From contig QFXH01000005.1 of NCBI GenBank assembly GCA_003402345.1, positions 62,001 through 126,000 of the forward strand: a DNA stretch of 64,000 bases. The letters run 5' to 3'. This document shows positions 1 to 64,000 of this stretch, one piece after another (within the stretch, counting starts at the first letter, position 1; every line of letters begins with the position of its first letter). Under the pieces are notes generated by a model. The model did no database searches and was not told where the DNA came from. It saw only the letters and a program-made list of their open reading frames with translations. Source of the stretch: Candidatus Nitrotoga sp. MKT. Its GTDB lineage: Bacteria; Pseudomonadota; Gammaproteobacteria; Burkholderiales; Gallionellaceae. The position numbers were made by a program, and so were the translations under genes.

Positions 1-52
1 CTTTTTGCTGGTTGATACATCGGACATTTTTGTAGAGCGCGCGCACGGTCGT

Positions 53-69
53 GATTGTGACTCACAATC
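53..69. repeat. perfect short palindrome upstream of the AraC-type gene
   Basis: GATTGTGA at 53-60 and TCACAATC at 62-69 are exact inverted repeats separated by one base. The site lies about 130 bp upstream of the AraC-GyrI start, so it could be an operator. It could also belong to a gene outside the window. The rest of positions 1-197 is AT-rich leader sequence with no visible gene. Confidence 0.35.
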
Positions 70-197
70 TTTAACCTCTTTAGTTTTGCCTTTATTTTTA
101 ATAAAAATAGCATACCTGCTTAATTATTCATGAAAGCAATTTCAGTCAAGACGCACGCAGCTCAAACACGTATATTTCCTCTCAAGGAGAAGTAACG

Positions 198-1064
198 GTG
201 AAAACTATGAGAGAACAGATATATGCTGAGAGGTTTCACAGGGTATTCGACTACATCGACAAACACCTTGAAGAAGAACTGAGCGTAGATTTGCTGAGTC
301 AGTTTGCAAATTTCTCGAAATTTCATTTTCACCGGCAATTCTCCGAATACTGCGGCATCAGCGTCATTAGATATATCCAGTTAATGCGGTTCAAACGTGC
401 CTCTTACAGGCTGGCGTTCAACCCTCTTGAACGGATTATCGACATAGCGCTAGATGCTGGATTTGAAAATCCGGAATCGTTTTCACGTGCGTTCAAAAAC
501 ACGATAGGACAAACCCCGTCTGACTTCAGAAAGAAACCGGAATGGGAACCGTGGATTGAACGCTATCAATTTCCCAACAAAAAAAGGAATGCAAATATGG
601 AGGTCAAAATCATCAATTTCGAACACACGAAAGTGGCTGCGCTTGAGCATCGTGGCGACCCAAAGTTAGTCAATAACTCGGTCAAAACATTTATTGAATG
701 GCGCAAGGAATGTGGCTTGTCGCCTATCACTTCAAGCAAAACCATAGGCATCGTCTACGACAACCCTGAAACTACCGCGCCTGATCAATTCCGTTTCGAT
801 ATCTGCGGCTCAGTAACGGAAGTGGTTCCGGAAAACCAGCAGGGCATCATCAACAAACAGATACCTGAGGGTCGCTGTGCTGTCGTTTGCCATGTGGGTC
901 CATATGACAACATTGGAGAGGCAGCGTATTACTTGTACAGAGATTGGCTACCCGGCAGTGGCGAAGAGTTGCGCGATTTCCCCTTGTTTTTTCACTACCT
1001 GAATCTGAATTCAGATACACCAGAACACGAACTGAGGACAGATGTTTATCTTCCGTTGAAATAA
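198..1064 (+). CDS. AraC-family regulator with GyrI-like effector domain
   Basis: A 288-residue two-domain regulator. Residues about 10-115 form an AraC/XylS DNA-binding domain with two helix-turn-helix units; the second contains IIDIALDAGFENPESFSRAF and is followed by GQTPSDFRK. Residues about 133-288 form a GyrI-like (AraC_E_bind) ligand domain ending in the usual ELRTDVYLPLK strand. Proteins of this layout (SbmC/Rob-like) bind small hydrophobic or cationic ligands; this ligand is unknown. The GTG start at 198 is preferred because AAGGAG at 184-189 sits 8 bases upstream; an ATG at 207 is 17 bases away. The gene stands alone, with alr convergent downstream. Confidence 0.85.
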   Translation: MKTMREQIYAERFHRVFDYIDKHLEEELSVDLLSQFANFSKFHFHRQFSEYCGISVIRYIQLMRFKRASYRLAFNPLERIIDIALDAGFENPESFSRAFKNTIGQTPSDFRKKPEWEPWIERYQFPNKKRNANMEVKIINFEHTKVAALEHRGDPKLVNNSVKTFIEWRKECGLSPITSSKTIGIVYDNPETTAPDQFRFDICGSVTEVVPENQQGIINKQIPEGRCAVVCHVGPYDNIGEAAYYLYRDWLPGSGEELRDFPLFFHYLNLNSDTPEHELRTDVYLPLK

Positions 1065-1475
1065 CCAGTTCATTCTATCAATATGCCTGAACTCATTGCG
1101 TATTTATTTTTTATATAATAAACAGTATCTTGCCGCCTATTTTTTAATATATATTTCAAGATAAAGTGTATAGGAGTATTTACTTTTATTGACTCGCCCA
1201 TTAAATGGTTTTAAGCGGCATATTTATGTGTGGGTCTTGAAAGTAGTAGCGATACATTCGCTGTTGCTCTCCAGCATCGTCATGTGATCGTTAGCAGCAG
1301 GCACACCATTTCTTCTTGGTACGACGCGCCTGTACTTTCAATCCGATGCTTGCCTCAGGTTTGAATTTAACCGCTCTTTCGGATTCAATTCAGAACTATC
1401 GTTGGGCAAATCAAAGCATTCCATTTTTCCTTGTTTTTCCCCAATATCTTTGATCAGTAGTTCAAGGAATTCAAT
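1065..1475. other. intergenic region, no gene seen
   Basis: 411 bp between the convergent AraC-type and alr genes. It is AT-rich at first (1100-1180) and more mixed afterwards. I see no convincing open frame, no strong rho-independent terminator and no repeat shared with the rest of the window. Confidence 0.5.
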
Positions 1476-2537
1476 CTAGACAGTGACGATTGGTACCCGT
1501 TCGGCCAGCGCGCACAGCAGCTCATAGCTGATGGTACCTGCCGCATGAGCTACCTGTTCCACTGGCAAACCTTCCCCCCACAACGTCACATGACTACCCA
1601 CATCAGCAGCGGGTAACGTACTTAAATCCACACTCAGCATGTCCATAGAGATGCGTCCCAAAATGCGCGTACGCTGACCTTCTACCAGCACTGGCGTACC
1701 AGTTGGTGCGTGACGCGGATAGCCATCTGCATATCCGCAGGCGACCACACCAACGCGCGTGGGCGCCTCAGTACGGAATAACCCGCCATAGCCGATATTT
1801 TCGCCCGCCCGCAACTCTTGCACCGCAATGATGCGGCTTTGCAGTGTCATCACTGGCTGCAAGCCGAGTTGTTGCGCGCTGACTTCCGCAAACGGCGATG
1901 CGCCATATAACATGATGCCAGGGCGCACCCAGTCGGCATGGGTTGCGGGATAGCGCAGCAGGGCGGCGGAATTGGCCAGCGAGCGCGCCATGCGATAGGG
2001 CGCGAGCGTATTGAATACGTCCAGTTGTGCAGCCACACCTGTCGCTTCGTCAGCGTGGGCAAAATGTGTCATTAGCGTAATGTCGCGCACGGCAGGGTGG
2101 GCTTTGAGTCTTTCTAGCGCAGCGGGAACCTTATCTGGGGCAAAGCCTAAACGGTTCATACCGCTGCCGACCTTGAACCACACCTCCAAGCTGCCACGGC
2201 TCGGATAGGCCTCCAGCATGTCAATTTGCTGCTGGTTGTGAATGACACAGGCAAGGTCGTACTCAGCCACCAGCGGTAAATCGTCCGGAGTAAAAAATCC
2301 TTCCAGCAGCAGGATAGTCTGACTGAAACCCGCATCGCGCAGGCATATCGCATCACGGATATCCAGCAATGCGAAGCCTTCCGCCGCATTCAACGCTTCA
2401 GCGGCACGCAATAAACCATGGCCATACGCATTGGCCTTGATTACCGCCATGATGCGTGCGCTGCCCGCGCGGCGTGCGACTTGCAGGTTCCGTTCTAGCG
2501 CGGAAAGATCGATGCGGGCTTGGATCGGACGGGGCAT
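1476..2537 (-). CDS. alr: alanine racemase
   Basis: A PLP-dependent cytoplasmic enzyme that interconverts L- and D-alanine for peptidoglycan. At 353 residues it has the usual length. The PLP-binding lysine is Lys34 in AVIKANAYGHG near the N-terminus. The C-terminal beta domain carries GYGGLFRT and VVACGYADGYPRH, typical for the family and including the second catalytic tyrosine region. The start MPRPIQARIDLSALERN fits the family, although the ribosome site is weak. It is divergent from lplT, with about 96 bp between the two starts, so the pair may share a promoter region. Both gene products serve the cell envelope. Confidence 0.95.
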   Translation of the reverse strand: MPRPIQARIDLSALERNLQVARRAGSARIMAVIKANAYGHGLLRAAEALNAAEGFALLDIRDAICLRDAGFSQTILLLEGFFTPDDLPLVAEYDLACVIHNQQQIDMLEAYPSRGSLEVWFKVGSGMNRLGFAPDKVPAALERLKAHPAVRDITLMTHFAHADEATGVAAQLDVFNTLAPYRMARSLANSAALLRYPATHADWVRPGIMLYGASPFAEVSAQQLGLQPVMTLQSRIIAVQELRAGENIGYGGLFRTEAPTRVGVVACGYADGYPRHAPTGTPVLVEGQRTRILGRISMDMLSVDLSTLPAADVGSHVTLWGEGLPVEQVAHAAGTISYELLCALAERVPIVTV

Positions 2538-2633
2538 GAATGCAAGGTTGCAGGATAAAATAGGGAGCTGTTAATGATAGCAGGCATCCTATTTTCGTGA
2601 TATAAAACGCGCTCTTAAAAATTGCGCCTCCCA

Positions 2634-3872
2634 ATGAATCGCGGATTTTATATCATACTTGCGGCGCAGTTCTTTTCCGCACTTGCAGACAATGCCCTGC
2701 TATTTGCTGCCATCGCCTTACTTCACGAAGTACATGCGCCAGAATGGCATACCCCGATATTGCAAGCAGCATTTGTGGTGTCCTACATCGTGCTGGCACC
2801 TTTTGTAGGCGCCTTCGCTGATTCGTTGCCCAAGGGCCGCGTCATGTTCATCAGTAACAGCATCAAGTTGTTCGGCTGTATTGCCATGCTGGCCGGGGTA
2901 AATCCGCTCCTCGCCTACGCAGTGGCGGGGCTGGGCGCGGCGGCTTATTCCCCGGCAAAATACGGCATCCTTACTGAATATTTACCGTCTGATAAATTAG
3001 TACTGGCAAACAGTTGGATGGAAGGACTGACTGTCGCCGCCATTGTGCTTGGCGCAATAGTGGGGGGTATACTCATCGGCCCAAATATTTCAGGCCAAAT
3101 GCTGCAATGGTGGGATGTACCGTTAATAGAAACCGGCATTGATTCGGCGCCAGAACTAGCTATCGCTATCATCACGGTTATTTATCTTATCGCGGCGTTG
3201 TTCAATCTCTATATCCCGCGCGTGCCAATCGAGCACAAGCCGTTAAGCCGCAACCCAGGGTTCTTGGTAGGTGAATTCGCGCATTGTTTCAAACTGCTAT
3301 GGAAAGATCCGCTAGGACAAGTGTCGCTGAGCGTCACCACACTTTTCTGGGGGGCAGGCGCCACGTTACGTTTAATCGTGTTGGCATGGGCCGTCACCGT
3401 ACTCCACTATAATATGGGTGAAGCCGCTAAGCTCACCGCTTGGGTCGCCATTGGCATTGCTATCGGCTCTGTACTGGCGGCTAAATACGTCAAACTGGAA
3501 CACTCGGTGAAAGTGTTGCCAATAGGTATCGCCATGGGATTAATGGTACTGGCTATGATCCCGGTTACCAGCTCACCCCTTGCCATTGCGCTGCTCATCA
3601 TTATTGGCGCAATGGGCGGCTACCTCTTGGTACCCATGAATGCCCTGTTACAGCATCGCGGCCACTTGCTTATGGGGGCAGGGAGATCAATCGCTGTGCA
3701 AAACTTTAATGAAAACATCAGTATTTTCGCCATGCTTGCATTATTTGCCTTAATGCAAAAACTGGAATTAAACATTCAAACGATTACTTTAGTGTTCGGC
3801 CTGTTGCTCTCAGGCATCATGACGGTGTTGTATAGGAGGCACAGGCATGATCAGGATACGGGGCAGATGTAG
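2634..3872 (+). CDS. lplT: lysophospholipid transporter LplT (MFS)
   Basis: An inner-membrane major-facilitator protein that flips lysophospholipids inward for re-acylation. It matches the LplT family closely: AQFFSALADNALLFA in the first helix, APFVGAFADSLPKGRVM in the loop between helices 2 and 3, and GAAAYSPAKYGILTEYL. About 12 hydrophobic segments are visible. The ATG at 2634 gives a short N-terminus (MNRGFYIILAAQF) directly before helix 1; an upstream TTG at 2622 is possible but less likely. In enterobacteria lplT is coupled to aas, but no acyltransferase is visible beside it here. The neighbour is divergent alr. Confidence 0.92.
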   Translation: MNRGFYIILAAQFFSALADNALLFAAIALLHEVHAPEWHTPILQAAFVVSYIVLAPFVGAFADSLPKGRVMFISNSIKLFGCIAMLAGVNPLLAYAVAGLGAAAYSPAKYGILTEYLPSDKLVLANSWMEGLTVAAIVLGAIVGGILIGPNISGQMLQWWDVPLIETGIDSAPELAIAIITVIYLIAALFNLYIPRVPIEHKPLSRNPGFLVGEFAHCFKLLWKDPLGQVSLSVTTLFWGAGATLRLIVLAWAVTVLHYNMGEAAKLTAWVAIGIAIGSVLAAKYVKLEHSVKVLPIGIAMGLMVLAMIPVTSSPLAIALLIIIGAMGGYLLVPMNALLQHRGHLLMGAGRSIAVQNFNENISIFAMLALFALMQKLELNIQTITLVFGLLLSGIMTVLYRRHRHDQDTGQM

Positions 3873-3901
3873 TCTTCTTTAAGCAGCTCAAACCAACAAT
3901 C

Positions 3902-4651
3902 TCAAACCAACCGCTGCATTGTAGCAACTGCCAGGCACAGATCGTCCCATGCTTTGGCTTTGTTCAGCGGGGTGTGTAGCAGATCGGTTGGATGGTAAGT
4001 AATGATGAGTGGAATATCTTTCACCAAGCCAGAAGAGGGTGAACCGCGGTAGTCGTGCAACTTGCCACGCAGGTCAGGCAAGGCGGCGTCATACCCCAAT
4101 AAGAAAGCGGCGGTTTCACCTAGAGCCACGATCAGCTTGGGCTGGATGAGTTGAATCTGGCGCTCCAGATAGGGCATGCATTGGGCAATCTCATTGGCTT
4201 CTGGCATGCGATTGCCGGGTGGGTAGCATTTAACGATGTTGGTAATGTAAACATTGTGGCCGCGCTTCAACTTAATTGCAGCCAGCATATTATCGAGCAA
4301 CTTGCCGGATTGCCCCACGAACGGCTCACCTTGAACATCTTCGTCCGCGTCCGGCCATTCGCCCACGAACAACCAGTCGGCCTGAACATCACCCATACCA
4401 AAAACCGTCTGTGTACAACCCGCACGCAGTTTGCACGCCGTGCAATTTTTCACCAATGTTTTTAATTCAGGCCAGTTGCAACTGGCTAGCTTTTGTAAGC
4501 CTGCTTTTTCCATTACAGACTGACTTGTCTCTTGCTCTATTATAGGTTGAGCCGCCGCAGCTTCTTGATCATATACAGGCTTGGTTTGTGCGCGTTGTTG
4601 CCACAACGGATAGAGATTGAGCTCACGTAATATTGCTTCTTCTCGATTCAC
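3902..4651 (-). CDS. type-4 uracil-DNA glycosylase, Fe-S
   Basis: A 249-residue family-4 UDG (the group once annotated as SPO1 polymerase-related), which removes uracil from DNA. Four cysteines suitable for a 4Fe-4S cluster are visible: CTACKL and, about 90 residues later, VKCYPPGN and AQCMPYL. The N-terminal ~85 residues form a poorly conserved extension common in beta-proteobacterial copies. The motif that usually reads GEAPG/GEGPG followed by an acidic pair is GEWPDADED here, and the second motif, usually HPAYLL-like, reads HPTDLL, so the active site is not textbook. GTG start; it overlaps rimI by 4 bp (GTGA), so it is the last gene of a tsaB-rimI-udg operon. Confidence 0.85.
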   Translation of the reverse strand: MNREEAILRELNLYPLWQQRAQTKPVYDQEAAAAQPIIEQETSQSVMEKAGLQKLASCNWPELKTLVKNCTACKLRAGCTQTVFGMGDVQADWLFVGEWPDADEDVQGEPFVGQSGKLLDNMLAAIKLKRGHNVYITNIVKCYPPGNRMPEANEIAQCMPYLERQIQLIQPKLIVALGETAAFLLGYDAALPDLRGKLHDYRGSPSSGLVKDIPLIITYHPTDLLHTPLNKAKAWDDLCLAVATMQRLV

Positions 4652-5112
4652 AGTAAATATTCCATCACGATTGCGTCTTCGCGCCCAATGTCTGCCGCAT
4701 AATAGCCACGGCGCAGGCCAATTTCGCGAAACCCGACACCACGATATAGTCCCAGCGCCGCCACGTTGGAAGGACGCACTTCCAGTAACATGCGCCGCAT
4801 GTTACTGGCGCGCGCAATTTTTATTGTTGCGTCCAATAGCCAACCGCCCAAGCCCTTGCGTTGATATTCGGCGGCGATGCCGATATTGAGCAAGTGCGCT
4901 TCATCTAATGCAGGCATGAACACAACATAACCTAATATTTCACCCTCTGCTTCGCACACCTTGCACACATAATTACTATTAAGCGCATCGGTAAAATTCC
5001 CGCAAGTCCACGGACAAGCATGCACGCGTCGCTCAATGCATACTATTCCTGCCAAGTCTGCTGGATTCATATCGCGCAAGACGGTGTGGTGGCGCAATTG
5101 GGACAAACTCAT
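4648..5112 (-). CDS. rimI: ribosomal protein alanine N-acetyltransferase
   Basis: A 154-residue GNAT acetyltransferase that in E. coli acetylates the N-terminal alanine of ribosomal protein S18. The acetyl-CoA loop is AAEYQRKGLGGWLLDATI, followed by LLEVRPSNVAALGLYRGVGF, the RimI signature, and it ends in EDAIVMEYLL. It is translationally coupled on both sides: its ATG overlaps the tsaB stop (ATGA) and its TGA overlaps the udg GTG. The tsaB-rimI adjacency is widespread in Proteobacteria and supports the call. Confidence 0.9.
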   Translation of the reverse strand: MSLSQLRHHTVLRDMNPADLAGIVCIERRVHACPWTCGNFTDALNSNYVCKVCEAEGEILGYVVFMPALDEAHLLNIGIAAEYQRKGLGGWLLDATIKIARASNMRRMLLEVRPSNVAALGLYRGVGFREIGLRRGYYAADIGREDAIVMEYLL

Positions 5113-5780
5113 CGTTCGCTGGTTTTCAGCGCCACTTTGTCGCGTAAATAAAACGGCATGGCTTGCGCCGCGTCCATGCCTTGACCGGCGGCAAATAATG
5201 GCGCGGCCAATTTTGCAATAGCACTGGCCTGTGGCACGGCCTGTGTATCGCTACCAATAATTTGCCCGGCATAGCGATCACCCAATACAGCACCATACAT
5301 GGCAAAGCCACTGCCTGTACCAAACCATCCAGAGCCTTGAACCTGCGGAGCTTGTTGCGGCAAACACAAATTCGGCTCGCAAACCGTCACCCATGACCCT
5401 GCCCGTTTTTCATATACAGCATGATAAATCTCACCCATGCGCGCATCCAGTGCGGCGATCACTTTATCGTGGCCGGCGGCTTGCGCTAATGCTTGCAGCG
5501 TACACACCCCCACCACTGGCAAATCCGCTCCCAACGCCAATCCTTGCGTTACCCCGCAAGCGATGCGTACACCGGTGAATGAACCCGGCCCGGTGCCAAA
5601 TGCAATGCCATCCAATTCCGAAATTTTAACGCCTGCTTCATGCAATAAATTATCCAGTATTCCTATCAACAATTCAGAATGGCGCTGCCCGACCAGCTCG
5701 CAATGGTTGATAACATTGCCATCCTGCCATAGTGCGACGGAGCAGTATTCAGTAGATGTTTCCAGCGCCAATATACGCAT
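5109..5780 (-). CDS. tsaB: tRNA t6A biosynthesis protein TsaB
   Basis: An ASKHA-fold partner of TsaD and TsaE in making N6-threonylcarbamoyladenosine at position 37 of ANN-decoding tRNAs. The N-terminus MRILALETSTEYCSVAL and the GIAFGTGPGSFTGVRIACG segment are diagnostic. The start at 5780 (MRILALETS) is chosen by family alignment; the frame stays open to an ATG at 5801 without a ribosome site. It is 223 residues long. The Sua5-type enzyme (7188-8213) and TsaE (15769-16260) of the same pathway lie in the window, while TsaD does not. It is the first gene of the tsaB-rimI-udg unit. Confidence 0.92.
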   Translation of the reverse strand: MRILALETSTEYCSVALWQDGNVINHCELVGQRHSELLIGILDNLLHEAGVKISELDGIAFGTGPGSFTGVRIACGVTQGLALGADLPVVGVCTLQALAQAAGHDKVIAALDARMGEIYHAVYEKRAGSWVTVCEPNLCLPQQAPQVQGSGWFGTGSGFAMYGAVLGDRYAGQIIGSDTQAVPQASAIAKLAAPLFAAGQGMDAAQAMPFYLRDKVALKTSER

Positions 5781-5872
5781 CATTATTAAGAATTGCCCCA
5801 TTGAATCTAAACATTTCCGTTTAAGCGGGAATGTTTAGATGGTGAAATAACATTGTCGAAATTTATGTTGGT

Positions 5873-6343
5873 TCAGACTAACAACAGCGCGACAGCTTGC
5901 GCCGCGATACCTTCCCCGCGCCCGCTAAAGCCCAGCCGTTCAGTGGTGGTCGCTTTCACATTTACAGCATTCACCGCTACGCCCAAATCAGCGGCAATAT
6001 TTTCTACCATGCGCGGAATGTGCGGTGCCATCTTGGGTGCTTGTGCAATGATAGTGGCATCCAAATTGCCTATGCGGAAACCCGCATTGGTCACCATACG
6101 TGCTACTTCGCGCAATAAAATGCGGCTATCAATATTTTTAAACTTGGTATCGGTATCTGAAAAGTGACGCCCGATATCACCCAGTGCTGCTGCACCCAGC
6201 AGGGCATCACAGATGGCGTGCAGCAACACGTCAGCATCAGAATGGCCGAGCAGCCCCTTGTCATGGAGTATTTCCACGCCACCAATAATTAACTTGCGTC
6301 CCTCGACCAATTGATGAACGTCAAAACCCTGTCCGATTCTCAT
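5873..6343 (-). CDS. ispF: 2-C-methyl-D-erythritol 2,4-cyclodiphosphate synthase
   Basis: A non-mevalonate isoprenoid pathway enzyme that forms MEcPP. It is a 156-residue trimeric zinc enzyme. The N-terminus [12 protein letters not shown] supplies the metal ligands Asp8 and His10, and [19 protein letters not shown] supplies the metal-binding histidine and the hydrophobic pocket. The C-terminus has the conserved [20 protein letters not shown]. It starts 2 bp after the ispD stop, so the two form one operon, as is usual. Length and motifs are complete. Confidence 0.96.
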
Positions 6344-6345
6344 AT

Positions 6346-7026
6346 TTATTTTCTTTGGGCTAACAACAATTCCGCTAACTCAATATCCTGCGGGTAAGTG
6401 ACCTTAAAATTGCTGTAACTGCTTGTTACGAGCTTGGGATGAAACCCCAGCGCCTCGACTGCGGAGGCGTCATCCGTTACATTTGGGGCGGTTTGTAGCG
6501 CTTGTAGTAATAGTCCAGTGCGAAACATTTGCGGCGTCTGTGCCTGCCATACTCCCTCACGATTTTCGGTATGCACAATCCGGCATTCAGCATCGGCACG
6601 CTTCAAAGTATCTGCTACCGGCACAGCAAGAATGCCGCCAACCTCGTCGTCGCGCAATACTTCAATCAAGCGTGCAAGCTGCTTGTGGCTTAAACAAGGC
6701 CGGGCAGCATCATGCACCAGTAGCCAGTCATCAAGTTCAAGTTCCGCAGCCATTAATCCATTCAGTACGCTTTCCGCGCGCGTTGCGCCACCACAAAATA
6801 GCGGCTGCAGCTTATCCCCGAATAACGACCAGTCATAACTATGCCAGTACATGTCATTAGGTGCGAGCACCACGAAGACAGTGCTGATATCCGGGTTGGC
6901 ACACAAAGTTACAAGTGCGTGATAAACCATCGGCTGTCCGGCAATTGGCACGTATTGTTTGGGTAACCCACTGCCCATGCGAGAGCCACAGCCAGCGGCG
7001 GGAACGAGTGCGAAAATTTCGGGCAT
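6346..7026 (-). CDS. ispD: 2-C-methyl-D-erythritol 4-phosphate cytidylyltransferase
   Basis: Transfers CMP to MEP in the non-mevalonate pathway. 226 residues. The nucleotide-binding N-terminus is [20 protein letters not shown], including the conserved arginine and lysine; VHDAARPCL is the second signature, and [15 protein letters not shown] closes the fold. It precedes ispF with a 2-bp gap. About 160 AT-rich bases separate it from the upstream Sua5-type gene and presumably hold the promoter. Confidence 0.95.
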
Positions 7027-7187
7027 TATTTGAAGAAGAAAGTAAACCTATTCATTCAAACCGTCTCAAGTTCAATACGAATTTTATGGAATAGTTCTAA
7101 ATAAAGTTAAACGAGTTTAAATCTCAACTGGTTACTGATTTTTCGAAACATTTTACATATTTGTTGTTCCTGGTAGAGCCATATCAC

Positions 7188-8213
7188 TTATTTTTTATTA
7201 GACGTACCCTGGGCGGCGCGCCGCATCCGGTCATTAATTGCAACCCATTCTTGCTTTGCTGGGGGGGCTTCTGCCAAAATATGATCGAAGCTGGCGTGAT
7301 CAATACGGTGCAGTGTCGCATAAAGTTCGCGTCCATATTCATCGGCCAATAGTGGCATCTGAAGTCTCGTGATTCCAGCGATATGGCTTACATCGCTATT
7401 TTCACTCAAATTAAGAACCGCTACTTTATGGCCCAATTTAGCCAGTTGATACACCCGATCCCACAATTCATCTGCCGGATAGATCTCAATTGGAGTTGTT
7501 GGAGCATAGTGTGAGTCCAACATGCCGGGAGCCCGCAGCAGCTTGGAAGTGACTGATTGAGCCAGTGATACTTTTTGATTAAGCGTGTATTCAATTGCTT
7601 CAACGGGAAGCCCGCCAGGCCGCAATAACGTAGCTTCTCCGTGCGTTAAGCTAATGATGGTGGACTCCACACCGATACGGCATGGCCCCCCATCAAGAAT
7701 CATACCTACTTTGGATCCCAGTTTGTCATGCACGTGTTGCGCTGTGGTTGGACTTACCTGTCCAAAACGATTGGCCGATGGTGCTGCAATTCCGCCGCCG
7801 AATACACGCAGCAGGGCGGTTGCAACGGGATGGTCAGGTACACGCAGACCTACCGTATCTTGCCCGCCGGTGACCTCATTCGGCACTTGGCTGGACCGTT
7901 GCAGGATTAAGGTCAGCGGCCCTGGCCAGAATGCTTCTGCCAGTCGCCATGCGGCGTCGGGAATTTCCCGTGCCCAAGTGGATAGTTGGGAGGCTGCGGC
8001 AATATGAACGATCAGCGGATGATAGTCTGGTCGATTTTTGATTTCAAAAATCTTTCGCACGGCAAGTGGATTCGAGGCATCCGCCCCCAATCCGTAAACA
8101 GTCTCAGTGGGAAAAACCACAGTCTCGCCTGCCCGCAGTAATGCCGTGGCAGCTTGTATTTCGTCATCCGGAACCGTATAGGGATTCACCGCAGTGTCTT
8201 GTTTTCTTTTCAA
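7188..8213 (-). CDS. L-threonylcarbamoyladenylate synthase, Sua5 type
   Basis: Makes threonylcarbamoyl-AMP from threonine, bicarbonate and ATP, the first step of t6A tRNA modification. At 341 residues it is the long Sua5 form: an N-terminal YrdC domain (residues ~17-205; PTETVYGLGADA, KNRPDYHPLIVHI, DTVGLRVPDHP, APSANRFGQVSPT) plus a linker (APGMLDSHYAPTTP) and a C-terminal Sua5 domain. The apparent start is TTG overlapping the psiE stop by 4 bp; a GTG eight codons inside is an alternative. It belongs to the same pathway as tsaB and tsaE in this window. Confidence 0.9.
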   Translation of the reverse strand: MKRKQDTAVNPYTVPDDEIQAATALLRAGETVVFPTETVYGLGADASNPLAVRKIFEIKNRPDYHPLIVHIAAASQLSTWAREIPDAAWRLAEAFWPGPLTLILQRSSQVPNEVTGGQDTVGLRVPDHPVATALLRVFGGGIAAPSANRFGQVSPTTAQHVHDKLGSKVGMILDGGPCRIGVESTIISLTHGEATLLRPGGLPVEAIEYTLNQKVSLAQSVTSKLLRAPGMLDSHYAPTTPIEIYPADELWDRVYQLAKLGHKVAVLNLSENSDVSHIAGITRLQMPLLADEYGRELYATLHRIDHASFDHILAEAPPAKQEWVAINDRMRRAAQGTSNKK

Positions 8214-8647
8214 TCCTGCACTTTGTCGACTTGTCGCAGTTCCGCCGACGATTCATCGCCTGAATAGGGATAACGTACATGGCCGAGGCGAATCAGGAAC
8301 ACTGCCAGCGTTAACATCAGGATAGAGCCAGTTATCGCGAGCATGCGCCAGTCATCCATAGCTTTCATATCTAAGATCAGATAGCGCGCAAGCGCCACCA
8401 TGCCGATGTAAAGCGGGAAGCGCACTGGTAGTTTGCCTGAGTTGTAATACAACCCGACCATGGCAAGCACTTCTAGGTAGAGAAAAAGTAGCAACAAGTC
8501 GGTTAGTGTCACTTGCGCTGCCCGTACCATAATCATGGTCTCGCTCGCCATGGCGAACACTGTGGCAATGGCAATGACAAGTAAGCCGATATGTTCGACC
8601 AGAGAAAGAAGTTGTTGGTTGAATCTTTTAATGGTTCTACTTTTCAA
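8210..8647 (-). CDS. PsiE-like phosphate-starvation-inducible membrane protein
   Basis: A 145-residue integral membrane protein with four hydrophobic segments (about residues 18-40, 47-68, 76-92 and 103-122). The pattern LTDLLLLFLYLEVLAMVGLY and the RFPLYIGMVALARYLI segment match the PsiE family. The function is unknown; E. coli psiE is Pho- and cAMP-controlled, but nothing here shows the same regulation. It overlaps the downstream Sua5-type gene by 4 bp, so the two are translationally coupled. Confidence 0.75.
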   Translation of the reverse strand: MKSRTIKRFNQQLLSLVEHIGLLVIAIATVFAMASETMIMVRAAQVTLTDLLLLFLYLEVLAMVGLYYNSGKLPVRFPLYIGMVALARYLILDMKAMDDWRMLAITGSILMLTLAVFLIRLGHVRYPYSGDESSAELRQVDKVQD

Positions 8648-8805
8648 TCCGCTAGCGCCTCAATAATATAAAACATGCACTTAATAAATAAGTGACTCAG
8701 TACTTACCGCTATGGGGATGTCAAAGTATTATGACGTATCCACACTTGCGGTTGTGCGTTCACTGAATCCTAGCGTCGCGCTGATGCTAATTGTTGAATG
8801 ATGTA

Positions 8806-9690
8806 TCACACGTCCATCAATAATCGCACGGCTTCGTGATATTTTTCCGCAGTCTTTTCGATTATGTCGGCAGGAACTTTCGGTGCTGGAAGTTGTTTGT
8901 TCCAGCCAGAGGTTTCCATCCAGTCACGCACGAACTGCTTATCAAAGCTAGGTGGATTGCTACCTACATTGTATTGATCCGCTGGCCAGAACCGTGAGGA
9001 ATCGGGCGTCAGCGCTTCGTCAATCAGATACATTTTTCCTGATGAATCCACACCAAATTCAAATTTGGTATCAGCAATGATGATCCCCTTGGTAGCCGCA
9101 TATTCCGCTGCCTGGGTATACAGCGACAAGGCGGCATGACGCACTGCATTAGCACGCGGCACACCCAGCAACTTTACGGCCTGCTCGAAGGAGATGTTTT
9201 CATCGTGTTCACCTGCGGGTGCCTTGGTTGAAGGTGTAAATAAGGGTTGCGGCAGTTTTTGCGCTTCCTGTAAATCGGCAGGTAATTTAATGCCACACAC
9301 CATGCCAGTCTTTTGATACTCCTTCCAAGCGGAACCAGCCAAATAGCCGCGCACGATGGCTTCAATGGGCACGGGCCTCAAGCGTTTTACTACGAAGGCC
9401 CGGCCAGTCAGTTGCGCGCGCTCTTCATCAGTTTTGACTAAGGATTCTGGCTTGATACCGGTAAGGTGATTAGGGAGAACGTTATTAAGCTTACTAAACC
9501 AGAAATTGGACAGGGTAGTGAGTACTTGACCCTTTCCTGGCACTGGAGTCGGTAAAATGACATCAAAGGCGGACAGGCGATCAGTTTGCACAATGAGCAG
9601 GTGATCATCATCTACTTCATAAATGTCACGCACTTTACCGCGGTGCAGTAATGGCAAGCTGGTTAAGTTGGATTCAAGTAATACAGACAT
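8806..9690 (-). CDS. purC: SAICAR synthase
   Basis: Phosphoribosylaminoimidazole-succinocarboxamide synthase, which joins CAIR and aspartate in purine synthesis. At 294 residues it is the longer single-domain form found in beta-proteobacteria and yeast. The N-terminus [19 protein letters not shown] forms the ATP-binding region, followed by [17 protein letters not shown], and [16 protein letters not shown] is the conserved substrate segment. It lies 12 bp after purE and is co-transcribed, so it receives the product of its upstream neighbour. Confidence 0.96.
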
Positions 9691-9702
9691 AAGGTTCCCT
9701 TT

Positions 9703-10197
9703 TTAGCTTAGTGATGGCAGCTTGGTTGCGGCAATTGCTTCGGCCTGCTGTTTGCGGAATGCGGTGAGGCGCTTGGCCAAGTGTGTATCGTTAAGTGCCA
9801 GCATGGCTATTGCGAATAGGCCAGCATTCGCCGCACCAGCTTCGCCGATAGCAAACGTGGCCACCGGAATACCCTTAGGCATTTGCACGATGGATAGTAG
9901 CGAATCGATTCCCTTGAGGTATTTGGATGGAATGGGTACACCCAGCACGGGCAGCGTAGTTTGACCAGCAATTACGCCAGCCAAATGCGCTGCACCACCC
10001 GCGCCAGCAATGAAACACTGTACGCCTTGCTCACTCATTTCCTGAACATAGGTTAATAACAATTCAGGTGAACGGTGTGCGGAGATCACGCGTGCATCGT
10101 AGGCTACGCCGAAATCATGCAAAGGGCGCGCGGCCTGCTGCATAATGTCCCAATCATTTGAACTGCCCATCAAGATGGAAACCAGTGGTTTGCTCAT
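9703..10197 (-). CDS. purE: N5-carboxyaminoimidazole ribonucleotide mutase
   Basis: A class I PurE, 164 residues, converting N5-CAIR to CAIR. The family motifs are present: ILMGSSNDWDIMQQA near the N-terminus, VISAHRSPELLL with the catalytic histidine, and AGAGGAAHLAGVIAG. Class I PurE needs PurK for its substrate; no purK follows here, because purC is the next gene. AGAGAG lies just upstream of the ATG. First gene of the purE-purC pair. Confidence 0.96.
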   Translation of the reverse strand: MSKPLVSILMGSSNDWDIMQQAARPLHDFGVAYDARVISAHRSPELLLTYVQEMSEQGVQCFIAGAGGAAHLAGVIAGQTTLPVLGVPIPSKYLKGIDSLLSIVQMPKGIPVATFAIGEAGAANAGLFAIAMLALNDTHLAKRLTAFRKQQAEAIAATKLPSLS

Positions 10198-10633
10198 GTA
10201 TCTCTCTCTTTTTAAAATTGTTTTTTAAGTTTTCTTATAACTCTTGTTATTTAATGTCTAATAGCCCGTTGGAGTTTACTTATAAAGCAAAGTACTTCGC
10301 CACAAGCGGTGGGCATTAACTGTGCTCTTCAATTTTTTGGTTTTTTACCGGCTTTTGCCCCGGTAAACGGGAATTAAACCCGCAGCGAATTAACAAAATT
10401 GATCAGCGCAACGCGGCTGCACAAGACAGTAGAACGGTTAAAATGAATTGATTTGTGTTTCAGTTGAAGATCCGTATACCGCAGTTTAAATTTAAATGGT
10501 TAACTAGAACCCACCTCAATCATTTATTTTTGGCGGACATATTTTGCTCATTTACTCAAGCGGAATGGTCAGATGTGCATATACTTTGCGTTTGGGTACA
10601 CCTTTAGTTTAATGACGTCGTTAAGGTTAATAA
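10198..10633. other. intergenic region upstream of purE
   Basis: 436 bp between the Cache-protein stop and the purE start, both on the minus strand, so it should hold the purE promoter. A 7-bp inverted repeat (TTACCGG at 10345-10351 and CCGGTAA at 10360-10366) is visible. It lacks a U-run on either strand and is not a convincing terminator. No open frame is supported. Confidence 0.45.
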
Positions 10634-11116
10634 TTATTTTTTAAATCCAATAAGGTAGATGCCGATAACTTTTCCCACTTTATCTTTAATTGGGTCGTAG
10701 CAAGTATAGTAAGAGTTGCCTAAAATATCGATATCACCACAATATACTTCACCCTTGATCACTGCATCATAAGCCTTGTTATGGACAAGTTTAGTTCCAA
10801 CTCCGCGCGTTCCTTTAGGTGTTAATACGTTTGTACTAACCCGAATAAATTCAGTGCCATCTTTAACGAAGACAGTAGAATATGCGCCAGATGTTTTTTT
10901 AATGTCATCCACAACACTAAAATTGTTGTTTATTTTTTGTTTACCGAAATAAATAACGGGAGCGATGATATTGCCAGATTTTTCCACTCCTTCTATTCTA
11001 GGTTCGCCCATTTTTATAAATTTTGCCTTCAGTTCATCAACTGTTTTCCTAGCGTCATCTGCACTTGCAGTAGCCATGAATAGCAATGTTGTTAGAAACA
11101 GAATTGTTTTTTTCAT
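10634..11116 (-). CDS. secreted Cache-domain protein
   Basis: A 160-residue protein with a signal peptide (MKKTILFLTTLLFMATASA) and a single periplasmic Cache domain (sCache_2 / Cache_3-Cache_2 type). FIRVSTNVLTPKGTRGVGT and GEVYCGDIDILGNSYYTCYDPI match the ligand-binding region of chemoreceptor Cache domains. There is no membrane anchor or signalling domain, so it is a free-standing sensor or solute-binding module. The start at 11116 is set by AAGG seven bases upstream and by the signal peptide; the frame is open to 11215 without such support. It follows the sat-cysC gene on the same strand at a distance of about 530 bp, so it probably has its own promoter. Confidence 0.75.
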   Translation of the reverse strand: MKKTILFLTTLLFMATASADDARKTVDELKAKFIKMGEPRIEGVEKSGNIIAPVIYFGKQKINNNFSVVDDIKKTSGAYSTVFVKDGTEFIRVSTNVLTPKGTRGVGTKLVHNKAYDAVIKGEVYCGDIDILGNSYYTCYDPIKDKVGKVIGIYLIGFKK

Positions 11117-11651
11117 GAAAGTACCTTTTTTAAACAGGGTTGTTCGAATAAATTTATTTATGGTAGTTGAAGTATAAATATTCATTTTGTAATTGTACAT
11201 TTTAACAAATAGCATTTATTAAAATAACATGGGAGTCTGCTAGGATGGATAAAATAACAAATTGATTATATTTATTTATTAGTTGCTTAATAAAATTAAT
11301 TTATCCATTAAAAATAATAATTACGCAGCTACATAATTCCAAATCTGCCGGTTTGGCAATTACACTAATTTCTTATTCTGCTCGAACGTTCAAATCTAAT
11401 TTTTTGAAAGTATCATTTTTTATGACTAACATTTCGGAGTCTATCGTAACCCCATAGCTGCATATGCTGTTTGATCGTCTCTATACTTTTGGAATTATAC
11501 AATCATTTTAGGCATTTCCTCCTAGATGGAGCCGCCGTCAATAAAACCAATATCAACAAAACTCATGTTCGGTCGGGGCACCATCTGTATGGATTTTCTA
11601 ACATATTGTATCTGTTGCTATTGTTACGGAAAAAATTGCGCCTTGATAGTG
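11117..11651. other. AT-rich intergenic region
   Basis: 535 bp between the Sat-CysC stop and the Cache-protein start. It is markedly AT-rich around 11215-11330. It should contain the promoter of the Cache gene; no operator, RNA or gene could be recognised. Confidence 0.45.
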
Positions 11652-13382
11652 TTAAAATCGGGTTTGACGCACGTACCCCTCGCGCTCTAGTTTGAGTAAA
11701 ATTTTTTGCACCGCCTCTTCCACACTAATATTTGTAGTATCAATTACTAGTTCGGGTTTTTCCGGAATTTCATAGGGATCACTGATGCCGGTGAATTCCT
11801 TAACTATGCCAGCACGGGCTTTAGCGTAAAGTCCTTTTCGGTCACGGCCTTCGCATACGTATAGTGGCGTGGCCACATGGATTTCAAAAAAACCGCCCAA
11901 TGGTTCGATCATAAGCCGTACATCTCGGCGAGTGGCATCATAGGGTGCAATTGGTGCGCAAATGGCAATACCGTAGTTCTTGGTGATTTCGGAAGCTACG
12001 TAACCGATTCTTCGTACGTTGATATCGCGATGTTCACGCGAGAAGCCTAGTTCGCTGGAAAGATGCTTGCGCACGAGATCGCCATCCAACAAAGTAACTT
12101 GCCTACCACCCATTTCCAACAGTTTCGTCATTAGGACTTTGGCTAAAGTCGATTTTCCGGCGCCAGACAAGCCTGTAAAAAATATCGTAAGGCCTTGTTT
12201 ATCACGGGTTGGGTAGGCTATACGTAATTCATTCAGTACTTCAGGATAGGAAAACCACTCAGGAACTTGTAGTCCTTTCGCCAGGCGATGTTTCAATTCC
12301 GTATCGGTCAAACTAGCGCTAAGTGTACCGTCAGGTACTTCTTCCAAAGGTAGATATTGCGCACGTTCTGCTACGTAAACCATACGTGGAAATGGGATCA
12401 ATTCTATGCCTACAGCATTGCGTTTCGCTGCATTGGTGGGTAAACAATATTCCTGAAACAAATCTATTCCGCGTCGGGTACCCTCATCGTCTTTATACTC
12501 CCCGCCAACAATTAAATGGGAGCAGCCATAATTGCGTTGCACAATGGCTTTCCAAAAAACTTCACGTAAGCCGGATCCACGAAGGTAAAGGGGTAGTAAG
12601 GATATAGCCGTGGTCGTGGAAGAAAAACGCGGCATGATGGCTTGATAGCAGCGTATCAAGGTGAAGTAATCGGGATGATCAGATTTTGCGTTGCCGATGA
12701 CAGGATGAATTAGTAAATTGGCTTCATAGGCTATGGCGGAACGCAAAGTAAATTCAAATTGAACACGATGTAATGGTTGGCGCCCTTGAAAAGCAATGAT
12801 TCGATGCCAGCCGCGCTGTATGAAAGACTTGCGCAATTCTTCCGGGGTAAGATGGAGTGTCGAAAAATCGTGGCGTAAGGGTAAAGATAGTCCTTCAAGA
12901 CGTCCAGAAACATACTGGCCTTTTTGTTGTAAAAGATGAGCAACACCGGGATGAGCGGGGTCATCAGAATTGAATAGAGCTTGTGCTTCCATTGTTCTGT
13001 CAGGTTGCCAAAGTTCTTCCACTGTGATCACGGCCAGCATGAAGCCTTCCGGGTCGCGCAACGCAAGACAGCTGCCGGGCACAAGTTGTTGGGCAACTGC
13101 ATCTGGAATATCCAGAGTGATGGGCATAGGCCAAAACGTGCCATCGGCGAGGCACATGTCATTCAGAACGCTGTTGTAGTCGGCTTGGCTCATGAAGCCG
13201 CGTAATGGAGAAAATCCCCCGTTAAGTAGCAACTCCAAGTCTGATAATTGTCGCTGGTTTAGATCCAACGATGGAAAGTGTACGGCTTCGCGGCATAGGG
13301 CCTCCGCACGCTTTTGGTCGACATTCAGATTGACCAAGTCGCCACCATAAGGTGTTATAAGTTTATCGATTACGTTAGGCAT
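11652..13382 (-). CDS. Sat-CysC fusion: degenerate ATP sulfurylase plus APS kinase
   Basis: A 576-residue bifunctional-type protein. Residues 1-390 align with ATP sulfurylase (PUA-like N-domain with LNGGFSPLRGFM, then the nucleotidyltransferase core), and residues ~396-576 are an APS kinase. The kinase is complete: P-loop GLSGAGKST (404-412), DGDLVRKHL, FSREHRDINVRRIGYVA and KGLYAKARAG. The sulfurylase core is altered at three catalytic motifs: QTRN reads QGRQ (199-202), HxxH reads HRVQ (205-208), and GRDHAG reads GGEYKD (293-298). The rest of the fold is well kept (IPEWFSYPEV-like segment, NYGCSHLIVGG). I infer that the kinase acts on APS to give PAPS, while sulfurylase activity is doubtful. 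The start at 13382 overlaps the DHH gene stop by 8 bp; the frame is open further upstream to 13556 inside that gene. Confidence 0.88.
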   Translation of the reverse strand: MPNVIDKLITPYGGDLVNLNVDQKRAEALCREAVHFPSLDLNQRQLSDLELLLNGGFSPLRGFMSQADYNSVLNDMCLADGTFWPMPITLDIPDAVAQQLVPGSCLALRDPEGFMLAVITVEELWQPDRTMEAQALFNSDDPAHPGVAHLLQQKGQYVSGRLEGLSLPLRHDFSTLHLTPEELRKSFIQRGWHRIIAFQGRQPLHRVQFEFTLRSAIAYEANLLIHPVIGNAKSDHPDYFTLIRCYQAIMPRFSSTTTAISLLPLYLRGSGLREVFWKAIVQRNYGCSHLIVGGEYKDDEGTRRGIDLFQEYCLPTNAAKRNAVGIELIPFPRMVYVAERAQYLPLEEVPDGTLSASLTDTELKHRLAKGLQVPEWFSYPEVLNELRIAYPTRDKQGLTIFFTGLSGAGKSTLAKVLMTKLLEMGGRQVTLLDGDLVRKHLSSELGFSREHRDINVRRIGYVASEITKNYGIAICAPIAPYDATRRDVRLMIEPLGGFFEIHVATPLYVCEGRDRKGLYAKARAGIVKEFTGISDPYEIPEKPELVIDTTNISVEEAVQKILLKLEREGYVRQTRF

Positions 13383-14340
13383 TGTGACTGAATGTGGTGT
13401 TGAATATTTGATTGAACCGGTCGAATTGATTTTCCGGCAAACAATTAATGCCGGCTGCACCTTTTCTCCCTCCGCCCGTTTCAAATTGCCCGCATACTTC
13501 ATCGGCACCATTTTTTGTGGCCAATGGCGCGCGTACGCTAACCACGAATCCTCCATTAGTACGTTTAGTCAATATGGCATGGGCTTTAAAAGGGAATGCA
13601 GTGGCCAGGAGATTCCCGAATACACCGGAGACGCGCCGACTCCATGGTGCATCGGGAAGAAGGTAAATCGCCCCAGCGGTACTTTCCACTTCTGGTTTCA
13701 GTTTTTGGGCCAGTGCCATATCTGCAATATAGCCATTTTTTAAAGTTTCAAAGGCTGGTTCTTCATGGATAAAGGTAAATGGGTCGCGATGATGATGCAT
13801 GATTTGATAAAGCTTGGCTGGATGAAAATACAAATCTTGTAATGATTCCCCATAAGCATTGTAGTTGATGCACTCTCCCAGTTGTTGCAATGCATTTAAC
13901 TGGATAGTGGTAAGTTGCAGGGTCTTTGATGCGTGAATGGCGGATTCATGCATATTGTCCCCAAATGCGGCGACTACTGCCCAGATTAAAAATTGACCGT
14001 TAAGGTGATTGTTAACCAGCAAACTGGTACAGATGTTTGGGCCGGTGTCGATATAAGTGGTTAGTTGAGGATGAGCGGGAATGTCGCCAGGAATGTGATG
14101 ATCAAAATATCGTACTTGCGCTCCACGATCCAATGCTAGCAGTAGTGCCTCCCGGTTTTTGCTCATGGCAATGTCCAAAACAGTAATTTTGTCACCGGCT
14201 TCAGCTTGTACTTGCGCCAGTAATGAAATGTCTCGCTTTACGCCCGTGATGAGAATGCTATTAGCCGGATGAGCGAGACGCAGTTGGTGTAAGGCACAAA
14301 TACCGTCCGCATCGCCGTTAAATATATCGTAAATTGTCAC
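13375..14340 (-). CDS. DHH-family phosphoesterase
   Basis: A 321-residue DHH/DHHA1-type protein. Motif I FNGDADGICA, motif II TVLDIAMSKN, motif III YFDHH and motif IV AAFGDN supply the two-metal site. The C-terminal DHHA1 domain has GGGRKGAAGI where GGGH is usual. Relatives hydrolyse short oligoribonucleotides, cyclic dinucleotides or 3'-phosphoadenosine 5'-phosphate; the substrate cannot be read here. GTG start. The gene overlaps the downstream Sat-CysC gene by 8 bp. That coupling makes a role in APS/PAPS/pAp turnover attractive, but this is inference. Confidence 0.8.
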   Translation of the reverse strand: MTIYDIFNGDADGICALHQLRLAHPANSILITGVKRDISLLAQVQAEAGDKITVLDIAMSKNREALLLALDRGAQVRYFDHHIPGDIPAHPQLTTYIDTGPNICTSLLVNNHLNGQFLIWAVVAAFGDNMHESAIHASKTLQLTTIQLNALQQLGECINYNAYGESLQDLYFHPAKLYQIMHHHRDPFTFIHEEPAFETLKNGYIADMALAQKLKPEVESTAGAIYLLPDAPWSRRVSGVFGNLLATAFPFKAHAILTKRTNGGFVVSVRAPLATKNGADEVCGQFETGGGRKGAAGINCLPENQFDRFNQIFNTTFSHNA

Positions 14341-14461
14341 GTTGCTCGTTATTGGTTTATCTATTTGCCTATCAAATAAATAGGGATTGTATAAGTCGGC
14401 GATTTTTGTCCAACATGCAAATGTTGTGTTTCGCAGTACGCGAATTTATGGAAAATTTGGG

Positions 14462-15793
14462 TTAAGTGGAAGTTAACTTATTTTGTACTAAAAGAGGCTT
14501 CGAAAGAGCGGGATTTTTCGCGAAATAGCCTTTGATGCCACTGAGAATGGCGCGCGCCATTTTTTCCTGGTAGTCCTTGTCGTTCAGGCGAAGTTCTTCA
14601 CTGGGATTGCTGATGAAAGCGGTTTCAATCAATATCGAAGGGATGTCCGGTGATTTCAGCACAGCAAAACCGGCTTGCTGAACAGAGTTGCCATGTAGTG
14701 TATTGATGTTGCCCATCTCCCCCAATACATGCTTGGCCAGCTTCATGCTGTCGTTGATAGTGGCTGTTTGTGAAAGATCAAGTAATGTACGCGCGAGATA
14801 GGGGTCTTTTACTGCGAGATTCACGCCGCCAATTAAATCAGCTTCGTTTTCTTTTTTTGCGAGCCAACGCGCACTGGCGCTAGTTGCACCGCGTTCGGAC
14901 AGGGCGAACACTGAGGAGCCGCGTGCATGTGGTTTAATAAAAGCATCGGCATGGATAGAAATAAATAAGTCGGCGCGTACTTGGCGCGCTTTTTGTACAC
15001 GCCCGTTCAGTGAAATGAAATAATCGCCGTCTCGAATTAATACGCCACGCATATCCGGGGTTTCATCCATCAGTTCCTTCAGTTTGCGTGCGATTGCCAG
15101 CGTGACGTTTTTTTCGTATGTGTCATTGTATCCTTTTGCCCCTGAGTCTTCGCCGCCATGCCCGGCATCGATAGCGATAATGAGCGTACGTGCGCTCATT
15201 TCAGGTCGGCGGTGCGATGCAGATTTTTTTTGTGTAATTGAAGGTGGTGAAATTGTTTGCGCGCCCGCTATTTTATTTTTTTTTGATTCACTCTCTTGAG
15301 GTAACTGATTTACCGTGGTTGAGGTGGACTCCAGGGTGTGCGTTGCTGGTTCCTCTTGCAACAGTGCTATCATCGGATCTAATGGAACGGCGGGATAAAT
15401 ATCAAGAACCAAGCGGTGGTTGTATTTTGCCACCGGCATAAGGTTGAATAATTGCGGCTTGACTTGGGACTTAAGGTCGAACACCAAGCGCGTTATGCCG
15501 GGTTTGAAACGGGCCACGCGCACACTCTTTATATAAGGGTCGTCGCTGCGAATTTTACCAACGAGCTCATTAAGGGGGCCGTTTATTTCGACATCTTTCA
15601 GATCAATCACCAGTCGATCGGGGTTTCTAATGGAAAACAGTTCATAGTGGATTGGATTGGCTGATTCTAGTGTTAGGCGGGTGTATTCAAGTGCTGGCCA
15701 AACGCGGGCAGAACTGATGGCAATAGCTGCCTGCACGTGGGGAACCCACAGCAAAAGGCTAAATATAATTAGCTTTGCAATACTTTTAAGCAT
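14462..15793 (-). CDS. amiC: N-acetylmuramoyl-L-alanine amidase, AMIN domain
   Basis: A 443-residue periplasmic peptidoglycan amidase that splits daughter cells. It has a signal peptide (residues 1-22, ending VQA), an AMIN domain (~28-135, septal targeting, with DRLVIDLKDVEING), a Ser/Lys-rich linker (~150-200) and an Amidase_3 catalytic domain (~205-430). Zinc ligands are in AIDAGHGGEDSGA and LFISIHADAF; the catalytic glutamate is in SILIETAFISNPSEE. Its ATG lies 25 bp inside the tsaE gene, so the two are coupled, matching the tsaE-ami order of E. coli. mutL does not follow. Confidence 0.93.
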   Translation of the reverse strand: MLKSIAKLIIFSLLLWVPHVQAAIAISSARVWPALEYTRLTLESANPIHYELFSIRNPDRLVIDLKDVEINGPLNELVGKIRSDDPYIKSVRVARFKPGITRLVFDLKSQVKPQLFNLMPVAKYNHRLVLDIYPAVPLDPMIALLQEEPATHTLESTSTTVNQLPQESESKKNKIAGAQTISPPSITQKKSASHRRPEMSARTLIIAIDAGHGGEDSGAKGYNDTYEKNVTLAIARKLKELMDETPDMRGVLIRDGDYFISLNGRVQKARQVRADLFISIHADAFIKPHARGSSVFALSERGATSASARWLAKKENEADLIGGVNLAVKDPYLARTLLDLSQTATINDSMKLAKHVLGEMGNINTLHGNSVQQAGFAVLKSPDIPSILIETAFISNPSEELRLNDKDYQEKMARAILSGIKGYFAKNPALSKPLLVQNKLTST

Positions 15794-16260
15794 TCCCTGC
15801 CAGCCTGTGAAATTGCAAGAACTTCAATATTGCGACCATTACATACTGTTTCGGTAGATAATATTTCGAGTGTGATTTCCATGTCTGCTTGTGGTACAAG
15901 ACCTTGCGCTTTTTCTGGCCATTCCACTAGGCATACGTTCCGCCCGTCAAACTCGTCGCGGAAGCCAGCGGCATCCCATTCACTCGCATCGTGGAAGCGA
16001 TAGAGATCAAAGTGACGCAAGTGTAACCCACCAGCTTGATACAGCTCAAGCAAAGTGTAGGTAGGACTTTTCACCCGTCCAATATAGCCCATGGCATGTA
16101 GTAGTGCGCGTACCAGAGTAGTTTTGCCGGTGCCTAAGTTGCCGTGCAAATAAATCACCATGCCAGGCTTTATCCCTGGGGCTAGTCGTGCCGCAAAAGT
16201 AACGGTAGCGACTTCATCGGCTAGCGGTAGGCTTATTCGGCTATTATTCTGATTATGCAA
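15769..16260 (-). CDS. tsaE: tRNA t6A ATPase TsaE
   Basis: A P-loop ATPase that powers the TsaBD complex in t6A synthesis. Walker A is HGNLGTGKTTLVRALL, and SPTYTLLELY, HFDLYRF and CLVEWPEKA are TsaE signatures. The start is assigned to TTG at 16260 (LHNQNNSRISL), giving 163 residues, the normal length; the frame is open to 16368 but that extension has no family match. The TTG overlaps head-to-head with the ATG of queG at 16255. It overlaps amiC by 25 bp. Confidence 0.88.
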   Translation of the reverse strand: MHNQNNSRISLPLADEVATVTFAARLAPGIKPGMVIYLHGNLGTGKTTLVRALLHAMGYIGRVKSPTYTLLELYQAGGLHLRHFDLYRFHDASEWDAAGFRDEFDGRNVCLVEWPEKAQGLVPQADMEITLEILSTETVCNGRNIEVLAISQAGRECLKVLQS

Positions 16261-17325
16261 ATCGAGACACCTCAAATTGTGGATTACACTGCACTGGCCG
16301 CCAAAATAAAAGAGCGGGGCAGGGAGCTTGGCTTTCAGGCAGTAGGTATCGCGGATATTAATCTTCATGATGCCGAGAAGCGCTTGCTAGATTGGCTCGC
16401 GCGAGGCTTCCATGGCGAGATGGATTATATGGCAAAACATGGCGTTAAACGCAGCCGTCCGGCGGAATTAATTCCCGGTACACTGCGCGTTATCTCTGTG
16501 CGTATGGATTACTATCCACCCACTGTGAAAGATGGTTGGAAAGTGATAGAGGATGGTAGTCTTGCTTTCATTTCACGCTATGCCTTGGGACGTGACTACC
16601 ATAAGGTTTTGCGTAGGCGCCTGGAAAAACTGGCTCAAAAAATTCGCATTGAGGTGGGCGGTTTTAACTATCGGGTATTCACCGACAGTGCACCAGTAAT
16701 GGAAGTAGAGTTAGCGTCTAAAGCCCGGTTGGGTTGGCGTGGTAAACATACGTTGCTGTTGTCGCGCGGCCATGGTTCATGGTTTTTTCTGGGTGAACTT
16801 TACACCGATCTGCCGCTTCCCATTGATGAACCGGAACCAAGTCATTGTGGCACCTGTGTGGCGTGCATTCAAGTGTGTCCAACGCAGGCTATCATCGCAC
16901 CATACAAGCTGGATGCACGACGCTGCATTTCCTACCTGACTATCGAACTTAAAAGTAGTATTCCTGTAGAACTGCGCCCGCTTATCGGCAATCGCATCTA
17001 CGGCTGCGACGATTGTCAAATGGTGTGTCCATGGAACCGTTTTGCACACAAAAGTCTTGAACCGGATTTCGCTGCAAGGCACGGGCTGGATGATGTCGCA
17101 TTAACTGAATTATTTGGATGGGACGAGGAAACGTTCAATCAGAGATTTTCGGGTAGTGCCATCTATCGCATCGGCCATGAGCAATGGCTGCGTAACATCG
17201 CTGTGGCGCTGGGTAATGCGCCCAACAGTATTGAAGTGCTGGCTGCGCTGCAAGCCCGTGCCCAAGACGCGTCCCCGTTAGTGCGCGAGCATGTAGCTTG
17301 GGCGCTGGAACGGCAAGGAAGCTGA
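16255..17325 (+). CDS. queG: epoxyqueuosine reductase
   Basis: A 356-residue cobalamin and Fe-S enzyme that reduces epoxyqueuosine to queuosine in tRNA. The N-terminal B12-binding half has AVGIADINLHDAEKRLL and RVISVRMDYYP. Two 4Fe-4S clusters are signalled by CGTCVACIQVCPTQAI and CDDCQMVCPWNRFA, with CISYLTIE between them. The C-terminal ~60 residues are HEAT-like (VREHVAWALER). It is divergent from tsaE with overlapping start codons; the same neighbourhood (queG, tsaE, ami) exists in E. coli. Confidence 0.95.
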   Translation: MQIETPQIVDYTALAAKIKERGRELGFQAVGIADINLHDAEKRLLDWLARGFHGEMDYMAKHGVKRSRPAELIPGTLRVISVRMDYYPPTVKDGWKVIEDGSLAFISRYALGRDYHKVLRRRLEKLAQKIRIEVGGFNYRVFTDSAPVMEVELASKARLGWRGKHTLLLSRGHGSWFFLGELYTDLPLPIDEPEPSHCGTCVACIQVCPTQAIIAPYKLDARRCISYLTIELKSSIPVELRPLIGNRIYGCDDCQMVCPWNRFAHKSLEPDFAARHGLDDVALTELFGWDEETFNQRFSGSAIYRIGHEQWLRNIAVALGNAPNSIEVLAALQARAQDASPLVREHVAWALERQGS

Positions 17326-17597
17326 CCATTTTATAAAGCGCCCCACCAATAGACTGATTCACCATCAGCGCTACCGTACTCGAGCACAAGTAATGCAGGA
17401 GATTGCCGAGTAATAGATAACAAGGGGGGGCAAGGTGCCCAAAGATTTCCATGTGTACCAAGGTACAACTGACGATCGCAACAGCTTAAAGTACAGTCAA
17501 ACATTGAAAATCAGTTAAGTGAGTCAAAAAATACTTTCAAAATTCTCGTATAAGTTATGCGGCACCAAACTTCAACAGACTGGATTAGTTACGCTGT

Positions 17598-18851
17598 CTA
17601 TTCAACTTCTAAATTAACGGTAATGTCTATGCTTTTTTGACCAATTTTGACTGGTTTTGAAACCCCCTCCAGATCTTTTGAACTGGAAGTTATCTTTCCC
17701 GATTTTGATATTCGCGCACCAACAATTACATTGGTTACAGTAGATAAGTTCAAACCTGGCACCATTGACATACTGTCATCCAGTGTGAAATTAAACGGCA
17801 GTTCTTTCACTGTCGTGCGTATAACAGCCAGTGGCGGTTTACGTCCACTTTCCACAGCCCGAGCAAAAATAAAAACCGTATCGGTATCTGCGACTCGCGT
17901 TTTAAAGGCAGGATCAAGGCGTACTGTCCCACTCACTGATCCATTTGCAATTTTTGATTGCGTTGCATCTTTATTACCGGCTGAAGCTGCTGCCGGAGGC
18001 AATCCGGCTAGTCTACGTGCTTCACTGATACTGGTGCTAACTGAATCCACTATAGGAGAATTGGGTGGCAAAACATCGAGAATCTTTTGCCACAATTTAA
18101 TAGCGCTTTGATAGTCCCTGCGTTCGAAAGCCGCAGAACCCGCCAGAGACAACGCTTTTAGATTGTTCGGATCGATTTTCAATGCCTGCTGGATTATTTT
18201 TTCTGGCTCTCCTTGTAAGGTCTGTTTGAGCATGGCTAGTATATCGGCTTGATCGGCCAGCACAGAGGCGTTGTCCGGTTGCAATGCTACAGCGCGGGAG
18301 TATGCGGCACTGGCATCCTGATAGCGGTTGAGGGCGGTGTAGGAGCGGGCAAGCATCACCCAGCCATCGGCGTTGTCCGGTTCTGCCTTAAGTCGTTCCG
18401 CTAGCCATGTCACCATTGCCTCAAATTGTTCAGGTGTAGCCGGGTGTGCTTCGTCAACGGCTGCTGTCGGAATTTGCGGCTTCAGTCCTGTTGGCGTACC
18501 CAGAATGAAATATAGAGAGATCGCCAACAAAGGAACTGAAATTACTACTGCCGCGATCGAAACATTACCCCAGCGGCTATCAGCCGATGGCGCAGCGGCG
18601 ATTTCAGCGGCTCCTGAATCTTGCAGTACGCGGCTCTCCAGATCACTCCGCGCGTTTTGATATTGAACTTCATTCAAAGTCCCGGCTGCCAGATCTGCGT
18701 CTAATTCGCGTAGTTGATCACGATAAACAGATAGATTCACCTCTGAAGGCGTGGTGGATACTGAACTATTACTTCGTCTGAGTAATGGTGGCAGCAGAAT
18801 AAGCAAAGTAACAACAATCAGAACGGCCACTATAAGCCAAAACGTTATCAT
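17598..18851 (-). CDS. ccmI: cytochrome c biogenesis protein CcmI
   Basis: A 417-residue membrane-anchored chaperone that holds apocytochrome c for haem attachment. There is a transmembrane segment at residues 3-24, a coiled segment (VYRDQLRELDADLAAGTL), a second transmembrane segment near 98-118, then a periplasmic TPR region (~140-270, including WVMLARSYTALNRYQDASAAY) and a C-terminal domain typical of beta-proteobacterial CcmI (SGTVRLDPAFKTRVADTDTV). It overlaps ccmH by 4 bp (ATGA). Last gene of ccmFGHI. Confidence 0.92.
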   Translation of the reverse strand: MITFWLIVAVLIVVTLLILLPPLLRRSNSSVSTTPSEVNLSVYRDQLRELDADLAAGTLNEVQYQNARSDLESRVLQDSGAAEIAAAPSADSRWGNVSIAAVVISVPLLAISLYFILGTPTGLKPQIPTAAVDEAHPATPEQFEAMVTWLAERLKAEPDNADGWVMLARSYTALNRYQDASAAYSRAVALQPDNASVLADQADILAMLKQTLQGEPEKIIQQALKIDPNNLKALSLAGSAAFERRDYQSAIKLWQKILDVLPPNSPIVDSVSTSISEARRLAGLPPAAASAGNKDATQSKIANGSVSGTVRLDPAFKTRVADTDTVFIFARAVESGRKPPLAVIRTTVKELPFNFTLDDSMSMVPGLNLSTVTNVIVGARISKSGKITSSSKDLEGVSKPVKIGQKSIDITVNLEVE

Positions 18852-19324
18852 GATTGTTCCCCGCCTCTTTTTCCAGACAACAGCGATGCTGCGCGGGCAT
18901 GGTCATCTGTGCTCAGGGCGGGCGCTTGCTGCATCATTTTGCGGCGCTGGCGCAGAATAACAAAGAGCACGCCTATCCCCACGACTAGTAGTAAAAGAGG
19001 ACCGAACCAGAGCAACCAGGTGGTTGATTTCACTAATGGGCTGAACAGAACGAATTCACCATAGCGCTTGACCATGTAATCTAATATTTCTTGCTCTGAT
19101 TGTCCTTGCTGTAGCTTCTCGCGTACTTGATTTTTAAGGTCAACCGCGAGCTCTGCATTGGAATCGGCAATCGTTTGGTTTTGACAGACCAGGCAGCGAA
19201 GATGTGCAGACAGATCCATAACGCGTTTTTCCAGTACAGGATCGTCCTTCTTAATCACGGCCTGATCAGCATGAGCCAGTGGCATTAAAAGCAACAGTAC
19301 AAGAAAGAGAAATCTGTTATGCAC
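18848..19324 (-). CDS. ccmH: cytochrome c maturation protein CcmH
   Basis: A 158-residue periplasmic thiol-redox protein that reduces apocytochrome cysteines. It has a signal peptide (residues 1-19), the LRCLVCQNQTIADSNAELA segment with the CxxC pair, the CcmH helix bundle (VREKLQQGQSEQEILDYM), and a C-terminal membrane helix (~105-125). GTG start. It overlaps ccmG by 8 bp upstream and ccmI by 4 bp downstream. Confidence 0.95.
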   Translation of the reverse strand: MHNRFLFLVLLLLMPLAHADQAVIKKDDPVLEKRVMDLSAHLRCLVCQNQTIADSNAELAVDLKNQVREKLQQGQSEQEILDYMVKRYGEFVLFSPLVKSTTWLLWFGPLLLLVVGIGVLFVILRQRRKMMQQAPALSTDDHARAASLLSGKRGGEQS

Positions 19325-19844
19325 CGTTCAACTCCTTAACGAGAGGAATGAGTTTGTTCTGTATGAGTTCAGGCGTGAGCGCCCCGATAAATTTGTGACG
19401 GATGAGACCTGATTTATCGATGACAAACGTTTCCGGCACACCATAGACACCCCAGTCGATGCCAACATTGCCTTCTCGGTCATAGGCTGACAGGGTGTAG
19501 GGGTCACCTGAATTTTTTAACAAAGCTAAACCATCATCGCGATTGTCTTTGTAATTAAGCCCATAAATCGGTACCAATTTTTGCCGTTCCAACTCTACCA
19601 ATAGAGGATGCTCTTGGCGGCAAGTCACACACCACGAGGCCCAGACGTTAAGCAACCAAACCTTGCCGCGCAAGTCCTCCGGCCCAATAGTTTTAGCGGC
19701 GTCGTGAAGTTGTGGCAGCCGAAAAGTTGGTGCTATTTTATTGATTAAAGGCGATGGCACTTCTCTGGGATTGAGTGTGAGTCCGATCCACAAGAAAATA
19801 ACGAGAACAATAAAAGCCCCGAGAGGAAGAAGAAAACGGTTCAT
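19317..19844 (-). CDS. ccmG: thiol:disulfide interchange protein CcmG/DsbE
   Basis: A 175-residue membrane-anchored thioredoxin-like protein that keeps the cytochrome maturation thiols reduced. Its N-terminal membrane helix is at residues 4-24. The active site is WASWCVTCRQEHP, followed by the family insert GLNYKDNRDDGLALL and the cis-proline loop YGVPETFVID. It lies 11 bp after ccmF and overlaps ccmH by 8 bp, so the four ccm genes form one transcript. Confidence 0.95.
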   Translation of the reverse strand: MNRFLLPLGAFIVLVIFLWIGLTLNPREVPSPLINKIAPTFRLPQLHDAAKTIGPEDLRGKVWLLNVWASWCVTCRQEHPLLVELERQKLVPIYGLNYKDNRDDGLALLKNSGDPYTLSAYDREGNVGIDWGVYGVPETFVIDKSGLIRHKFIGALTPELIQNKLIPLVKELNGA

Positions 19845-19855
19845 TGGCTTCCCTT

Positions 19856-21808
19856 TCAGCGCTGTGCGGGTGGTTTTAATGGCAGGCGATAGCGACGGTC
19901 ACTTACTGCCAGCAGACCGCCAAAGGCCATGATTAAACATCCGCTCCAAATCCAGTTAACCATAGGTTTATGCTGGATACGCATAACCCACTCGTCCCTA
20001 CTGATTTGCTCTCCAAGCGCAACATAAAGGTCGCGGAACAGGCTCGTGTAAATAGCTCCTTCAGTCATAGCTGAATCCTGCATGGTATAAAGGCGCTTTT
20101 CAGGGTAGAGCGTATCTATCTTCGCTCCATCCAGAGTTACTTCCAGCGTGCCACGAATTCCGCTGTAATTCGGCCCTTTCATTTTCTCCATGGCAAGCAA
20201 GCGAAAAGCGTATCCATCCAGCGTGGTCACGTCACCCACACGCAGACGCATTTCACTGCTGGTTTCATAGCCCTTGACCAGAGTCACGCCGAGAATAAAC
20301 ACGCCAATTCCAGCATGGGCGAGCAGCATGCCGTAAGTGGAGCGAGATGTGCCGCGCAACGTTGTCCAAGTGCTCCCGCTAGTGGATCCTCGCACCCGTG
20401 TGATTAGGTAGGCCATGCTTGTGAGTAATGCCCACATTCCTAAGGACGTCCCGGCTATTACCGGCGCCGTCCAGCGTCCGAACCAGAACGGCACAAGCAT
20501 GCCTAATGCCACACTCACGATAAACCACGGCAGCAGATGCTTAATTACTTTTGCCAGGCTGGCCTGCTGCCATGGTGTGCGTGGTCCGATGCCCATCAAG
20601 AAAACGGCAATCGCCATGATAGGCGCAAAGACAGCTTCAAAATAAGGTGGTCCGACTGAAATTTTACCCAGATTCAATGCATCTAAAAATAAAGGGTAGA
20701 GCGTACCAAGAAATACTGCGCCAGCGGCGGCGACCAGTAGCACATTGTTCAAAAGTAGCATCGACTCACGTGAAATTAATTCGAATCCGCTGCCCAGTCC
20801 CACTTTTGGCGCACGCCATGCAAATAGCACAAGCGAACTGCCGACCACGATACTCAGGAATGCCAAAATAAAAAGTCCACGCGCTGGATCTGCAGCGAAA
20901 GAATGTACGGAGGTTAGCACTCCGGAACGCACAAGAAAGGTTCCGAGGAGGCTTAAAGAGAAAGCGATAATTGCCAGCAATACTGTCCAGTTTTTGAACG
21001 CACCGCGCTTTTCCGTTACTGCCAGAGAGTGGATTAGTGCAGTGCCCACCAGCCAGGGCATGAACGAAGCATTCTCGACCGGATCCCAAAACCACCAGCC
21101 GCCCCAGCCCAGCTCATAATAAGCCCACCAGCTACCTAGCATGATGCCCAGAGTAAGAAACATCCACGCCACTGTGGTCCATGGACGTGACCAGCGTGCC
21201 CAAGTTGCATCAAGCTTGCCGCCGATCAATGCCGCGATGGCAAAAGAAAAGGCCACCGAGAAGCCTACATAACCCATATATAGCAAGGGCGGGTGGAATA
21301 TCATGCCGGGATCTTGTAGCAAAGGATTCAGGTCACGGCCATCCATTGCGGCTGGAAGCAGGCGTTCAAAGGGATTGGAGGTGAATAATGTGAAAGAAAG
21401 GAAGCCAACACTGATTAGCCCCATCACGCCTAATACGCGTGCCAACATTTCCTCCGGTAGACGCTTGCTGAACAGCGTTACCGCCAGCATCCACCCTCCG
21501 AGCATCAGCATCCATAAGAGTAGCGAACCTTCATGTCCACCCCACACCGCAGCGATGCGGTATTGAACCGGCAATAATGAGTTTGAGTGTGCGGCAACGT
21601 ACTTAACCGAGAAGTCGTTGGTAACAAAAGTATAAACAAGGCAGCCAAAGGCAATCACAATAAAAGCTAGTTGTCCGCGAGCTACCGGGCGGGCGAGTGC
21701 CATCAGCCGCCGATTGCCGCGCATGCTACCGGTTATAGGCAGTACGCCGAGCATGAGCGCCAGCACGAGCGCCAGCATGAGGGAAAAATTACCGATCTCG
21801 GGTATCAC
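19856..21808 (-). CDS. ccmF: haem lyase CcmF
   Basis: A 650-residue multi-spanning membrane protein that attaches haem to apocytochrome c. The WWD haem-handling motif is GWGGWWFWDPVENASFMPW, and HEGSLLLWMLML is the second conserved block. About 14 or 15 hydrophobic segments are visible. GTG start with GGAGG upstream. It opens the ccmFGHI operon; ccmABCDE are not adjacent, as 286 bp without a gene precede it, so they must lie elsewhere if present. Confidence 0.95.
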   Translation of the reverse strand: MIPEIGNFSLMLALVLALMLGVLPITGSMRGNRRLMALARPVARGQLAFIVIAFGCLVYTFVTNDFSVKYVAAHSNSLLPVQYRIAAVWGGHEGSLLLWMLMLGGWMLAVTLFSKRLPEEMLARVLGVMGLISVGFLSFTLFTSNPFERLLPAAMDGRDLNPLLQDPGMIFHPPLLYMGYVGFSVAFSFAIAALIGGKLDATWARWSRPWTTVAWMFLTLGIMLGSWWAYYELGWGGWWFWDPVENASFMPWLVGTALIHSLAVTEKRGAFKNWTVLLAIIAFSLSLLGTFLVRSGVLTSVHSFAADPARGLFILAFLSIVVGSSLVLFAWRAPKVGLGSGFELISRESMLLLNNVLLVAAAGAVFLGTLYPLFLDALNLGKISVGPPYFEAVFAPIMAIAVFLMGIGPRTPWQQASLAKVIKHLLPWFIVSVALGMLVPFWFGRWTAPVIAGTSLGMWALLTSMAYLITRVRGSTSGSTWTTLRGTSRSTYGMLLAHAGIGVFILGVTLVKGYETSSEMRLRVGDVTTLDGYAFRLLAMEKMKGPNYSGIRGTLEVTLDGAKIDTLYPEKRLYTMQDSAMTEGAIYTSLFRDLYVALGEQISRDEWVMRIQHKPMVNWIWSGCLIMAFGGLLAVSDRRYRLPLKPPAQR

Positions 21809-22094
21809 TTTCCTCCCCCTTGTCCGCTATAAACGCAACCAACCGCTATCCATGTATTTGATTCGGTCTTGCCCGGTGTTGGTAATTTGTTCATTAGCTT
21901 CATTTTTCCAAATTTTAAGAATTAAATTTAATAAACAGATACGTCCTTAAAGTTCCGCATCATATGTCTCTTAATGAAAGGGACACAGCCTTTGATTTTA
22001 ACATGGACATTCTAGTTTCTTTAAAACAACTTCGAGTAAGACCACTGTTCGTGCTAAAGTATAAGTGACGCTTGTGCCATCGCCTTCGAAATGC

Positions 22095-22886
22095 TTAAGG
22101 AGACACGCTATCGTTAAGACTAATATTGTATTCCACTGTTAGTGGCGCATGGTCACTAAAGCGTTGTTCCAGGTAGATGTTGGCTGACCGAGCGGACCGT
22201 GCAATACCCGGCGTGGCAATGTGGTAGTCAATACGCCAACCTACGTTTTTTGCCCAAGCTTGGCCGCGATTTGACCACCATGTGTAAGCTTCCAATTCGG
22301 GATGCAGGTGACGGAACACATCTACGAACCTAACTTCATCAAATAGTTCAGTAAGCCAGGCACGTTCCTCTGGCAAAAAGCCGGAGTTCTTACGGTTACC
22401 GCGCCAATTTTTCAAATCTTTTTCGGTGTGGGCTATGTTCCAGTCGCCGCATAACAATACCTCACGTCCACTGGCGTGAAGTTCACGCAGATGCGACATG
22501 AAGGCAGCCATAAACTGAAATTTAACCGTCTGGCGCACTTCACCGCTAGAACCGGAGGGAAGGTAAAGCGACACGACACTCAAGTTGCCGAACCGCGTTT
22601 CAATATAACGCCCTTCGCTGTCAAATTCAGGTATGCCTAACCCTTCTATTACTATTTGCGGCTTTTGCCTGCAATAGATACCCACGCCGCTATAACCCTT
22701 CTTTTCGGCATAGTGGAAATAGCCGTGGTAACCGGATGGGGCTAACATTTCCGGTGTCATGTCAGTGGCTTGCGCTTTGAGTTCCTGCACACAGACAATG
22801 TCGGCATCTTGCTGCGCCAGCCATGGCAACAATCCCTTGCTACAGGCAGAACGAATCCCGTTGAGGTTAATGCTGATAACGCGCAC
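22095..22886 (-). CDS. xth: exodeoxyribonuclease III
   Basis: A 263-residue AP endonuclease/3'-exonuclease for base-excision repair. Motifs: ISINLNGIRSA, CVQELKAQ with the metal-binding glutamate, CGDWNIAHTEKDLKNW (Asp, Asn), and the catalytic SDHAPLTVEY near the C-terminus. GTG start with GGAG seven bases upstream. It is divergent from pyrE with 67 bp between the starts, an arrangement common in beta-proteobacteria. Confidence 0.93.
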   Translation of the reverse strand: MRVISINLNGIRSACSKGLLPWLAQQDADIVCVQELKAQATDMTPEMLAPSGYHGYFHYAEKKGYSGVGIYCRQKPQIVIEGLGIPEFDSEGRYIETRFGNLSVVSLYLPSGSSGEVRQTVKFQFMAAFMSHLRELHASGREVLLCGDWNIAHTEKDLKNWRGNRKNSGFLPEERAWLTELFDEVRFVDVFRHLHPELEAYTWWSNRGQAWAKNVGWRIDYHIATPGIARSARSANIYLEQRFSDHAPLTVEYNISLNDSVSP

Positions 22887-22953
22887 TAAAATTCTCCATA
22901 GGCAAAGCTTGTAATTATAATGGCGGCACGTTTAAATTTTTGATCTATCTGCC

Positions 22954-23619
22954 ATGTCTAATTTCCGCCAGGATTTCATCCATTTCGCCATTAAGCAAGA
23001 GGTATTGTGTTTCGGTGAATTCAAAACTAAGGCTGGCCGCTTATCGCCCTATTTTTTTAATGCGGGTCTGTTTAATGATGGTAAATCATTGAAAGAGCTC
23101 ACACAGTTTTATGCGCAGGCCATCCTGTTCTCAAAAATTCCCTTCGATATGCTCTATGGCCCTGCTTACAAAGGTATACCGCTCGCGGCGGGAACGGCCA
23201 TTGCACTGGCTGAAAAAAACCGCAATGTGCCTTACTGCTTCAACCGCAAGGAAGCAAAAGACCATGGTGAAGGCGGTAGCACCGTAGGAGCAAAACTACA
23301 GGGGCGAGTACTGATTATCGATGATGTTATTTCCGCCGGCACCTCGGTTCGGGAATCTATCACTTTAATCCGAGCGGCGGGTGCAACACCCTGTGGTGTG
23401 GTGATTGCACTGGATCGCATGGAGCTGGGACAACAAACTCAACAGCATGGAAATGAACTATCCGCGGCACAGGAAGTAGAACGTAATTATGGTATTCCAG
23501 TAGTGGCAATTGCCACATTAAACGATTTGCTTGGTTATTTGCAGGATAATCCCGCGATGGCGCAGAATCTGCAAGCAGTACAATCCTACCGTGATCGTTA
23601 TGGAATAAAACGTAAATAA
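22954..23619 (+). CDS. pyrE: orotate phosphoribosyltransferase
   Basis: A pyrimidine-synthesis enzyme joining orotate to PRPP. 221 residues. The PRPP-binding loop is [18 protein letters not shown], the flexible catalytic loop region is [13 protein letters not shown], and [19 protein letters not shown] precedes it. It is followed one base later by the DUF4124 gene. Confidence 0.95.
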
Positions 23620-23620
23620 G

Positions 23621-24238
23621 ATGAAAATTTTTAGTGCATGTTTGGTGTTGATTGTAGTCGGCTTCAGTACAGCAGTTGAGGCGAAACTATATAAGTGGGT
23701 GGACGATAAGGGCGTGACCCATTACGGCGAAGTCATCCCTCCAGAATATACCAACAAAAGTAATGCTCTATTAAGCGATAAGGGGCGTTTGATCAAACGA
23801 AATGAGGAAATAAATAATAAAGATCAGTTTGTCAATGAGCAGGATGAGGCCAAAAAACGTATTGAGAATGAAGCCAAGTTTGAACTAAGCCGCAAAGACA
23901 AGGCGTTGCAGAATACTTTTAGTAACGAGAAAGAAATTGACTTGGCTCGGGATCGCAACCTACATCAAGTAGAATCACTTATCAGCAGCATACAGTCACT
24001 GCAAAGAGCAGCCCGAGAGAGCTTGAAGAGTTATCAGCAGGAAGCAGAGGGAATAAAGCGCGCTGGCAGAAAGCTTCCCGTTTCATTGCAAGCCGATATT
24101 ACTGAGGGCGAGAATAAATTAGCTAAATTGCAACTAGACTTGGTCAAAGCTCAAGAAAAAGCAGCTTCGGTTAAAGCGAGTTATGAAGCTGACAAGATGC
24201 GCTTCCGTAAGCTGAATGGAAGCGCCAAAAATAAGTAA
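23621..24238 (+). CDS. secreted DUF4124-domain protein
   Basis: 205 residues. A signal peptide (1-21, ending VEA) is followed by a short DUF4124 domain (AKLYKWVDDKGVTHYGE), then a long charged, coiled-coil-like region (residues ~60-200, rich in Lys, Glu and Ala). The function is unknown; such proteins are common periplasmic proteins of beta- and gamma-proteobacteria. It begins one base after the pyrE stop and is probably co-transcribed. Confidence 0.8.
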   Translation: MKIFSACLVLIVVGFSTAVEAKLYKWVDDKGVTHYGEVIPPEYTNKSNALLSDKGRLIKRNEEINNKDQFVNEQDEAKKRIENEAKFELSRKDKALQNTFSNEKEIDLARDRNLHQVESLISSIQSLQRAARESLKSYQQEAEGIKRAGRKLPVSLQADITEGENKLAKLQLDLVKAQEKAASVKASYEADKMRFRKLNGSAKNK

Positions 24239-24443
24239 GGGACATCTAAAATTTCTTATTCCCCCTCCAACTTTCTGCATGGTGACGTATGGGGTGGGCT
24301 GAAAATAAAGTCCAACATTGCTGTGTTATGATAGTAAAAACAGGGGGCTAATAGAAGGCTAGTCTAAGGAAAAATATAATTGCAATTTAGAGGAAGTGGA
24401 ACGAAGATGCCAGCAATATCGAAAATATTGGTGGGATGCCAAG

Positions 24444-25070
24444 TTATACCCAATATGCAGTCTGTGTCATTACCCTTGCGCTCATTTGCATCGCTACCTT
24501 TATAGGTAGTGGCAGTTCTGCACCTCCCAGCTGCACTGCAATATCCCTGTGCCGAGCCTCATCTGTGAGCATTTGCCAAATAACTGCACGGCTTTTTATA
24601 TCCCGCTCTGGCAATTTTTCCAAGTGACTTTGGAGATGCGCACCTACCTGTCGTTCTGTTTCCGCCATAAATCCAAGATTCCATTTATCACCTAGCAATC
24701 CAGCAAGCGCGCCGACAACCAAAGAACTTCCATACCAAATTGGATTAAACACGCTGAGATGGCTGCCTAACTCACGTACACGTCGCGATGTCCATGCTAA
24801 ATGCTCGGTCTCTTCATTTGCTGCCTGTTGCAAGTCCTGCTGTACCACAGGGTCGCGCGCCGTCAGCGCTTGCCCTTGATATAAGGCTTGAGCGCAAATT
24901 TCACCGCTATGATTTATTCGCATCAGCGCTGCTGCATGCTTTTTTTCATTCTCGTCTAATGCTGTATCCGGCAAACCAGTGTCAGGAAAAGGCCGTGTAC
25001 TACGCGCTTCGCTAAATAGAGTGCGCAAGCTTTTGTCGAATTCAATAATCAAGCTGTCGAAACTCAACAC
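24444..25070 (-). CDS. coq7: demethoxyubiquinone hydroxylase Coq7
   Basis: A di-iron monooxygenase of ubiquinone synthesis, 208 residues. Iron ligands are in RINHSGEICAQALY, ANEETEHLAW and ETERQVGAHL, and in MLTDEARHRDIA. The start is placed at GTG 25070 because AAGGAG lies exactly six bases upstream; the ATG at 25094 would have this site inside the gene and no site of its own. The N-terminus then reads like other bacterial Coq7 proteins (LSFDSLIIEFDKSLRTL). Confidence 0.92.
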   Translation of the reverse strand: MLSFDSLIIEFDKSLRTLFSEARSTRPFPDTGLPDTALDENEKKHAAALMRINHSGEICAQALYQGQALTARDPVVQQDLQQAANEETEHLAWTSRRVRELGSHLSVFNPIWYGSSLVVGALAGLLGDKWNLGFMAETERQVGAHLQSHLEKLPERDIKSRAVIWQMLTDEARHRDIAVQLGGAELPLPIKVAMQMSARVMTQTAYWV

Positions 25071-25628
25071 AAATATCTCCTTGTACACGCTCATACCAAT
25101 CTCGATAGCGAGGGCTTTTTCTGAAAATTAAGGTTCCACCCTAAACTAGGGGACTCACGACAAACATTTTGCTTACTGATTTGACATATTTATGGCGAAG
25201 CGAGATTGTTTTCATGGCCAATTGCTTAGATAAACGATGAACATTAATTTTTTGGAGATGCGCCATCGCAATCCATGGGGATCGGCTCCATTAATACATC
25301 AAATAATGTCCAAGTAAAATTTAAAGCAAAAAGTGCCATCGCTGTGTATTTAACTGTAATTATGCTCAAATACATTCCAATTAGATCAGTAGCATTAGTA
25401 AAATGGTACGGATTCATATCTTGATGCTAGCATCTTACGATATCTAACTAAATATTAAAGCGGGATTCTAAAAAAAATTTTTCCGCTTGTATTGTGTTGC
25501 GATAATACAACAAGTGCCTTGCTTATCCGCTAAGCACTCTGTCAGAATACAGTCGGACTTCTCATAAGTGGTTTAAATTTGAGAGGTTTTCCCGGAAAAC
25601 CAATTTAGTAAATCAAGGAGAACATTTT
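25071..25628. other. intergenic region, porin promoter and leader
   Basis: 558 bp between the divergent coq7 and porin genes, AT-rich. An inverted repeat TTGTATT/AATACAA lies near 25488-25511. The porin leader ends in AAGGAG at 25615-25620. No gene is seen. Confidence 0.5.
25585..25601 (+). promoter_or_regulatory. perfect palindrome in porin leader
   Basis: GGTTTTCC (25585-25592) and GGAAAACC (25594-25601) are exact inverted repeats around one C. The site lies 27 bp before the porin ATG and about 13 bp before its ribosome site. In RNA it would form a compact hairpin at the edge of the initiation region; as DNA it could be an operator. Confidence 0.45.
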
Positions 25629-26717
25629 ATGAACATGAACAAGAGTTTAATTGCTCTCGCTGTTGCTGGGGTATTTACGTCCTCGGCTGCAATGGCCGCT
25701 GTAGAAGTTTACGGTCAAGCTAACGTATCGTACGATATCATTAACAATGATTCAAATAGAGACAGTCAAGGGGTCGCTAGTAATGGATCACGCTTTGGTT
25801 TGAAGGGCTCAGAAGATCTAGGTGGTGGCTTGTCCGCAATCTGGCAAATTGAAAACCAAATTGCGATTGGCGCAGGTTTGGGCGGCACAGAAAACCCAGG
25901 TTCTAATACAAGCATTGCTTTCCGTGATACCTTCGCTGGCCTGAAAAGCGATGCAGCTGGTACGTTAAGATTAGGGCGTTTCGATACACCCTATAAATTA
26001 GCAACTCGCGGCATGGACATGTTCCATAATACCCTCGCGGATAACCGTTCCTTGATGGGTCTCGGCCATGATGTGCGTGCAAGCAACTCTGTTGGTTTTA
26101 ACAGCTTGAATTACTCAGGTTTCAGTGCAGCGGCTTCTTATTTTGGCGATCAAGGCGGTACAGCACCTGGCTTTAATACGCCAACAAATGGTACAGCCAA
26201 CACTTTGTTCAATACGAATGAAGGCTTCTCTATTGCAGGTATGTACAACGCAGGTCCGTATTACGCCACTGCAGCTTATCAAAGTATCAGTAATGGTCTG
26301 TCAAATACAAACATAAGCACAGATGCTTGGAAAATTGGTGGGGGTTACTCGGTAGACGCCTTTGCGCTGAACGGTGTTTATGAAAGAATCAGCAACAGAA
26401 ATGGTTCTGGTAACGCTAGTGCTTGGTACCTGTCCGGTAAATACAATTTGACTTCAGCTGACGCGCTTAAACTAGCATATACAGATGTTAACCACCATGT
26501 TAATGAAGCTTCGAATTCAGGAGCTAAGCAATATTCTGTTGGCTACGATCACAAAATGAGCAATCGTACTACGCTGTATGCTTTGTACACTAAGCTGGAT
26601 AATGATCAAAATGGTAATTATCTGCTTGGCTGGAATAGTGCTAGCACTTCCGTTAGCAATGCAGGAATTGGTCAGTCACCTTCTGCTTTCTCAGCAGGTA
26701 TGAAACATTCGTTCTAA
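25629..26717 (+). CDS. general outer-membrane porin
   Basis: A 362-residue beta-proteobacterial porin (Porin_4 type) that forms a 16-strand trimeric diffusion channel. It has a signal peptide (1-23, ending AMA), mature start AVEVYGQANVSYD, RFGLKGSEDLGGGLSAIWQI, and LRLGRFDTPYKLATRGMDMF in the loop 3 region. It ends in a terminal phenylalanine (GMKHSF), the assembly signal. A strong AAGGAG ribosome site and a downstream terminator suggest a highly expressed single gene. Confidence 0.95.
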   Translation: MNMNKSLIALAVAGVFTSSAAMAAVEVYGQANVSYDIINNDSNRDSQGVASNGSRFGLKGSEDLGGGLSAIWQIENQIAIGAGLGGTENPGSNTSIAFRDTFAGLKSDAAGTLRLGRFDTPYKLATRGMDMFHNTLADNRSLMGLGHDVRASNSVGFNSLNYSGFSAAASYFGDQGGTAPGFNTPTNGTANTLFNTNEGFSIAGMYNAGPYYATAAYQSISNGLSNTNISTDAWKIGGGYSVDAFALNGVYERISNRNGSGNASAWYLSGKYNLTSADALKLAYTDVNHHVNEASNSGAKQYSVGYDHKMSNRTTLYALYTKLDNDQNGNYLLGWNSASTSVSNAGIGQSPSAFSAGMKHSF

Positions 26718-26756
26718 GCTATCTTTTTCGCGAGAAAACTAATAGTTTGATCATAA

Positions 26757-26784
26757 GCGGACACTTTCGGGTGTCCGTTTTTTT
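26757..26784 (+). terminator. rho-independent terminator of the porin gene
   Basis: CGGACAC (26758-26764), loop TTTCGG, GTGTCCG (26771-26777), followed by seven T residues. It lies 40 bp after the porin stop. Confidence 0.9.
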
Positions 26785-26996
26785 ATATTGATGCAATGTT
26801 GGTGACATACATCGATATTAATGTTTGAAAATTACCAATATTAACTATTTCCCGAGCAAGCTCTTACTTTTAGCTCCTCTGACCCATAGTTACTGGCTTG
26901 CTAATTCAAAAATGAGCTATCCACCTGGCTTATTCCAACAAAACTAGAGCAGTGTGTAGTTTAAAAAATAATCCACTACAGTTACACGCACGTATA

Positions 26997-27788
26997 TTAC
27001 AGCCCAAACAGTTGTGCTAATGCAACGCCTGGCTCAGTGGCACGCATAAATGCCTCACCCACTAAAAAAGTATTGACGTGATTATTGCGCATCAGTTGTA
27101 CATCTTCTGCTTGGAGGATGCCACTTTCGGTTACCACAATACGTTCTTGTGGAATGTGCGGTAATAAATCCAACGTGGTTTGCAGTGTTACCTCAAAAGT
27201 ACGCAAATTACGATTATTAATGCCAATAAGCGGAGTGGTGAGTTGCAAGGCCTCGTCCAATTCTGTTTTATTATGCACTTCTACCAGCACGCCTAATCCC
27301 AAGCTATGTGCTAAAGCCTCGAATTCTTGCATCTGCGCCAAACTTAATGCTGCCGCAATCAATAGGATACAGTCCGCTCCTAACGCACGTGCCTGATAAA
27401 TTTGGTAGGTATCCACCATGAAATCCTTGCGCAGCACCGGGATTGAACAAGCGCCCCGTGCTTCTTGCAGATATTCGGCACTGCCTTGAAAGAATTGCGT
27501 ATCGGTTAATACTGACAGGCAGGCCGCACCGTGATTCGCATAGCTAGCAGCAATTTCCGCCGGATGAAAATTCGCGCGCAACACACCTTTGCTCGGACTC
27601 GCTTTTTTAATTTCGGCTATCACTGCGGGCTGGTTTACTGTAATTTTTTTGCGAATTGCTTCGATGAAATCACGAGTGGGTGAGGCTTGTTCTGCCTTAG
27701 CGCGCATGGTTATCCATGAACATTCGGCTTTTGCGGCAGCAATTTCTTGCGCCTTGACAGTAAGAATTTTTTGCAGAATGTCAGACAT
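26997..27788 (-). CDS. trpC: indole-3-glycerol phosphate synthase
   Basis: A TIM-barrel enzyme of tryptophan synthesis, 264 residues. [52 protein letters not shown] and [16 protein letters not shown] are the family motifs and include the catalytic lysines and glutamates. The start is MSDILQKIL at 27788, with AGGG seven bases upstream; the frame is open further upstream but unsupported. trpD and trpG are not adjacent, unlike the usual trpGDC order, and proA is divergent. Confidence 0.94.
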
Positions 27789-27961
27789 GGCAGACCCTAA
27801 TATACAAGGTGCGTATTTTAACTTAAGTGCAATGGTAAAATGCGTACTTATAGATAGACAAAATGCAGCGATATCCGTCATCAATGAGACAGCTTTGTTG
27901 ACAATGATGGAGTCGCTGCGCTCTGCACACCTATTGGCTACACTTGAATTATGAGGTAAAA

Positions 27962-29221
27962 ATGGATGACATAAAAACATACATGCAACAGGTTGGGCAG
28001 GATGCCCGTGCCGCTTCGCGCATTATGGCGCAAGCTGGCACAGCGAAAAAAAATCGTGCCCTGGAAAATATTGCTGCCGCTATCCTGAGCAGTACCGCAC
28101 AACTCATTACGGCGAACGCCAAGGATACCGCTGCTGCGCGTGTTAACGGGTTGGATGTTGCCTCCATCGACCGTCTCACCCTAACTGAAAAATCCGTAAA
28201 AAGCATAGCAGAAGGGCTATTGCAGATAGCGGCCCTGCCGGATCTCATCGGTGAGATTAATGACCTGAAATATCGTCCTTCCGGCATCCAGGTGGGTAAG
28301 ATGCGTGTACCGCTTGGCGTTATCGGCATCATTTATGAATCCCGCCCAAATGTGACGGCTGATGCAGCAGGGCTGTGCCTGAAATCCGGCAATGCTGCCA
28401 TTTTACGCGGTGGCTCCGAGGCGATTCATTCCAATCAGGCAATTGCGGCATGCGTACATCAGGGGCTGCGCGAAGCTGGCTTGCCAGAAACTGCGGTGCA
28501 GGTGATCAGCACCACCGATCGTGCAGCAGTGGGCGAACTCATTACCATGCGGGAATACGTGGACGTGATTGTACCGCGTGGCGGAAAAAGTCTAATCGCG
28601 CGCATCTCGCAAGAAGCCCGTGTGCCGGTTATAAAGCACTTGGATGGTATCTGCCATGTATATATCGACGACGAGGCCGATTTAGAGAAAGCCATCCGTA
28701 TCGCCGATAACGCCAAAACTCAGCGTTACGGTGTGTGTAATACCATGGAAACCTTGTTGGTGGCTGTCAGTGTGGCGCCGCATGTGCTACCTCAATTATG
28801 TAAAATATATCTGGACAAGGGCGTGGAGCTGCGTGGTGATGAGGCCGCATGTAAACTCGTTACGCAAATGGCAATTGCTACAGAAGAAGATTGGCGCACC
28901 GAATATCTTGCGCCGATTTTGAGCGTGCGTGTGGTGGCTGGGCTGGATGATGCTATTACGCATATCAACACCTACGGATCACAGCACACAGACAGCATCG
29001 TGACTGAAAATTACACCAAGGCGATGCGTTTTTTACGCGAAGTGGATTCCAGCTCGGTCATGGTGAATGCTTCAACGCGCTTTGCCGATGGCTTTGAATA
29101 TGGATTAGGCGCGGAAATCGGGATATCCACGGACAAAATTCACGCGCGCGGCCCCGTAGGATTGGAAGGATTAACTTCGCAGAAGTTTATTGTATTGGGC
29201 AGCGGACAGGTAAGAAATTAG
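27962..29221 (+). CDS. proA: gamma-glutamyl phosphate reductase
   Basis: The second step of proline synthesis, reducing glutamyl-5-phosphate with NADPH. 419 residues from the ATG at 27962, which has GAGG just upstream; a TTG at 27944 in frame is less likely. Motifs: [35 protein letters not shown], and CNTMETLLV with the active-site cysteine. [10 protein letters not shown]-type C-terminal segment: [18 protein letters not shown]. proB is not in the window. Confidence 0.95.
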
Positions 29222-29288
29222 CAGGAAGGTTTTTCACCAAGAGTTTTTGTAGGACTGCACTTGCCTGAAATGATCACGAAAGAAAATT

Positions 29289-31166
29289 ATGAAACAAACC
29301 ATCGCAGTTAACGTGCCGGATATTGGTGACTTTAAGGATGTAGCTATTATCGAGGTGCTAGTAAAAATAGGCGAGGCCGTAACAGCAGAGCAATCGCTGA
29401 TCACATTGGAAACCGACAAGGCGACTGTGGACGTGCCTTCCCCCGTTGCGGGGGTGGTGAAGGAATTAAAGATCAAGATTGGTGACAAGGTCAACCAAGG
29501 CGACTTGATTTTAATGTTGGAAGCAGAATCGGCAGCGGAAGTATCCGCTTCCTCGTCTGTTCAATCCACTTCTGTCGCTGCTATCCCTCATTTTTCAGAG
29601 GAAAGGTCAACTCCCCCATCGGATAAAGAAAAAAAGGAAGAAAGAATGGAGGCAGGAGAAAGTTCATCTATGCCACAAGGCACTTCGGCTTTATCTTTTA
29701 CGCCTGAATTTGCCATCCCAACCGCCCCCTCATTTGAAAAAGGTGACCTCCATGCCGAAGTAGTCGTTTTGGGTGCCGGCCCCGGCGGTTATACTGCGGC
29801 TTTCCGTGCTGCTGATCTGGGCAAACAGGTAATACTGATTGAACGCCACTCCAAACTCGGGGGTGTGTGTCTTAATGTAGGCTGCATTCCATCGAAGGCG
29901 CTGCTACATGTCGCCAAGACTATCACCGAGGCCGATGAAATTTCGCATCATGGAGTCACGTTTAGCAAACCGACGATTGACATTAATAAAATCCGTAGCT
30001 GGAAGGAAAGCATTATTGCCAAGCTAACCGGCGGCTTAGTTGTATTATCCAAACAACGCAAAGTGAACGTAGTTTACGGTGTGGCGAAATTCAATTCGCC
30101 TAACAGCATCATGGTGGAAACCAGCGACGGTAGTAAGACCATCACGTTTGATAACGCCATCATTGCAGCAGGCTCCAGCGTAACGCGTATACCCGGCTTT
30201 CCGTATGATGATCCACGTTTGATTGATTCTACTGGTGCATTGCTGCTACAGGACATCCCTGAGCGTATGTTAATTATTGGCGGAGGCATCATCGGCTTGG
30301 AGATGGGCACGGTATATGACGCGCTGGGCTCCAAAATTTCTGTGGTCGAATTGGCCGATAGCCTAATTCCTGGCGCTGACCGTGATCTTGTACGTCTGTT
30401 GCACAAGCGCATCGAAAAACGTTACGAAGCAATTTATTTGAAGACCAGGGTTACCAAAATTGAGGCAAGGACGGAAGGGTTGAATATAACCTTTGAAGGT
30501 GACAATGCACCACAACCGCAACTATATGACCGTGTGCTGCTCGCCGTAGGGCGTCGTCCAAACGGACACGAAATTAACGCGGAAGCGGCAGGTGTGGCGG
30601 TCAATGAACGCGGTTTTATCCCGGTTGATAAACAACAGCGCAGCAATGTGCCACATATCTATGCTATCGGCGATATTGTTGGCGATCCCATGCTGGCACA
30701 CAAGGCAACGCATGAAGGCAAAGTGGCTGCGGAAGTGATTGCCGGACATAAAGCCAGCTTTGATGCGCTCACCATTCCGTCTGTGGCTTATACCGATCCG
30801 GAAATTTCTTGGATGGGTCTGACCGAAACACAAGCTAAAGCACAGGGCATACCCTATGAGAAAGCAGCTTTTCCATGGGCGGCAAGTGGCCGTGCACTGT
30901 CAATGGGGCGCGAAGAAGGACTCACCAAGCTGTTATATGATCCGCAAACCAAGCGTATTCTCGGTGCAGGCATTGTGGGCAGCAATGCGGGTGAATTGAT
31001 CGCCGAAACAGTACTTGCGCTGGAAATGGGTGCCGACATGGGGGACATCGGTCTGACTATCCACCCACACCCCACACTGTCGGAAACTGTCGGCTTCGCA
31101 GCGGAAATTGCCGAAGGCAGCATTACCGACCTATACCTGCCCCGGAAAAAACCAGGACGCATCTAA
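29289..31166 (+). CDS. lpdA: dihydrolipoyl dehydrogenase with N-terminal lipoyl domain
   Basis: The E3 subunit of 2-oxoacid dehydrogenase complexes, 625 residues. Residues 1-78 form a lipoyl domain with the lipoylated lysine at 44 (ETDKATVD). A flexible Ser/Glu/Lys linker runs to ~150, followed by the FAD/NAD flavoenzyme. The redox disulfide is Cys194 and Cys199 ([13 protein letters not shown]); [10 protein letters not shown] binds NAD, and HPHPTLSE carries the catalytic base. Such lipoyl-E3 fusions usually follow aceE-aceF; neither is adjacent here. The last codons and TAA stop fall inside a repeat related to the MITE family of this window (31155-31182), so the native C-terminus may have been altered. 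Confidence 0.94.
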
Positions 31167-31182
31167 AAATTTAGAGGCATCC
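31155..31182. repeat. palindromic MITE-end remnant over the lpdA stop
   Basis: A 28-bp near-palindrome: GGACGCATCTAAA (31155-31167), AA, TTTAGAGGCATCC (31170-31182). The left arm matches the right terminal repeat of the MITE copy at 60461-60635 (GGACGCCTCTAAAAATTC, read on the minus strand) at 16 of 18 positions. It covers the last lpdA codons and its stop, and may now serve as a transcription stop. Confidence 0.6.
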
Positions 31183-31255
31183 ATTAGAATCATTACTACG
31201 CTTGTTGCCAGTGCCTCGATTAACCGCACAATGCGGAATCACGATACAAAGAGGT

Positions 31256-32770
31256 TTACCGTCTACCGCCTAAAATCGAACCAAGTACACCACGAATAAT
31301 TTGCCGCCCAACTGTTGAACCAATGGCACGGGCGGCACTCTTGGCAAACGCTTCACCGACACCTTCACGGCTTCTTGATGTGCTGCCGCCAAAGATGCTT
31401 CCTAATATTCCGCCCAACCCACCACCACTACTTGTCCCCTCTTGTTGTGTGGAATCAATAGCCTCTGTTGTTGTGCCTTCTGCGGATTTATTGCTGGTGC
31501 GCTCCTTGATGCGTTCGTAAGCTGATTCGCGATCCACCACTTTTTCATAGTGACCGACAAGCAGTGAGTCTTGAATAATGGCTTTGCGTTCCGCTTCATT
31601 AATGGGGCCGATTTGAGCTTGTGGCGGAATAATCAGTGCACGTTCAACAATACTCGGGCGACCTTTTTCATCCAGACATGAAACAAGTGCTTCGCCTACA
31701 CCCAGCGCAGTTATAACAGCTTCTTCATCCAGGCCAGGATTGTCATGCATAGTTTCAGCCGCTGCTTTCACAGCCTTTTGGTCACGTGGACTAAAGGCGC
31801 GTAACGCATGTTGCACGCGGTTGCCGAGCTGGCCCAGCACCTTGTCCGGTACATCAGCGGGATTTTGGGTGACAAAATATACACCTACGCCTTTGGAACG
31901 AATTAGGCGTACCACTTGTTCGATTTTATCGAGCAGCGCTTCAGGAGCATCGTTAAACAGTAAATGCGCTTCGTCGAAGAAAAACACCAACCTGGGCTTA
32001 ACAAGATCACCGGCTTCCGGTAGATTTTCGAATAATTCAGACAGTAACCACAACAGCATGGTGGAATATACTTTTGGCGAAGACATCAATTTATCGGCGG
32101 CCAGAATGTTAATCATGCCGTAGCCGTTAGCGTCGGTCTGCATTAGATCGGCAATATTGAGCATCGGTTCACCAAAAAAACTTTCGCCGCCTTGAGTTTC
32201 AATTTGCAGCAGGCCGCGCTGAATTGCCCCGATACTGGCGCTGGAGATGTTGCCGTATTCCGTCGTGAAATCTGCCGCATTTTCACCGACGTATTGCAGC
32301 ATCGCGCGTAGATCTTTCAAATCAAGCAATAATAATTCATTGTCATCGGCGACCTTGAACACTAGCGCCAGCACGCCCTGCTGCACTTCGTTCAAATTCA
32401 ACATGCGCCCGATGAGCAGCGGCCCCATGTCAGAAATAGTGGCACGCAACGGATGGCCCATAGTTCCGAATACATCCCAAAACGTTACTGGATAAGCACG
32501 ATGTACAAAATCTTCCAGGTTGAGTTGCGTAACTCTTTCGGTAACTTTTTGATTGTTGCCGCCAGCCTTGCTCAAACCGGATAGATCTCCCTTTATATCA
32601 GAAAGAAATACTGGCACACCAATGCGGCTGAAGGACTCCGCCAGTGTTTGCAAGGTGACAGTCTTACCCGTTCCTGTCGCACCTGTTATCAGTCCGTGGC
32701 GATTGGCCATTTGCGGCAGTAGAAAAAGTTCTTGCTTATTATTTTTAGCGATCAGTAGCGGTTCGCTCAT
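31256..32770 (-). CDS. HerA-like ATPase (DUF853 family)
   Basis: A 504-residue P-loop ATPase of the HerA/FtsK superfamily, DUF853 (YjgR-like). Walker A is [19 protein letters not shown], Walker B is [12 protein letters not shown], and the arginine-finger region is [16 protein letters not shown]. The C-terminal ~60 residues are low-complexity Gly/Ser ([14 protein letters not shown]) ending in a glycine-rich tail. Its role is unproven in this family; it is often called a putative helicase. Single gene, convergent with lpdA. Confidence 0.88.
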
Positions 32771-33028
32771 ATTGGCTCCGAGTTAATTTGGTAGCCTTGC
32801 ACAAAACGTAGCAGGCATGGTTGTATGAATGCACTAATTTAGATTAATTAAACGAAAAATGATAACGTGGGTTCAGTTTCATAATGTAGGAGAATTATGT
32901 ATCCTCACCAACACGTTTTTTACCACATTGCCATAATATACTCGATACCCAATCTGCGTGCTTCCCAAAGACTTTGCAATAGTGATATATCAATTTGCTA
33001 AATCAACTTTTACAGGATAAATATCATC

Positions 33029-33844
33029 ATGCCTCAACATAAAATCCAAAGCATTCTATTTGCCTTTGCCACACTTGCTGCTAGCCATGCCCATGCTATT
33101 GATTTTGGTGGCCTAATCAACAAAGAGCTTGGCAAGCTGGACAAATCTGCTCCACAAAAATCAGAACCTACAGCCACTAGCAACACACCAGCAATGACTG
33201 GAACTACAAAATCTACAACAAACCTGGCCAACTTTAGCGACAATGATCAGATTGATAGCTTGAAGCAAGCCCTTATTCAGGGTGCAGAAACTGCCGTTGG
33301 TAACCTTTCTAAAGAAAATGGTTACCTTGGCAACAACAAAGTGCGTATTCCATTGCCAGAAAATTTACAGAAAGCGGATGGCTTATTACGTAAATTTGGC
33401 ATGGGAAAGTATGCCGACGATTTGACTACTTCCATAAACCGAGCCGCCGAAACGGCAGCGCCTGAAGCAAAAGATTTATTAGTCGGCGCGGTCAATAAAA
33501 TGACCGTGGAAGACGCCAAAGGCATACTCACGGGCGGGAGCGATGCTGCTACGCAATATTTCCGCAAAAATACTGAAACGGCACTGGCCGGAAAATTTAA
33601 ACCTATCGTGGCAACTTCAATGCAAAAAGTGAAGCTCGCTGAAGCCTACGATCAGTTCGCTGAAAAGGGCGGGAAGTTTGGCTTGATAGACAAACGCGAT
33701 ACCAAAATGGATGACTACATTACCCGCAAGGCAATGGATGGCTTGTTTCTGATGATCGCCGAACAAGAAAAAGCGATTCGCGCAAATCCGCTTGAAGCAA
33801 CAGGCAATCTAGCAAAGAAGATTTTTTCGGCGATCAAATTTTAA
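33029..33844 (+). CDS. secreted DUF4197 protein
   Basis: 271 residues with a signal peptide (1-23, ending AHA). From about residue 65 it matches the DUF4197 pattern: LKQALIQGAETAVGNLSKENGYLGNNKVRIPLPENL, split as the helical ALIQGAETAV and the KVRIPLPE block, and later DYITRKAMDGLFLMIAEQE near the C-terminus. A periplasmic protein of unknown function. The region upstream (32771-33028) holds its promoter. Confidence 0.82.
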   Translation: MPQHKIQSILFAFATLAASHAHAIDFGGLINKELGKLDKSAPQKSEPTATSNTPAMTGTTKSTTNLANFSDNDQIDSLKQALIQGAETAVGNLSKENGYLGNNKVRIPLPENLQKADGLLRKFGMGKYADDLTTSINRAAETAAPEAKDLLVGAVNKMTVEDAKGILTGGSDAATQYFRKNTETALAGKFKPIVATSMQKVKLAEAYDQFAEKGGKFGLIDKRDTKMDDYITRKAMDGLFLMIAEQEKAIRANPLEATGNLAKKIFSAIKF

Positions 33845-33907
33845 CCGGTCGGCCATTCACTATTTAATGGGAAGGATGGGTTTGGAGAATCCACTGACTT
33901 TTTGAAC

Positions 33908-34306
33908 ATGACTGAATTTACCAGTCTGATATCACTTTTCATTAGCAGCTTCCTTGCCGCCACCTTGCTTCCCGGTGGCTCTGAAATTGTACTGATCGGT
34001 GTGCTGAAACTGTACCCGGAATTATTCTGGCCTGCACTTTTGCTCGGGACTCTCGGTAATACGCTGGGTGGCATGGTGTCATTTGGTATGGGTTGGTTGC
34101 TACCGCAAACCCATAAGCTCAAACATGTAGAAAAAATACAACACTACGGCACACCCGCATTATTGTTTGCCTGGGTTCCATTACTGGGTGATGCGCTATG
34201 TCTTGCTGCCGGATGGTTAAGGCTTAATCCATGGCAGGCTGCATTATTTATGGTAATCGGCAAATTCGCGCGTTATTGGGTAATTGCGGTCGCAACCCAA
34301 ATTTAA
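33908..34306 (+). CDS. YqaA-family membrane protein
   Basis: A 132-residue inner-membrane protein of the YqaA/DedA-like (SNARE-associated) family: LLPGGSEIVLIGVLKLYPE, LGTLGNTLGGMVSFGMGWLLP, then a cytoplasmic loop and VPLLGDALCLAAGWLRLNP. About four hydrophobic segments. The function is unknown, with DedA relatives linked to lipid flipping. The ATG at 33908 is used; a TTG two codons earlier is possible. Confidence 0.85.
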   Translation: MTEFTSLISLFISSFLAATLLPGGSEIVLIGVLKLYPELFWPALLLGTLGNTLGGMVSFGMGWLLPQTHKLKHVEKIQHYGTPALLFAWVPLLGDALCLAAGWLRLNPWQAALFMVIGKFARYWVIAVATQI

Positions 34307-34422
34307 ATTAAAGAGTCGCGCGGAACACTCACGGTTCAATTATTTCAACGTCGCTTCCTTATAGACGAGTTCACGAGTCTATAGCAAGAGATCATGAAGG
34401 TAATAAACGTAGGCTAAATTTA

Positions 34423-34603
34423 GGGCATCTCTAAAAATCTAATTTTGCGAGTAGCCGCTTTGCGGCTTGCCTGCTTACCCCATTTCGTCACAATACAGCG
34501 TTATTTGAAAAAAGTTATCGTTTACATATCAATTATAATGCAGCGTCCGAGTTTTTTACTCGTACCTTGTTTTGCCTAGAAACTTGAATTTTTAGAGGTG
34601 CCC
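34423..34603. mobile_element. MITE copy 1 with TTA target duplication
   Basis: A 181-bp element with terminal inverted repeats GGGCATCTCTAAAAAT (left) and, read on the minus strand, GGGCACCTCTAAAAAT (right), matching at 15 of 16 positions. TTA occurs immediately on both sides (34420-34422 and 34604-34606), consistent with a 3-bp target duplication. There is no coding capacity. A second copy lies at 60461-60635. A 3-bp duplication and GG-start ends suggest mobilisation by an IS5-family transposase encoded elsewhere. It sits 9 bp from the stop of the GGDEF-EAL gene. Confidence 0.85.
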
Positions 34604-34612
34604 TTAAGACTA

Positions 34613-37600
34613 TCAGACCTTTGATCGAGCAAATTCCTCGAACTGGTCGGCTAACAGTGGCTTGCAATAATAATAACCCTGCAACTCATCGCAACCCTGT
34701 TCCCGTAGGAATGTCAGCTGCCCCACTGTCTCTACTCCTTCGGCGATGGTTTGCAGTCCAAGGCTCTTCGCCATGTTGATAATGGCTCCAACGATAGCCC
34801 TGTCTTCTGGATCGGTACTGATGTCGCGCACAAAAGACTGGTCAATTTTGAGTTTGTATACCTTAAATTTCTTTAGGTGGCTGAGTGATGAAAAACCGGT
34901 ACCAAAATCATCGATCGACATACGTACGCCGCGCTCGTGCAGTTTGTTCATTACGGCGATTGCCTTTTGCGGATCGTGCATCGCTACGCCCTCGGTCAGT
35001 TCTAGCTCCAGATATTCCGGTAGCAAGCCCTCTTCGTCGAGGATGCGCGTGATCAAATTGGGCAGGTTGGGATGACGGAACTGAACTACGGAAAGATTCA
35101 CCGCCATAACTAGTGGGGCAAGGCCACTCTGCATCCAGGATTTTGCTTGCCGTACGGCATGCCGCAGCACCCACTCTCCAATGGGTAGGATCAGTCCGCT
35201 TTCCTCTGCGGAGGGGATAAATTCCGCTGGCAAAACTGAACCTAACACGGGATGTGTCCAGTGTAACAAAGCTTCCGCCCCGACGATGCGACCGTCACGC
35301 ACGGATACCTGTGGCTGATAGTAAATCTGCATTTGATCGCGTTCAATCGCTTGACGCAATGCGTTGACCAGTGTCAGGTGACGCGCCGAACGAATTTGCA
35401 TTTCTGCCGTAAAGAAACTGTAACCATGACGGCCTTCGTGCTTGGCGCGATACATGGCGGAGTCGGCGCTTTTGGAAAGTGTCTCCAGATCCACGCCGTC
35501 ACCCGGATAAAGTGCAATACCGATCGAGCCGGTTACGTTCAGATCATACTGTTCTATCTGGCAGGGTTCGGCGATGACGTCCAGCAGTTTCTGCGCTACG
35601 TGGGGCGCTTCGTGTGCATCGACGCCGTACAACAAGAAAATAAACTCGTCCCCACCAAGGCGCGACACCATATCTTCCTCGCGTAGCACCAAGCGTAGCC
35701 GTTTAGCCAATTCGACCAGTAATGCATCACCGACACTGTGGCCGAGCGTATCGTTTATATCCTTGAAGTGATCGAGATCGAGGAACATCAATGTCACAGG
35801 CTCTCGACTCCGCTGCGCCAAACTAATGACATATTTAGCGTGGTTGTTCAGTTGGACACGGTTTGGTAGTCCGGTGAGCGCGTCGAAATGTGCCAGGTAT
35901 TGAATACGTTTCTCGGCTTCCTTGCGCGCGGTAATATCTCTGGTAATACCAAGCAACATCGTGATTTTTCCGTCCGCATCACTGAGTGGTGCGGCATGGG
36001 TTTCAAGCCAGTGTTGAGCCCCCTTGATCCCTTTGATTTCGAATTCAAAAATACAACTTTCCCCACTCATTACGCGCTGGTGTGTAGCAATAAAGGAATC
36101 TTGATATTCGGAAAGAATAAAGTCTACGAGATTATGCTGTTGCACCTCCTCTAGTGAATTTGCCTCGAGCATAGCAAGGCCCGTAGCGTTCATTTCCATA
36201 ATTTCACCGCCATTGCCTATGACCATTATGCATTCCGGTTCCGTCTCGATGATGGTCCGCAAGCGTTGTTCGCTCTTTCGCAATGCTTCTTCTGCCCGCT
36301 TACGCTGCGCCTCGTGCTCAAAGCTTTTTAGCGCATAATCTATGTCCATTGCCATTCCCACCAGCAAATTACGCACATTTTCATCGAAGGCATTGTCCAC
36401 ATCGGTATAGAGGGTTAAAACCCCGCTGACTTCTTCATTGCGGTGTAGCGGAAGCGCCGCGGATGACGCCCATCCAAACCGTGCGCCGTGCTTATGCCAC
36501 AGCGTGGTGACGGGGTCATGCTGAAAATTTTGACACCAAAATGGCAAGTTATCACGGAATGCCGAGCTGGTCGGTCCACGTCCGTAGGGTTCATGGGCTG
36601 CCACAGGAATCTGCAGCCCTTTCAGATATTCCACACCACTGCCAAAGGATGCGATCGGCTTGATCTGTTGGCTATGTTCTTCAAGCGCGCCTATCCATGC
36701 CATATCCATGCCGCCGAAATTGACTACAGCGCGGCAGACTTGCTCGAACAATTCCGCCTCGCTGGTGCAACGCACGATAGCCTGGTTACATTTGCTCAAC
36801 GCAGCGTAAAGCTTGGTCAAGCGTTGATTTGTTGCTTCGGCTTCCTTGCGCTGGGCGTCGATTCTGGCCAAATTCATCTGTGTTTCCGATAACCAATCCA
36901 GCACACTATTTTCCATACCTTTGGCGACTGAAATGACGGATGAAAAATTTCCACTGCCAAGATGGGCGATACGCGTATGCAGCTCGCTTACGGAGCCCCC
37001 CAGCGTCGTATACAAATTCCGTTGCGATTTCCATAGTAAAAATGCTAACAGCAAGCCCAACAGAATGAAGGTTGCACGAATTAGTGTGGCGCGGACTTCA
37101 GCTGTATGGACAGCCCCCAACGTTCGCTGATCCGCCATTCTTTGAAACTGGCTGATCGGCCGCATGACGCTGGCCTTGGCTTGATGGTAAGCCGCGTCAT
37201 GCAATATAAAAATTGCTTCGGTACGGTTGGTTTCAATCAGCGGGCTGGTTGATTCGATAAGTTCCATTGCGGCAAATTCGGTGCGCGTGAGCGTATCCGA
37301 GTTAGTTTTTGCTTCCGCCAATTTGGCGAATTCTTCTTTAGTAAAACCCGCCCCCCGCATCAACTCCAGCAGGGGAATCGCCAGTCCCGGCGACTGCGGA
37401 CGCAGGTCATCGCCTAGCACAATATCCCAGTAGATGTTCTGGTAGCCGACCGGACGCGGTCTCTTGCCATCCTGGATGTCGAGAATTTCCTGGTAATGTT
37501 GCTTGTAGATAGGGTCTCCGGTCACCACATAGGTGCGAACCATACGTGTAAGGTCATCAGATGACTGGCGTAATTCGTCAGCCAGAATTAACGAATGCTG

Positions 37601-37747
37601 CCGCAATTCGTTAATTCGATCGACTTCCTTTTCTGCCCAAACATAGATGGTAAAGGTTGCAGCGAAAACAACGAACGTGCCCAACGTTAGCCAAAGATGG
37701 CGTGAAAATCGGGGCAAGTTGTTCTTGAAAATTGTCATTATGGCCAT
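34613..37747 (-). CDS. GGDEF-EAL c-di-GMP protein with GAF and PAS sensors
   Basis: A 1044-residue membrane protein for cyclic-di-GMP turnover. An N-terminal membrane helix (~residues 16-38), a periplasmic helical region and a second helix (~225-242) are followed by a GAF domain (~320-480), a PAS domain (~490-620), GGDEF (~630-790) and EAL (~800-1040). SRLGGDEFIF is an intact cyclase site. EALLHW, DDFGTGFSSL, KIDQSFV and IAEGVET are intact phosphodiesterase motifs. Both activities are therefore possible. The start at 37747 has AGGAA just upstream; a TTG at 37816 is the farther option. It ends next to a MITE. Confidence 0.9.
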   Translation of the reverse strand: MAIMTIFKNNLPRFSRHLWLTLGTFVVFAATFTIYVWAEKEVDRINELRQHSLILADELRQSSDDLTRMVRTYVVTGDPIYKQHYQEILDIQDGKRPRPVGYQNIYWDIVLGDDLRPQSPGLAIPLLELMRGAGFTKEEFAKLAEAKTNSDTLTRTEFAAMELIESTSPLIETNRTEAIFILHDAAYHQAKASVMRPISQFQRMADQRTLGAVHTAEVRATLIRATFILLGLLLAFLLWKSQRNLYTTLGGSVSELHTRIAHLGSGNFSSVISVAKGMENSVLDWLSETQMNLARIDAQRKEAEATNQRLTKLYAALSKCNQAIVRCTSEAELFEQVCRAVVNFGGMDMAWIGALEEHSQQIKPIASFGSGVEYLKGLQIPVAAHEPYGRGPTSSAFRDNLPFWCQNFQHDPVTTLWHKHGARFGWASSAALPLHRNEEVSGVLTLYTDVDNAFDENVRNLLVGMAMDIDYALKSFEHEAQRKRAEEALRKSEQRLRTIIETEPECIMVIGNGGEIMEMNATGLAMLEANSLEEVQQHNLVDFILSEYQDSFIATHQRVMSGESCIFEFEIKGIKGAQHWLETHAAPLSDADGKITMLLGITRDITARKEAEKRIQYLAHFDALTGLPNRVQLNNHAKYVISLAQRSREPVTLMFLDLDHFKDINDTLGHSVGDALLVELAKRLRLVLREEDMVSRLGGDEFIFLLYGVDAHEAPHVAQKLLDVIAEPCQIEQYDLNVTGSIGIALYPGDGVDLETLSKSADSAMYRAKHEGRHGYSFFTAEMQIRSARHLTLVNALRQAIERDQMQIYYQPQVSVRDGRIVGAEALLHWTHPVLGSVLPAEFIPSAEESGLILPIGEWVLRHAVRQAKSWMQSGLAPLVMAVNLSVVQFRHPNLPNLITRILDEEGLLPEYLELELTEGVAMHDPQKAIAVMNKLHERGVRMSIDDFGTGFSSLSHLKKFKVYKLKIDQSFVRDISTDPEDRAIVGAIINMAKSLGLQTIAEGVETVGQLTFLREQGCDELQGYYYCKPLLADQFEEFARSKV

Positions 37748-38278
37748 TCTTCCTAAGCGCGCTACAGATTGTGAAAAATAGTTAACCAGCGCGCATAGCT
37801 TCTGACGCGGATTCAATTTCGGGACGCAACAAAAACATTCGTCACCCAGCCAAATTGATTTGCGCTAAGGTAACGTTGATTTCGCAAACACAATGCTGTT
37901 ATGAAACACGTTAAACATAATAGATGACAAACATGGTAGGCCGCAATAAAACAGCAAATCTTGGATGCGAAGCCATCCTGGCGACGCTACGCTACTGAAA
38001 TTCTGTCATATTCCGGCGAAGAAAAAATAGGTAAACAATTGTTTGCCGACATTAGTGAAGTACCGCTTTTTATTTTGAAGAAGGCAACGGTGTTCAGCCC
38101 TGCCTTTAAGCGGCCTGTACCTGCGAGTGCAGGCGCGTGTTGAATGCCATTATAATGATTGAAAATAAGCGATATTCAGGCGTCATGAGGCTGCTTAATT
38201 ACCTGATTTTGTGTGTTATAGACAGTGGGACATGATTTGCGTACAAAATGTGAAGTAGTGATTTTCCTGGAGAAATGA
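37748..38278. other. intergenic region between divergent genes
   Basis: 531 bp holding the promoters of the GGDEF-EAL gene (minus) and the Sel1 gene (plus). A small inverted repeat, CCTGC/GCAGG, lies near 38119-38132. No supported gene. Confidence 0.45.
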
Positions 38279-39289
38279 ATGAAAAAATGGTTTTTTTATT
38301 TAACGGTAATCTTGGTAACGAGTAGTGGCCTGGCCCAAGCACATTCAGATGAGGTAAAAGCGGAAGGAAAATATGTGCAAGTTAAAGAGGCCTTGCGCTT
38401 GGCTGCCGAGCAAGGTGATGCAACGGCACAATACAGCCTTGGCGAAATGTTCCTTCAAGGGGATGGCGTTACACAAGACACTCAAGAAGCCGTAAAGTGG
38501 TTTCGCCTGGCTGCTAAGCAAGGGCATGCAAATGCACAATTTAACCTTGGCTTAAGTTTTGGCAACGGCCAAGGCGTTACACAGGACTATCAGGAAGCGG
38601 TCAAGTGGTTTCGCTCAGCTGCCGAACAGGGACATGCAAAAGCACAGTTTAGCCTTGGCATAAGCTATGCCAACGGGCAGGGCACCATGCAAAACTTTGA
38701 GGAAGCGATAAAGTGGTTTCGTTTGGCTGCCGAACAAGATGATGTAATCGCACAATACAACCTTGGCGTAATTTATCTTGAAGGGAAAATTGTAGCGCAA
38801 AACTACCCAGAAGCCGTGAAATGGTTTCACTTAGCGGCCAAACAAGGGCATGCACAAGCCCAATTTAACCTTGGTGTAAGCTACGGCAACGGCCAAGGCG
38901 TTACGCAAAACGATCAAGAGGCGGTTAAGTGGTTTCGCCTGGCGGCCGAACAGGGGCATACAAAAGCACAATATTACCTTGGCTTAAGTTATGCCAATAA
39001 ACAGGGCGTCACACAGGACGACCAGGAAGCGGTCAAATGGTTTCGCTTGGCCGCCAAGCGAGGCGACGCCGCCGCACAAAATAATCTTGGTTTAAGGTAC
39101 GGCCTCGGCCAAGGAGTGGCGCAAGATTATGTTCGCGCGCATATGTGGTTCAGTCTCGCAACAAATCGTCAAAAGGACGCGCAAGAAAATCGCGACAAAG
39201 TAGCTCAACGCATGACACCAGCCCAAATCGCTGAAGCCCAAAAACTGGCACTCGATTGCAAAAAGAGCAATTACACAAATTGTGATTAG
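38279..39289 (+). CDS. secreted Sel1-repeat protein
   Basis: 336 residues: a signal peptide (1-21, ending AQA) and seven Sel1-like (TPR-related) repeats of 36 residues from about residue 48 to 300. Each follows the pattern AQ-x-x-LG-x-x-Y-x-x-G-x-G-V-x-Q-D-x-x-EAVKWFRLAA. It ends in the common RAHMWFSLATNR segment and a short helical tail. Such proteins act as periplasmic protein-protein scaffolds; the partner is unknown. The DNA repeats (108 bp) are very similar, indicating recent duplication. Confidence 0.88.
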   Translation: MKKWFFYLTVILVTSSGLAQAHSDEVKAEGKYVQVKEALRLAAEQGDATAQYSLGEMFLQGDGVTQDTQEAVKWFRLAAKQGHANAQFNLGLSFGNGQGVTQDYQEAVKWFRSAAEQGHAKAQFSLGISYANGQGTMQNFEEAIKWFRLAAEQDDVIAQYNLGVIYLEGKIVAQNYPEAVKWFHLAAKQGHAQAQFNLGVSYGNGQGVTQNDQEAVKWFRLAAEQGHTKAQYYLGLSYANKQGVTQDDQEAVKWFRLAAKRGDAAAQNNLGLRYGLGQGVAQDYVRAHMWFSLATNRQKDAQENRDKVAQRMTPAQIAEAQKLALDCKKSNYTNCD

Positions 39290-39463
39290 TACAGCATATT
39301 TGGAGTTCTAAAAGAAACAAATAAATGTCTTGTCTAAGTTATTTGGATTTCATAACGCGTTGAATAGGCAGTGGGAAATTTATCAGATGGTGGCCGCATC
39401 GGTATCGTGCTTGACCCGGACAGCACTTTTGTTAGCGCAACATCACTCACAAACAACGCTGCG

Positions 39464-41104
39464 CTAGTTGGCTGCGCCGGAAAATAATACTCTTTGTCGT
39501 GATTGTTCAGTGTTACCGAAATAAATATTCCGCCAAGTATCGTCCATCTTCAAAAACTGCGGCGTCACGTTGGGATTGCCTTGGTTTTTTGCCAACCACT
39601 CGCGAAATGCATAGTGGTTCCAGAGACGGAAAAACTCCGTCAGATAGATGTCTGCCACAGCCGTATTGCCTTGAATAATCAGCATGTTCTCGTCGTTGGC
39701 ATTGGTCGAGGCATCCGAGAAATTCGCCGATCCTGAGATCACAATTGGATTCGATCCCAGCGGATCGATCAGCATAAATTTTGTATGAATATACGGCACA
39801 TGCGAATTCAAGCTACTCAACCTCTCCTTTAGCCACTTATCAAAACTATTTACGCGAATCATGCTACCGATCGCGAAGCGATTAAAGGGCAATTTTCGCA
39901 ACCGTAATACCTCCGCTTCTGGTTCGGGCCGATTGCCATCATTATCGAGCAAGGCATAACGCAACCCGCCAAAGGGCTTATCAAATACGGGGACAAAGGC
40001 TTTGTTGATACCAAAAGCAAAAGTCATGCAAAGCATCGATTGCGCGGCGGCGGCCTGTTCGGCATACCATGAGAGTAGTTTTACGCCTGAGCGGGGGCTA
40101 AAGAGCGCGCTGGTTGCTTGCCTTGGTGAACTGCCAGGGGTGGGCGTCGGCGTCAATGTTTCCACACCGGGGCGTAACAAAGCAAAATTAGGATCAGCTG
40201 CAAGTAAGTTCCAGTAATCATGGTAGCTACTTGCAACGCCCATATCGTTCACTACGTGTCCGACATTCGAATGTCCGAAGATGCCGCCATCAGTGATATT
40301 TGTCGAACCCGTCCAAACTGCCTGCGGCTGATTATCCTTTAACAATACGATAAATTTATTGTGTGCGATGGCGCTTGGATTTGCGGTACGCTGCCTGCAT
40401 AGACTGTCGATACCCGCGTTGAGCACCGCTGCCTTATTAAGTGCGGATACCTTTTCGTCACGGCCATCGTATAGGATGCTCACGTCAACCCCGCGATCCT
40501 TGGCCGATTTCAACGCCTTTAAAACAGTTTCATTGGTGAACTGGTAAGCAGCCACGCGCAACGCCCATTGGCAGTTCTTCGCACGTAGCAAAAACTCGAG
40601 CAGCGCTTCCATTAGACCGCGCGAAAGCCAATCGAAGGCTGGTTTACCCACTATTTCTGGACTTTCGTTTTTGAAGCGGCGGGCGTACTCCTGGCTAGCG
40701 GCGGCGCCGCGATTGAACCACACTTCGTGCAAGCCATTATCTTCCTTTTCGGTTTGTACGCGTACCTCGATCTCATCGTCTTCAATCAAGCTTCTGGGCG
40801 AACCCTTCAGTGCCACTACGCGATAGGTATAATCGTAGCCCGGCTTGGCCGTGAAATCGGACCACGTGAAACCTTGCACCGGATGGGAACGCAACGAGGC
40901 CTTGTCCGTACCTGGGTCGGTTTCGGCAAAGACCTTTATTCCCTCCAGCCAATAGGCCTCGTCCTCGGTATGGTCCGTGCGATGAACGGCAAACCCCAGC
41001 ACGCGACGCGAATCGGCTTTCGTCATGCTCCAGCCAAGCAGCACCACATGCGTACCGGCGACTGCCTGTACTGTCAATTTGCCAAGTTTTTTGGTAACGC
41101 GCAT
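39464..41104 (-). CDS. phospholipase D-like protein
   Basis: 546 residues. An N-terminal beta-rich region with a fibronectin-type flavour (GFTWSDFTAKPGYDYTYRVVALKG) is followed by two PLDc half-sites: HNKFIVLLKDNQ with WTGSTNIT, and HTKFMLIDPLGSN with ISGSANFSDAS. Both HxK motifs are present, so a phosphodiesterase or phosphatidyl-transferase activity is plausible; the substrate is unknown. No signal peptide is evident. The ATG has TAGGAG six bases upstream. Its C-terminal side reads NDENMLIIQGNTAVADIYLTEF, typical of this family. Confidence 0.85.
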   Translation of the reverse strand: MRVTKKLGKLTVQAVAGTHVVLLGWSMTKADSRRVLGFAVHRTDHTEDEAYWLEGIKVFAETDPGTDKASLRSHPVQGFTWSDFTAKPGYDYTYRVVALKGSPRSLIEDDEIEVRVQTEKEDNGLHEVWFNRGAAASQEYARRFKNESPEIVGKPAFDWLSRGLMEALLEFLLRAKNCQWALRVAAYQFTNETVLKALKSAKDRGVDVSILYDGRDEKVSALNKAAVLNAGIDSLCRQRTANPSAIAHNKFIVLLKDNQPQAVWTGSTNITDGGIFGHSNVGHVVNDMGVASSYHDYWNLLAADPNFALLRPGVETLTPTPTPGSSPRQATSALFSPRSGVKLLSWYAEQAAAAQSMLCMTFAFGINKAFVPVFDKPFGGLRYALLDNDGNRPEPEAEVLRLRKLPFNRFAIGSMIRVNSFDKWLKERLSSLNSHVPYIHTKFMLIDPLGSNPIVISGSANFSDASTNANDENMLIIQGNTAVADIYLTEFFRLWNHYAFREWLAKNQGNPNVTPQFLKMDDTWRNIYFGNTEQSRQRVLFSGAAN

Positions 41105-41483
41105 GACACACTCCTAAAAGACAATTGTCCAACCGGGTTGATTTACTCCCGTAATGAATGACGAAGGTTGTTTTTCAAGCTTTATTTATCGCTGCATCCT
41201 ACCAGCAACAGCGGCCTAACAACGTTTAGCTTGAGGGACCGATAATCAGCAAGCAAAGTCGCCGCCAGCTGTCCATCGACAGCAAAATTGCTGTTGATGA
41301 TCCCGTCCGAAACATGGTAGGGCGTCAGTTACAAAAGAAGAATAAGTAAAATTCTTATTTTCTGGCTGGGTAGAATTTAAAGTGGGAAGCGGATTCAACA
41401 CTGAAATGCAGTTTTTGTAAACTGCGGATTTAAATTTGAAGCGCAGCAGCCAGTGGTTCCCCGGTGTCAGACTAGCTGTCGCC
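41105..41483. other. intergenic region
   Basis: 379 bp between the phospholipase-D-like gene and the chemoreceptor gene. A 7-bp hairpin, GCAGTTT (41408-41414) with AAACTGC (41419-41425), lies downstream of the chemoreceptor stop and could be its weak terminator. GCCTAAC at 41214-41220 resembles an attC end but has no partner site. Confidence 0.4.
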
Positions 41484-42446
41484 TCACTTACTTACAAGTT
41501 GATTGACTGCTAACGCAACATTGCTTACCCCTTTTCCTATTTCTTGCATTCCGACGGATACTTCTGTGATTTTCTGCTGGCCCTCTAACGATAGTTGACT
41601 TACCTGATCCATCTGCTCACGGATGGCAAGCGTTAACTCACAGTTAGAGTGAACGACGCTTCCGATCTCAACGGTGGCTTCATTCGTTCTTGCGGCCAAT
41701 TTCCTAACCTCATCGGCTACCACAGCGAATCCACGCCCCTGTTCTCCTGCGCGGGCAGCTTCGATTGCCGCGTTCAGCGCGAGCAGATTAGTTTGGTTAG
41801 CAATGGCTTGAATATCTTCCACTATTTTGTTAATACTTTGGGCATGGTTGTTTAGCTGATCGATAACGTGAACCGCACGACTTACTTGTTCCGAAATATT
41901 GCCAGAAGTTTTTACCGCACCGTTTAAAACCGATATCGCGTTTGCAGTTATTTTGCTGGCCTGTTCTGAAGTTGAAGCAGCGACCTCGGCAGCGGCACGG
42001 GTAGTGTTTATCCGGCCAGTGATGTCGCTGGCAAACTTAATGATTTTATAAACCTTTCCGGTGTTATCAAAAATAGGATTATAAGTGGCCTCCAGCCAGA
42101 CCGTTTCTCCCGAGAAATTTTTTCGTTCGAATTGTCCCGATTGAAAATTTCCACTGCCGAGCCGTGTCCAAAAATGGGGATTCAGTTGATAGAAACTGTC
42201 ATAGCAAAATATCCGGTGATGCTTACCAACTATATCGTCGAGTTTATAACCTATGGTGTTAAGAAAGTTTTGATTGGCCGTTAAAATATTTCCAAATGGA
42301 TCAAATTCTATTACAGCCAATGACTTATCGAGCGCAGTGAACATTGCATTTTTGTCTAAAAGTGCATTTTTATCATTCTCTAAAAGCTGACATTTAGCAT
42401 AAACATCCGCAAGTTCACTTTTTAATTTCTTTTTCGCGCCAAACAT
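41484..42446 (-). CDS. soluble PAS-domain chemoreceptor
   Basis: A 320-residue cytoplasmic methyl-accepting-type protein. There is a coiled start, a PAS domain (~38-150; [47 protein letters not shown]), then a signalling domain with the hairpin tip [20 protein letters not shown] and [21 protein letters not shown]. There is no membrane helix, so it senses an internal or redox/gas cue through PAS. The start at 42446 (MFGAKKKLK) has GGAGG six bases upstream. It is an orphan receptor with no che genes nearby. Confidence 0.9.
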
Positions 42447-42749
42447 TAATATCCTCCAGTGGTTCAAATTATTTCCCCACACCAAGCAAAGATTGCTAAG
42501 TTATGGATTCTTTATTGACAGGTAAATTTTGCAATGTACGATTTTCTATCGTCACAAATTAACGATACTTAAAAAATTCAAAAGAATTTGATCGCGTTAA
42601 ACTTTATCGCCCAAAACGGCAACAAATAAAGCCAAATCGATGGGATACGGCAATACCAAAAATGGCGAATTGCTATCAACTGGCTGTTAGGAAATTCGTC
42701 TTGTGCGAGACATGGTAAAATTTGCCCTCATTTTTAAGCCTCTGACACT

Positions 42750-45700
42750 ATGAACCGTACACCCCATCTTATTGAACGTTTACTGGAACAACGCATCCTT
42801 ATTCTGGACGGTGCGATGGGAACGATGATTCAGCAATATAAGCTGACCGAGGAGCACTATCGCGGCATAGTCGCGCATGATGGCGATATTGAGCCCCGCC
42901 AGAGTTTCGCCGATCACCCGCTCGACCTCAAGGGTAACAATGATCTGCTGTTGCTGACGCAGCCGCAGATCATTCGTGGCATCCATGCAGAATACCTGGA
43001 AGCGGGCGCGGACATCCTGGAGACCAATACCTTCAACGCTAACGCCGTGTCGATGGCCGATTACCAGATGGAGCATCTGGTGTATGAGTTGAATGTAGCT
43101 GGGGCAAAACTGGCGCGTGAAGTGTGCGACGAATACGAAAGCCAAGTGCCAGGCAAGCCACGCTTTGTGGCGGGCGTACTGGGGCCAACTACGCGTACCG
43201 CATCCATTTCACCGGACGTAAACGACCCCGGTTTCCGCAACATCAATTTCGATCAGCTGGTGGAAGGCTATACTGAAGCCATACGCGGCCTGCTGGATGG
43301 CGGGGCGGATCTGCTGATGGTGGAAACCATTTTCGATACCCTGAACGCCAAGGCCGCATTGTTCGCCATCGAGCAATATTTCGACCGCCATAACGTGCGC
43401 GTCCCGATCATGATTTCCGGCACCATCACCGATGCTTCTGGACGTACTTTGTCTGGTCAGACCACGGAGGCATTTTGGAATTCTCTGTCACATTCCAAAC
43501 CATTATCCATCGGTTTGAATTGTGCGCTGGGGGCTGAGCTGATGCGCCCTTACGTCGAGGAATTGTCGCGCGTCGCCACCACTTACGTAAGTGCGCATCC
43601 CAATGCCGGTTTGCCTAATCCGCTGTCGGAAACCGGCTACGACGAATCGCCGCAACATACCGCCAAGCTGGTTAAGGAATTTGCCACCAGCGGCTTCCTC
43701 AACATCGCGGGCGGCTGCTGCGGTACCACGCCAGCGCACATCAAAGCGATTGCCGAGGCATTGAAAGATGTCCCCCCGCGCCGCATTCCAAAGCTTGAAA
43801 AGAAGTGTCGACTGTCCGGACTAGAGCCATTCAACATCGGTGATGATTCCTTGTTCGTGAACGTCGGGGAGCGCACCAACGTTACCGGTTCCAAGATGTT
43901 TGCACGCCTCATCCTTGCCGGCGATTATCCGACAGCCATCAACATAGCGCGGCAGCAAGTCGAAAATGGCGCACAGGTCATCGACATCAACATGGACGAA
44001 GCGATGCTGGATTCGCAGCTTGCTATGACGAAGTACCTCAACCTGATCGCATCGGAACCGGATATTTCGCGTGTGCCGCTGATGATTGATTCGTCCAAGT
44101 GGTCGGTGATCGAAGCTGGGCTGAAATGCGTGCAGGGCAAGGCCATCGTCAACTCGATCAGCATGAAAGAGGGCGAAGCCGAGTTCATCAAATATGCCAA
44201 GCTGGTACGCCGCTATGGTGCAGCGGCAGTCGTGATGGCATTTGACGAAAAGGGTCAGGCCGATACGCAACAGCGCAAAATTGAAATTTGCCAGCGCAGC
44301 TATGACATTCTGGTGAATCAGGTCGGCTTCCCGCCGGAAGATATTATTTTCGATCCGAATATTTTCGCCATTGCCACCGGCATAGAAGAGCATAATAACT
44401 ACGCGGTGGACTTCATTGAAGCCACGCGCTGGATCAGAAAAAATCTGCCTTACGCAAAAATTAGCGGCGGTGTGTCCAATGTGTCGTTCTCTTTCCGTGG
44501 TAACGACGCGATGCGCGAGGCTATCCACACCGTGTTTCTCTATCACGCGGTGCAAGCAGGCATGAACATGGGTATCGTCAATGCCGGTCAGCTCGGCGTA
44601 TACGATGAAATCCCGGCAGATTTGCGCGAGGCGGTGGAAGACGTCGTGCTGAATCGCCGTCCCGATGCGGGCGAACGGCTGGTCGCGGTAGCGGAAAATG
44701 TGACAGGCGGCGCGAAGGTCCAGGTGGAAGATCTGGCATGGCGACAGGGCACGGTGCAGGAACGCCTGACCCACGCGCTGGTGCGTGGCATTAACACCTA
44801 CGTCGTGGAAGACACCGAGGAAGCGCGGTTACAGGCGACATATCCGGTCGAGGTGATCGAAGGTGCGCTGATGACCGGCATGAACGTGGTCGGCGACCTG
44901 TTCGGCGCGGGCAAAATGTTTTTGCCACAAGTGGTGAAATCCGCGCGCGTAATGAAGCAGGCAGTGGCGCATCTGGTACCCTACATAGAAGCGGAAAAGG
45001 CGCGCTCCGGCGACAACAAGCCCAAGGGCAAGATCGTCATCGCCACGGTCAAGGGTGACGTGCATGACATCGGCAAAAACATCGTCACGGTGGTGCTGCA
45101 ATGCAACAATTTTGAAGTGATCAACATGGGCGTGATGGTGCCATGCCAGAAAATTTTGGACACGGCGCGCGAACACAACGCCGATATGATCGGCCTGTCC
45201 GGATTAATTACACCCTCGCTGGAAGAAATGGCGTATGTGGCCAAGGAGATGCAGCGCCAAGGATTCACCATCCCGTTGCTGATCGGCGGCGCGACTACTT
45301 CACGCGTGCATACGGCGGTGAAAATCGAGCCTAACTATACCAGCGGCGTCACCGTTTATGTGACGGACGCATCGCGTGCGGTGGGGGTGTGCAACAACCT
45401 GTTGAGCAGCACATTACGCGACAGTTATGTGGCAGACATAAAAGCCGACTATGCCAAAACGCGCGAACTGCATGCCAGCAAAAAACCCCAAGGTGCACGT
45501 TACAAACTGGCAGACGCGCGCGCGCATGGCCTGAAAACGGATTGGGCCAGCTATACGCCGCCCAAGCCCAGCTTCATCGGTGTGCAGGCGCTAAGCGACT
45601 ACTCGCTGGCAGAGATCAGCCCCTACATCGACTGGACGCCATTCTTCCAGACTTGGGAACTGTCCGGGCGCTACCCGAAAATCCTTAATGATGAAGTCGT

Positions 45701-46481
45701 CGGCGAAGCGGCACGTAATTTGTTCCATGATGCGCAGGCCATGCTCAAGCGCATCATCGATGAGAAGTGGTTGGGCGCAAACGCAGTGTTCGGCCTATTT
45801 CCGGCCAACAGTGTCAATAGCGACGACATCGAAATTTACACGGATGAATCGCGCAGCCACGTGGCAATGACCTGGCATAACCTGCGCCAGCAAATGGTAA
45901 AGCCGGAAGACAAGCCCAACCTGAGCCTCGGTGATTTCATCGCGCCCAAGGAAAGTGGCGTGGCCGATTATATTGGCGCGTTTGCGGTTACGACCGGAAT
46001 CGGCATTGACGAGCGCGTGGCAGAATTCGAAAGCAAGCATGACGACTACAACAGCATTATGCTGAAAGCCTTGGCCGACCGCCTAGCCGAAGCCTTCGCC
46101 GAACTGCTGCATGCCCGTGTCCGACGCGAGTTCTGGGGCTATGCCGCCGACGAACAGACCAGCACTGAAGATTTAATCGATGAGAAATATCGCGGCATCC
46201 GCCCAGCCCCGGGCTACCCAGCTTGCCCTGACCACACTGAAAAACGCGCCCTGTTTGAACTGCTGGACGCACCCAACAAGGTCGGTATTACGCTGACTGA
46301 AAGTTTTGCCATGCTGCCGACTGCTGCAGTGAGCGGCTTTTATTTTTCACATCCGCAATCGCAGTATTTTGCCACGGCAAAAGCAGACAAAGATCAGATT
46401 GAGGACTATGCAAAGCGCAAGGGATTAAGCCTTGAAGAAACCGAACGCTGGTTAGCGCCTGTATTAAATTACGATGCATAA
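42750..46481 (+). CDS. metH: cobalamin-dependent methionine synthase
   Basis: A 1243-residue four-module enzyme that methylates homocysteine with methyltetrahydrofolate. Homocysteine module (1-~340) with zinc ligands Cys258, Cys323 and Cys324; folate module (~365-625; [14 protein letters not shown]); B12 module (~650-900) with [10 protein letters not shown] at 770, where the histidine ligates cobalt; activation module (~920-1235; [17 protein letters not shown]) binding S-adenosylmethionine. Complete. The gene appears richer in G+C than its flanks. I see no SAH or cobalamin riboswitch in the 264 bp upstream, and the ribosome site is weak. Confidence 0.97.
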
Positions 46482-46523
46482 CAAAACGGTTTCAATATTT
46501 TGTTATAGATTTCAGAAAAGGTG

Positions 46524-47273
46524 ATGGCGATTGATGCTATTGAACAGATAAAGTCGTTTACGTCTGCTGACTACGTGGGCGCGCTAAGGCGTGTTGAGCC
46601 AACCGAAAACCAATTGGAAATGTTGCGCGTCCACTTGTCAGCTCCAGACCATACCCTTACCGCGCGCCATCTCGCACGCGCAGTTGGCTTTGCAAAATGG
46701 AATGCAGCGAATCTTCATTATGGAAAGCTTGCTGGAAAGCTCTGCAATGAGCTGAATGTCGCCCCAACAACAAACCTTTCAATTCTTGTCGAGTTTTTCA
46801 AAGCGTCAGGTTCCGAGTATGAGTTATGCCTTCGTCCGTCTGTCATCGAAGCTCTGAGGGAGCTTGGAATTGGAGGTCAAGGCACATGGTCGTTCCAAGA
46901 AGAATGGGGTATTGAAAAACCGCTTGTTGAGGGCACGAGCTTTACTGTTCAAGTCAGCGCATTCGAGCGCAACCCTGTAGCCCGACAAAAGTGCGTCGCT
47001 CACTACGGAACCAGTTGTTCCGTGTGCGGGTTCAACTTTGGCGCCACATATGGCGGTTCCGCAGAAGACTATATCCATGTTCACCATTTAAAGCCGCTGG
47101 CATCCATCGGCGAGGAGTACGTCATTGACCCAATCAAAGACCTTCGCCCTGTGTGTGCCAACTGCCATGCTGTCATTCACTTACGGCAACCTCCCCACAG
47201 CATCGAGGAAATGAAGAACATGCTGCGTGACAACGAAAATGCACAACTTTATGATCGCAACCCTGCTGCCTAA
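46524..47273 (+). CDS. HNH endonuclease
   Basis: 249 residues. The C-terminal half is an HNH nuclease with two zinc CxxC pairs: CSVCGFNFG, then DYIHVHHLKPLA, then CANCHAVIHLR. The N-terminal half (helical, LTARHLARAVGFAKWNAANL) is a DNA- or base-recognition region seen in McrA-like restriction proteins, but its specificity cannot be read. A GTG just before the ATG is an alternative start. Possible roles are modification-dependent restriction or a stand-alone nuclease. It lies 42 bp after metH. Confidence 0.8.
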   Translation: MAIDAIEQIKSFTSADYVGALRRVEPTENQLEMLRVHLSAPDHTLTARHLARAVGFAKWNAANLHYGKLAGKLCNELNVAPTTNLSILVEFFKASGSEYELCLRPSVIEALRELGIGGQGTWSFQEEWGIEKPLVEGTSFTVQVSAFERNPVARQKCVAHYGTSCSVCGFNFGATYGGSAEDYIHVHHLKPLASIGEEYVIDPIKDLRPVCANCHAVIHLRQPPHSIEEMKNMLRDNENAQLYDRNPAA

Positions 47274-47298
47274 TTTGTAAAGCGACTAAGACCGCGCC

Positions 47299-47643
47299 AT
47301 GCCACACCCACTGTTGCTAACCACACTGCTGCTGATTGCTTCAAACGTGTTCATGACTTTTGCCTGGTATGGACACCTCAAAAATTTTACCCAATCGCCG
47401 TGGTACGTTGCCGCACTGGTGAGCTGGGGCATCGCACTATTTGAATACTTGCTGCAGGTGCCAGCTAACCGCATCGGTTATACCGAGCTCAATCTGGGAC
47501 AGCTGAAAATTTTGCAGGAAGTTATCACCCTGTCGGTTTTCGTTCCTTTCGCCGTGCTATACATGGGCCAGCCGCTGAAGCTGGATTACCTGTATGCCGC
47601 GCTGTGCCTGATGGGCGCGGTGTTTTTTATTTTCAGGGCATAA
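47299..47643 (+). CDS. DUF486 (DMT-type) membrane protein
   Basis: A 114-residue protein with four hydrophobic segments. ASNVFMTFAWYGHLKN and VPANRIGYTELNLGQLKILQEVI are typical of the DUF486 family, related to small multidrug-resistance/DMT transporters. The substrate is unknown. Its stop is one base before the mpl start. Confidence 0.88.
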   Translation: MPHPLLLTTLLLIASNVFMTFAWYGHLKNFTQSPWYVAALVSWGIALFEYLLQVPANRIGYTELNLGQLKILQEVITLSVFVPFAVLYMGQPLKLDYLYAALCLMGAVFFIFRA

Positions 47644-47644
47644 C

Positions 47645-48979
47645 ATGCACATTCATATACTCGGTATCTGTGGCACCTTCATGGGCGGCATTGCAGTGCT
47701 GGCCAAGCAAGCAGGACATCGCGTCACCGGCTGCGACGCCAACGTTTACCCGCCGATGAGCACGCAACTTGAGGCGCAAGGCATAGAACTGATTGAAGGC
47801 TTCGGCCCGGAACAGATCACCCTTCAGCCGGACATTTTTGTTATCGGCAATGTGGTCTCGCGCGGAAATCCGCTGATGGAAGAAATCCTCAACCGCAACT
47901 TGCCTTACATCTCCGGCCCGCAGTGGCTGGCGCAAAATCTGCTGCAAAATAAATGGGTGCTGGCAGTCGCGGGCACCCATGGCAAAACCACCACCACTTC
48001 CATGCTGGCGTGGATACTGGAATACGCGGGCTTGAATCCGGGTTTTCTGATCGGCGGTGTGCCGCAGAATTTCGGACTCTCTGCACGTTTAACCGATGCG
48101 CCTTTCTTTGTCATCGAAGCGGATGAATATGACACCGCCTTCTTCGACAAGCGCTCCAAATTCATTCATTACCGTCCGCGTACCGTCATCCTCAACAATC
48201 TGGAGTTCGATCACGCTGATATCTTTGCCGACCTCGCCGCCATCGAAACGCAATTCCATCACCTGGTGCGCACTGTGCCCGGCAACGGGCTGATAATCAG
48301 CAACGGTCGTGCCGATTCATTGAAGCGCGTGATCAATCACGGCTGCTGGACACCTGTGGAATTATTTGCCTGTGCTGACGGCTGGAACATCGACGCAGAT
48401 AATCGCGTGATTTTTAATGGCGAGGCGCATGGTGAACTGAAATGGGAATTAATGGGCGAACACAACCGCTTGAACGCCCTCGCCGCCCTCGCCGCCGCGC
48501 GTCATGCCGGTGTGCCCGTAGCGCAAGGACTGGCGGCATTGAGCGAATTTAAAAACGTCAAACGGCGCATGGAAGTGCGCGGCGTGGTAAACGGTATCAC
48601 CGTGTATGACGACTTCGCGCATCACCCCACTGCGATTGCCACCACTGTGTCAGGGCTGCGCGCCAATGTAGGTAGCGCACGCATCCTGGCGGTGCTGGAG
48701 CCACGCTCCAATACCATGAAACTCGGCGTGATGAAGAACGCCCTGCCCGACAGTCTCAAGGATGCCGACATGGTATTTTGCTACGACCTCAACCTCGGTT
48801 GGGATGCTCGCGCGGCTCTCGCTCCGCTGGGAGATAGGGCTATCATAAAAGATAATCTGAACGAATTGATAGCAGCCATTGTTGCCGCCGCTCGCCACGG
48901 CGATAATATTCTAGTCATGAGCAACGGCGGATTTGGCGGGATACATGAGAAGTTGTTGCAGCGGTTAGCCGGTTTGTAG
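47645..48979 (+). CDS. mpl: murein tripeptide ligase
   Basis: UDP-N-acetylmuramate:L-alanyl-gamma-D-glutamyl-meso-diaminopimelate ligase, which recycles cell-wall tripeptide. 444 residues. N-terminal HILGICGTFMGGIAVLA (UDP-binding), ATP loop VAGTHGKTTTTSMLAWIL, EADEYDTAFFDKRSKF, and the C-terminal DDFAHHPTAIATTVSGLR typical of the Mur ligase family. It is co-directional with the DUF486 gene. Confidence 0.95.
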   Translation: MHIHILGICGTFMGGIAVLAKQAGHRVTGCDANVYPPMSTQLEAQGIELIEGFGPEQITLQPDIFVIGNVVSRGNPLMEEILNRNLPYISGPQWLAQNLLQNKWVLAVAGTHGKTTTTSMLAWILEYAGLNPGFLIGGVPQNFGLSARLTDAPFFVIEADEYDTAFFDKRSKFIHYRPRTVILNNLEFDHADIFADLAAIETQFHHLVRTVPGNGLIISNGRADSLKRVINHGCWTPVELFACADGWNIDADNRVIFNGEAHGELKWELMGEHNRLNALAALAAARHAGVPVAQGLAALSEFKNVKRRMEVRGVVNGITVYDDFAHHPTAIATTVSGLRANVGSARILAVLEPRSNTMKLGVMKNALPDSLKDADMVFCYDLNLGWDARAALAPLGDRAIIKDNLNELIAAIVAAARHGDNILVMSNGGFGGIHEKLLQRLAGL

Positions 48980-48983
48980 TGTC

Positions 48984-49001
48984 GGGCGTTTCTAAAAATT
49001 C
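48984..49001. repeat. solitary MITE-like end after mpl
   Basis: GGGCGTTTCTAAAAATTC matches the MITE terminal repeat (GGACGCCTCTAAAAATTC, right end of the copy at 60461-60635) at 15 of 18 positions. It begins 5 bp after the mpl stop. No second end is visible nearby, so it is a remnant or a chance match. Confidence 0.4.
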
Positions 49002-49165
49002 AGAGTTCGTCTAAATGATAAGTGCAGAAACAATCTCTGCCGCAAATGCTCGCAAATCTGGATCTTAGTTGTCGTCATTAAGTTTATAATTCTTGTCATG
49101 TTTATAAATAAACCCGATAAAATTTTTAGCGTTTTATTGGGGTCTATTTTACGTTAGGAGGAAAT

Positions 49166-49357
49166 GTGCAAAATTTCAAAGTATCGGCTTGGCCTGTAGA
49201 CCTCGCAAAAAAGAAATACGCACCTGAGTGGGAATTAGTCATTTCTGCGAATCTCCTTGGGGAAGCGATTGAACAAGGACGGGTTCTATTTCATGCTTAC
49301 TGCAAAGAGCACGAGCTTGTGTTTGAAGACTTTGAAGTTCGCTCGGGTACGCCTTGA
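49166..49357 (+). CDS. small hypothetical protein, putative cassette gene
   Basis: A 63-residue unrecognised protein (MQNFKVSAWPVDLAKKKYAP...) with GTG start and a strong AGGAGG four bases upstream. It has aromatic residues spread through it and no membrane segment. It lies in the segment that ends in the split attC at 49514, so it could be the gene of that cassette. The 3' half overlaps an open frame on the other strand (49239-49505), and at most one of the two may be real. Confidence 0.45.
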   Translation: MQNFKVSAWPVDLAKKKYAPEWELVISANLLGEAIEQGRVLFHAYCKEHELVFEDFEVRSGTP

Positions 49358-49505
49358 AATACCTCTCCATAGCAATCTTGGTGCACTCTACGGGGTCTTC
49401 GTGGTATACCCCAAGGCCAACTGTCTCCCCACATACCCCTGCGGAGAATACTTGGCGCCCGTCGCGGGCTGGAGACATAGCATTAATCCGCAGGTCGAGT
49501 ATCAT
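49239..49505 (-). CDS. small hypothetical protein on opposite strand
   Basis: An 88-residue unrecognised open frame (MILDLRINAMSPARDGRQV...), with AGGGGG about six bases before its ATG. It starts 8 bp from the attC at 49514, pointing away from it, as in an inverted cassette gene. It overlaps the 63-residue frame tail to tail by 119 bp. No domain recognised. Confidence 0.3.
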   Translation of the reverse strand: MILDLRINAMSPARDGRQVFSAGVCGETVGLGVYHEDPVECTKIAMERYFKAYPSELQSLQTQARALCSKHEIEPVLVQSLPQGDSQK

Positions 49506-49513
49506 TCCTCACC

Positions 49514-49617
49514 CCCTAACCCTACACTCTAGGCCGACCGCCCTACAGCGGTTTCGTTTTCGTTCAATGGATTCATTACGTTGTCTCCTCGTTCAGTGGT
49601 GGGCGGCGGCTTAGTTC
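49514..49617 (+). other. attC site, 5' part, interrupted by an IS
   Basis: The left portion of an integron attC: CCCTAAC (49514-49520; consensus RYYYAAC, with the first base off), the L'' box CTAGGCCGACCGCCC (49529-49543), a ~57-base variable region, and the complementary L' box GGGCGGCGGCTTAG (49601-49614). L'' carries one extra A relative to L' (GCCGA against GCCG), the extrahelical base typical of attC. The matching R' box GTTAGGC lies at 51101-51107, beyond the inserted IS. Confidence 0.65.
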
Positions 49618-49764
49618 TGCTACAAGGGCTTCCCCAAATTCGCAAGCGCTTCTGAAGTTTTTATCTCATTGTCATTCTCTGTTTCGTTTCGTGTCGCGCT
49701 GCTTGCATCGTGCGAGAAGGTGAAGGACTGCTAAACTACAAACGGTCATGTTGGGCTATTGCCC

Positions 49765-49856
49765 GGACCCTAATGAAAGACGCGCGCCGGGACCTCAATC
49801 GTTAGTCGGGTGTTACTTCTCCCCATGAGCTAATCAGGCTCTCCCGGCGCGGGTCC
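49765..49856 (-). ncRNA. candidate bridge (seek) RNA structure of the IS
   Basis: The ~345 bp between the transposase stop and the IS end are non-coding and strongly structured. GGACCC (49765-49770) and GCGCCGGGA (49784-49792) pair with TCCCGGCGC (49842-49850) and GGGTCC (49851-49856). This gives a two-part stem with a 13-base bulge and a ~49-base loop. In the IS1111 subgroup the guide RNA is encoded downstream of the transposase, as here. The limits given cover only the stem. Confidence 0.45.
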
Positions 49857-49964
49857 AACCCGCTTCACATCAACGCTGGCAGTGCATCGGTGATTCTTTA
49901 GTCGCCGCCCGGCGGCAGGTATATTTCTTTCAAGTTTTTTCTCTCTGGCAGACGGTTTTGATTT

Positions 49965-50990
49965 TCAATCTTTGATCAACCCCAGTTTAAAGTCTTCCCC
50001 GTACTTCAACACCGCCCACGCTAGCCGTGCATTTTTTGCCGCGATGGCGATCACCCCGCGCCAGTAGCCGCGCCGCTCCTGTAATGCTTGCGCCCAGCGA
50101 CTGAATCTATCCTGTTTATCGCCGATGCTATTGAGTACCGCACGCGCACCCATGACCAGCAGGCTGCGCAGGTAGTTATCTCCGGCCTTGGTGATGCGCC
50201 CGAGCCGTGCCTTGCCGCCGCTACTGTATTGGCCTGGCACAAGGCCGACCCATGCCGCCACCTGGCGTCCGTTATCGAAGTCATGACCTCCGCCTATACT
50301 GGCCAGCATGGCGCTGGCGGTGACCGGGCCGATGCCAGGGAGTTTCATCAGGCGTTTGCTGCGTTCATCGTCACGTGCGGCCTGGGCGATGGCGCGGTCG
50401 TATTCGGCGATTTTTGCGTCGAGCTCCGATGTGTGCGCCAAGAGATCGCCGACGCACAGGTTGGCATAACCCGGCAGGTTTTCCAGATGCACGCCGATCT
50501 CGCGGCGCAGACAGGTCACTTTCTGTGGCAGCACGATGCCGAACTCTGCGATCAATCCACGCAGGCGGTTGTAGCAGGCAGTGCGCTCTTCGACGAATCC
50601 TTGTCGGGTGCGGTGCAGGCACAGGATGATTTGCTGATGTTCTTCTTTGACCGGCACGAAAAGCATGGACGGGCGGGTGACAGCTTCGCAGATCGCGGCG
50701 GCGTCTGCCGCGTCGTTCTTGCCGCGCTTGCCGGTCATGCGGTAGGGCGCGACGAACTTTGGCGCCATCAGCTTGACGGCGTGACCGTACTGGCGAAATT
50801 GTCGCGCCCAGTGGTGTGCGCCGGAACACGCTTCCATTCCGATCAGGCACGGCGGCAGTTGTGCGATCAGCGGCAGCAGGTCTGCGCGTGAAACTTTCGG
50901 CTTGACCAGCACAGCCTGGCCGTTATCATCTACGCCGTGCACGGCAAAAACGTTCTTGGCGAGATCGATTCCTACGGTGATAATGCTCAT
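49965..50990 (-). CDS. IS1111-subgroup transposase (IS110 family)
   Basis: 341 residues. The N-terminal RuvC-like DEDD domain begins ITVGIDLAKNVFAVHGVD, with IGMEACSGAHHWAR and GKRGKNDAADAAAICEAV supplying the acidic residues. The C-terminal Transposase_20 domain contains LPGIGPVTASAMLASI, a helix-hairpin-helix, and the serine region GLVPGQYSSGGKARLGRITK. It ends in a typical KNARLAWAVLKYGEDF tail. It appears intact. The start at 50990 (MSIITVGID) has GGGGAAG upstream. Confidence 0.93.
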   Translation of the reverse strand: MSIITVGIDLAKNVFAVHGVDDNGQAVLVKPKVSRADLLPLIAQLPPCLIGMEACSGAHHWARQFRQYGHAVKLMAPKFVAPYRMTGKRGKNDAADAAAICEAVTRPSMLFVPVKEEHQQIILCLHRTRQGFVEERTACYNRLRGLIAEFGIVLPQKVTCLRREIGVHLENLPGYANLCVGDLLAHTSELDAKIAEYDRAIAQAARDDERSKRLMKLPGIGPVTASAMLASIGGGHDFDNGRQVAAWVGLVPGQYSSGGKARLGRITKAGDNYLRSLLVMGARAVLNSIGDKQDRFSRWAQALQERRGYWRGVIAIAAKNARLAWAVLKYGEDFKLGLIKD

Positions 50991-51100
50991 GGACTTCCCC
51001 TTTTGTGGTGTTGATGAAATGTCAGAAATTCCATCATGGCACTTGTTGCCGTTTGCGGAAACTTCTCCGCAGCCTCGGGACGGGGAAGTCCCTTTCATTC

Positions 51101-51107
51101 GTTAGGC
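51101..51107 (+). other. attC R' box after the IS (3' part of the split attC)
   Basis: GTTAGGC matches the attC core GTTRRRY exactly, directly after the IS right end and 19 bp before the TIR gene start. Joined to 49514-49617 it restores one attC, with the L'-to-R' spacing expected once the IS is removed. It marks the upstream border of the TIR cassette. Confidence 0.65.
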
Positions 51108-51125
51108 ATCTAAAGGGAAAGAACT

Positions 51126-52031
51126 GTGCCCGTTTTTATAAGCTATTCGCACTCAGACGAGCTAATTGTGAACAAGCTCGCCGCCCATCTAGTTCAAAAA
51201 AACGCAAATGTATGGGTGGATACTTGGGAATTGAGTGTCGGCGATTCAATTATTAATAAGGTCCAAGAGGCAATACAGGAATCAAGCGCCTTGCTTGTAG
51301 TGCTGTCAAAAGCATCTGTTCAATCTGAGTGGTGTAAAAAAGAGCTATCTGCTGGATTGATGCGCGAACTCGATGAAAAGAGAGTTGTGGTTTTACCTGT
51401 GTTGGTAGAAGACTGCGATATACCGTTATTCCTAAGAGAGAAGATGTACGCAGACTTTCGCACCAACTTCGACCGGGGGTTGCACAGCGTTTTAGACGCA
51501 ATTGCACAAATAACTAACTCTTACCAAGGGCGCCTACAGGAGGCGGAAGGGAATATCGATTGGTCGGAAGACTGGGGTTTCAACGAAGGGTTGTTTCACC
51601 TTCGTTTCACTATTATCAACAGCCCGACAACCCTTCCAATGACCTTCTTAACCCAGATATATGTTTTTTGTAATGAGGTTTCTACGAGTCGCTATAGGAA
51701 ATATCAAGAAGCGGGTCTTGATTGGATTGGCCGAGCAATGATCGCCGAAGCACTCTTCGATTTTGGGGAAAAAAAAGATTATAGGGTAATTCTAGATAGT
51801 CAGTTTCCTCAAGAGTTTAAAGCAACAATATTAGATCCAAGGACAGGTTCTGAGTATCACGTGGTGAGTGAGTCAAGAAAAATGGGGCAGGACAACGGAA
51901 AAGATCAATTGCTCAACATAAGTCACTACCTAAAGGGAATAAGGGAATACGTCCGCAGCGTCTCACGAAAACCAACACCTGAAGAACTCCAAAAAATTCA
52001 CAAGATTGTAGCGAGTCCGTGGAATGCTTAA
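51126..52031 (+). CDS. TIR-domain protein in a gene cassette
   Basis: 301 residues. Residues 1-~130 are a TIR domain: VFISYSHSDELIVNKLA, WVDTWELSVGDSI, ALLVVLSKASVQSEWCKKEL and VVVLPVLVEDC. Glu73 in the WCKKE motif is the residue that is catalytic in NAD-cleaving TIRs. Residues ~140-301 form an unrecognised domain that may sense a trigger. GTG start with AAAGGGAAAG upstream. The TAA stop lies within GCTTAAC, itself an attC-like box. The gene is bounded by attC boxes on both sides (51101, 52127-52184), so it is a mobile cassette. A defence (abortive infection) role is inferred, not shown. Confidence 0.85.
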   Translation: MPVFISYSHSDELIVNKLAAHLVQKNANVWVDTWELSVGDSIINKVQEAIQESSALLVVLSKASVQSEWCKKELSAGLMRELDEKRVVVLPVLVEDCDIPLFLREKMYADFRTNFDRGLHSVLDAIAQITNSYQGRLQEAEGNIDWSEDWGFNEGLFHLRFTIINSPTTLPMTFLTQIYVFCNEVSTSRYRKYQEAGLDWIGRAMIAEALFDFGEKKDYRVILDSQFPQEFKATILDPRTGSEYHVVSESRKMGQDNGKDQLLNISHYLKGIREYVRSVSRKPTPEELQKIHKIVASPWNA

Positions 52032-52126
52032 CAAAGTGCTCAACGTCGTGCCGGCTTGAAGTTCCTTCAGATGAATTGGTCTTCCCGCAGCGTGCACTGT
52101 GGGCCTTCGACTTCGAGCCAGGTGAG

Positions 52127-52184
52127 GCCTAACCTGTTGTTCCAGCCGACCGCCTTCGGCGGCGGCTGAACGCCAACGTTGGGC
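52127..52184 (+). other. canonical attC (59-base element) of the TIR cassette
   Basis: A 58-bp site with R'' GCCTAAC (52127-52133), L'' CCAGCCGACCGCC, loop TTCG, L' GGCGGCGGCTGAAC, and R' GTTGGGC (52178-52184). The arms pair with one unpaired A in L'' (GCCGA against GCCG), the hallmark extrahelical base. The spacing agrees closely with the aadA-type attC. An outer RYYYAAC box (GCTTAAC, 52026-52032) overlaps the TIR stop codon and could mark a longer alternative left border. Confidence 0.85.
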
Positions 52185-52234
52185 ATATTGCTTTTGAAAC
52201 AAACGCTACTCCAAACCCTCTCAAAGGAAACTTC

Positions 52235-52681
52235 ATGAAGACATACAAGAAATCCGATGCTGCCATCGCCAACTTGACACCGGAACAACGCCGCGTGACC
52301 CAGCACGGCGGCACGGAACATTCTGGGACGGGGGCGTATCTTCACAATCACGAACCGGGTATCTATGTGGATATCGTGTCGGGGGAACCGCTGTTTGCGT
52401 CGTCGGACAAGTTCGAGTCGGGTTGCGGTTGGCCCAGCTTCACCAAACCCATCGAACCCGCGTACATCAACGAACTGCGCGATACCAGCCACAGCATGAT
52501 CCGTACCGAAGTCCGCTCGGTTCACGGCGACAGCCATCTGGGGCATGTGTTCCCGGACGGCCCCCAGGATCGCGGTGGCTTGCGCTACTGCATCAATTCA
52601 GCCTCGCTACGCTTTATCCACCGGGATGACATGGAGGCGGAAGGCTACGGCGAATATCTTAACCAGGTGGAGGATAAGTAA
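52235..52681 (+). CDS. msrB: peptide methionine-R-sulfoxide reductase
   Basis: 148 residues; reduces methionine R-sulfoxide in proteins. Catalytic Cys119 is in [11 protein letters not shown], with ESGCGWPSF and [10 protein letters not shown] being family motifs. The two CxxC zinc motifs of many MsrBs are absent, so it is the zinc-free form. AAAGGAAA precedes the ATG. Its stop overlaps the msrA start (TAATG). It is the first gene after the attC site, but no attC follows it, so cassette status is unclear. Confidence 0.94.
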
Positions 52682-53187
52682 TGGCACAGGAACGCGCAGT
52701 ACTGGCAGGGGGCTGCTTTTGGGGTATGCAGGATCTGATCCGCAAGCTGCCGGGCGTGGAGAAAACGCGGGTGGGCTATACCGGCGGCGACGTGCGCAAC
52801 GCCACCTACCGCAATCACGGCACGCATGCCGAAGGTATCGAAATCTTCTTTAACCCAGCGGAAATTTCTTACCGCCGCATTCTGGAATTTTTCTTCCAGA
52901 TACACGATCCAACGACGGCCAATCGGCAGGGCAATGACCAGGGTTCGTCCTACCGCTCGGCGATTTATTACGTCAACGACGTGCAGAAGCAGACCGCGCT
53001 CGATACGATTGCCGACGTGAACGCTTCAGGCTTGTGGCCGGGTAAGGTTGTTACCGAGCTGGCGCCTGCCGGTGATTTCTGGGAAGCCGAGCCTGAGCAT
53101 CAGGATTATCTGGAGCGTTTCCCCACTGGCTATACCTGCCATTACCCGCGTCCGAACTGGATGTTGCCCAAACGGACGGATAAATAA
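52681..53187 (+). CDS. msrA: peptide methionine-S-sulfoxide reductase
   Basis: 168 residues; reduces methionine S-sulfoxide. The catalytic cysteine is Cys12 in [32 protein letters not shown] and [20 protein letters not shown] are conserved. It is coupled to msrB by one overlapping base, so the pair covers both sulfoxide epimers. It lacks a signal peptide and is cytoplasmic. Confidence 0.95.
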
Positions 53188-53247
53188 TGGCCACGCTGGA
53201 GCCCGTATAACAATTACCCCCGTTGATTCCGTTATCGCCGCCGCCTC

Positions 53248-53294
53248 AGCGCGGTAGGTTGTGCTGAATGAAATGATGCCCAACTTCACGGGAG
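53248..53294 (+). repeat. REP-like palindrome, copy 1 (5' of RAYT remnant)
   Basis: The core GGTTGTGCTGAATG, then AAATGATGCCCAAC, forms a stem (GTTGTGCT against ATGCCCAAC). Nearly identical to the copy at 56076-56122 over about 45 bp. It lies immediately upstream of a RAYT N-terminal fragment, where REPs normally sit. Confidence 0.65.
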
Positions 53295-53303
53295 GATGGA
53301 CAC

Positions 53304-53520
53304 ATGCGTTACCGGCGGGCTGATGCAGCGGCGGTATCGGGAACACCAAATTCGGGATGAGATTGATCTTGCGCGAAACGTCGATTACATTCATTACTAT
53401 CCCGTAAGCATGGCTAGGCCACTCACCCTGTTGGTTGGCCACATTCAACATCGCATGGCTACATTGAGCGGGGAATGGCAGCATCGGATTGGGCGAGACA
53501 AATGGGTGTAGAGTGTATGA
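53304..53520 (+). pseudogene. RAYT (REP-associated tyrosine transposase) remnant
   Basis: Pieces of a Y1-type REP transposase. An ATG at 53304 with GGGAGG eight bases upstream begins MRYRRAD, the usual RAYT N-terminus. The reading then jumps, from about 53323 in another frame, to the C-terminal half RRYREHQIRDEIDLARNVDY, followed by IHYYPV. After a further frameshift the end reads WPHSTSHGYIERGMAASDWA, as in the family's C-terminus. The catalytic HxH region and tyrosine segment are deleted, so it is non-functional. It is flanked by REP-like palindromes in opposite orientation. Confidence 0.75.
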
Positions 53521-53537
53521 TTATGGTGAACGGTAAG

Positions 53538-53559
53538 ATGTTGGGCTTCATTTCATTAG
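53538..53559 (-). repeat. REP-like palindrome half, inverted copy (3' of RAYT remnant)
   Basis: ATGTTGGGCTTCATTTCATT is the reverse complement of the right half of the other copies (AATGAAATGAAGCCCAACAT). It closes the RAYT remnant on the 3' side in opposite orientation to copy 1. Confidence 0.6.
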
Positions 53560-53978
53560 TCACAGTAAACTCACCTATCACAGCTGTTGGCCTGACCCAG
53601 CTTACATTAACCGGAAATCAGGGTGCGATCGCCAATGGTGCTTCAACGTTCAACATTACACCCGATCCGTCTGTGCCCATTACTGTGACTGGCAATCTTG
53701 ACAGCGGCGCGCCTACTGATGCATTGATTGTCGACGTTACTGGAGCCACCAACATCAACATTACGGCCAATTACAGCTCAACCGGGATTTCAGGCTCGTA
53801 CACATTTGGCAATCGTCAAACAGTGACCTTCTCACAAATGGCGACGATTTCTCCGACACCAACTAAGGCAGCGCCCATTCCCACCCTTTCAAAACCAGGC
53901 ATGATCATCCTATTAATCCTGCTGGCTCTGGGGGCGTTTTTCGCGCTACGCGGTCAACGTCACAGTAAGGTAAACTGA
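53560..53978 (+). pseudogene. truncated IPTL-CTERM surface protein
   Basis: The frame is open from 53475, but its first part is RAYT and REP sequence. From about 53560 it encodes a Thr/Asn/Gly-rich extracellular-type region (ITVTGNLDSGAPTDALIV, INITANYSSTGISGSYTF) and ends with an IPTL-CTERM sorting signal: IPTLSKPGM, a membrane helix, then basic residues. Proteins with this tail are exported and processed by an exosortase-type system. No signal peptide remains, so the 5' end was probably removed by the REP/RAYT insertion. No exosortase gene is in the window. Confidence 0.65.
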
Positions 53979-54105
53979 CTCACTGCCCGTTCTATCTACC
54001 GAGCTGGCCAAATTAATACGCAGCAAAAACTCCGAGAAAGTTATACCTCGGCGACACAATTTCTTTTTAGGCCCATCAAAGCCTCGAATACAAAAGGAGG
54101 GTGAT

Positions 54106-55110
54106 ATGTTACAGAAAAATATTCAACGCTTTACTCTTGTACAAGATGCAGCACTCAGGCCTCTATCTATGGGGTTAGTTGCGGCTTTGCTTAAAGCTAT
54201 CTCACCAATAATGAAGACACTAACTTCACTCAAGCGTTACACGGCGCTTTGCTTCGGTTTGGTGGCAGGGCTTTGGTGCATCGCAGATGCATTCGCGCAG
54301 GCACACCCAGCAGCACTGCTACCAGAAGACGTGGATCACGCCGCGAAGGCCTCGAGCAGAATCAACTGGGACTCGATTAGGTGGGTCGAACGGCGCTACA
54401 AGATCGAGGCAATGGGCTTCAAGGCGCGGGACGAAACCGGCATCGATTGGTTAGGCAGCGACGAGGTAATGGTCGAGACCACCGATGCCAAAGGTTGGAC
54501 TGTTTCCAAAGAGATCGGCGGTATCGATTCTGGCGACACCCATAATTTCGATCCAGCCAAGAGTTGCATCGTCGCAGTACGCCCCGGCACCGTCGTTCTG
54601 GGTGAGTCGTCGGTGTGCGAAGAGGCCGGCGAGCCCGCGCCGCTGAGTTTTCAGGTCGAATTATGGGAGCAGGATTCAGTCGGATTCCCATATGGGTTTT
54701 GTACCGGAATAGGCGGAACGCTTGAGCCAGGCCACCATATGGGCCCGTACTCTGCAGGCTGCCCGGATGGAACTGGTTTTAACGACTTCATTGGCAGCGC
54801 TCAAATTAACTATTCGAAGCAGGAGCTCGAGGCGGCGCTGCCTAATGTCGGCGACGAACAGATTGAATCCATCACACTGGATCCCTGCCCTGGTCAATTG
54901 TGCGCCGGCTTTGCCGACTACACCTTTACTTGGCGTGTTACGCGTCTACCCAACGCTCTGGTCAATCTCGGCTCGTTGCTCAACGAGGCGATGCAGAGGA
55001 GCGGTGCAGGCTCCGAACTCGAGGCAATCGCAACGGGTCTGCGGTCCTTGCGCGCGCCGCGCCTGCGCGGGATCGAGCCGGAAACAGACAAACTGCCGCC
55101 TAAGCGCTGA
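54106..55110 (+). CDS. secreted protein of unknown function
   Basis: 334 residues, not recognised. AAGGAGGGTGAT directly before the ATG is an excellent ribosome site. A hydrophobic segment (CFGLVAGLWCIADAFAQ, about residues 49-65) looks like a signal peptide whose natural start would be the methionine at residue 36, so there is an unusual 35-residue N-terminal extension. The mature part has WVERRYKIEAMGFKARDETG, WLGSDEVMVE, six or more cysteines spread in pairs (suggesting disulfides) and an Arg-rich tail. A secreted protein is likely; the role is unknown. Confidence 0.6.
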   Translation: MLQKNIQRFTLVQDAALRPLSMGLVAALLKAISPIMKTLTSLKRYTALCFGLVAGLWCIADAFAQAHPAALLPEDVDHAAKASSRINWDSIRWVERRYKIEAMGFKARDETGIDWLGSDEVMVETTDAKGWTVSKEIGGIDSGDTHNFDPAKSCIVAVRPGTVVLGESSVCEEAGEPAPLSFQVELWEQDSVGFPYGFCTGIGGTLEPGHHMGPYSAGCPDGTGFNDFIGSAQINYSKQELEAALPNVGDEQIESITLDPCPGQLCAGFADYTFTWRVTRLPNALVNLGSLLNEAMQRSGAGSELEAIATGLRSLRAPRLRGIEPETDKLPPKR

Positions 55111-55317
55111 GAGAAAAAATGGGGTCAATGGTTAAACAGGGGAGAAAATACGAAGTACGATAAAACGTTACACCACACGGGGGAGGATTGACGCTGCTGT
55201 CAGGCAGCAGTGTCGCTGACGTGTTGTGTGTTGAGTAGTGCGATTTGTAAAAAAATTGATTGCAATTTCAAGCGGGATGTTCAGCTCCCACACCCCAACA
55301 ACAGCCTAACAGGCACG

Positions 55318-55353
55318 ACGGGTTGGACTGAATGATATGAAGCCCAACATCTC
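55318..55353 (+). repeat. REP-like palindrome, copy 2
   Basis: GGGTTGGACTGAATGATATG followed by AAGCCCAACATC. The same core as copies 1 and 3; GGGTTGG pairs with CCCAAC. No RAYT sequence follows it. Confidence 0.55.
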
Positions 55354-55491
55354 TCCATATGAAAATCGGATTTTTCAGCAGCCTGCTGGTGGTAGTAATG
55401 CCACCACTACTTTGGCACTTCGATGCCGTATTAGGAAGTGGGCGTCCATTCCATTACGTTCAATCCAACTTTCACGCGGCAGTTTCGTATA

Positions 55492-55537
55492 TTTGTGCAT
55501 ACAAAAAACATTGACGCATCACCTATTTGTACATACA
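55492..55537 (+). promoter_or_regulatory. candidate BrnA operator repeats upstream of brnT
   Basis: TTTGTGCATACAAA (55492-55505) has inverted arms TTTGT/ACAAA, and a related TTTGTACATACA lies at 55526-55537, 34 bp away (about three helical turns). BrnA antitoxins repress their own promoter, so two spaced operators before brnT fit. Inferred from symmetry only. Confidence 0.45.
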
Positions 55538-55547
55538 CTCATGGCTT

Positions 55548-55826
55548 ATGAAAGTCGACTTTGACCTGATTAAGAATGAGAGAAACATTAAAGAACGCCA
55601 ACTCTCGTTCGAACGAGCGGCAGAAGTCGATTTTAATACTGCGCTGGTGTTTCCTGACACCCGAAAAGCATATGGCGAAACCCGTTACATCGCACTGTGC
55701 TACCTGGATCGCCGGCTGCATGTTCTGTGTTTTACTGAGACCGAGACAAGCATTCGGGTAATCAGTTTCCGTAAGGCAAATACGAGAGAGGCAAATAGAT
55801 ATGGCAAGCCGCAAACCCTTGATTGA
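55548..55826 (+). CDS. brnT: BrnT-type toxin
   Basis: 92 residues. MKVDFDLIKNERNIKERQLS opens the fold, then FERAAEVDFNTALVFPDTRK, GETRYIALCYLDRRLHVLCF and the C-terminal VISFRKANTREANRYG match the BrnT family, RelE-like ribonucleases that block translation. The start at 55548 follows the family; an in-frame TTG at 55527 lies in the operator region. The 3' end overlaps brnA by 26 bp, the usual toxin-first order. Confidence 0.85.
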   Translation: MKVDFDLIKNERNIKERQLSFERAAEVDFNTALVFPDTRKAYGETRYIALCYLDRRLHVLCFTETETSIRVISFRKANTREANRYGKPQTLD

Positions 55827-56076
55827 CGCAGACGGCGAGGTCCGCGAACTAACCGCCGAAGATATGGCGAAATTTAGGCCGGCCGCTGAAGTGTTGCCAC
55901 TGTCCCTTAGAAAGAAACTAGGCGTGCGTGGCCCTCAGAAAGCACCGATTAAAGAGCGCATCACTATTCGGTTGTCGCGAGAAGTGGTAGAGCAATTCCG
56001 CGAAAGCGGTGAGGGCTGGCAAACCCGAGTGGACGCAGCCTTGCGTGAGTGGCTTAAGAGCCATTCTCCGATGTAA
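55801..56076 (+). CDS. brnA: BrnA-type antitoxin
   Basis: 91 residues. The N-terminal half neutralises the toxin; the C-terminal part is a ribbon-helix-helix: ERITIRLSREVVEQFRESGE, then GWQTRVDAALREWLKSH, as in the BrnA/DUF4415 family. It forms one operon with brnT and should autoregulate it. Its TAA stop runs directly into a REP-like copy. Confidence 0.85.
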   Translation: MASRKPLIDADGEVRELTAEDMAKFRPAAEVLPLSLRKKLGVRGPQKAPIKERITIRLSREVVEQFRESGEGWQTRVDAALREWLKSHSPM

Positions 56077-56122
56077 GCGCGGTAGGTTGTGCTGAATGAA
56101 ATGAAGCCCAACATCACAGGAT
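56076..56122 (+). repeat. REP-like palindrome, copy 3 (5' of second RAYT fragment)
   Basis: AGCGCGGTAGGTTGTGCTGA at the start, continuing to AAGCCCAACATCACAGGA. Nearly identical to copy 1 over about 45 bp. It begins at the brnA stop codon and is followed by a RAYT N-terminal fragment. Confidence 0.65.
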
Positions 56123-56130
56123 AAACATAT

Positions 56131-56190
56131 TAGTTACCAACGTGTCGACATGGCAGAAGGCACATACATCCTCACGGTTAGTCTAACTAA
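56131..56190 (+). pseudogene. RAYT N-terminal fragment
   Basis: Reads SYQRVDMAEGTYILTVSLT, which matches the start of REP-associated tyrosine transposases (pattern RYRRA-x-x-x-GGTYFFTVNL). The initiator methionine is replaced and nothing of the catalytic part follows. It is a second remnant next to a REP-like palindrome, 2.8 kb from the first. Confidence 0.55.
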
Positions 56191-56215
56191 ACAGTGCTCG
56201 TCCGCCTTACGTTTT

Positions 56216-56647
56216 CTACACTCCTCGCTTAAGTTTGTTTTCTTTCAGTTTATTCGGTTGCCTGCCCCGATTTTTACCGGCAATACGAAGGAGACGAAGA
56301 AATTTTGGACATTCAAAATGGTTGGGGGCCTTGCAGATCGCTGCGTGACGGAGGCCATCACGCATAGAAGCCAGCTCTTCAATTGTTCTGTCCAACTCAT
56401 CTGCCTTGGCAATAAGCAGTGCTCTATTTATGTCAGGCCCTTTAGCAGTAAACATTTCGCCAATCTCATCAAGCGAGAAACCGGCGCTACGCCCCAAAGA
56501 TATTAAAGCCAGCCGCTCTATAACATTGGCGCTGAATAGACGGCGCAAGCCATTTCGTCCGGTTGACCGGATCAGTCCTTTTTCTTCATAAAATCGTAAC
56601 GTTGAGGCGGGTAATCCAGATGCCTTTGCGACCTCGGCTATATCCAT
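56216..56647 (-). CDS. MerR-family regulator
   Basis: 143 residues. The N-terminal winged helix MDIAEVAKASGLPASTLRFY, EEKGLI, GLRRLFSANVIERLALISLG is MerR-type; the dimer helix follows (FSLDEIGEMFTAKGPDINRA). Two cysteines near the C-terminus (AICKAPNHFECPKF) could bind a metal or a thiol-reactive ligand. The start at 56647 has AGGTGA five bases upstream. It is divergent from tpm-tauE and probably controls them through the promoter at 56672-56702. Confidence 0.85.
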   Translation of the reverse strand: MDIAEVAKASGLPASTLRFYEEKGLIRSTGRNGLRRLFSANVIERLALISLGRSAGFSLDEIGEMFTAKGPDINRALLIAKADELDRTIEELASMRDGLRHAAICKAPNHFECPKFLRLLRIAGKNRGRQPNKLKENKLKRGV

Positions 56648-56671
56648 TATTTCACCTATCGTAACTAATGC

Positions 56672-56702
56672 TTGACTTAAAGTTGACTTGAGCTTGTATC
56701 CT
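56672..56702 (+). promoter_or_regulatory. MerR-type promoter/operator for tpm-tauE
   Basis: -35 TTGACT (56672-56677) and -10 TATCCT (56697-56702) are separated by 19 bases, the overlong spacer of MerR-activated promoters. The spacer contains an imperfect dyad, CTTAAAGTT/GACTTGAGC; each half matches 7 of 9 bases of the SoxR-like operator half CCTCAAGTT. It points towards tpm. Confidence 0.7.
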
Positions 56703-56785
56703 AGCTCAGCACTCAATTTAGTACAACGCCTAAGCCATTAAATTGGTTGCATGTTATTTAAACATGGAGAACTTAAGGAGACGAT

Positions 56786-57430
56786 ATGGAAACAAATTAT
56801 TGGCATCAAAAATGGGAAAGAGGTGATATTGGTTTTCATGAAAGTGAGGCAAACCCGTTACTAATCGAACATTTTGAAAAATTAAATCTGGCAAAGGGTA
56901 GTCGAGTATTCCTGCCGTTGTGTGGCAAGTCACGCGATTCTGCATGGTTGCTTGCCAGCGGTTACCAAGTTGTTGGCGCAGAATTGAGCGAGCTCGCCAT
57001 TACCGCGTTATTTAAAGAGCTTGGCTTAGAACCGGAAATCGCCAAGGTTGGAAAATTGACCCGCTACAGCGCTAAAGATATCGACATGCTAGTAGGTGAT
57101 ATTTTTGATGTGTCAGCTGACTATCTTGGGCCGATAAACGCGATATACGATCGCGCAGCTTTAGTTGCATTGCCTGCTTCCATACGACAGCAATATACGT
57201 CACACCTGATGAACATAACTAACGCAGCGCCGCAGCTGCTGATCTCTTATGAATACAATCAACTGCTAATGGATGGCCCACCGTTTTCAGTTAACGAGAA
57301 CGAAATCAAACAACATTATGGTGCGACTTACCAATTGAAATCTGTTGACACCAAAAATGTCACGGGCGGATTGAAAGGGAAAGTTGCGTCCACGGAGACC
57401 GTTTGGTTGCTTCAAAAAATCAATAAATAG
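56786..57430 (+). CDS. tpm: thiopurine S-methyltransferase family protein
   Basis: 214 residues. An AdoMet-dependent methyltransferase: NYWHQKWERGDIGFHESEANP at the start (conserved WHxRW-like segment), the SAM-binding VFLPLCGKSRDSAWLL and GAELSELAI, and YDRAALVALPASIRQQYTSH. Bacterial members methylate selenium, tellurium or thiol compounds and give resistance. AAGGAG lies five bases upstream. It is the first gene of a two-gene unit with tauE behind a MerR promoter, suggesting inducible detoxification or handling of a sulfur, selenium or metal compound. Confidence 0.9.
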   Translation: METNYWHQKWERGDIGFHESEANPLLIEHFEKLNLAKGSRVFLPLCGKSRDSAWLLASGYQVVGAELSELAITALFKELGLEPEIAKVGKLTRYSAKDIDMLVGDIFDVSADYLGPINAIYDRAALVALPASIRQQYTSHLMNITNAAPQLLISYEYNQLLMDGPPFSVNENEIKQHYGATYQLKSVDTKNVTGGLKGKVASTETVWLLQKINK

Positions 57431-57440
57431 GGAGAGTTAT

Positions 57441-58250
57441 ATGCCAAATATTGAATGGATAGTGTTGTACATTGTGTTGGGTGCTTTTGTGGGTTTTATG
57501 GCGGGCTTTCTAGGGCTTGGTGGCGGTGGAATATTGGTTCCTTTGCTGGCATCCATTTTTATTTATCAAGGTATGAGCGTAGATGGCGTCGTTCATTTGG
57601 CATTAGGAACGTCATTGGCTTGCATGATTATTTCTTCATCAGCAAGCATCCGCGCGCATGCTTCTCGAGGTGCTGTTTTGTGGCAGGTCGTTCGTGGAAT
57701 GGCACCCGGGATTATTCTGGGTGCCTTTCTGACTGCACAGGTCGCTGCCAACATAAATTCAATCACCATTGCCCTATTTTTTGCGCTGTTCATGGCACTG
57801 ATAGCTGGGCAAATGTTTTTTAATTGGCAACCGAAACCTAGCCAAAAACCGATAAGCTTTCGCGGATTAATTGTTGCCGGAGTTGGGATCGGATCGGTAT
57901 CAGCACTTGCAGCAGTGGGTGGCGGTTTTCTTACCGTTGCCTACTTGGGCTATAAGAATGTGGAAATGAAAAAAGCCATTGGCACTTCAGCAGCCATTGG
58001 ATTTCCCATTGCTATCACGGGTACTATTGGCTACATGATAAGCGGCTGGTCTAAAACAGTGGGCGATCCCTACACTCTTGGATACATTTATGTGCCGGCA
58101 TTTTTGGCAATATCGATTGCCAGCATTATTGCGGCTCCCTATGGCGCTCGCTGCTCCCATAGTTTGCCCGAAGCCTTTTTGAAAAAGATATTCGCCGTTA
58201 TCTCGCTGGTTTTAAGCATCAAGATGCTAGCCTCGTTTGTTCAGTTTTAA
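57441..58250 (+). CDS. TSUP (TauE/SafE) family permease
   Basis: A 269-residue membrane protein with about eight hydrophobic segments. The duplicated TSUP motif appears as GFLGLGGGGILVPLL near the N-terminus and AAVGGGFLTVAYLGY in the middle. The family exports or imports sulfite, sulfoacetate, thiosulfate and similar anions. The start at 57441 has GGGAGAG upstream; the frame extends back into tpm. It is 10 bp after tpm, so both are under the MerR promoter. Confidence 0.88.
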   Translation: MPNIEWIVLYIVLGAFVGFMAGFLGLGGGGILVPLLASIFIYQGMSVDGVVHLALGTSLACMIISSSASIRAHASRGAVLWQVVRGMAPGIILGAFLTAQVAANINSITIALFFALFMALIAGQMFFNWQPKPSQKPISFRGLIVAGVGIGSVSALAAVGGGFLTVAYLGYKNVEMKKAIGTSAAIGFPIAITGTIGYMISGWSKTVGDPYTLGYIYVPAFLAISIASIIAAPYGARCSHSLPEAFLKKIFAVISLVLSIKMLASFVQF

Positions 58251-58349
58251 CGTAAGAATATGGGCATTCGCTGGGAGTATTTTGATAATATTTAGGGGAT
58301 ACTGGAAAAGGCTGCGCCTTTTGTATACCCTTCATGTCAACTGTTAGGC
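58245..58349 (+). other. possible degenerate attC or terminator after tauE
   Basis: TTTTAAC (58245-58251, overlapping the tauE stop) and GTTAGGC (58343-58349, a perfect R' box) flank a strong hairpin: GGGGATACTGGAAAAGGC (58295-58312) with GCCTTTTGTATACCC (58316-58330). The left box breaks consensus at its first base and clear L'/L'' boxes are missing. The hairpin alone may be a terminator for tpm-tauE. Confidence 0.35.
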
Positions 58350-58460
58350 AACCTTATGACCATCAAACTGCAAGCAACACGATTCCGTTATATTTATACC
58401 TTCAAACGGGACGCCTAACGGCGCCCCATAATTCAAACTTTAAACCCCAGCAAGGACTAT

Positions 58461-59009
58461 ATGGGCAAACTCTATAATGAAATTACTCCCGAAATCACAT
58501 CGTGGGTTCAGAAGCAGCACGTGTTTTTCGTCGCAACGGCACCATTAGCAGCTGAAAGCCACGTGAACTGCTCCCCAAAAGGCTTAGACTCTCTCAGAAT
58601 TCTCACTCCTCAGACAGTCGCATATGCCGATCTCACAGGAAGCGGCGCTGAGACCATCGCTCACATCAGGGATAACGGGCGAATCGTCCTGATGTTCTGT
58701 GCGTTTGAAGGGCCGCCGAAAATCGTCCGCTTCCACGGAAAGGGCGAGACTGTCTTGCCAGGCACGCCGCTTTGGGAAGAGCTTGCGCCAAAGATGTACT
58801 TGAAGCCGAGTACTCGGGCAATCATCCTGATCCGCGTCACTCGCGTCAGCGATTCTTGTGGGTACGGAGTCCCGATCATGCCATTTGTCGAAGATCGCGA
58901 CGTCATCGACCGTTGGGTCGAAACAAAAGGTGTCGAGAATCTCTCTGCCTATCGGCGCGAAAAGAATGCTCGCAGCATTGACGGGTTGCCCACAGCCGAA
59001 TTTGAGTGA
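58461..59009 (+). CDS. pyridoxamine 5'-phosphate oxidase family protein
   Basis: 182 residues with the split-barrel flavin-binding fold. FFVATAPLAAESHVNCSPKG is the typical N-terminal strand pair; YADLTGSGAETIAHIRDNGR and GRIVLMFCAFEGPPKIVRFHG follow. It probably binds FMN or F420-like cofactors; the substrate is unknown. It is not PdxH itself, since it lacks the C-terminal PNPOx dimerisation segment. AAGGAC precedes the ATG. Confidence 0.82.
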   Translation: MGKLYNEITPEITSWVQKQHVFFVATAPLAAESHVNCSPKGLDSLRILTPQTVAYADLTGSGAETIAHIRDNGRIVLMFCAFEGPPKIVRFHGKGETVLPGTPLWEELAPKMYLKPSTRAIILIRVTRVSDSCGYGVPIMPFVEDRDVIDRWVETKGVENLSAYRREKNARSIDGLPTAEFE

Positions 59010-59212
59010 AGCTGAGAGATAGGTATCCTGACCATGTAAATTATTTCACCCCCAAAACGTTGCGTTTAATCGTCGAACGTTCCGGTTTGAAAGTGGACAG
59101 CTTGAATGCTCTGCCCATTAACGACAATATGTGGGCTATTGTCAGTAAATAGCTTGTTAGGCAGCGTGGCAAAGCCTTTAAATCGTCACAAGTTAAAAAG
59201 GGAGAAATCGCA

Positions 59213-59653
59213 ATGTTTAAAAAAATCATGACAGCAATTTTTGTTGCTGCGGCATTCATTTCTTTATCTGGTTGCGCAAGTTTAAATGATGTTGTGCGGG
59301 CAAAAGAAACTGGTGACGAAGGTATAACCAAAACCTATGCCGTAACGCCAGACCAGGCATGGGAAATTGCCAAAACAGTTTTTCGTTGGGAGGGTTCGGA
59401 CGCTATTGAAGAGCATAAGAATGAAGGCTATATGCTTACAAGCAGTGGATTAAACGGTTACTCTTATGGCGCTGTCATGGGTGCTTGGATTAAACCTGTC
59501 AACAAAGACAGTACTGAGATTACCGTTATTACGAAGCGTAGAATTAAGACTGATCTATTCACGACTCTGACGGAAGAAACTTACCACAAGCGATTTGCAC
59601 AAGCGGTTGAAATTACAAAGGGAGGGAACCCTCTTCCGCGTGTAGCACCCTGA
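59213..59653 (+). CDS. lipoprotein of unknown function
   Basis: 146 residues. A lipoprotein signal peptide with lipobox LSGC (Cys21) gives an outer- or inner-membrane-anchored periplasmic protein. The mature domain (TPDQAWEIAKTVFRWEG, SGLNGYSYGAVMGAWI, EITVITKRRIKTDLFTTLTE) looks like a compact alpha/beta fold of unknown role. GGGAG ribosome site. GTTAGGC at 59156-59162 upstream resembles an attC core but lacks a convincing partner. Confidence 0.8.
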   Translation: MFKKIMTAIFVAAAFISLSGCASLNDVVRAKETGDEGITKTYAVTPDQAWEIAKTVFRWEGSDAIEEHKNEGYMLTSSGLNGYSYGAVMGAWIKPVNKDSTEITVITKRRIKTDLFTTLTEETYHKRFAQAVEITKGGNPLPRVAP

Positions 59654-59661
59654 AAAAAGGC

Positions 59662-59735
59662 AGCCCGGGTGGGTTGCGCTGAATGAGCGGTGAAATGTTG
59701 GACTTCATTCAACCTAACCTACCGGGCTAATAACC
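59662..59735 (+). repeat. REP/BIME-like nested palindrome
   Basis: The left arm starts AGCCCGGGTGGGTTGCGCTG and continues AATGA; the right arm from 59705 reads TCATTCAACCTAACCTACCG and ends GGGCT. The two pair with a few mismatches around an ~18-base loop. It contains the REP core GGTTGCGCTGAATG and a partial second core, so it looks like a paired (BIME-type) element. It may also terminate the lipoprotein transcript. Confidence 0.55.
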
Positions 59736-59748
59736 GAGGAGAGTAATC

Positions 59749-60096
59749 ATGATATACAAGGGCCGTTGCCATTGCGGCAAAGTAGCATTTGAGGTAGAGG
59801 GTGAAATTAACGGAGCAATGGCATGCAATTGCTCAATTTGCTCGCGTAAAGGCACGCTCATGTGGTTTGTGCCCCGTGAAAAGCTTAGGTTACTCACCCC
59901 AGAAAACGAGATAAGTACCTATACTTTTAACAAGCATGTGATTAAACATCGCTTTTGCCCAACATGCGGCATTCATCCCTATGGCGAAGGCGTTGACCCA
60001 AATGGTAATAGCATGGCGGCTATCAATATCCGTTGCATTGAAGGCATTGACCTCGCATCAGTGCCGGTACAAAACTATGATGGTTTATCGCTATAA
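59749..60096 (+). CDS. GFA-family zinc protein
   Basis: 115 residues of the glutathione-dependent formaldehyde-activating (GFA/CENP-V) family. The zinc-binding cysteines are visible: RCHCGKVAFEVEGE, CNCSICSRKG and RFCPTCGIHPYGEG. The family's enzyme activity is uncertain; members bind glutathione or DNA in different organisms. GAGGAG is the ribosome site, directly after the REP-like element. Confidence 0.88.
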   Translation: MIYKGRCHCGKVAFEVEGEINGAMACNCSICSRKGTLMWFVPREKLRLLTPENEISTYTFNKHVIKHRFCPTCGIHPYGEGVDPNGNSMAAINIRCIEGIDLASVPVQNYDGLSL

Positions 60097-60150
60097 GATT
60101 ACGCCGCTCCTCCCATGTATGGCGCATCGGCACGAAGGGAATGAAGATCA

Positions 60151-60357
60151 ATGAAACTACATGCGTTTACAACCGCTTTACTTGTTGGCATATCGGTTGC
60201 AGCCTGTTCTTCAGAGCAGTTTTACGCTATGGGCCGTAATGCCCAAAGGTCAGAGTGCATCAAGCACCCCGACGCGCAAGTGCGGGATCGTTGCCTTAAA
60301 GACGCGGGGCTCTCCCGTGACGCGTATAAACGTGAAGTTGAAGACGTGAGCAAATGA
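60151..60357 (+). CDS. small lipoprotein
   Basis: 68 residues: a lipoprotein signal with lipobox VAAC (Cys19), then a short charged domain with two more cysteines (SECIKHPDAQVRDRCLKDAG) that could form a disulfide. The function is unknown. GGGAATGAAG precedes the ATG. Confidence 0.7.
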   Translation: MKLHAFTTALLVGISVAACSSEQFYAMGRNAQRSECIKHPDAQVRDRCLKDAGLSRDAYKREVEDVSK

Positions 60358-60460
60358 GCGGTAAAACAAGGCCACTGTCGATCTAACATTGTGCCACTGA
60401 ACGGTGGGCAGCTCTTGCAGAATGCCGGCTCACCGTTCGTCTGAGCCGGAATGTACTTCA

Positions 60461-60635
60461 GGGCACCTCTGAAAATCGTAATTTTGTGAGCAGCCGCTTT
60501 GCGGCTTGCCTGTTTATCGCATTTCGTCACAATATGGCGTTACTCGAAAAAATTATCGCTTACATATCAACTGTATGTCGCGCTCAAATTTTTTACTCGT
60601 GTTTTGTTTAGAAACTAGAATTTTTAGAGGCGTCC
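60461..60635. mobile_element. MITE copy 2
   Basis: A 175-bp element similar end to end to the copy at 34423-34603. It shares the internal GCCGCTTTGCGGCTTGCCTG, TTTCGTCACAATA and CTTACATATCAA-type blocks. Terminal repeats GGGCACCTCTGAAAAT (left) and GGACGCCTCTAAAAAT (right, minus strand) are more diverged, and no clean target duplication remains (TCA against TAT). Probably an older insertion. It sits between the small lipoprotein and the ada-type pseudogene; the rest of 60358-60797 shows no gene. Confidence 0.8.
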
Positions 60636-60797
60636 TATAGTCCATCCACCGAAAGCAGACGTTATCGCTCAAACATAGCAAGATCCGGGTTGCAGATAAG
60701 CGCTTAAACCTTCATATTTCTTCCGTGCTGGAGCAGTTTTTGTTAGCACAACAATAAATTATGAAAGGTTCCGTACAACATGCCACGGAAGGTTAAG

Positions 60798-61625
60798 ATG
60801 TCTGACTATGACCGCATAGCTGAAGCAATTTCTTTCATTATTAACCGGGTAAACAACCAGCCCACATTGGAAGAAATTGCGCGGCATTTACACCTAAGCC
60901 CTTTCCATTTTCACCGCCTATTTAGCCGCTGGGCTGGTGTAACCCCCAAAAGATTTTTGCAGGTACTTACGCTGGAGCGCGCCAAACAGTTACTCAGCGA
61001 ATCAAGGCCACTCCTTGAAATCTCTGACTCTCTGGGGTTGAGCGGCAGTTCCCGATTATATGACCACTTCATTCATCTGGAAGCGGTTACACCCGGAGAG
61101 TACAAGATGGGCGGTGTGGATTTAACGATTGAATATGCCGTACATGACACCCCTTTTGGAAAAGCGTTTATTGCCATCACACCTAGAGGTATCTGTAACT
61201 TTTCGTTTCTGGAGAACGCGGAAGCCGATGGGCATCTAACTAATTTATTTAAAAAATGGCCACATGCCACAGTGCATGAAAATCATCAACGAACGTTTGC
61301 GGTGATTGAAACCATGTTCGGCAAAAAACAAATATTAGACCGCCCAGTCTCTTTGCATGTTTCTGGAACAAATTTTCAGGTCAGTGTGTGAAAAGCATTG
61401 CTACAGATACCTCCGGCAAAAGTGACCAGTTATTCCCAAGTGGCAAGCGCGATCGGCCGTCCAAGTTCTGCGAGAGCGGTGGGGCTGGCGGTAGGGGCTA
61501 ACCCTGTCGCGCTCTTGATACCCTGCCACCGCGTTATACAACAAAGCGGCAGGTTGGGTGGGTATTATTGGGGTGAAACCCGGAAACAGGCGATCCACGC
61601 ATGGGAATCGGCAAGGTATGAGTAA
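60798..61625 (+). pseudogene. Ada-type regulator/methyltransferase with in-frame TGA
   Basis: One continuous 275-codon frame, broken by TGA at codon 198 (61389-61391), encodes an AraC-type DNA-binding domain (HLHLSPFHFHRLFSRWAG) followed by an O6-methylguanine-DNA methyltransferase (IPCHRVIQQSGRLGGYYWG, nucleophile Cys243). The TGA falls in FQVSV-stop-KALLQIPPAK, where the family has tryptophan (TGG), so it looks like a single-base nonsense change. The N-terminal Ada zinc domain is naturally absent in this subclass. The start at 60798 has GGAAGG five bases upstream. A TTG at 61398 could re-initiate the C-terminal part, but no ribosome site is seen. Confidence 0.8.
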
Positions 61626-61744
61626 CCCTGTTCATACCATTGCGTTAACGTTTGCCAGTCAATTTTTTGACCAGAAAATCTCTTGTTAGCGCCAGTTTAA
61701 CCGGGCGGATTGAACGGCGCAGAAATGTTTTGTTTGTGCGGGGA

Positions 61745-62653
61745 TTATGGCAAAGGTTTGATGCCGGTGATTCTGGATTGCACGATGGCTTGCGCCAGCA
61801 CCTCGATAGCTTTGGTGCGGAAAAAGCTTTTGCGCCATGCCAATGCGATGCGTCGCGCCGGCACCGGTTTGCTGAACTGAATGACTTTTAGCAGGCGGCT
61901 GTGATAACGCACACTGTTTGCGGAAGCGGGAAGTACGGTGATGCCAAAACCCGAGGTAACCATGTTACGGATGGTTTCCAGCGAGGTACCTTGCTGAATA
62001 TCCGTGCTCTTGCGGTTGAGCTCTGGGCATGCTTCGGCGACCTGATTGCTAAAGCAGTGACCGGAATTGAGCAGTAACACTTTTTCTGTGGCGAGTTCCT
62101 GCGTCTTGATGCTATGCCGATTGGCCCAGGGATGATTGTTGCCGACCACGACTTCGAACGGCTCGTCATACAGGGGCTTGGTGAGAACGCTGGTGTCGCC
62201 GCCGAACGGCAGCGCGATAATGATGACATCCAGTTTGCCATTGCGTAACAGGGTATCCAGATTGGCGGTGATATTTTCTTCCACGTCCAGTGGCATTTCC
62301 GGCGCAAGTTTTTTCAACACAGGAATTAGGCAGGGCAGTAAATAAGGGCCTACGCTGTAGATGAATCCAATGCGTAGCGTGCCGATCAGTTGGTTATTGC
62401 CTTGTTTGGCGATTTCCCGGATCTGTCCGGCTTCCTCCAGAGTGCGCTGGGCTTGCTCAATAATTTGCATCCCAATAGGGGTGATGGAAATAGCATTTTT
62501 ACCGCGTTCGAAAATCTGTATACACAGCTCTTCTTCGAGCTTTTGTATCGCCAGCGACAATGCGGGCTGGCTGATAAATGATTTTTCTGCAGCGCGGCGG
62601 AAATTTCGTTCTTGCGCTACGGCGATGATGAAACGTAGTTCGTTAAGTGTCAT
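61745..62653 (-). CDS. oxyR: hydrogen-peroxide sensor OxyR
   Basis: A 302-residue LysR-type regulator. The N-terminal helix-turn-helix is MTLNELRFIIAVAQERNFRR, SFISQPALSLAIQKLEEEL. In the effector domain, LNSGHCFSNQVAEACPE gives Cys200 and Cys209, spaced as the redox pair of E. coli OxyR (Cys199/Cys208). It therefore senses peroxide by disulfide formation. Its target is probably the divergent cytochrome c peroxidase gene. The start at 62653 is chosen by alignment; the frame extends to 62686. Confidence 0.93.
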   Translation of the reverse strand: MTLNELRFIIAVAQERNFRRAAEKSFISQPALSLAIQKLEEELCIQIFERGKNAISITPIGMQIIEQAQRTLEEAGQIREIAKQGNNQLIGTLRIGFIYSVGPYLLPCLIPVLKKLAPEMPLDVEENITANLDTLLRNGKLDVIIIALPFGGDTSVLTKPLYDEPFEVVVGNNHPWANRHSIKTQELATEKVLLLNSGHCFSNQVAEACPELNRKSTDIQQGTSLETIRNMVTSGFGITVLPASANSVRYHSRLLKVIQFSKPVPARRIALAWRKSFFRTKAIEVLAQAIVQSRITGIKPLP

Positions 62654-62789
62654 ATTAATTTCCAGGTGATTTGCATTATAAATCACATTTATTTAAATCA
62701 ATAATTGGATTTATTAATGGTGGCGCACTATATTGCGCTCACTGGGAGTGAATTTTCTTGAGTTCCCATTCAATATAAAAGGAATAATC
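62654..62789. promoter_or_regulatory. oxyR/ccp divergent promoter region
   Basis: 136 AT-rich bases between the divergent oxyR and peroxidase genes, with several overlapping AT dyads around 62672-62720. OxyR binding is expected here, but the loose OxyR consensus (ATAG and CTAT spaced by seven) is not evident by eye. Confidence 0.4.
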
Positions 62790-63821
62790 ATGTTGAATTA
62801 CAAAACAAAAATTGTCACTGCGATGTTTTTGATTGCCAGTCAAACGGCAATGTGTTTTGAGGTGTTGCCCGCCAGTCCGAGTGTTCCTGCCGATAATCCG
62901 ATGAGCGCCGCTAAAATAGAATTGGGCAAACAGTTATATTTTGATTCACGTCTTTCGGCGGACGGGACGGTTTCGTGCAATTCGTGCCATAACGTGATGA
63001 CGAGCGGTACGGATAATCGACCTGTTTCCGTAGGCATTGCGGGGCAGAAAGGTGGGCGCAATGCGCCGACCGTTTGGAATGCGGCATTCATGAGTATGCA
63101 GTTTTGGGATGGCCGTGCCGCCTCACTTGAGGATCAAGCTAAGGGGCCGATTTTGAACTCCGTCGAAATGGGTATGCCGTCTGCAGATGAAACAGTAAAG
63201 CGTATCGGTTCTATTAAGGGTTATGTTGAGCAATTTAAAACCGTATTCGGTGACAAGGATTCGCTTAGCTACGATAACATTGCTAAAGCTATTGCCGCTT
63301 ATGAGCGCACCTTGCTTACACCTAACAGTCCGTTTGACCGCTATCTGAAAGGAAATAAGAAAGCGTTGTCGAATCAGGCGAAACGTGGCATGAAGCTGGT
63401 TGAGCAGGCTGGTTGTAGCGCGTGCCATAATGGCCCAAATTTTGCCGGCCCGAACATGTCGGTGGGCACAGGTTTTTACCAGAAATTTCCTACTTTTGAA
63501 AATAACGAATATGTAAAAAGATACAATCTTGTGGCTGACAGTGGGCGATATGAAGCGACGAAGATTGAGGCAGACAAACATATGTGGCGCGTGCCGACTT
63601 GGCGTAACGTTGCACTTACAGCACCTTATTTTCACAACGGTTCAGTTAAAACTTTGGATGAAGCAGTTAGGGTGATGGCTAAAACTCAACTTAACAAGAC
63701 GCTGACGGGTAAAGAAGTGAAAGAAATTGTGGCATTTTTGAATAGCCTGACCGGTGAGCTTCCAAAGCAAACATTACCGCATTTGCCGAACTCACCTAAT
63801 GGTTTGTTGACTGCAAGATAA
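62790..63821 (+). CDS. di-haem cytochrome c peroxidase
   Basis: A 343-residue periplasmic peroxidase that reduces H2O2 with electrons from cytochrome c. Signal peptide (about 1-22), then two haem c sites: CNSCHN in the N-terminal domain and CSACHN in the C-terminal domain. GRNAPTVWNAAFMSMQFWDG, the APYFHNGSVKTLDEAV region with distal ligands, and RVPTWRNVALTAPYFHNG support the CcpA/MauG-type peroxidase. The start at 62790 has AAAGG upstream. It is divergent from oxyR, and haem attachment would use the Ccm system encoded in this window. Confidence 0.94.
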   Translation: MLNYKTKIVTAMFLIASQTAMCFEVLPASPSVPADNPMSAAKIELGKQLYFDSRLSADGTVSCNSCHNVMTSGTDNRPVSVGIAGQKGGRNAPTVWNAAFMSMQFWDGRAASLEDQAKGPILNSVEMGMPSADETVKRIGSIKGYVEQFKTVFGDKDSLSYDNIAKAIAAYERTLLTPNSPFDRYLKGNKKALSNQAKRGMKLVEQAGCSACHNGPNFAGPNMSVGTGFYQKFPTFENNEYVKRYNLVADSGRYEATKIEADKHMWRVPTWRNVALTAPYFHNGSVKTLDEAVRVMAKTQLNKTLTGKEVKEIVAFLNSLTGELPKQTLPHLPNSPNGLLTAR

Positions 63822-64000
63822 CCATGCTTTATTCCTGGGGAAATGTTGATTGATACAGTCCATTCGGGTTGAGGTTGCCGAAGTCTTTGCCAACATGCCG
63901 GTTTGTATAGGCAGTATTTCGACGAGCTCTCAAGAAACGGCTTTTTATGGCCATACATATGTCGATATTTAGGCTAAGTTTGATGATATATACTTGGCAC
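63822..64000. other. 3' flank, nothing recognised
   Basis: 179 bp after the peroxidase stop. No terminator, gene start or repeat could be supported before the window ends. Confidence 0.4.

Follow-up and report, generated by a model that had tools for sequence, protein, structure and literature searches.

A TIR-domain gene cassette, probably stranded in a relic-like integron slot, as a candidate single-gene anti-phage effector

The window, meaning the whole 64-kb stretch of DNA that was analysed, contains a TIR-domain gene between an mpl-like ligase gene and msrB. This gene is probably a stranded integron cassette encoding a single-gene anti-phage TIR effector, in which the C-terminal part would serve as a sensor or inhibitor and NAD+ would be destroyed via Glu73. 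The cassette status of the gene is well supported by the sequence comparisons, because an R' core lies at its 5' boundary, an attC lies at its 3' end, a single attC separates an 80%-identical homologue from an integron integrase, and the DNA homology to that homologue ends at the cores. The cassette is probably stranded, with its reading frame intact, because the attC on its left is split by an insertion sequence (IS) and its own attC is truncated. The features of the locus are as follows.

47645-48979, plus strand: gene which we take to be an mpl-like ligase gene, bordering the slot on the left in the chromosome; 8 of the 10 other same-genus genomes have it at 94-97% identity
49131-49155, plus strand: attI-like site marking the slot's left edge, the best match to the attI matrix in the window, with the core GTTAGGA at 49153-49159 and a flank conserved in sister species
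49166-49357, plus strand: 63-aa ORF, possible gene of an upstream cassette, no family match
49514-49619, plus strand: left part of the upstream cassette's putative attC, interrupted by the IS and folding as an attC with 51100-51107
49620-51099, minus strand: IS1111/IS110-type element of 1480 bp with subterminal repeats AAGGGCTTCCCC and AAGGGACTTCCCC, delimited by the repeat unit in relatives and by border comparison
49965-50990, minus strand: DEDD transposase gene of the IS, 341 aa (PF02371, E 2.6e-27; PF01548, E 1.3e-14)
51100-51107, plus strand: right-hand part of the split attC, carrying the R' core GTTAGGC at 51101-51107, 5' boundary of the TIR cassette
51126-52031, plus strand: TIR gene, GTG start, 301 aa, with a TIR domain at residues 3-120 and a C-terminal domain at about 134-301
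52026-52049, plus strand: what is left of the attC that belonged to the TIR cassette itself; R'' GCTTAAC (52026-52032) overlaps the stop codon and is followed, by our reading, by the start of L'', the rest being missing
52050-52126, plus strand: resident slot sequence common to sister species, from the alignment with G006 and G016
52127-52184, plus strand: intact 58-bp attC, resident at the slot (attC covariance model R1, 41.6 bits, E 1.6e-8)
52235-52681, plus strand: msrB, right chromosomal neighbour of the slot (PF01641, E 4.5e-47)

The slot was compared across the family by a search with the Mpl protein, which matched 57 of 60 genomes, and 30 loci were retrieved. In two genomes of the same genus (G009 and G003) the match to the window ran as far as 49157 and resumed at 52198, and in a third (G016) it ran as far as 49066 and resumed at 52052. 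The same slot plan was found in G006, which was approached from msrB. The cargo was a related ORF in G003 and G009 and other ORFs in G006 and G016. By coordinates, mpl and msrB were about 2.1 kb apart in G007 and about 4.2 kb apart in G008, and the DNA after mpl did not match the window in either genome. No close msrB was found in G001 (best 51%) or G018 (best 49%), and a contig end falls between the two genes in G010.

An attI matrix was derived from nine attI sites of relatives; these came from 9 of 20 integrase loci, and the selecting pattern was written after the slot had been seen. Under this matrix, 49131-49155 scored 21.4 bits against 12.9 for the next best position, and the background held one match above the slot score in 469,140 positions. 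The slot site was also the top match of its locus in G009 (14.5), G003 (8.1), and G016 (10.4), but not in G006. The genome's own attI on contig C10 scored just 8.6, and a 15-base piece of it matches the left edge of the slot with one mismatch, where 0.04 matches are expected at up to two mismatches. The intact integron integrase of the genome is located on C10 (472.7 bits), and no TIGR02249 match (E<=1e-3) was present inside the window. Integron integrases over the family cut-off were found in 65 of 120 genomes of this family. Because it has an attI-like left edge, cargo varying between species, a terminal attC, and no integrase, the slot resembles an old integron of the chromosome whose integrase has been lost. 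If this is right, it offers a worked example in which the integrase is gone, an attI-like end and a terminal attC remain, and the cargo differs between species.

Other regions of the window genome were recorded alongside the slot. Integrase-family fragments were found near attC matches at C15:28941-29093 with 29652, C5:200114-200266 with 201152, and C9:111755-112258 with 112419, as if further integrons had decayed there. These fragments are weak and short (22-48 bits, far under the cut-off) and lie 0.2-0.9 kb from attC; comparably weak integrase matches also occurred in all 14 of 14 control genomes. A second msrB copy with an internal stop codon, 80% identical, is located at C4:43871-44311. 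A palindrome-like repeat beginning with GTTGGGCTTCATTTCATT was seen around small ORFs in the window (53248-53287, 53522-53557, and near 55300) and also downstream of mpl in G018.

The attC on the right was assessed with model R1, built from 16 attCs of relatives' integron arrays beside integrases, hand-picked from an attC scan of 20 integrase loci, with the window site excluded. Changes on both sides were seen in 6 of its 14 pairs. The site at 52127-52184 was the sole R1 match up to E 10 in the window, and on the whole genome, where 150 of 607 candidates were scored, R1 gave 11 matches at E<=1, including 7 at E<1e-3. A hand-made attC scan with strict cores returned the window site and a few others among chance-like rows and was noisy with looser cores, and the Rfam gathering scan of the window gave 0 matches. 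The site is kept in the sister species G006 (30.2 bits) and G016 (18.9 bits, E 0.022), which hold it at the same place together with about 75 bp before it. R1 found no attC at the slot in G003, G009, or G010. Because G006 and G016 keep the same site with other cargo, the right attC is, on this comparison, resident at the locus and not the TIR gene's own. The cassette's own attC begins at the stop codon and ends abruptly within about 25 bp, breaking off after 52026-52049, and no second attC for the TIR gene was found by R1 in the window.

On the left, joining 49514-49619 to 51100-51107 gave a 114-base attC fold with an outer core helix of 6 bp and an extrahelical base in the inner helix, which argues for an upstream cassette whose attC was interrupted by the IS. 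The 63-aa ORF is the sole ORF of at least 60 aa that was taken for the gene of that cassette. The IS unit was defined by near-complete copies in G007 and G051, and some match to it was present in 43 of 149 genomes searched, own included. Right borders were examined in 17 of 20 other matches, two of them as short matches (L058, 41 bases; L059, 30 bases); GTT stands next to the border in 14 of these 17 and the full GTTRRRY in 9. Among 12 left borders, one was without a flank, and the other 11 were read as six attC arms, three attI-like sites, and two unclear cases. Copies in G030 and G007 (L045, L046, and L043) apparently sit in attI-like sites, by reading of their left flanks. A lone GTTRRRY heptamer is no evidence, with about 125 expected by arithmetic on both strands of 64 kb. 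The core at 51101-51107 is meaningful because it abuts an IS whose copies lie mostly at such cores and because the other IS flank completes an attC. That this box is a mere IS end was ruled out, since the copies differ in these letters (14 of 17 have GTT). The element has an IS110/IS1111 transposase, subterminal repeats, and an insertion at an attC core, as in the IS1111-attC group, on which Tetu and Holmes in 2008 and Post and Hall in 2009 are reportedly the references.

Relatives of the TIR gene in cellular genomes were few. The gene is rare in the class, where 3 of 369 genomes match at E<=1e-20 and the match is nearly full-length in the window genome only, and among 199 relatives G045 alone has another match over more than half of the TIR protein. 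A contig scan of 84,980 species returned 11 loci, four of them full-length or nearly so. In a Salinisphaeraceae MAG (L017), a homologue of the same length and 80% identity is located one attC (5890-5985, 36.7 bits) away from an integrase over the cut-off (393.6 bits, same contig, about 4275-5207 by coordinates). The DNA homology pairs 51100-52035 with 5978-6910; it starts at the R' core and extends slightly beyond the stop-codon R'' heptamer, for which L017 has GCCTAAC at the equivalent place. Directly after the L017 gene, R1 found no attC (the next is at 7591-7668), and the fold z-score was -0.82.

These comparisons uphold part of the earlier note, which had proposed cassette architecture with an attC core box at 51101-51107 and a canonical 58-bp attC just after the gene. 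The 58-bp site was confirmed by the covariance search, the GTTAGGC box is there as an R' core, and the architecture is backed by the core, the attC, and the integron homologue. The proposed boundaries differ: the left box is the right core of an attC that appears split by the IS rather than an intact flank, and the right attC is resident, so that the gene is not bounded by attC sites in the way proposed.

The remaining homologues are more distant from the TIR protein, with identities of 62% (L018), 46% (L019), 38% (L020), and 32% (L010, in G045). By our reading, L018, L019, and L020 have attC-like or repeat flanks and L010 shows none; R1 found no attC up to E 1 in any of the four. Fold z-scores were strong upstream of L020 (-4.9) and L019 (-2.9) and weak for L018 (-1.0) and downstream of L019 (-0.93). 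Among plasmids, 18 records matched with a query coverage of at most 48%. At L142 (9863-12188, G001:C49), two adjacent TIR-matching ORFs of 453 and 271 aa were seen beside an integron integrase; the 271-aa ORF lies between two attC matches and looks by reading like two TIR-type domains.

The protein matched Pfam TIR_2 over residues 3-120 (E 3.6e-30), and its W69-C-K-K-E73 lines up with the W...E motif of AbTir. A TIR fold with an aligned catalytic Glu, as in TIR NADases, was thus present, in agreement with the earlier note's TIR domain carrying a WCxxE glutamate. Glu73 is kept in 9 of 10 homologues and is Asp in L010. The structure model of the TIR part had low confidence (block means 51-80, from an alignment of 6 sequences). 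The C-terminal part is common to 10 members and contains an invariant G-x-D-x-G-x-D. Its description as unrecognised stands, because a profile search with the C-terminal 172 residues gave no PDB chain at E up to 5 and no Pfam family reaching its cut-off. The fold comparison of the full model (second-look alignment) barely probed this part, because the listed matches all lie within residues 1-152, and the C-terminal model from one sequence was poor (mean pLDDT 50.3). PADLOC and NCBIfam matches were restricted to the TIR part, the NCBIfam ones far under their cut-offs. A TIR-STING (CBASS) identity was rejected after profile comparison with 11 STING domains (probability 0.1%); the one weak match to a prokaryotic STING domain among the 10 members came from L174 and stayed below cut-off (E 0.0056 and 0.014).

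A scan of viral contigs yielded five loci, L173-L177, and relatives over the full length of the protein occur in phage contigs. L173 and L174 encode one and the same protein (64%), flanked by portal and Phage_GPA genes, and L174 thereby lies in the P2-like portal-gpA pocket, a published defence hotspot. L175 (52%) is located between two phage methyltransferase genes and L177 (45%) between terminase subunits. L176 (46%) lies near DUF2971, SIR2_2, and DnaB genes and has repeats with attC-like cores (fold z -2.6 and -1.9). L174 shows core-like ends, GTTAGGT before the start and TCCTAAC at the stop, with a weak downstream fold z of -1.83. R1 found no attC in these five loci, nor was an integron integrase over the cut-off found there. 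Phage GenBank records gave no match with the window TIR protein and three short matches with L174, in the TIR part only. On the IMG/VR phage contig G572 (L176/L183), a gene run at about 29683-34411 comprises DUF2971, SIR2_2, a 126-aa ORF, TIR, and a 229-aa ORF, with attC-like repeats after several genes, an adjoining DnaB gene, and, by our reading of ORFs, genes for capsid and terminase in other parts of the same contig.

The fold, the aligned Glu, and the relatives in phage pockets are best read as pointing to a TIR effector that would work as a single gene and use its C-terminal part as a sensor. The TIR gene probably arrived by horizontal transfer as an integron cassette and now sits in the mpl-msrB slot, and the attC-targeting IS would have interrupted the attC that precedes it. 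The C-terminal domain (residues 134-301) would sense infection or keep the protein inactive; upon activation the N-terminal TIR domains would cluster, NAD+ would be destroyed through Glu73, and the infected cell would be stopped. The role in defence is suggested by association, through relatives in phage contigs and one in a published hotspot, and C-terminal sensing, NADase activity, the abortive outcome, and present expression of the gene are predictions.

It is possible, though doubtful, that the gene is a stranded and silent passenger, a real cassette without a present function in its host, a reading compatible with the best explanation for the family. The locus without integrase, the truncated own attC, and the IS-split upstream attC are consistent with it, as are the low score of the resident attC in G016 and the absence of an attC match at the slot in G003 and G009; however, the frame of 301 codons is uninterrupted, and the integron-borne homologue that matches it at 80% identity has the same length. 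A Thoeris-like system, in which the TIR protein turns NAD+ into a nucleotide messenger for a separate effector rather than depleting it, is unlikely. ThsB_TIR also exceeds its Pfam cut-off in the TIR protein (34.1 bits vs 21.2), and in L176 a SIR2_2 gene with a ThsA match over its SIR2 part lies two genes upstream; but TIR_2 scores far higher than ThsB_TIR, no Thoeris effector or ThsA partner was found among the five neighbouring window ORFs scanned, and no SIR2 gene among the scanned neighbours of L174, L175, and L177. An effector aimed at eukaryotic hosts, as suggested for plant-microbiome cassette TIR proteins in PMC11089894, where such a category is named, is very improbable, since relatives have phage genes for packaging, replication, and methyltransferases as neighbours.

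In a tree of the 10 members, in which support was good for 2 of 7 inner branches, those from phage and those from cassette contexts are interspersed. Tentatively, and with chances not quite even, the single-gene anti-phage effectors may form a distinct TIR lineage with its own C-terminal domain, a portable module shuttling between integron cassettes and temperate-phage pockets in Pseudomonadota and Bacteroidota. Vibrio integrons are stores of defence genes. If the present reading is true, one gene family joins integron cassette arrays and temperate-phage hotspots, two known stores of immunity, and provides a small, testable TIR architecture with a C-terminal domain outside named families. If the shuttle also holds, integrons would feed defence genes to phages and vice versa, and relic integrons would retain them after integrase loss. 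We make no claim that the family is unpublished.

The idea of a TIR gene as an integron cassette is not novel, because it is already in print. PMC11089894 describes integron cassettes that encode TIR-domain proteins, which it bins among putative plant-directed effectors, and also notes IS1111-group elements in attC sites; both features recur here. In contrast to those cassettes, the phage-borne relatives suggest defence, and the array here appears to be a relic without an integrase. With the IS1111-attC group, as described in PMC11187229, the element shares its transposase family, the subterminal repeats, a long stretch without coding sequence that follows the transposase gene, and the attC target, whereas some copies here apparently sit in attI-like sites, by reading. 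Cassettes in a phage genome, seemingly the case in L176, resemble the attC sites and cassettes in phage genomes of PMC9892861, although the word 'TIR' is absent from its main text. Like AbTir and BtTir, the window protein has a TIR fold and an aligned W...E motif; unlike them, it has a different accessory part and a putative NADase activity. In PMC9122126, a P2 defence hotspot lies between gpA and gpQ, and the TIR-containing AC1 locus there protects. The single-gene TIR-NLR and the AC1 locus of the P4/P2 hotspots share with this family a TIR protein in a phage or satellite hotspot, L174 lying in the same portal-gpA pocket. However, TIR-NLR includes STAND and TPR regions and AC1 is accompanied by partner genes, whereas the protein described here has only a short, unassigned C-terminus of about 170 aa.
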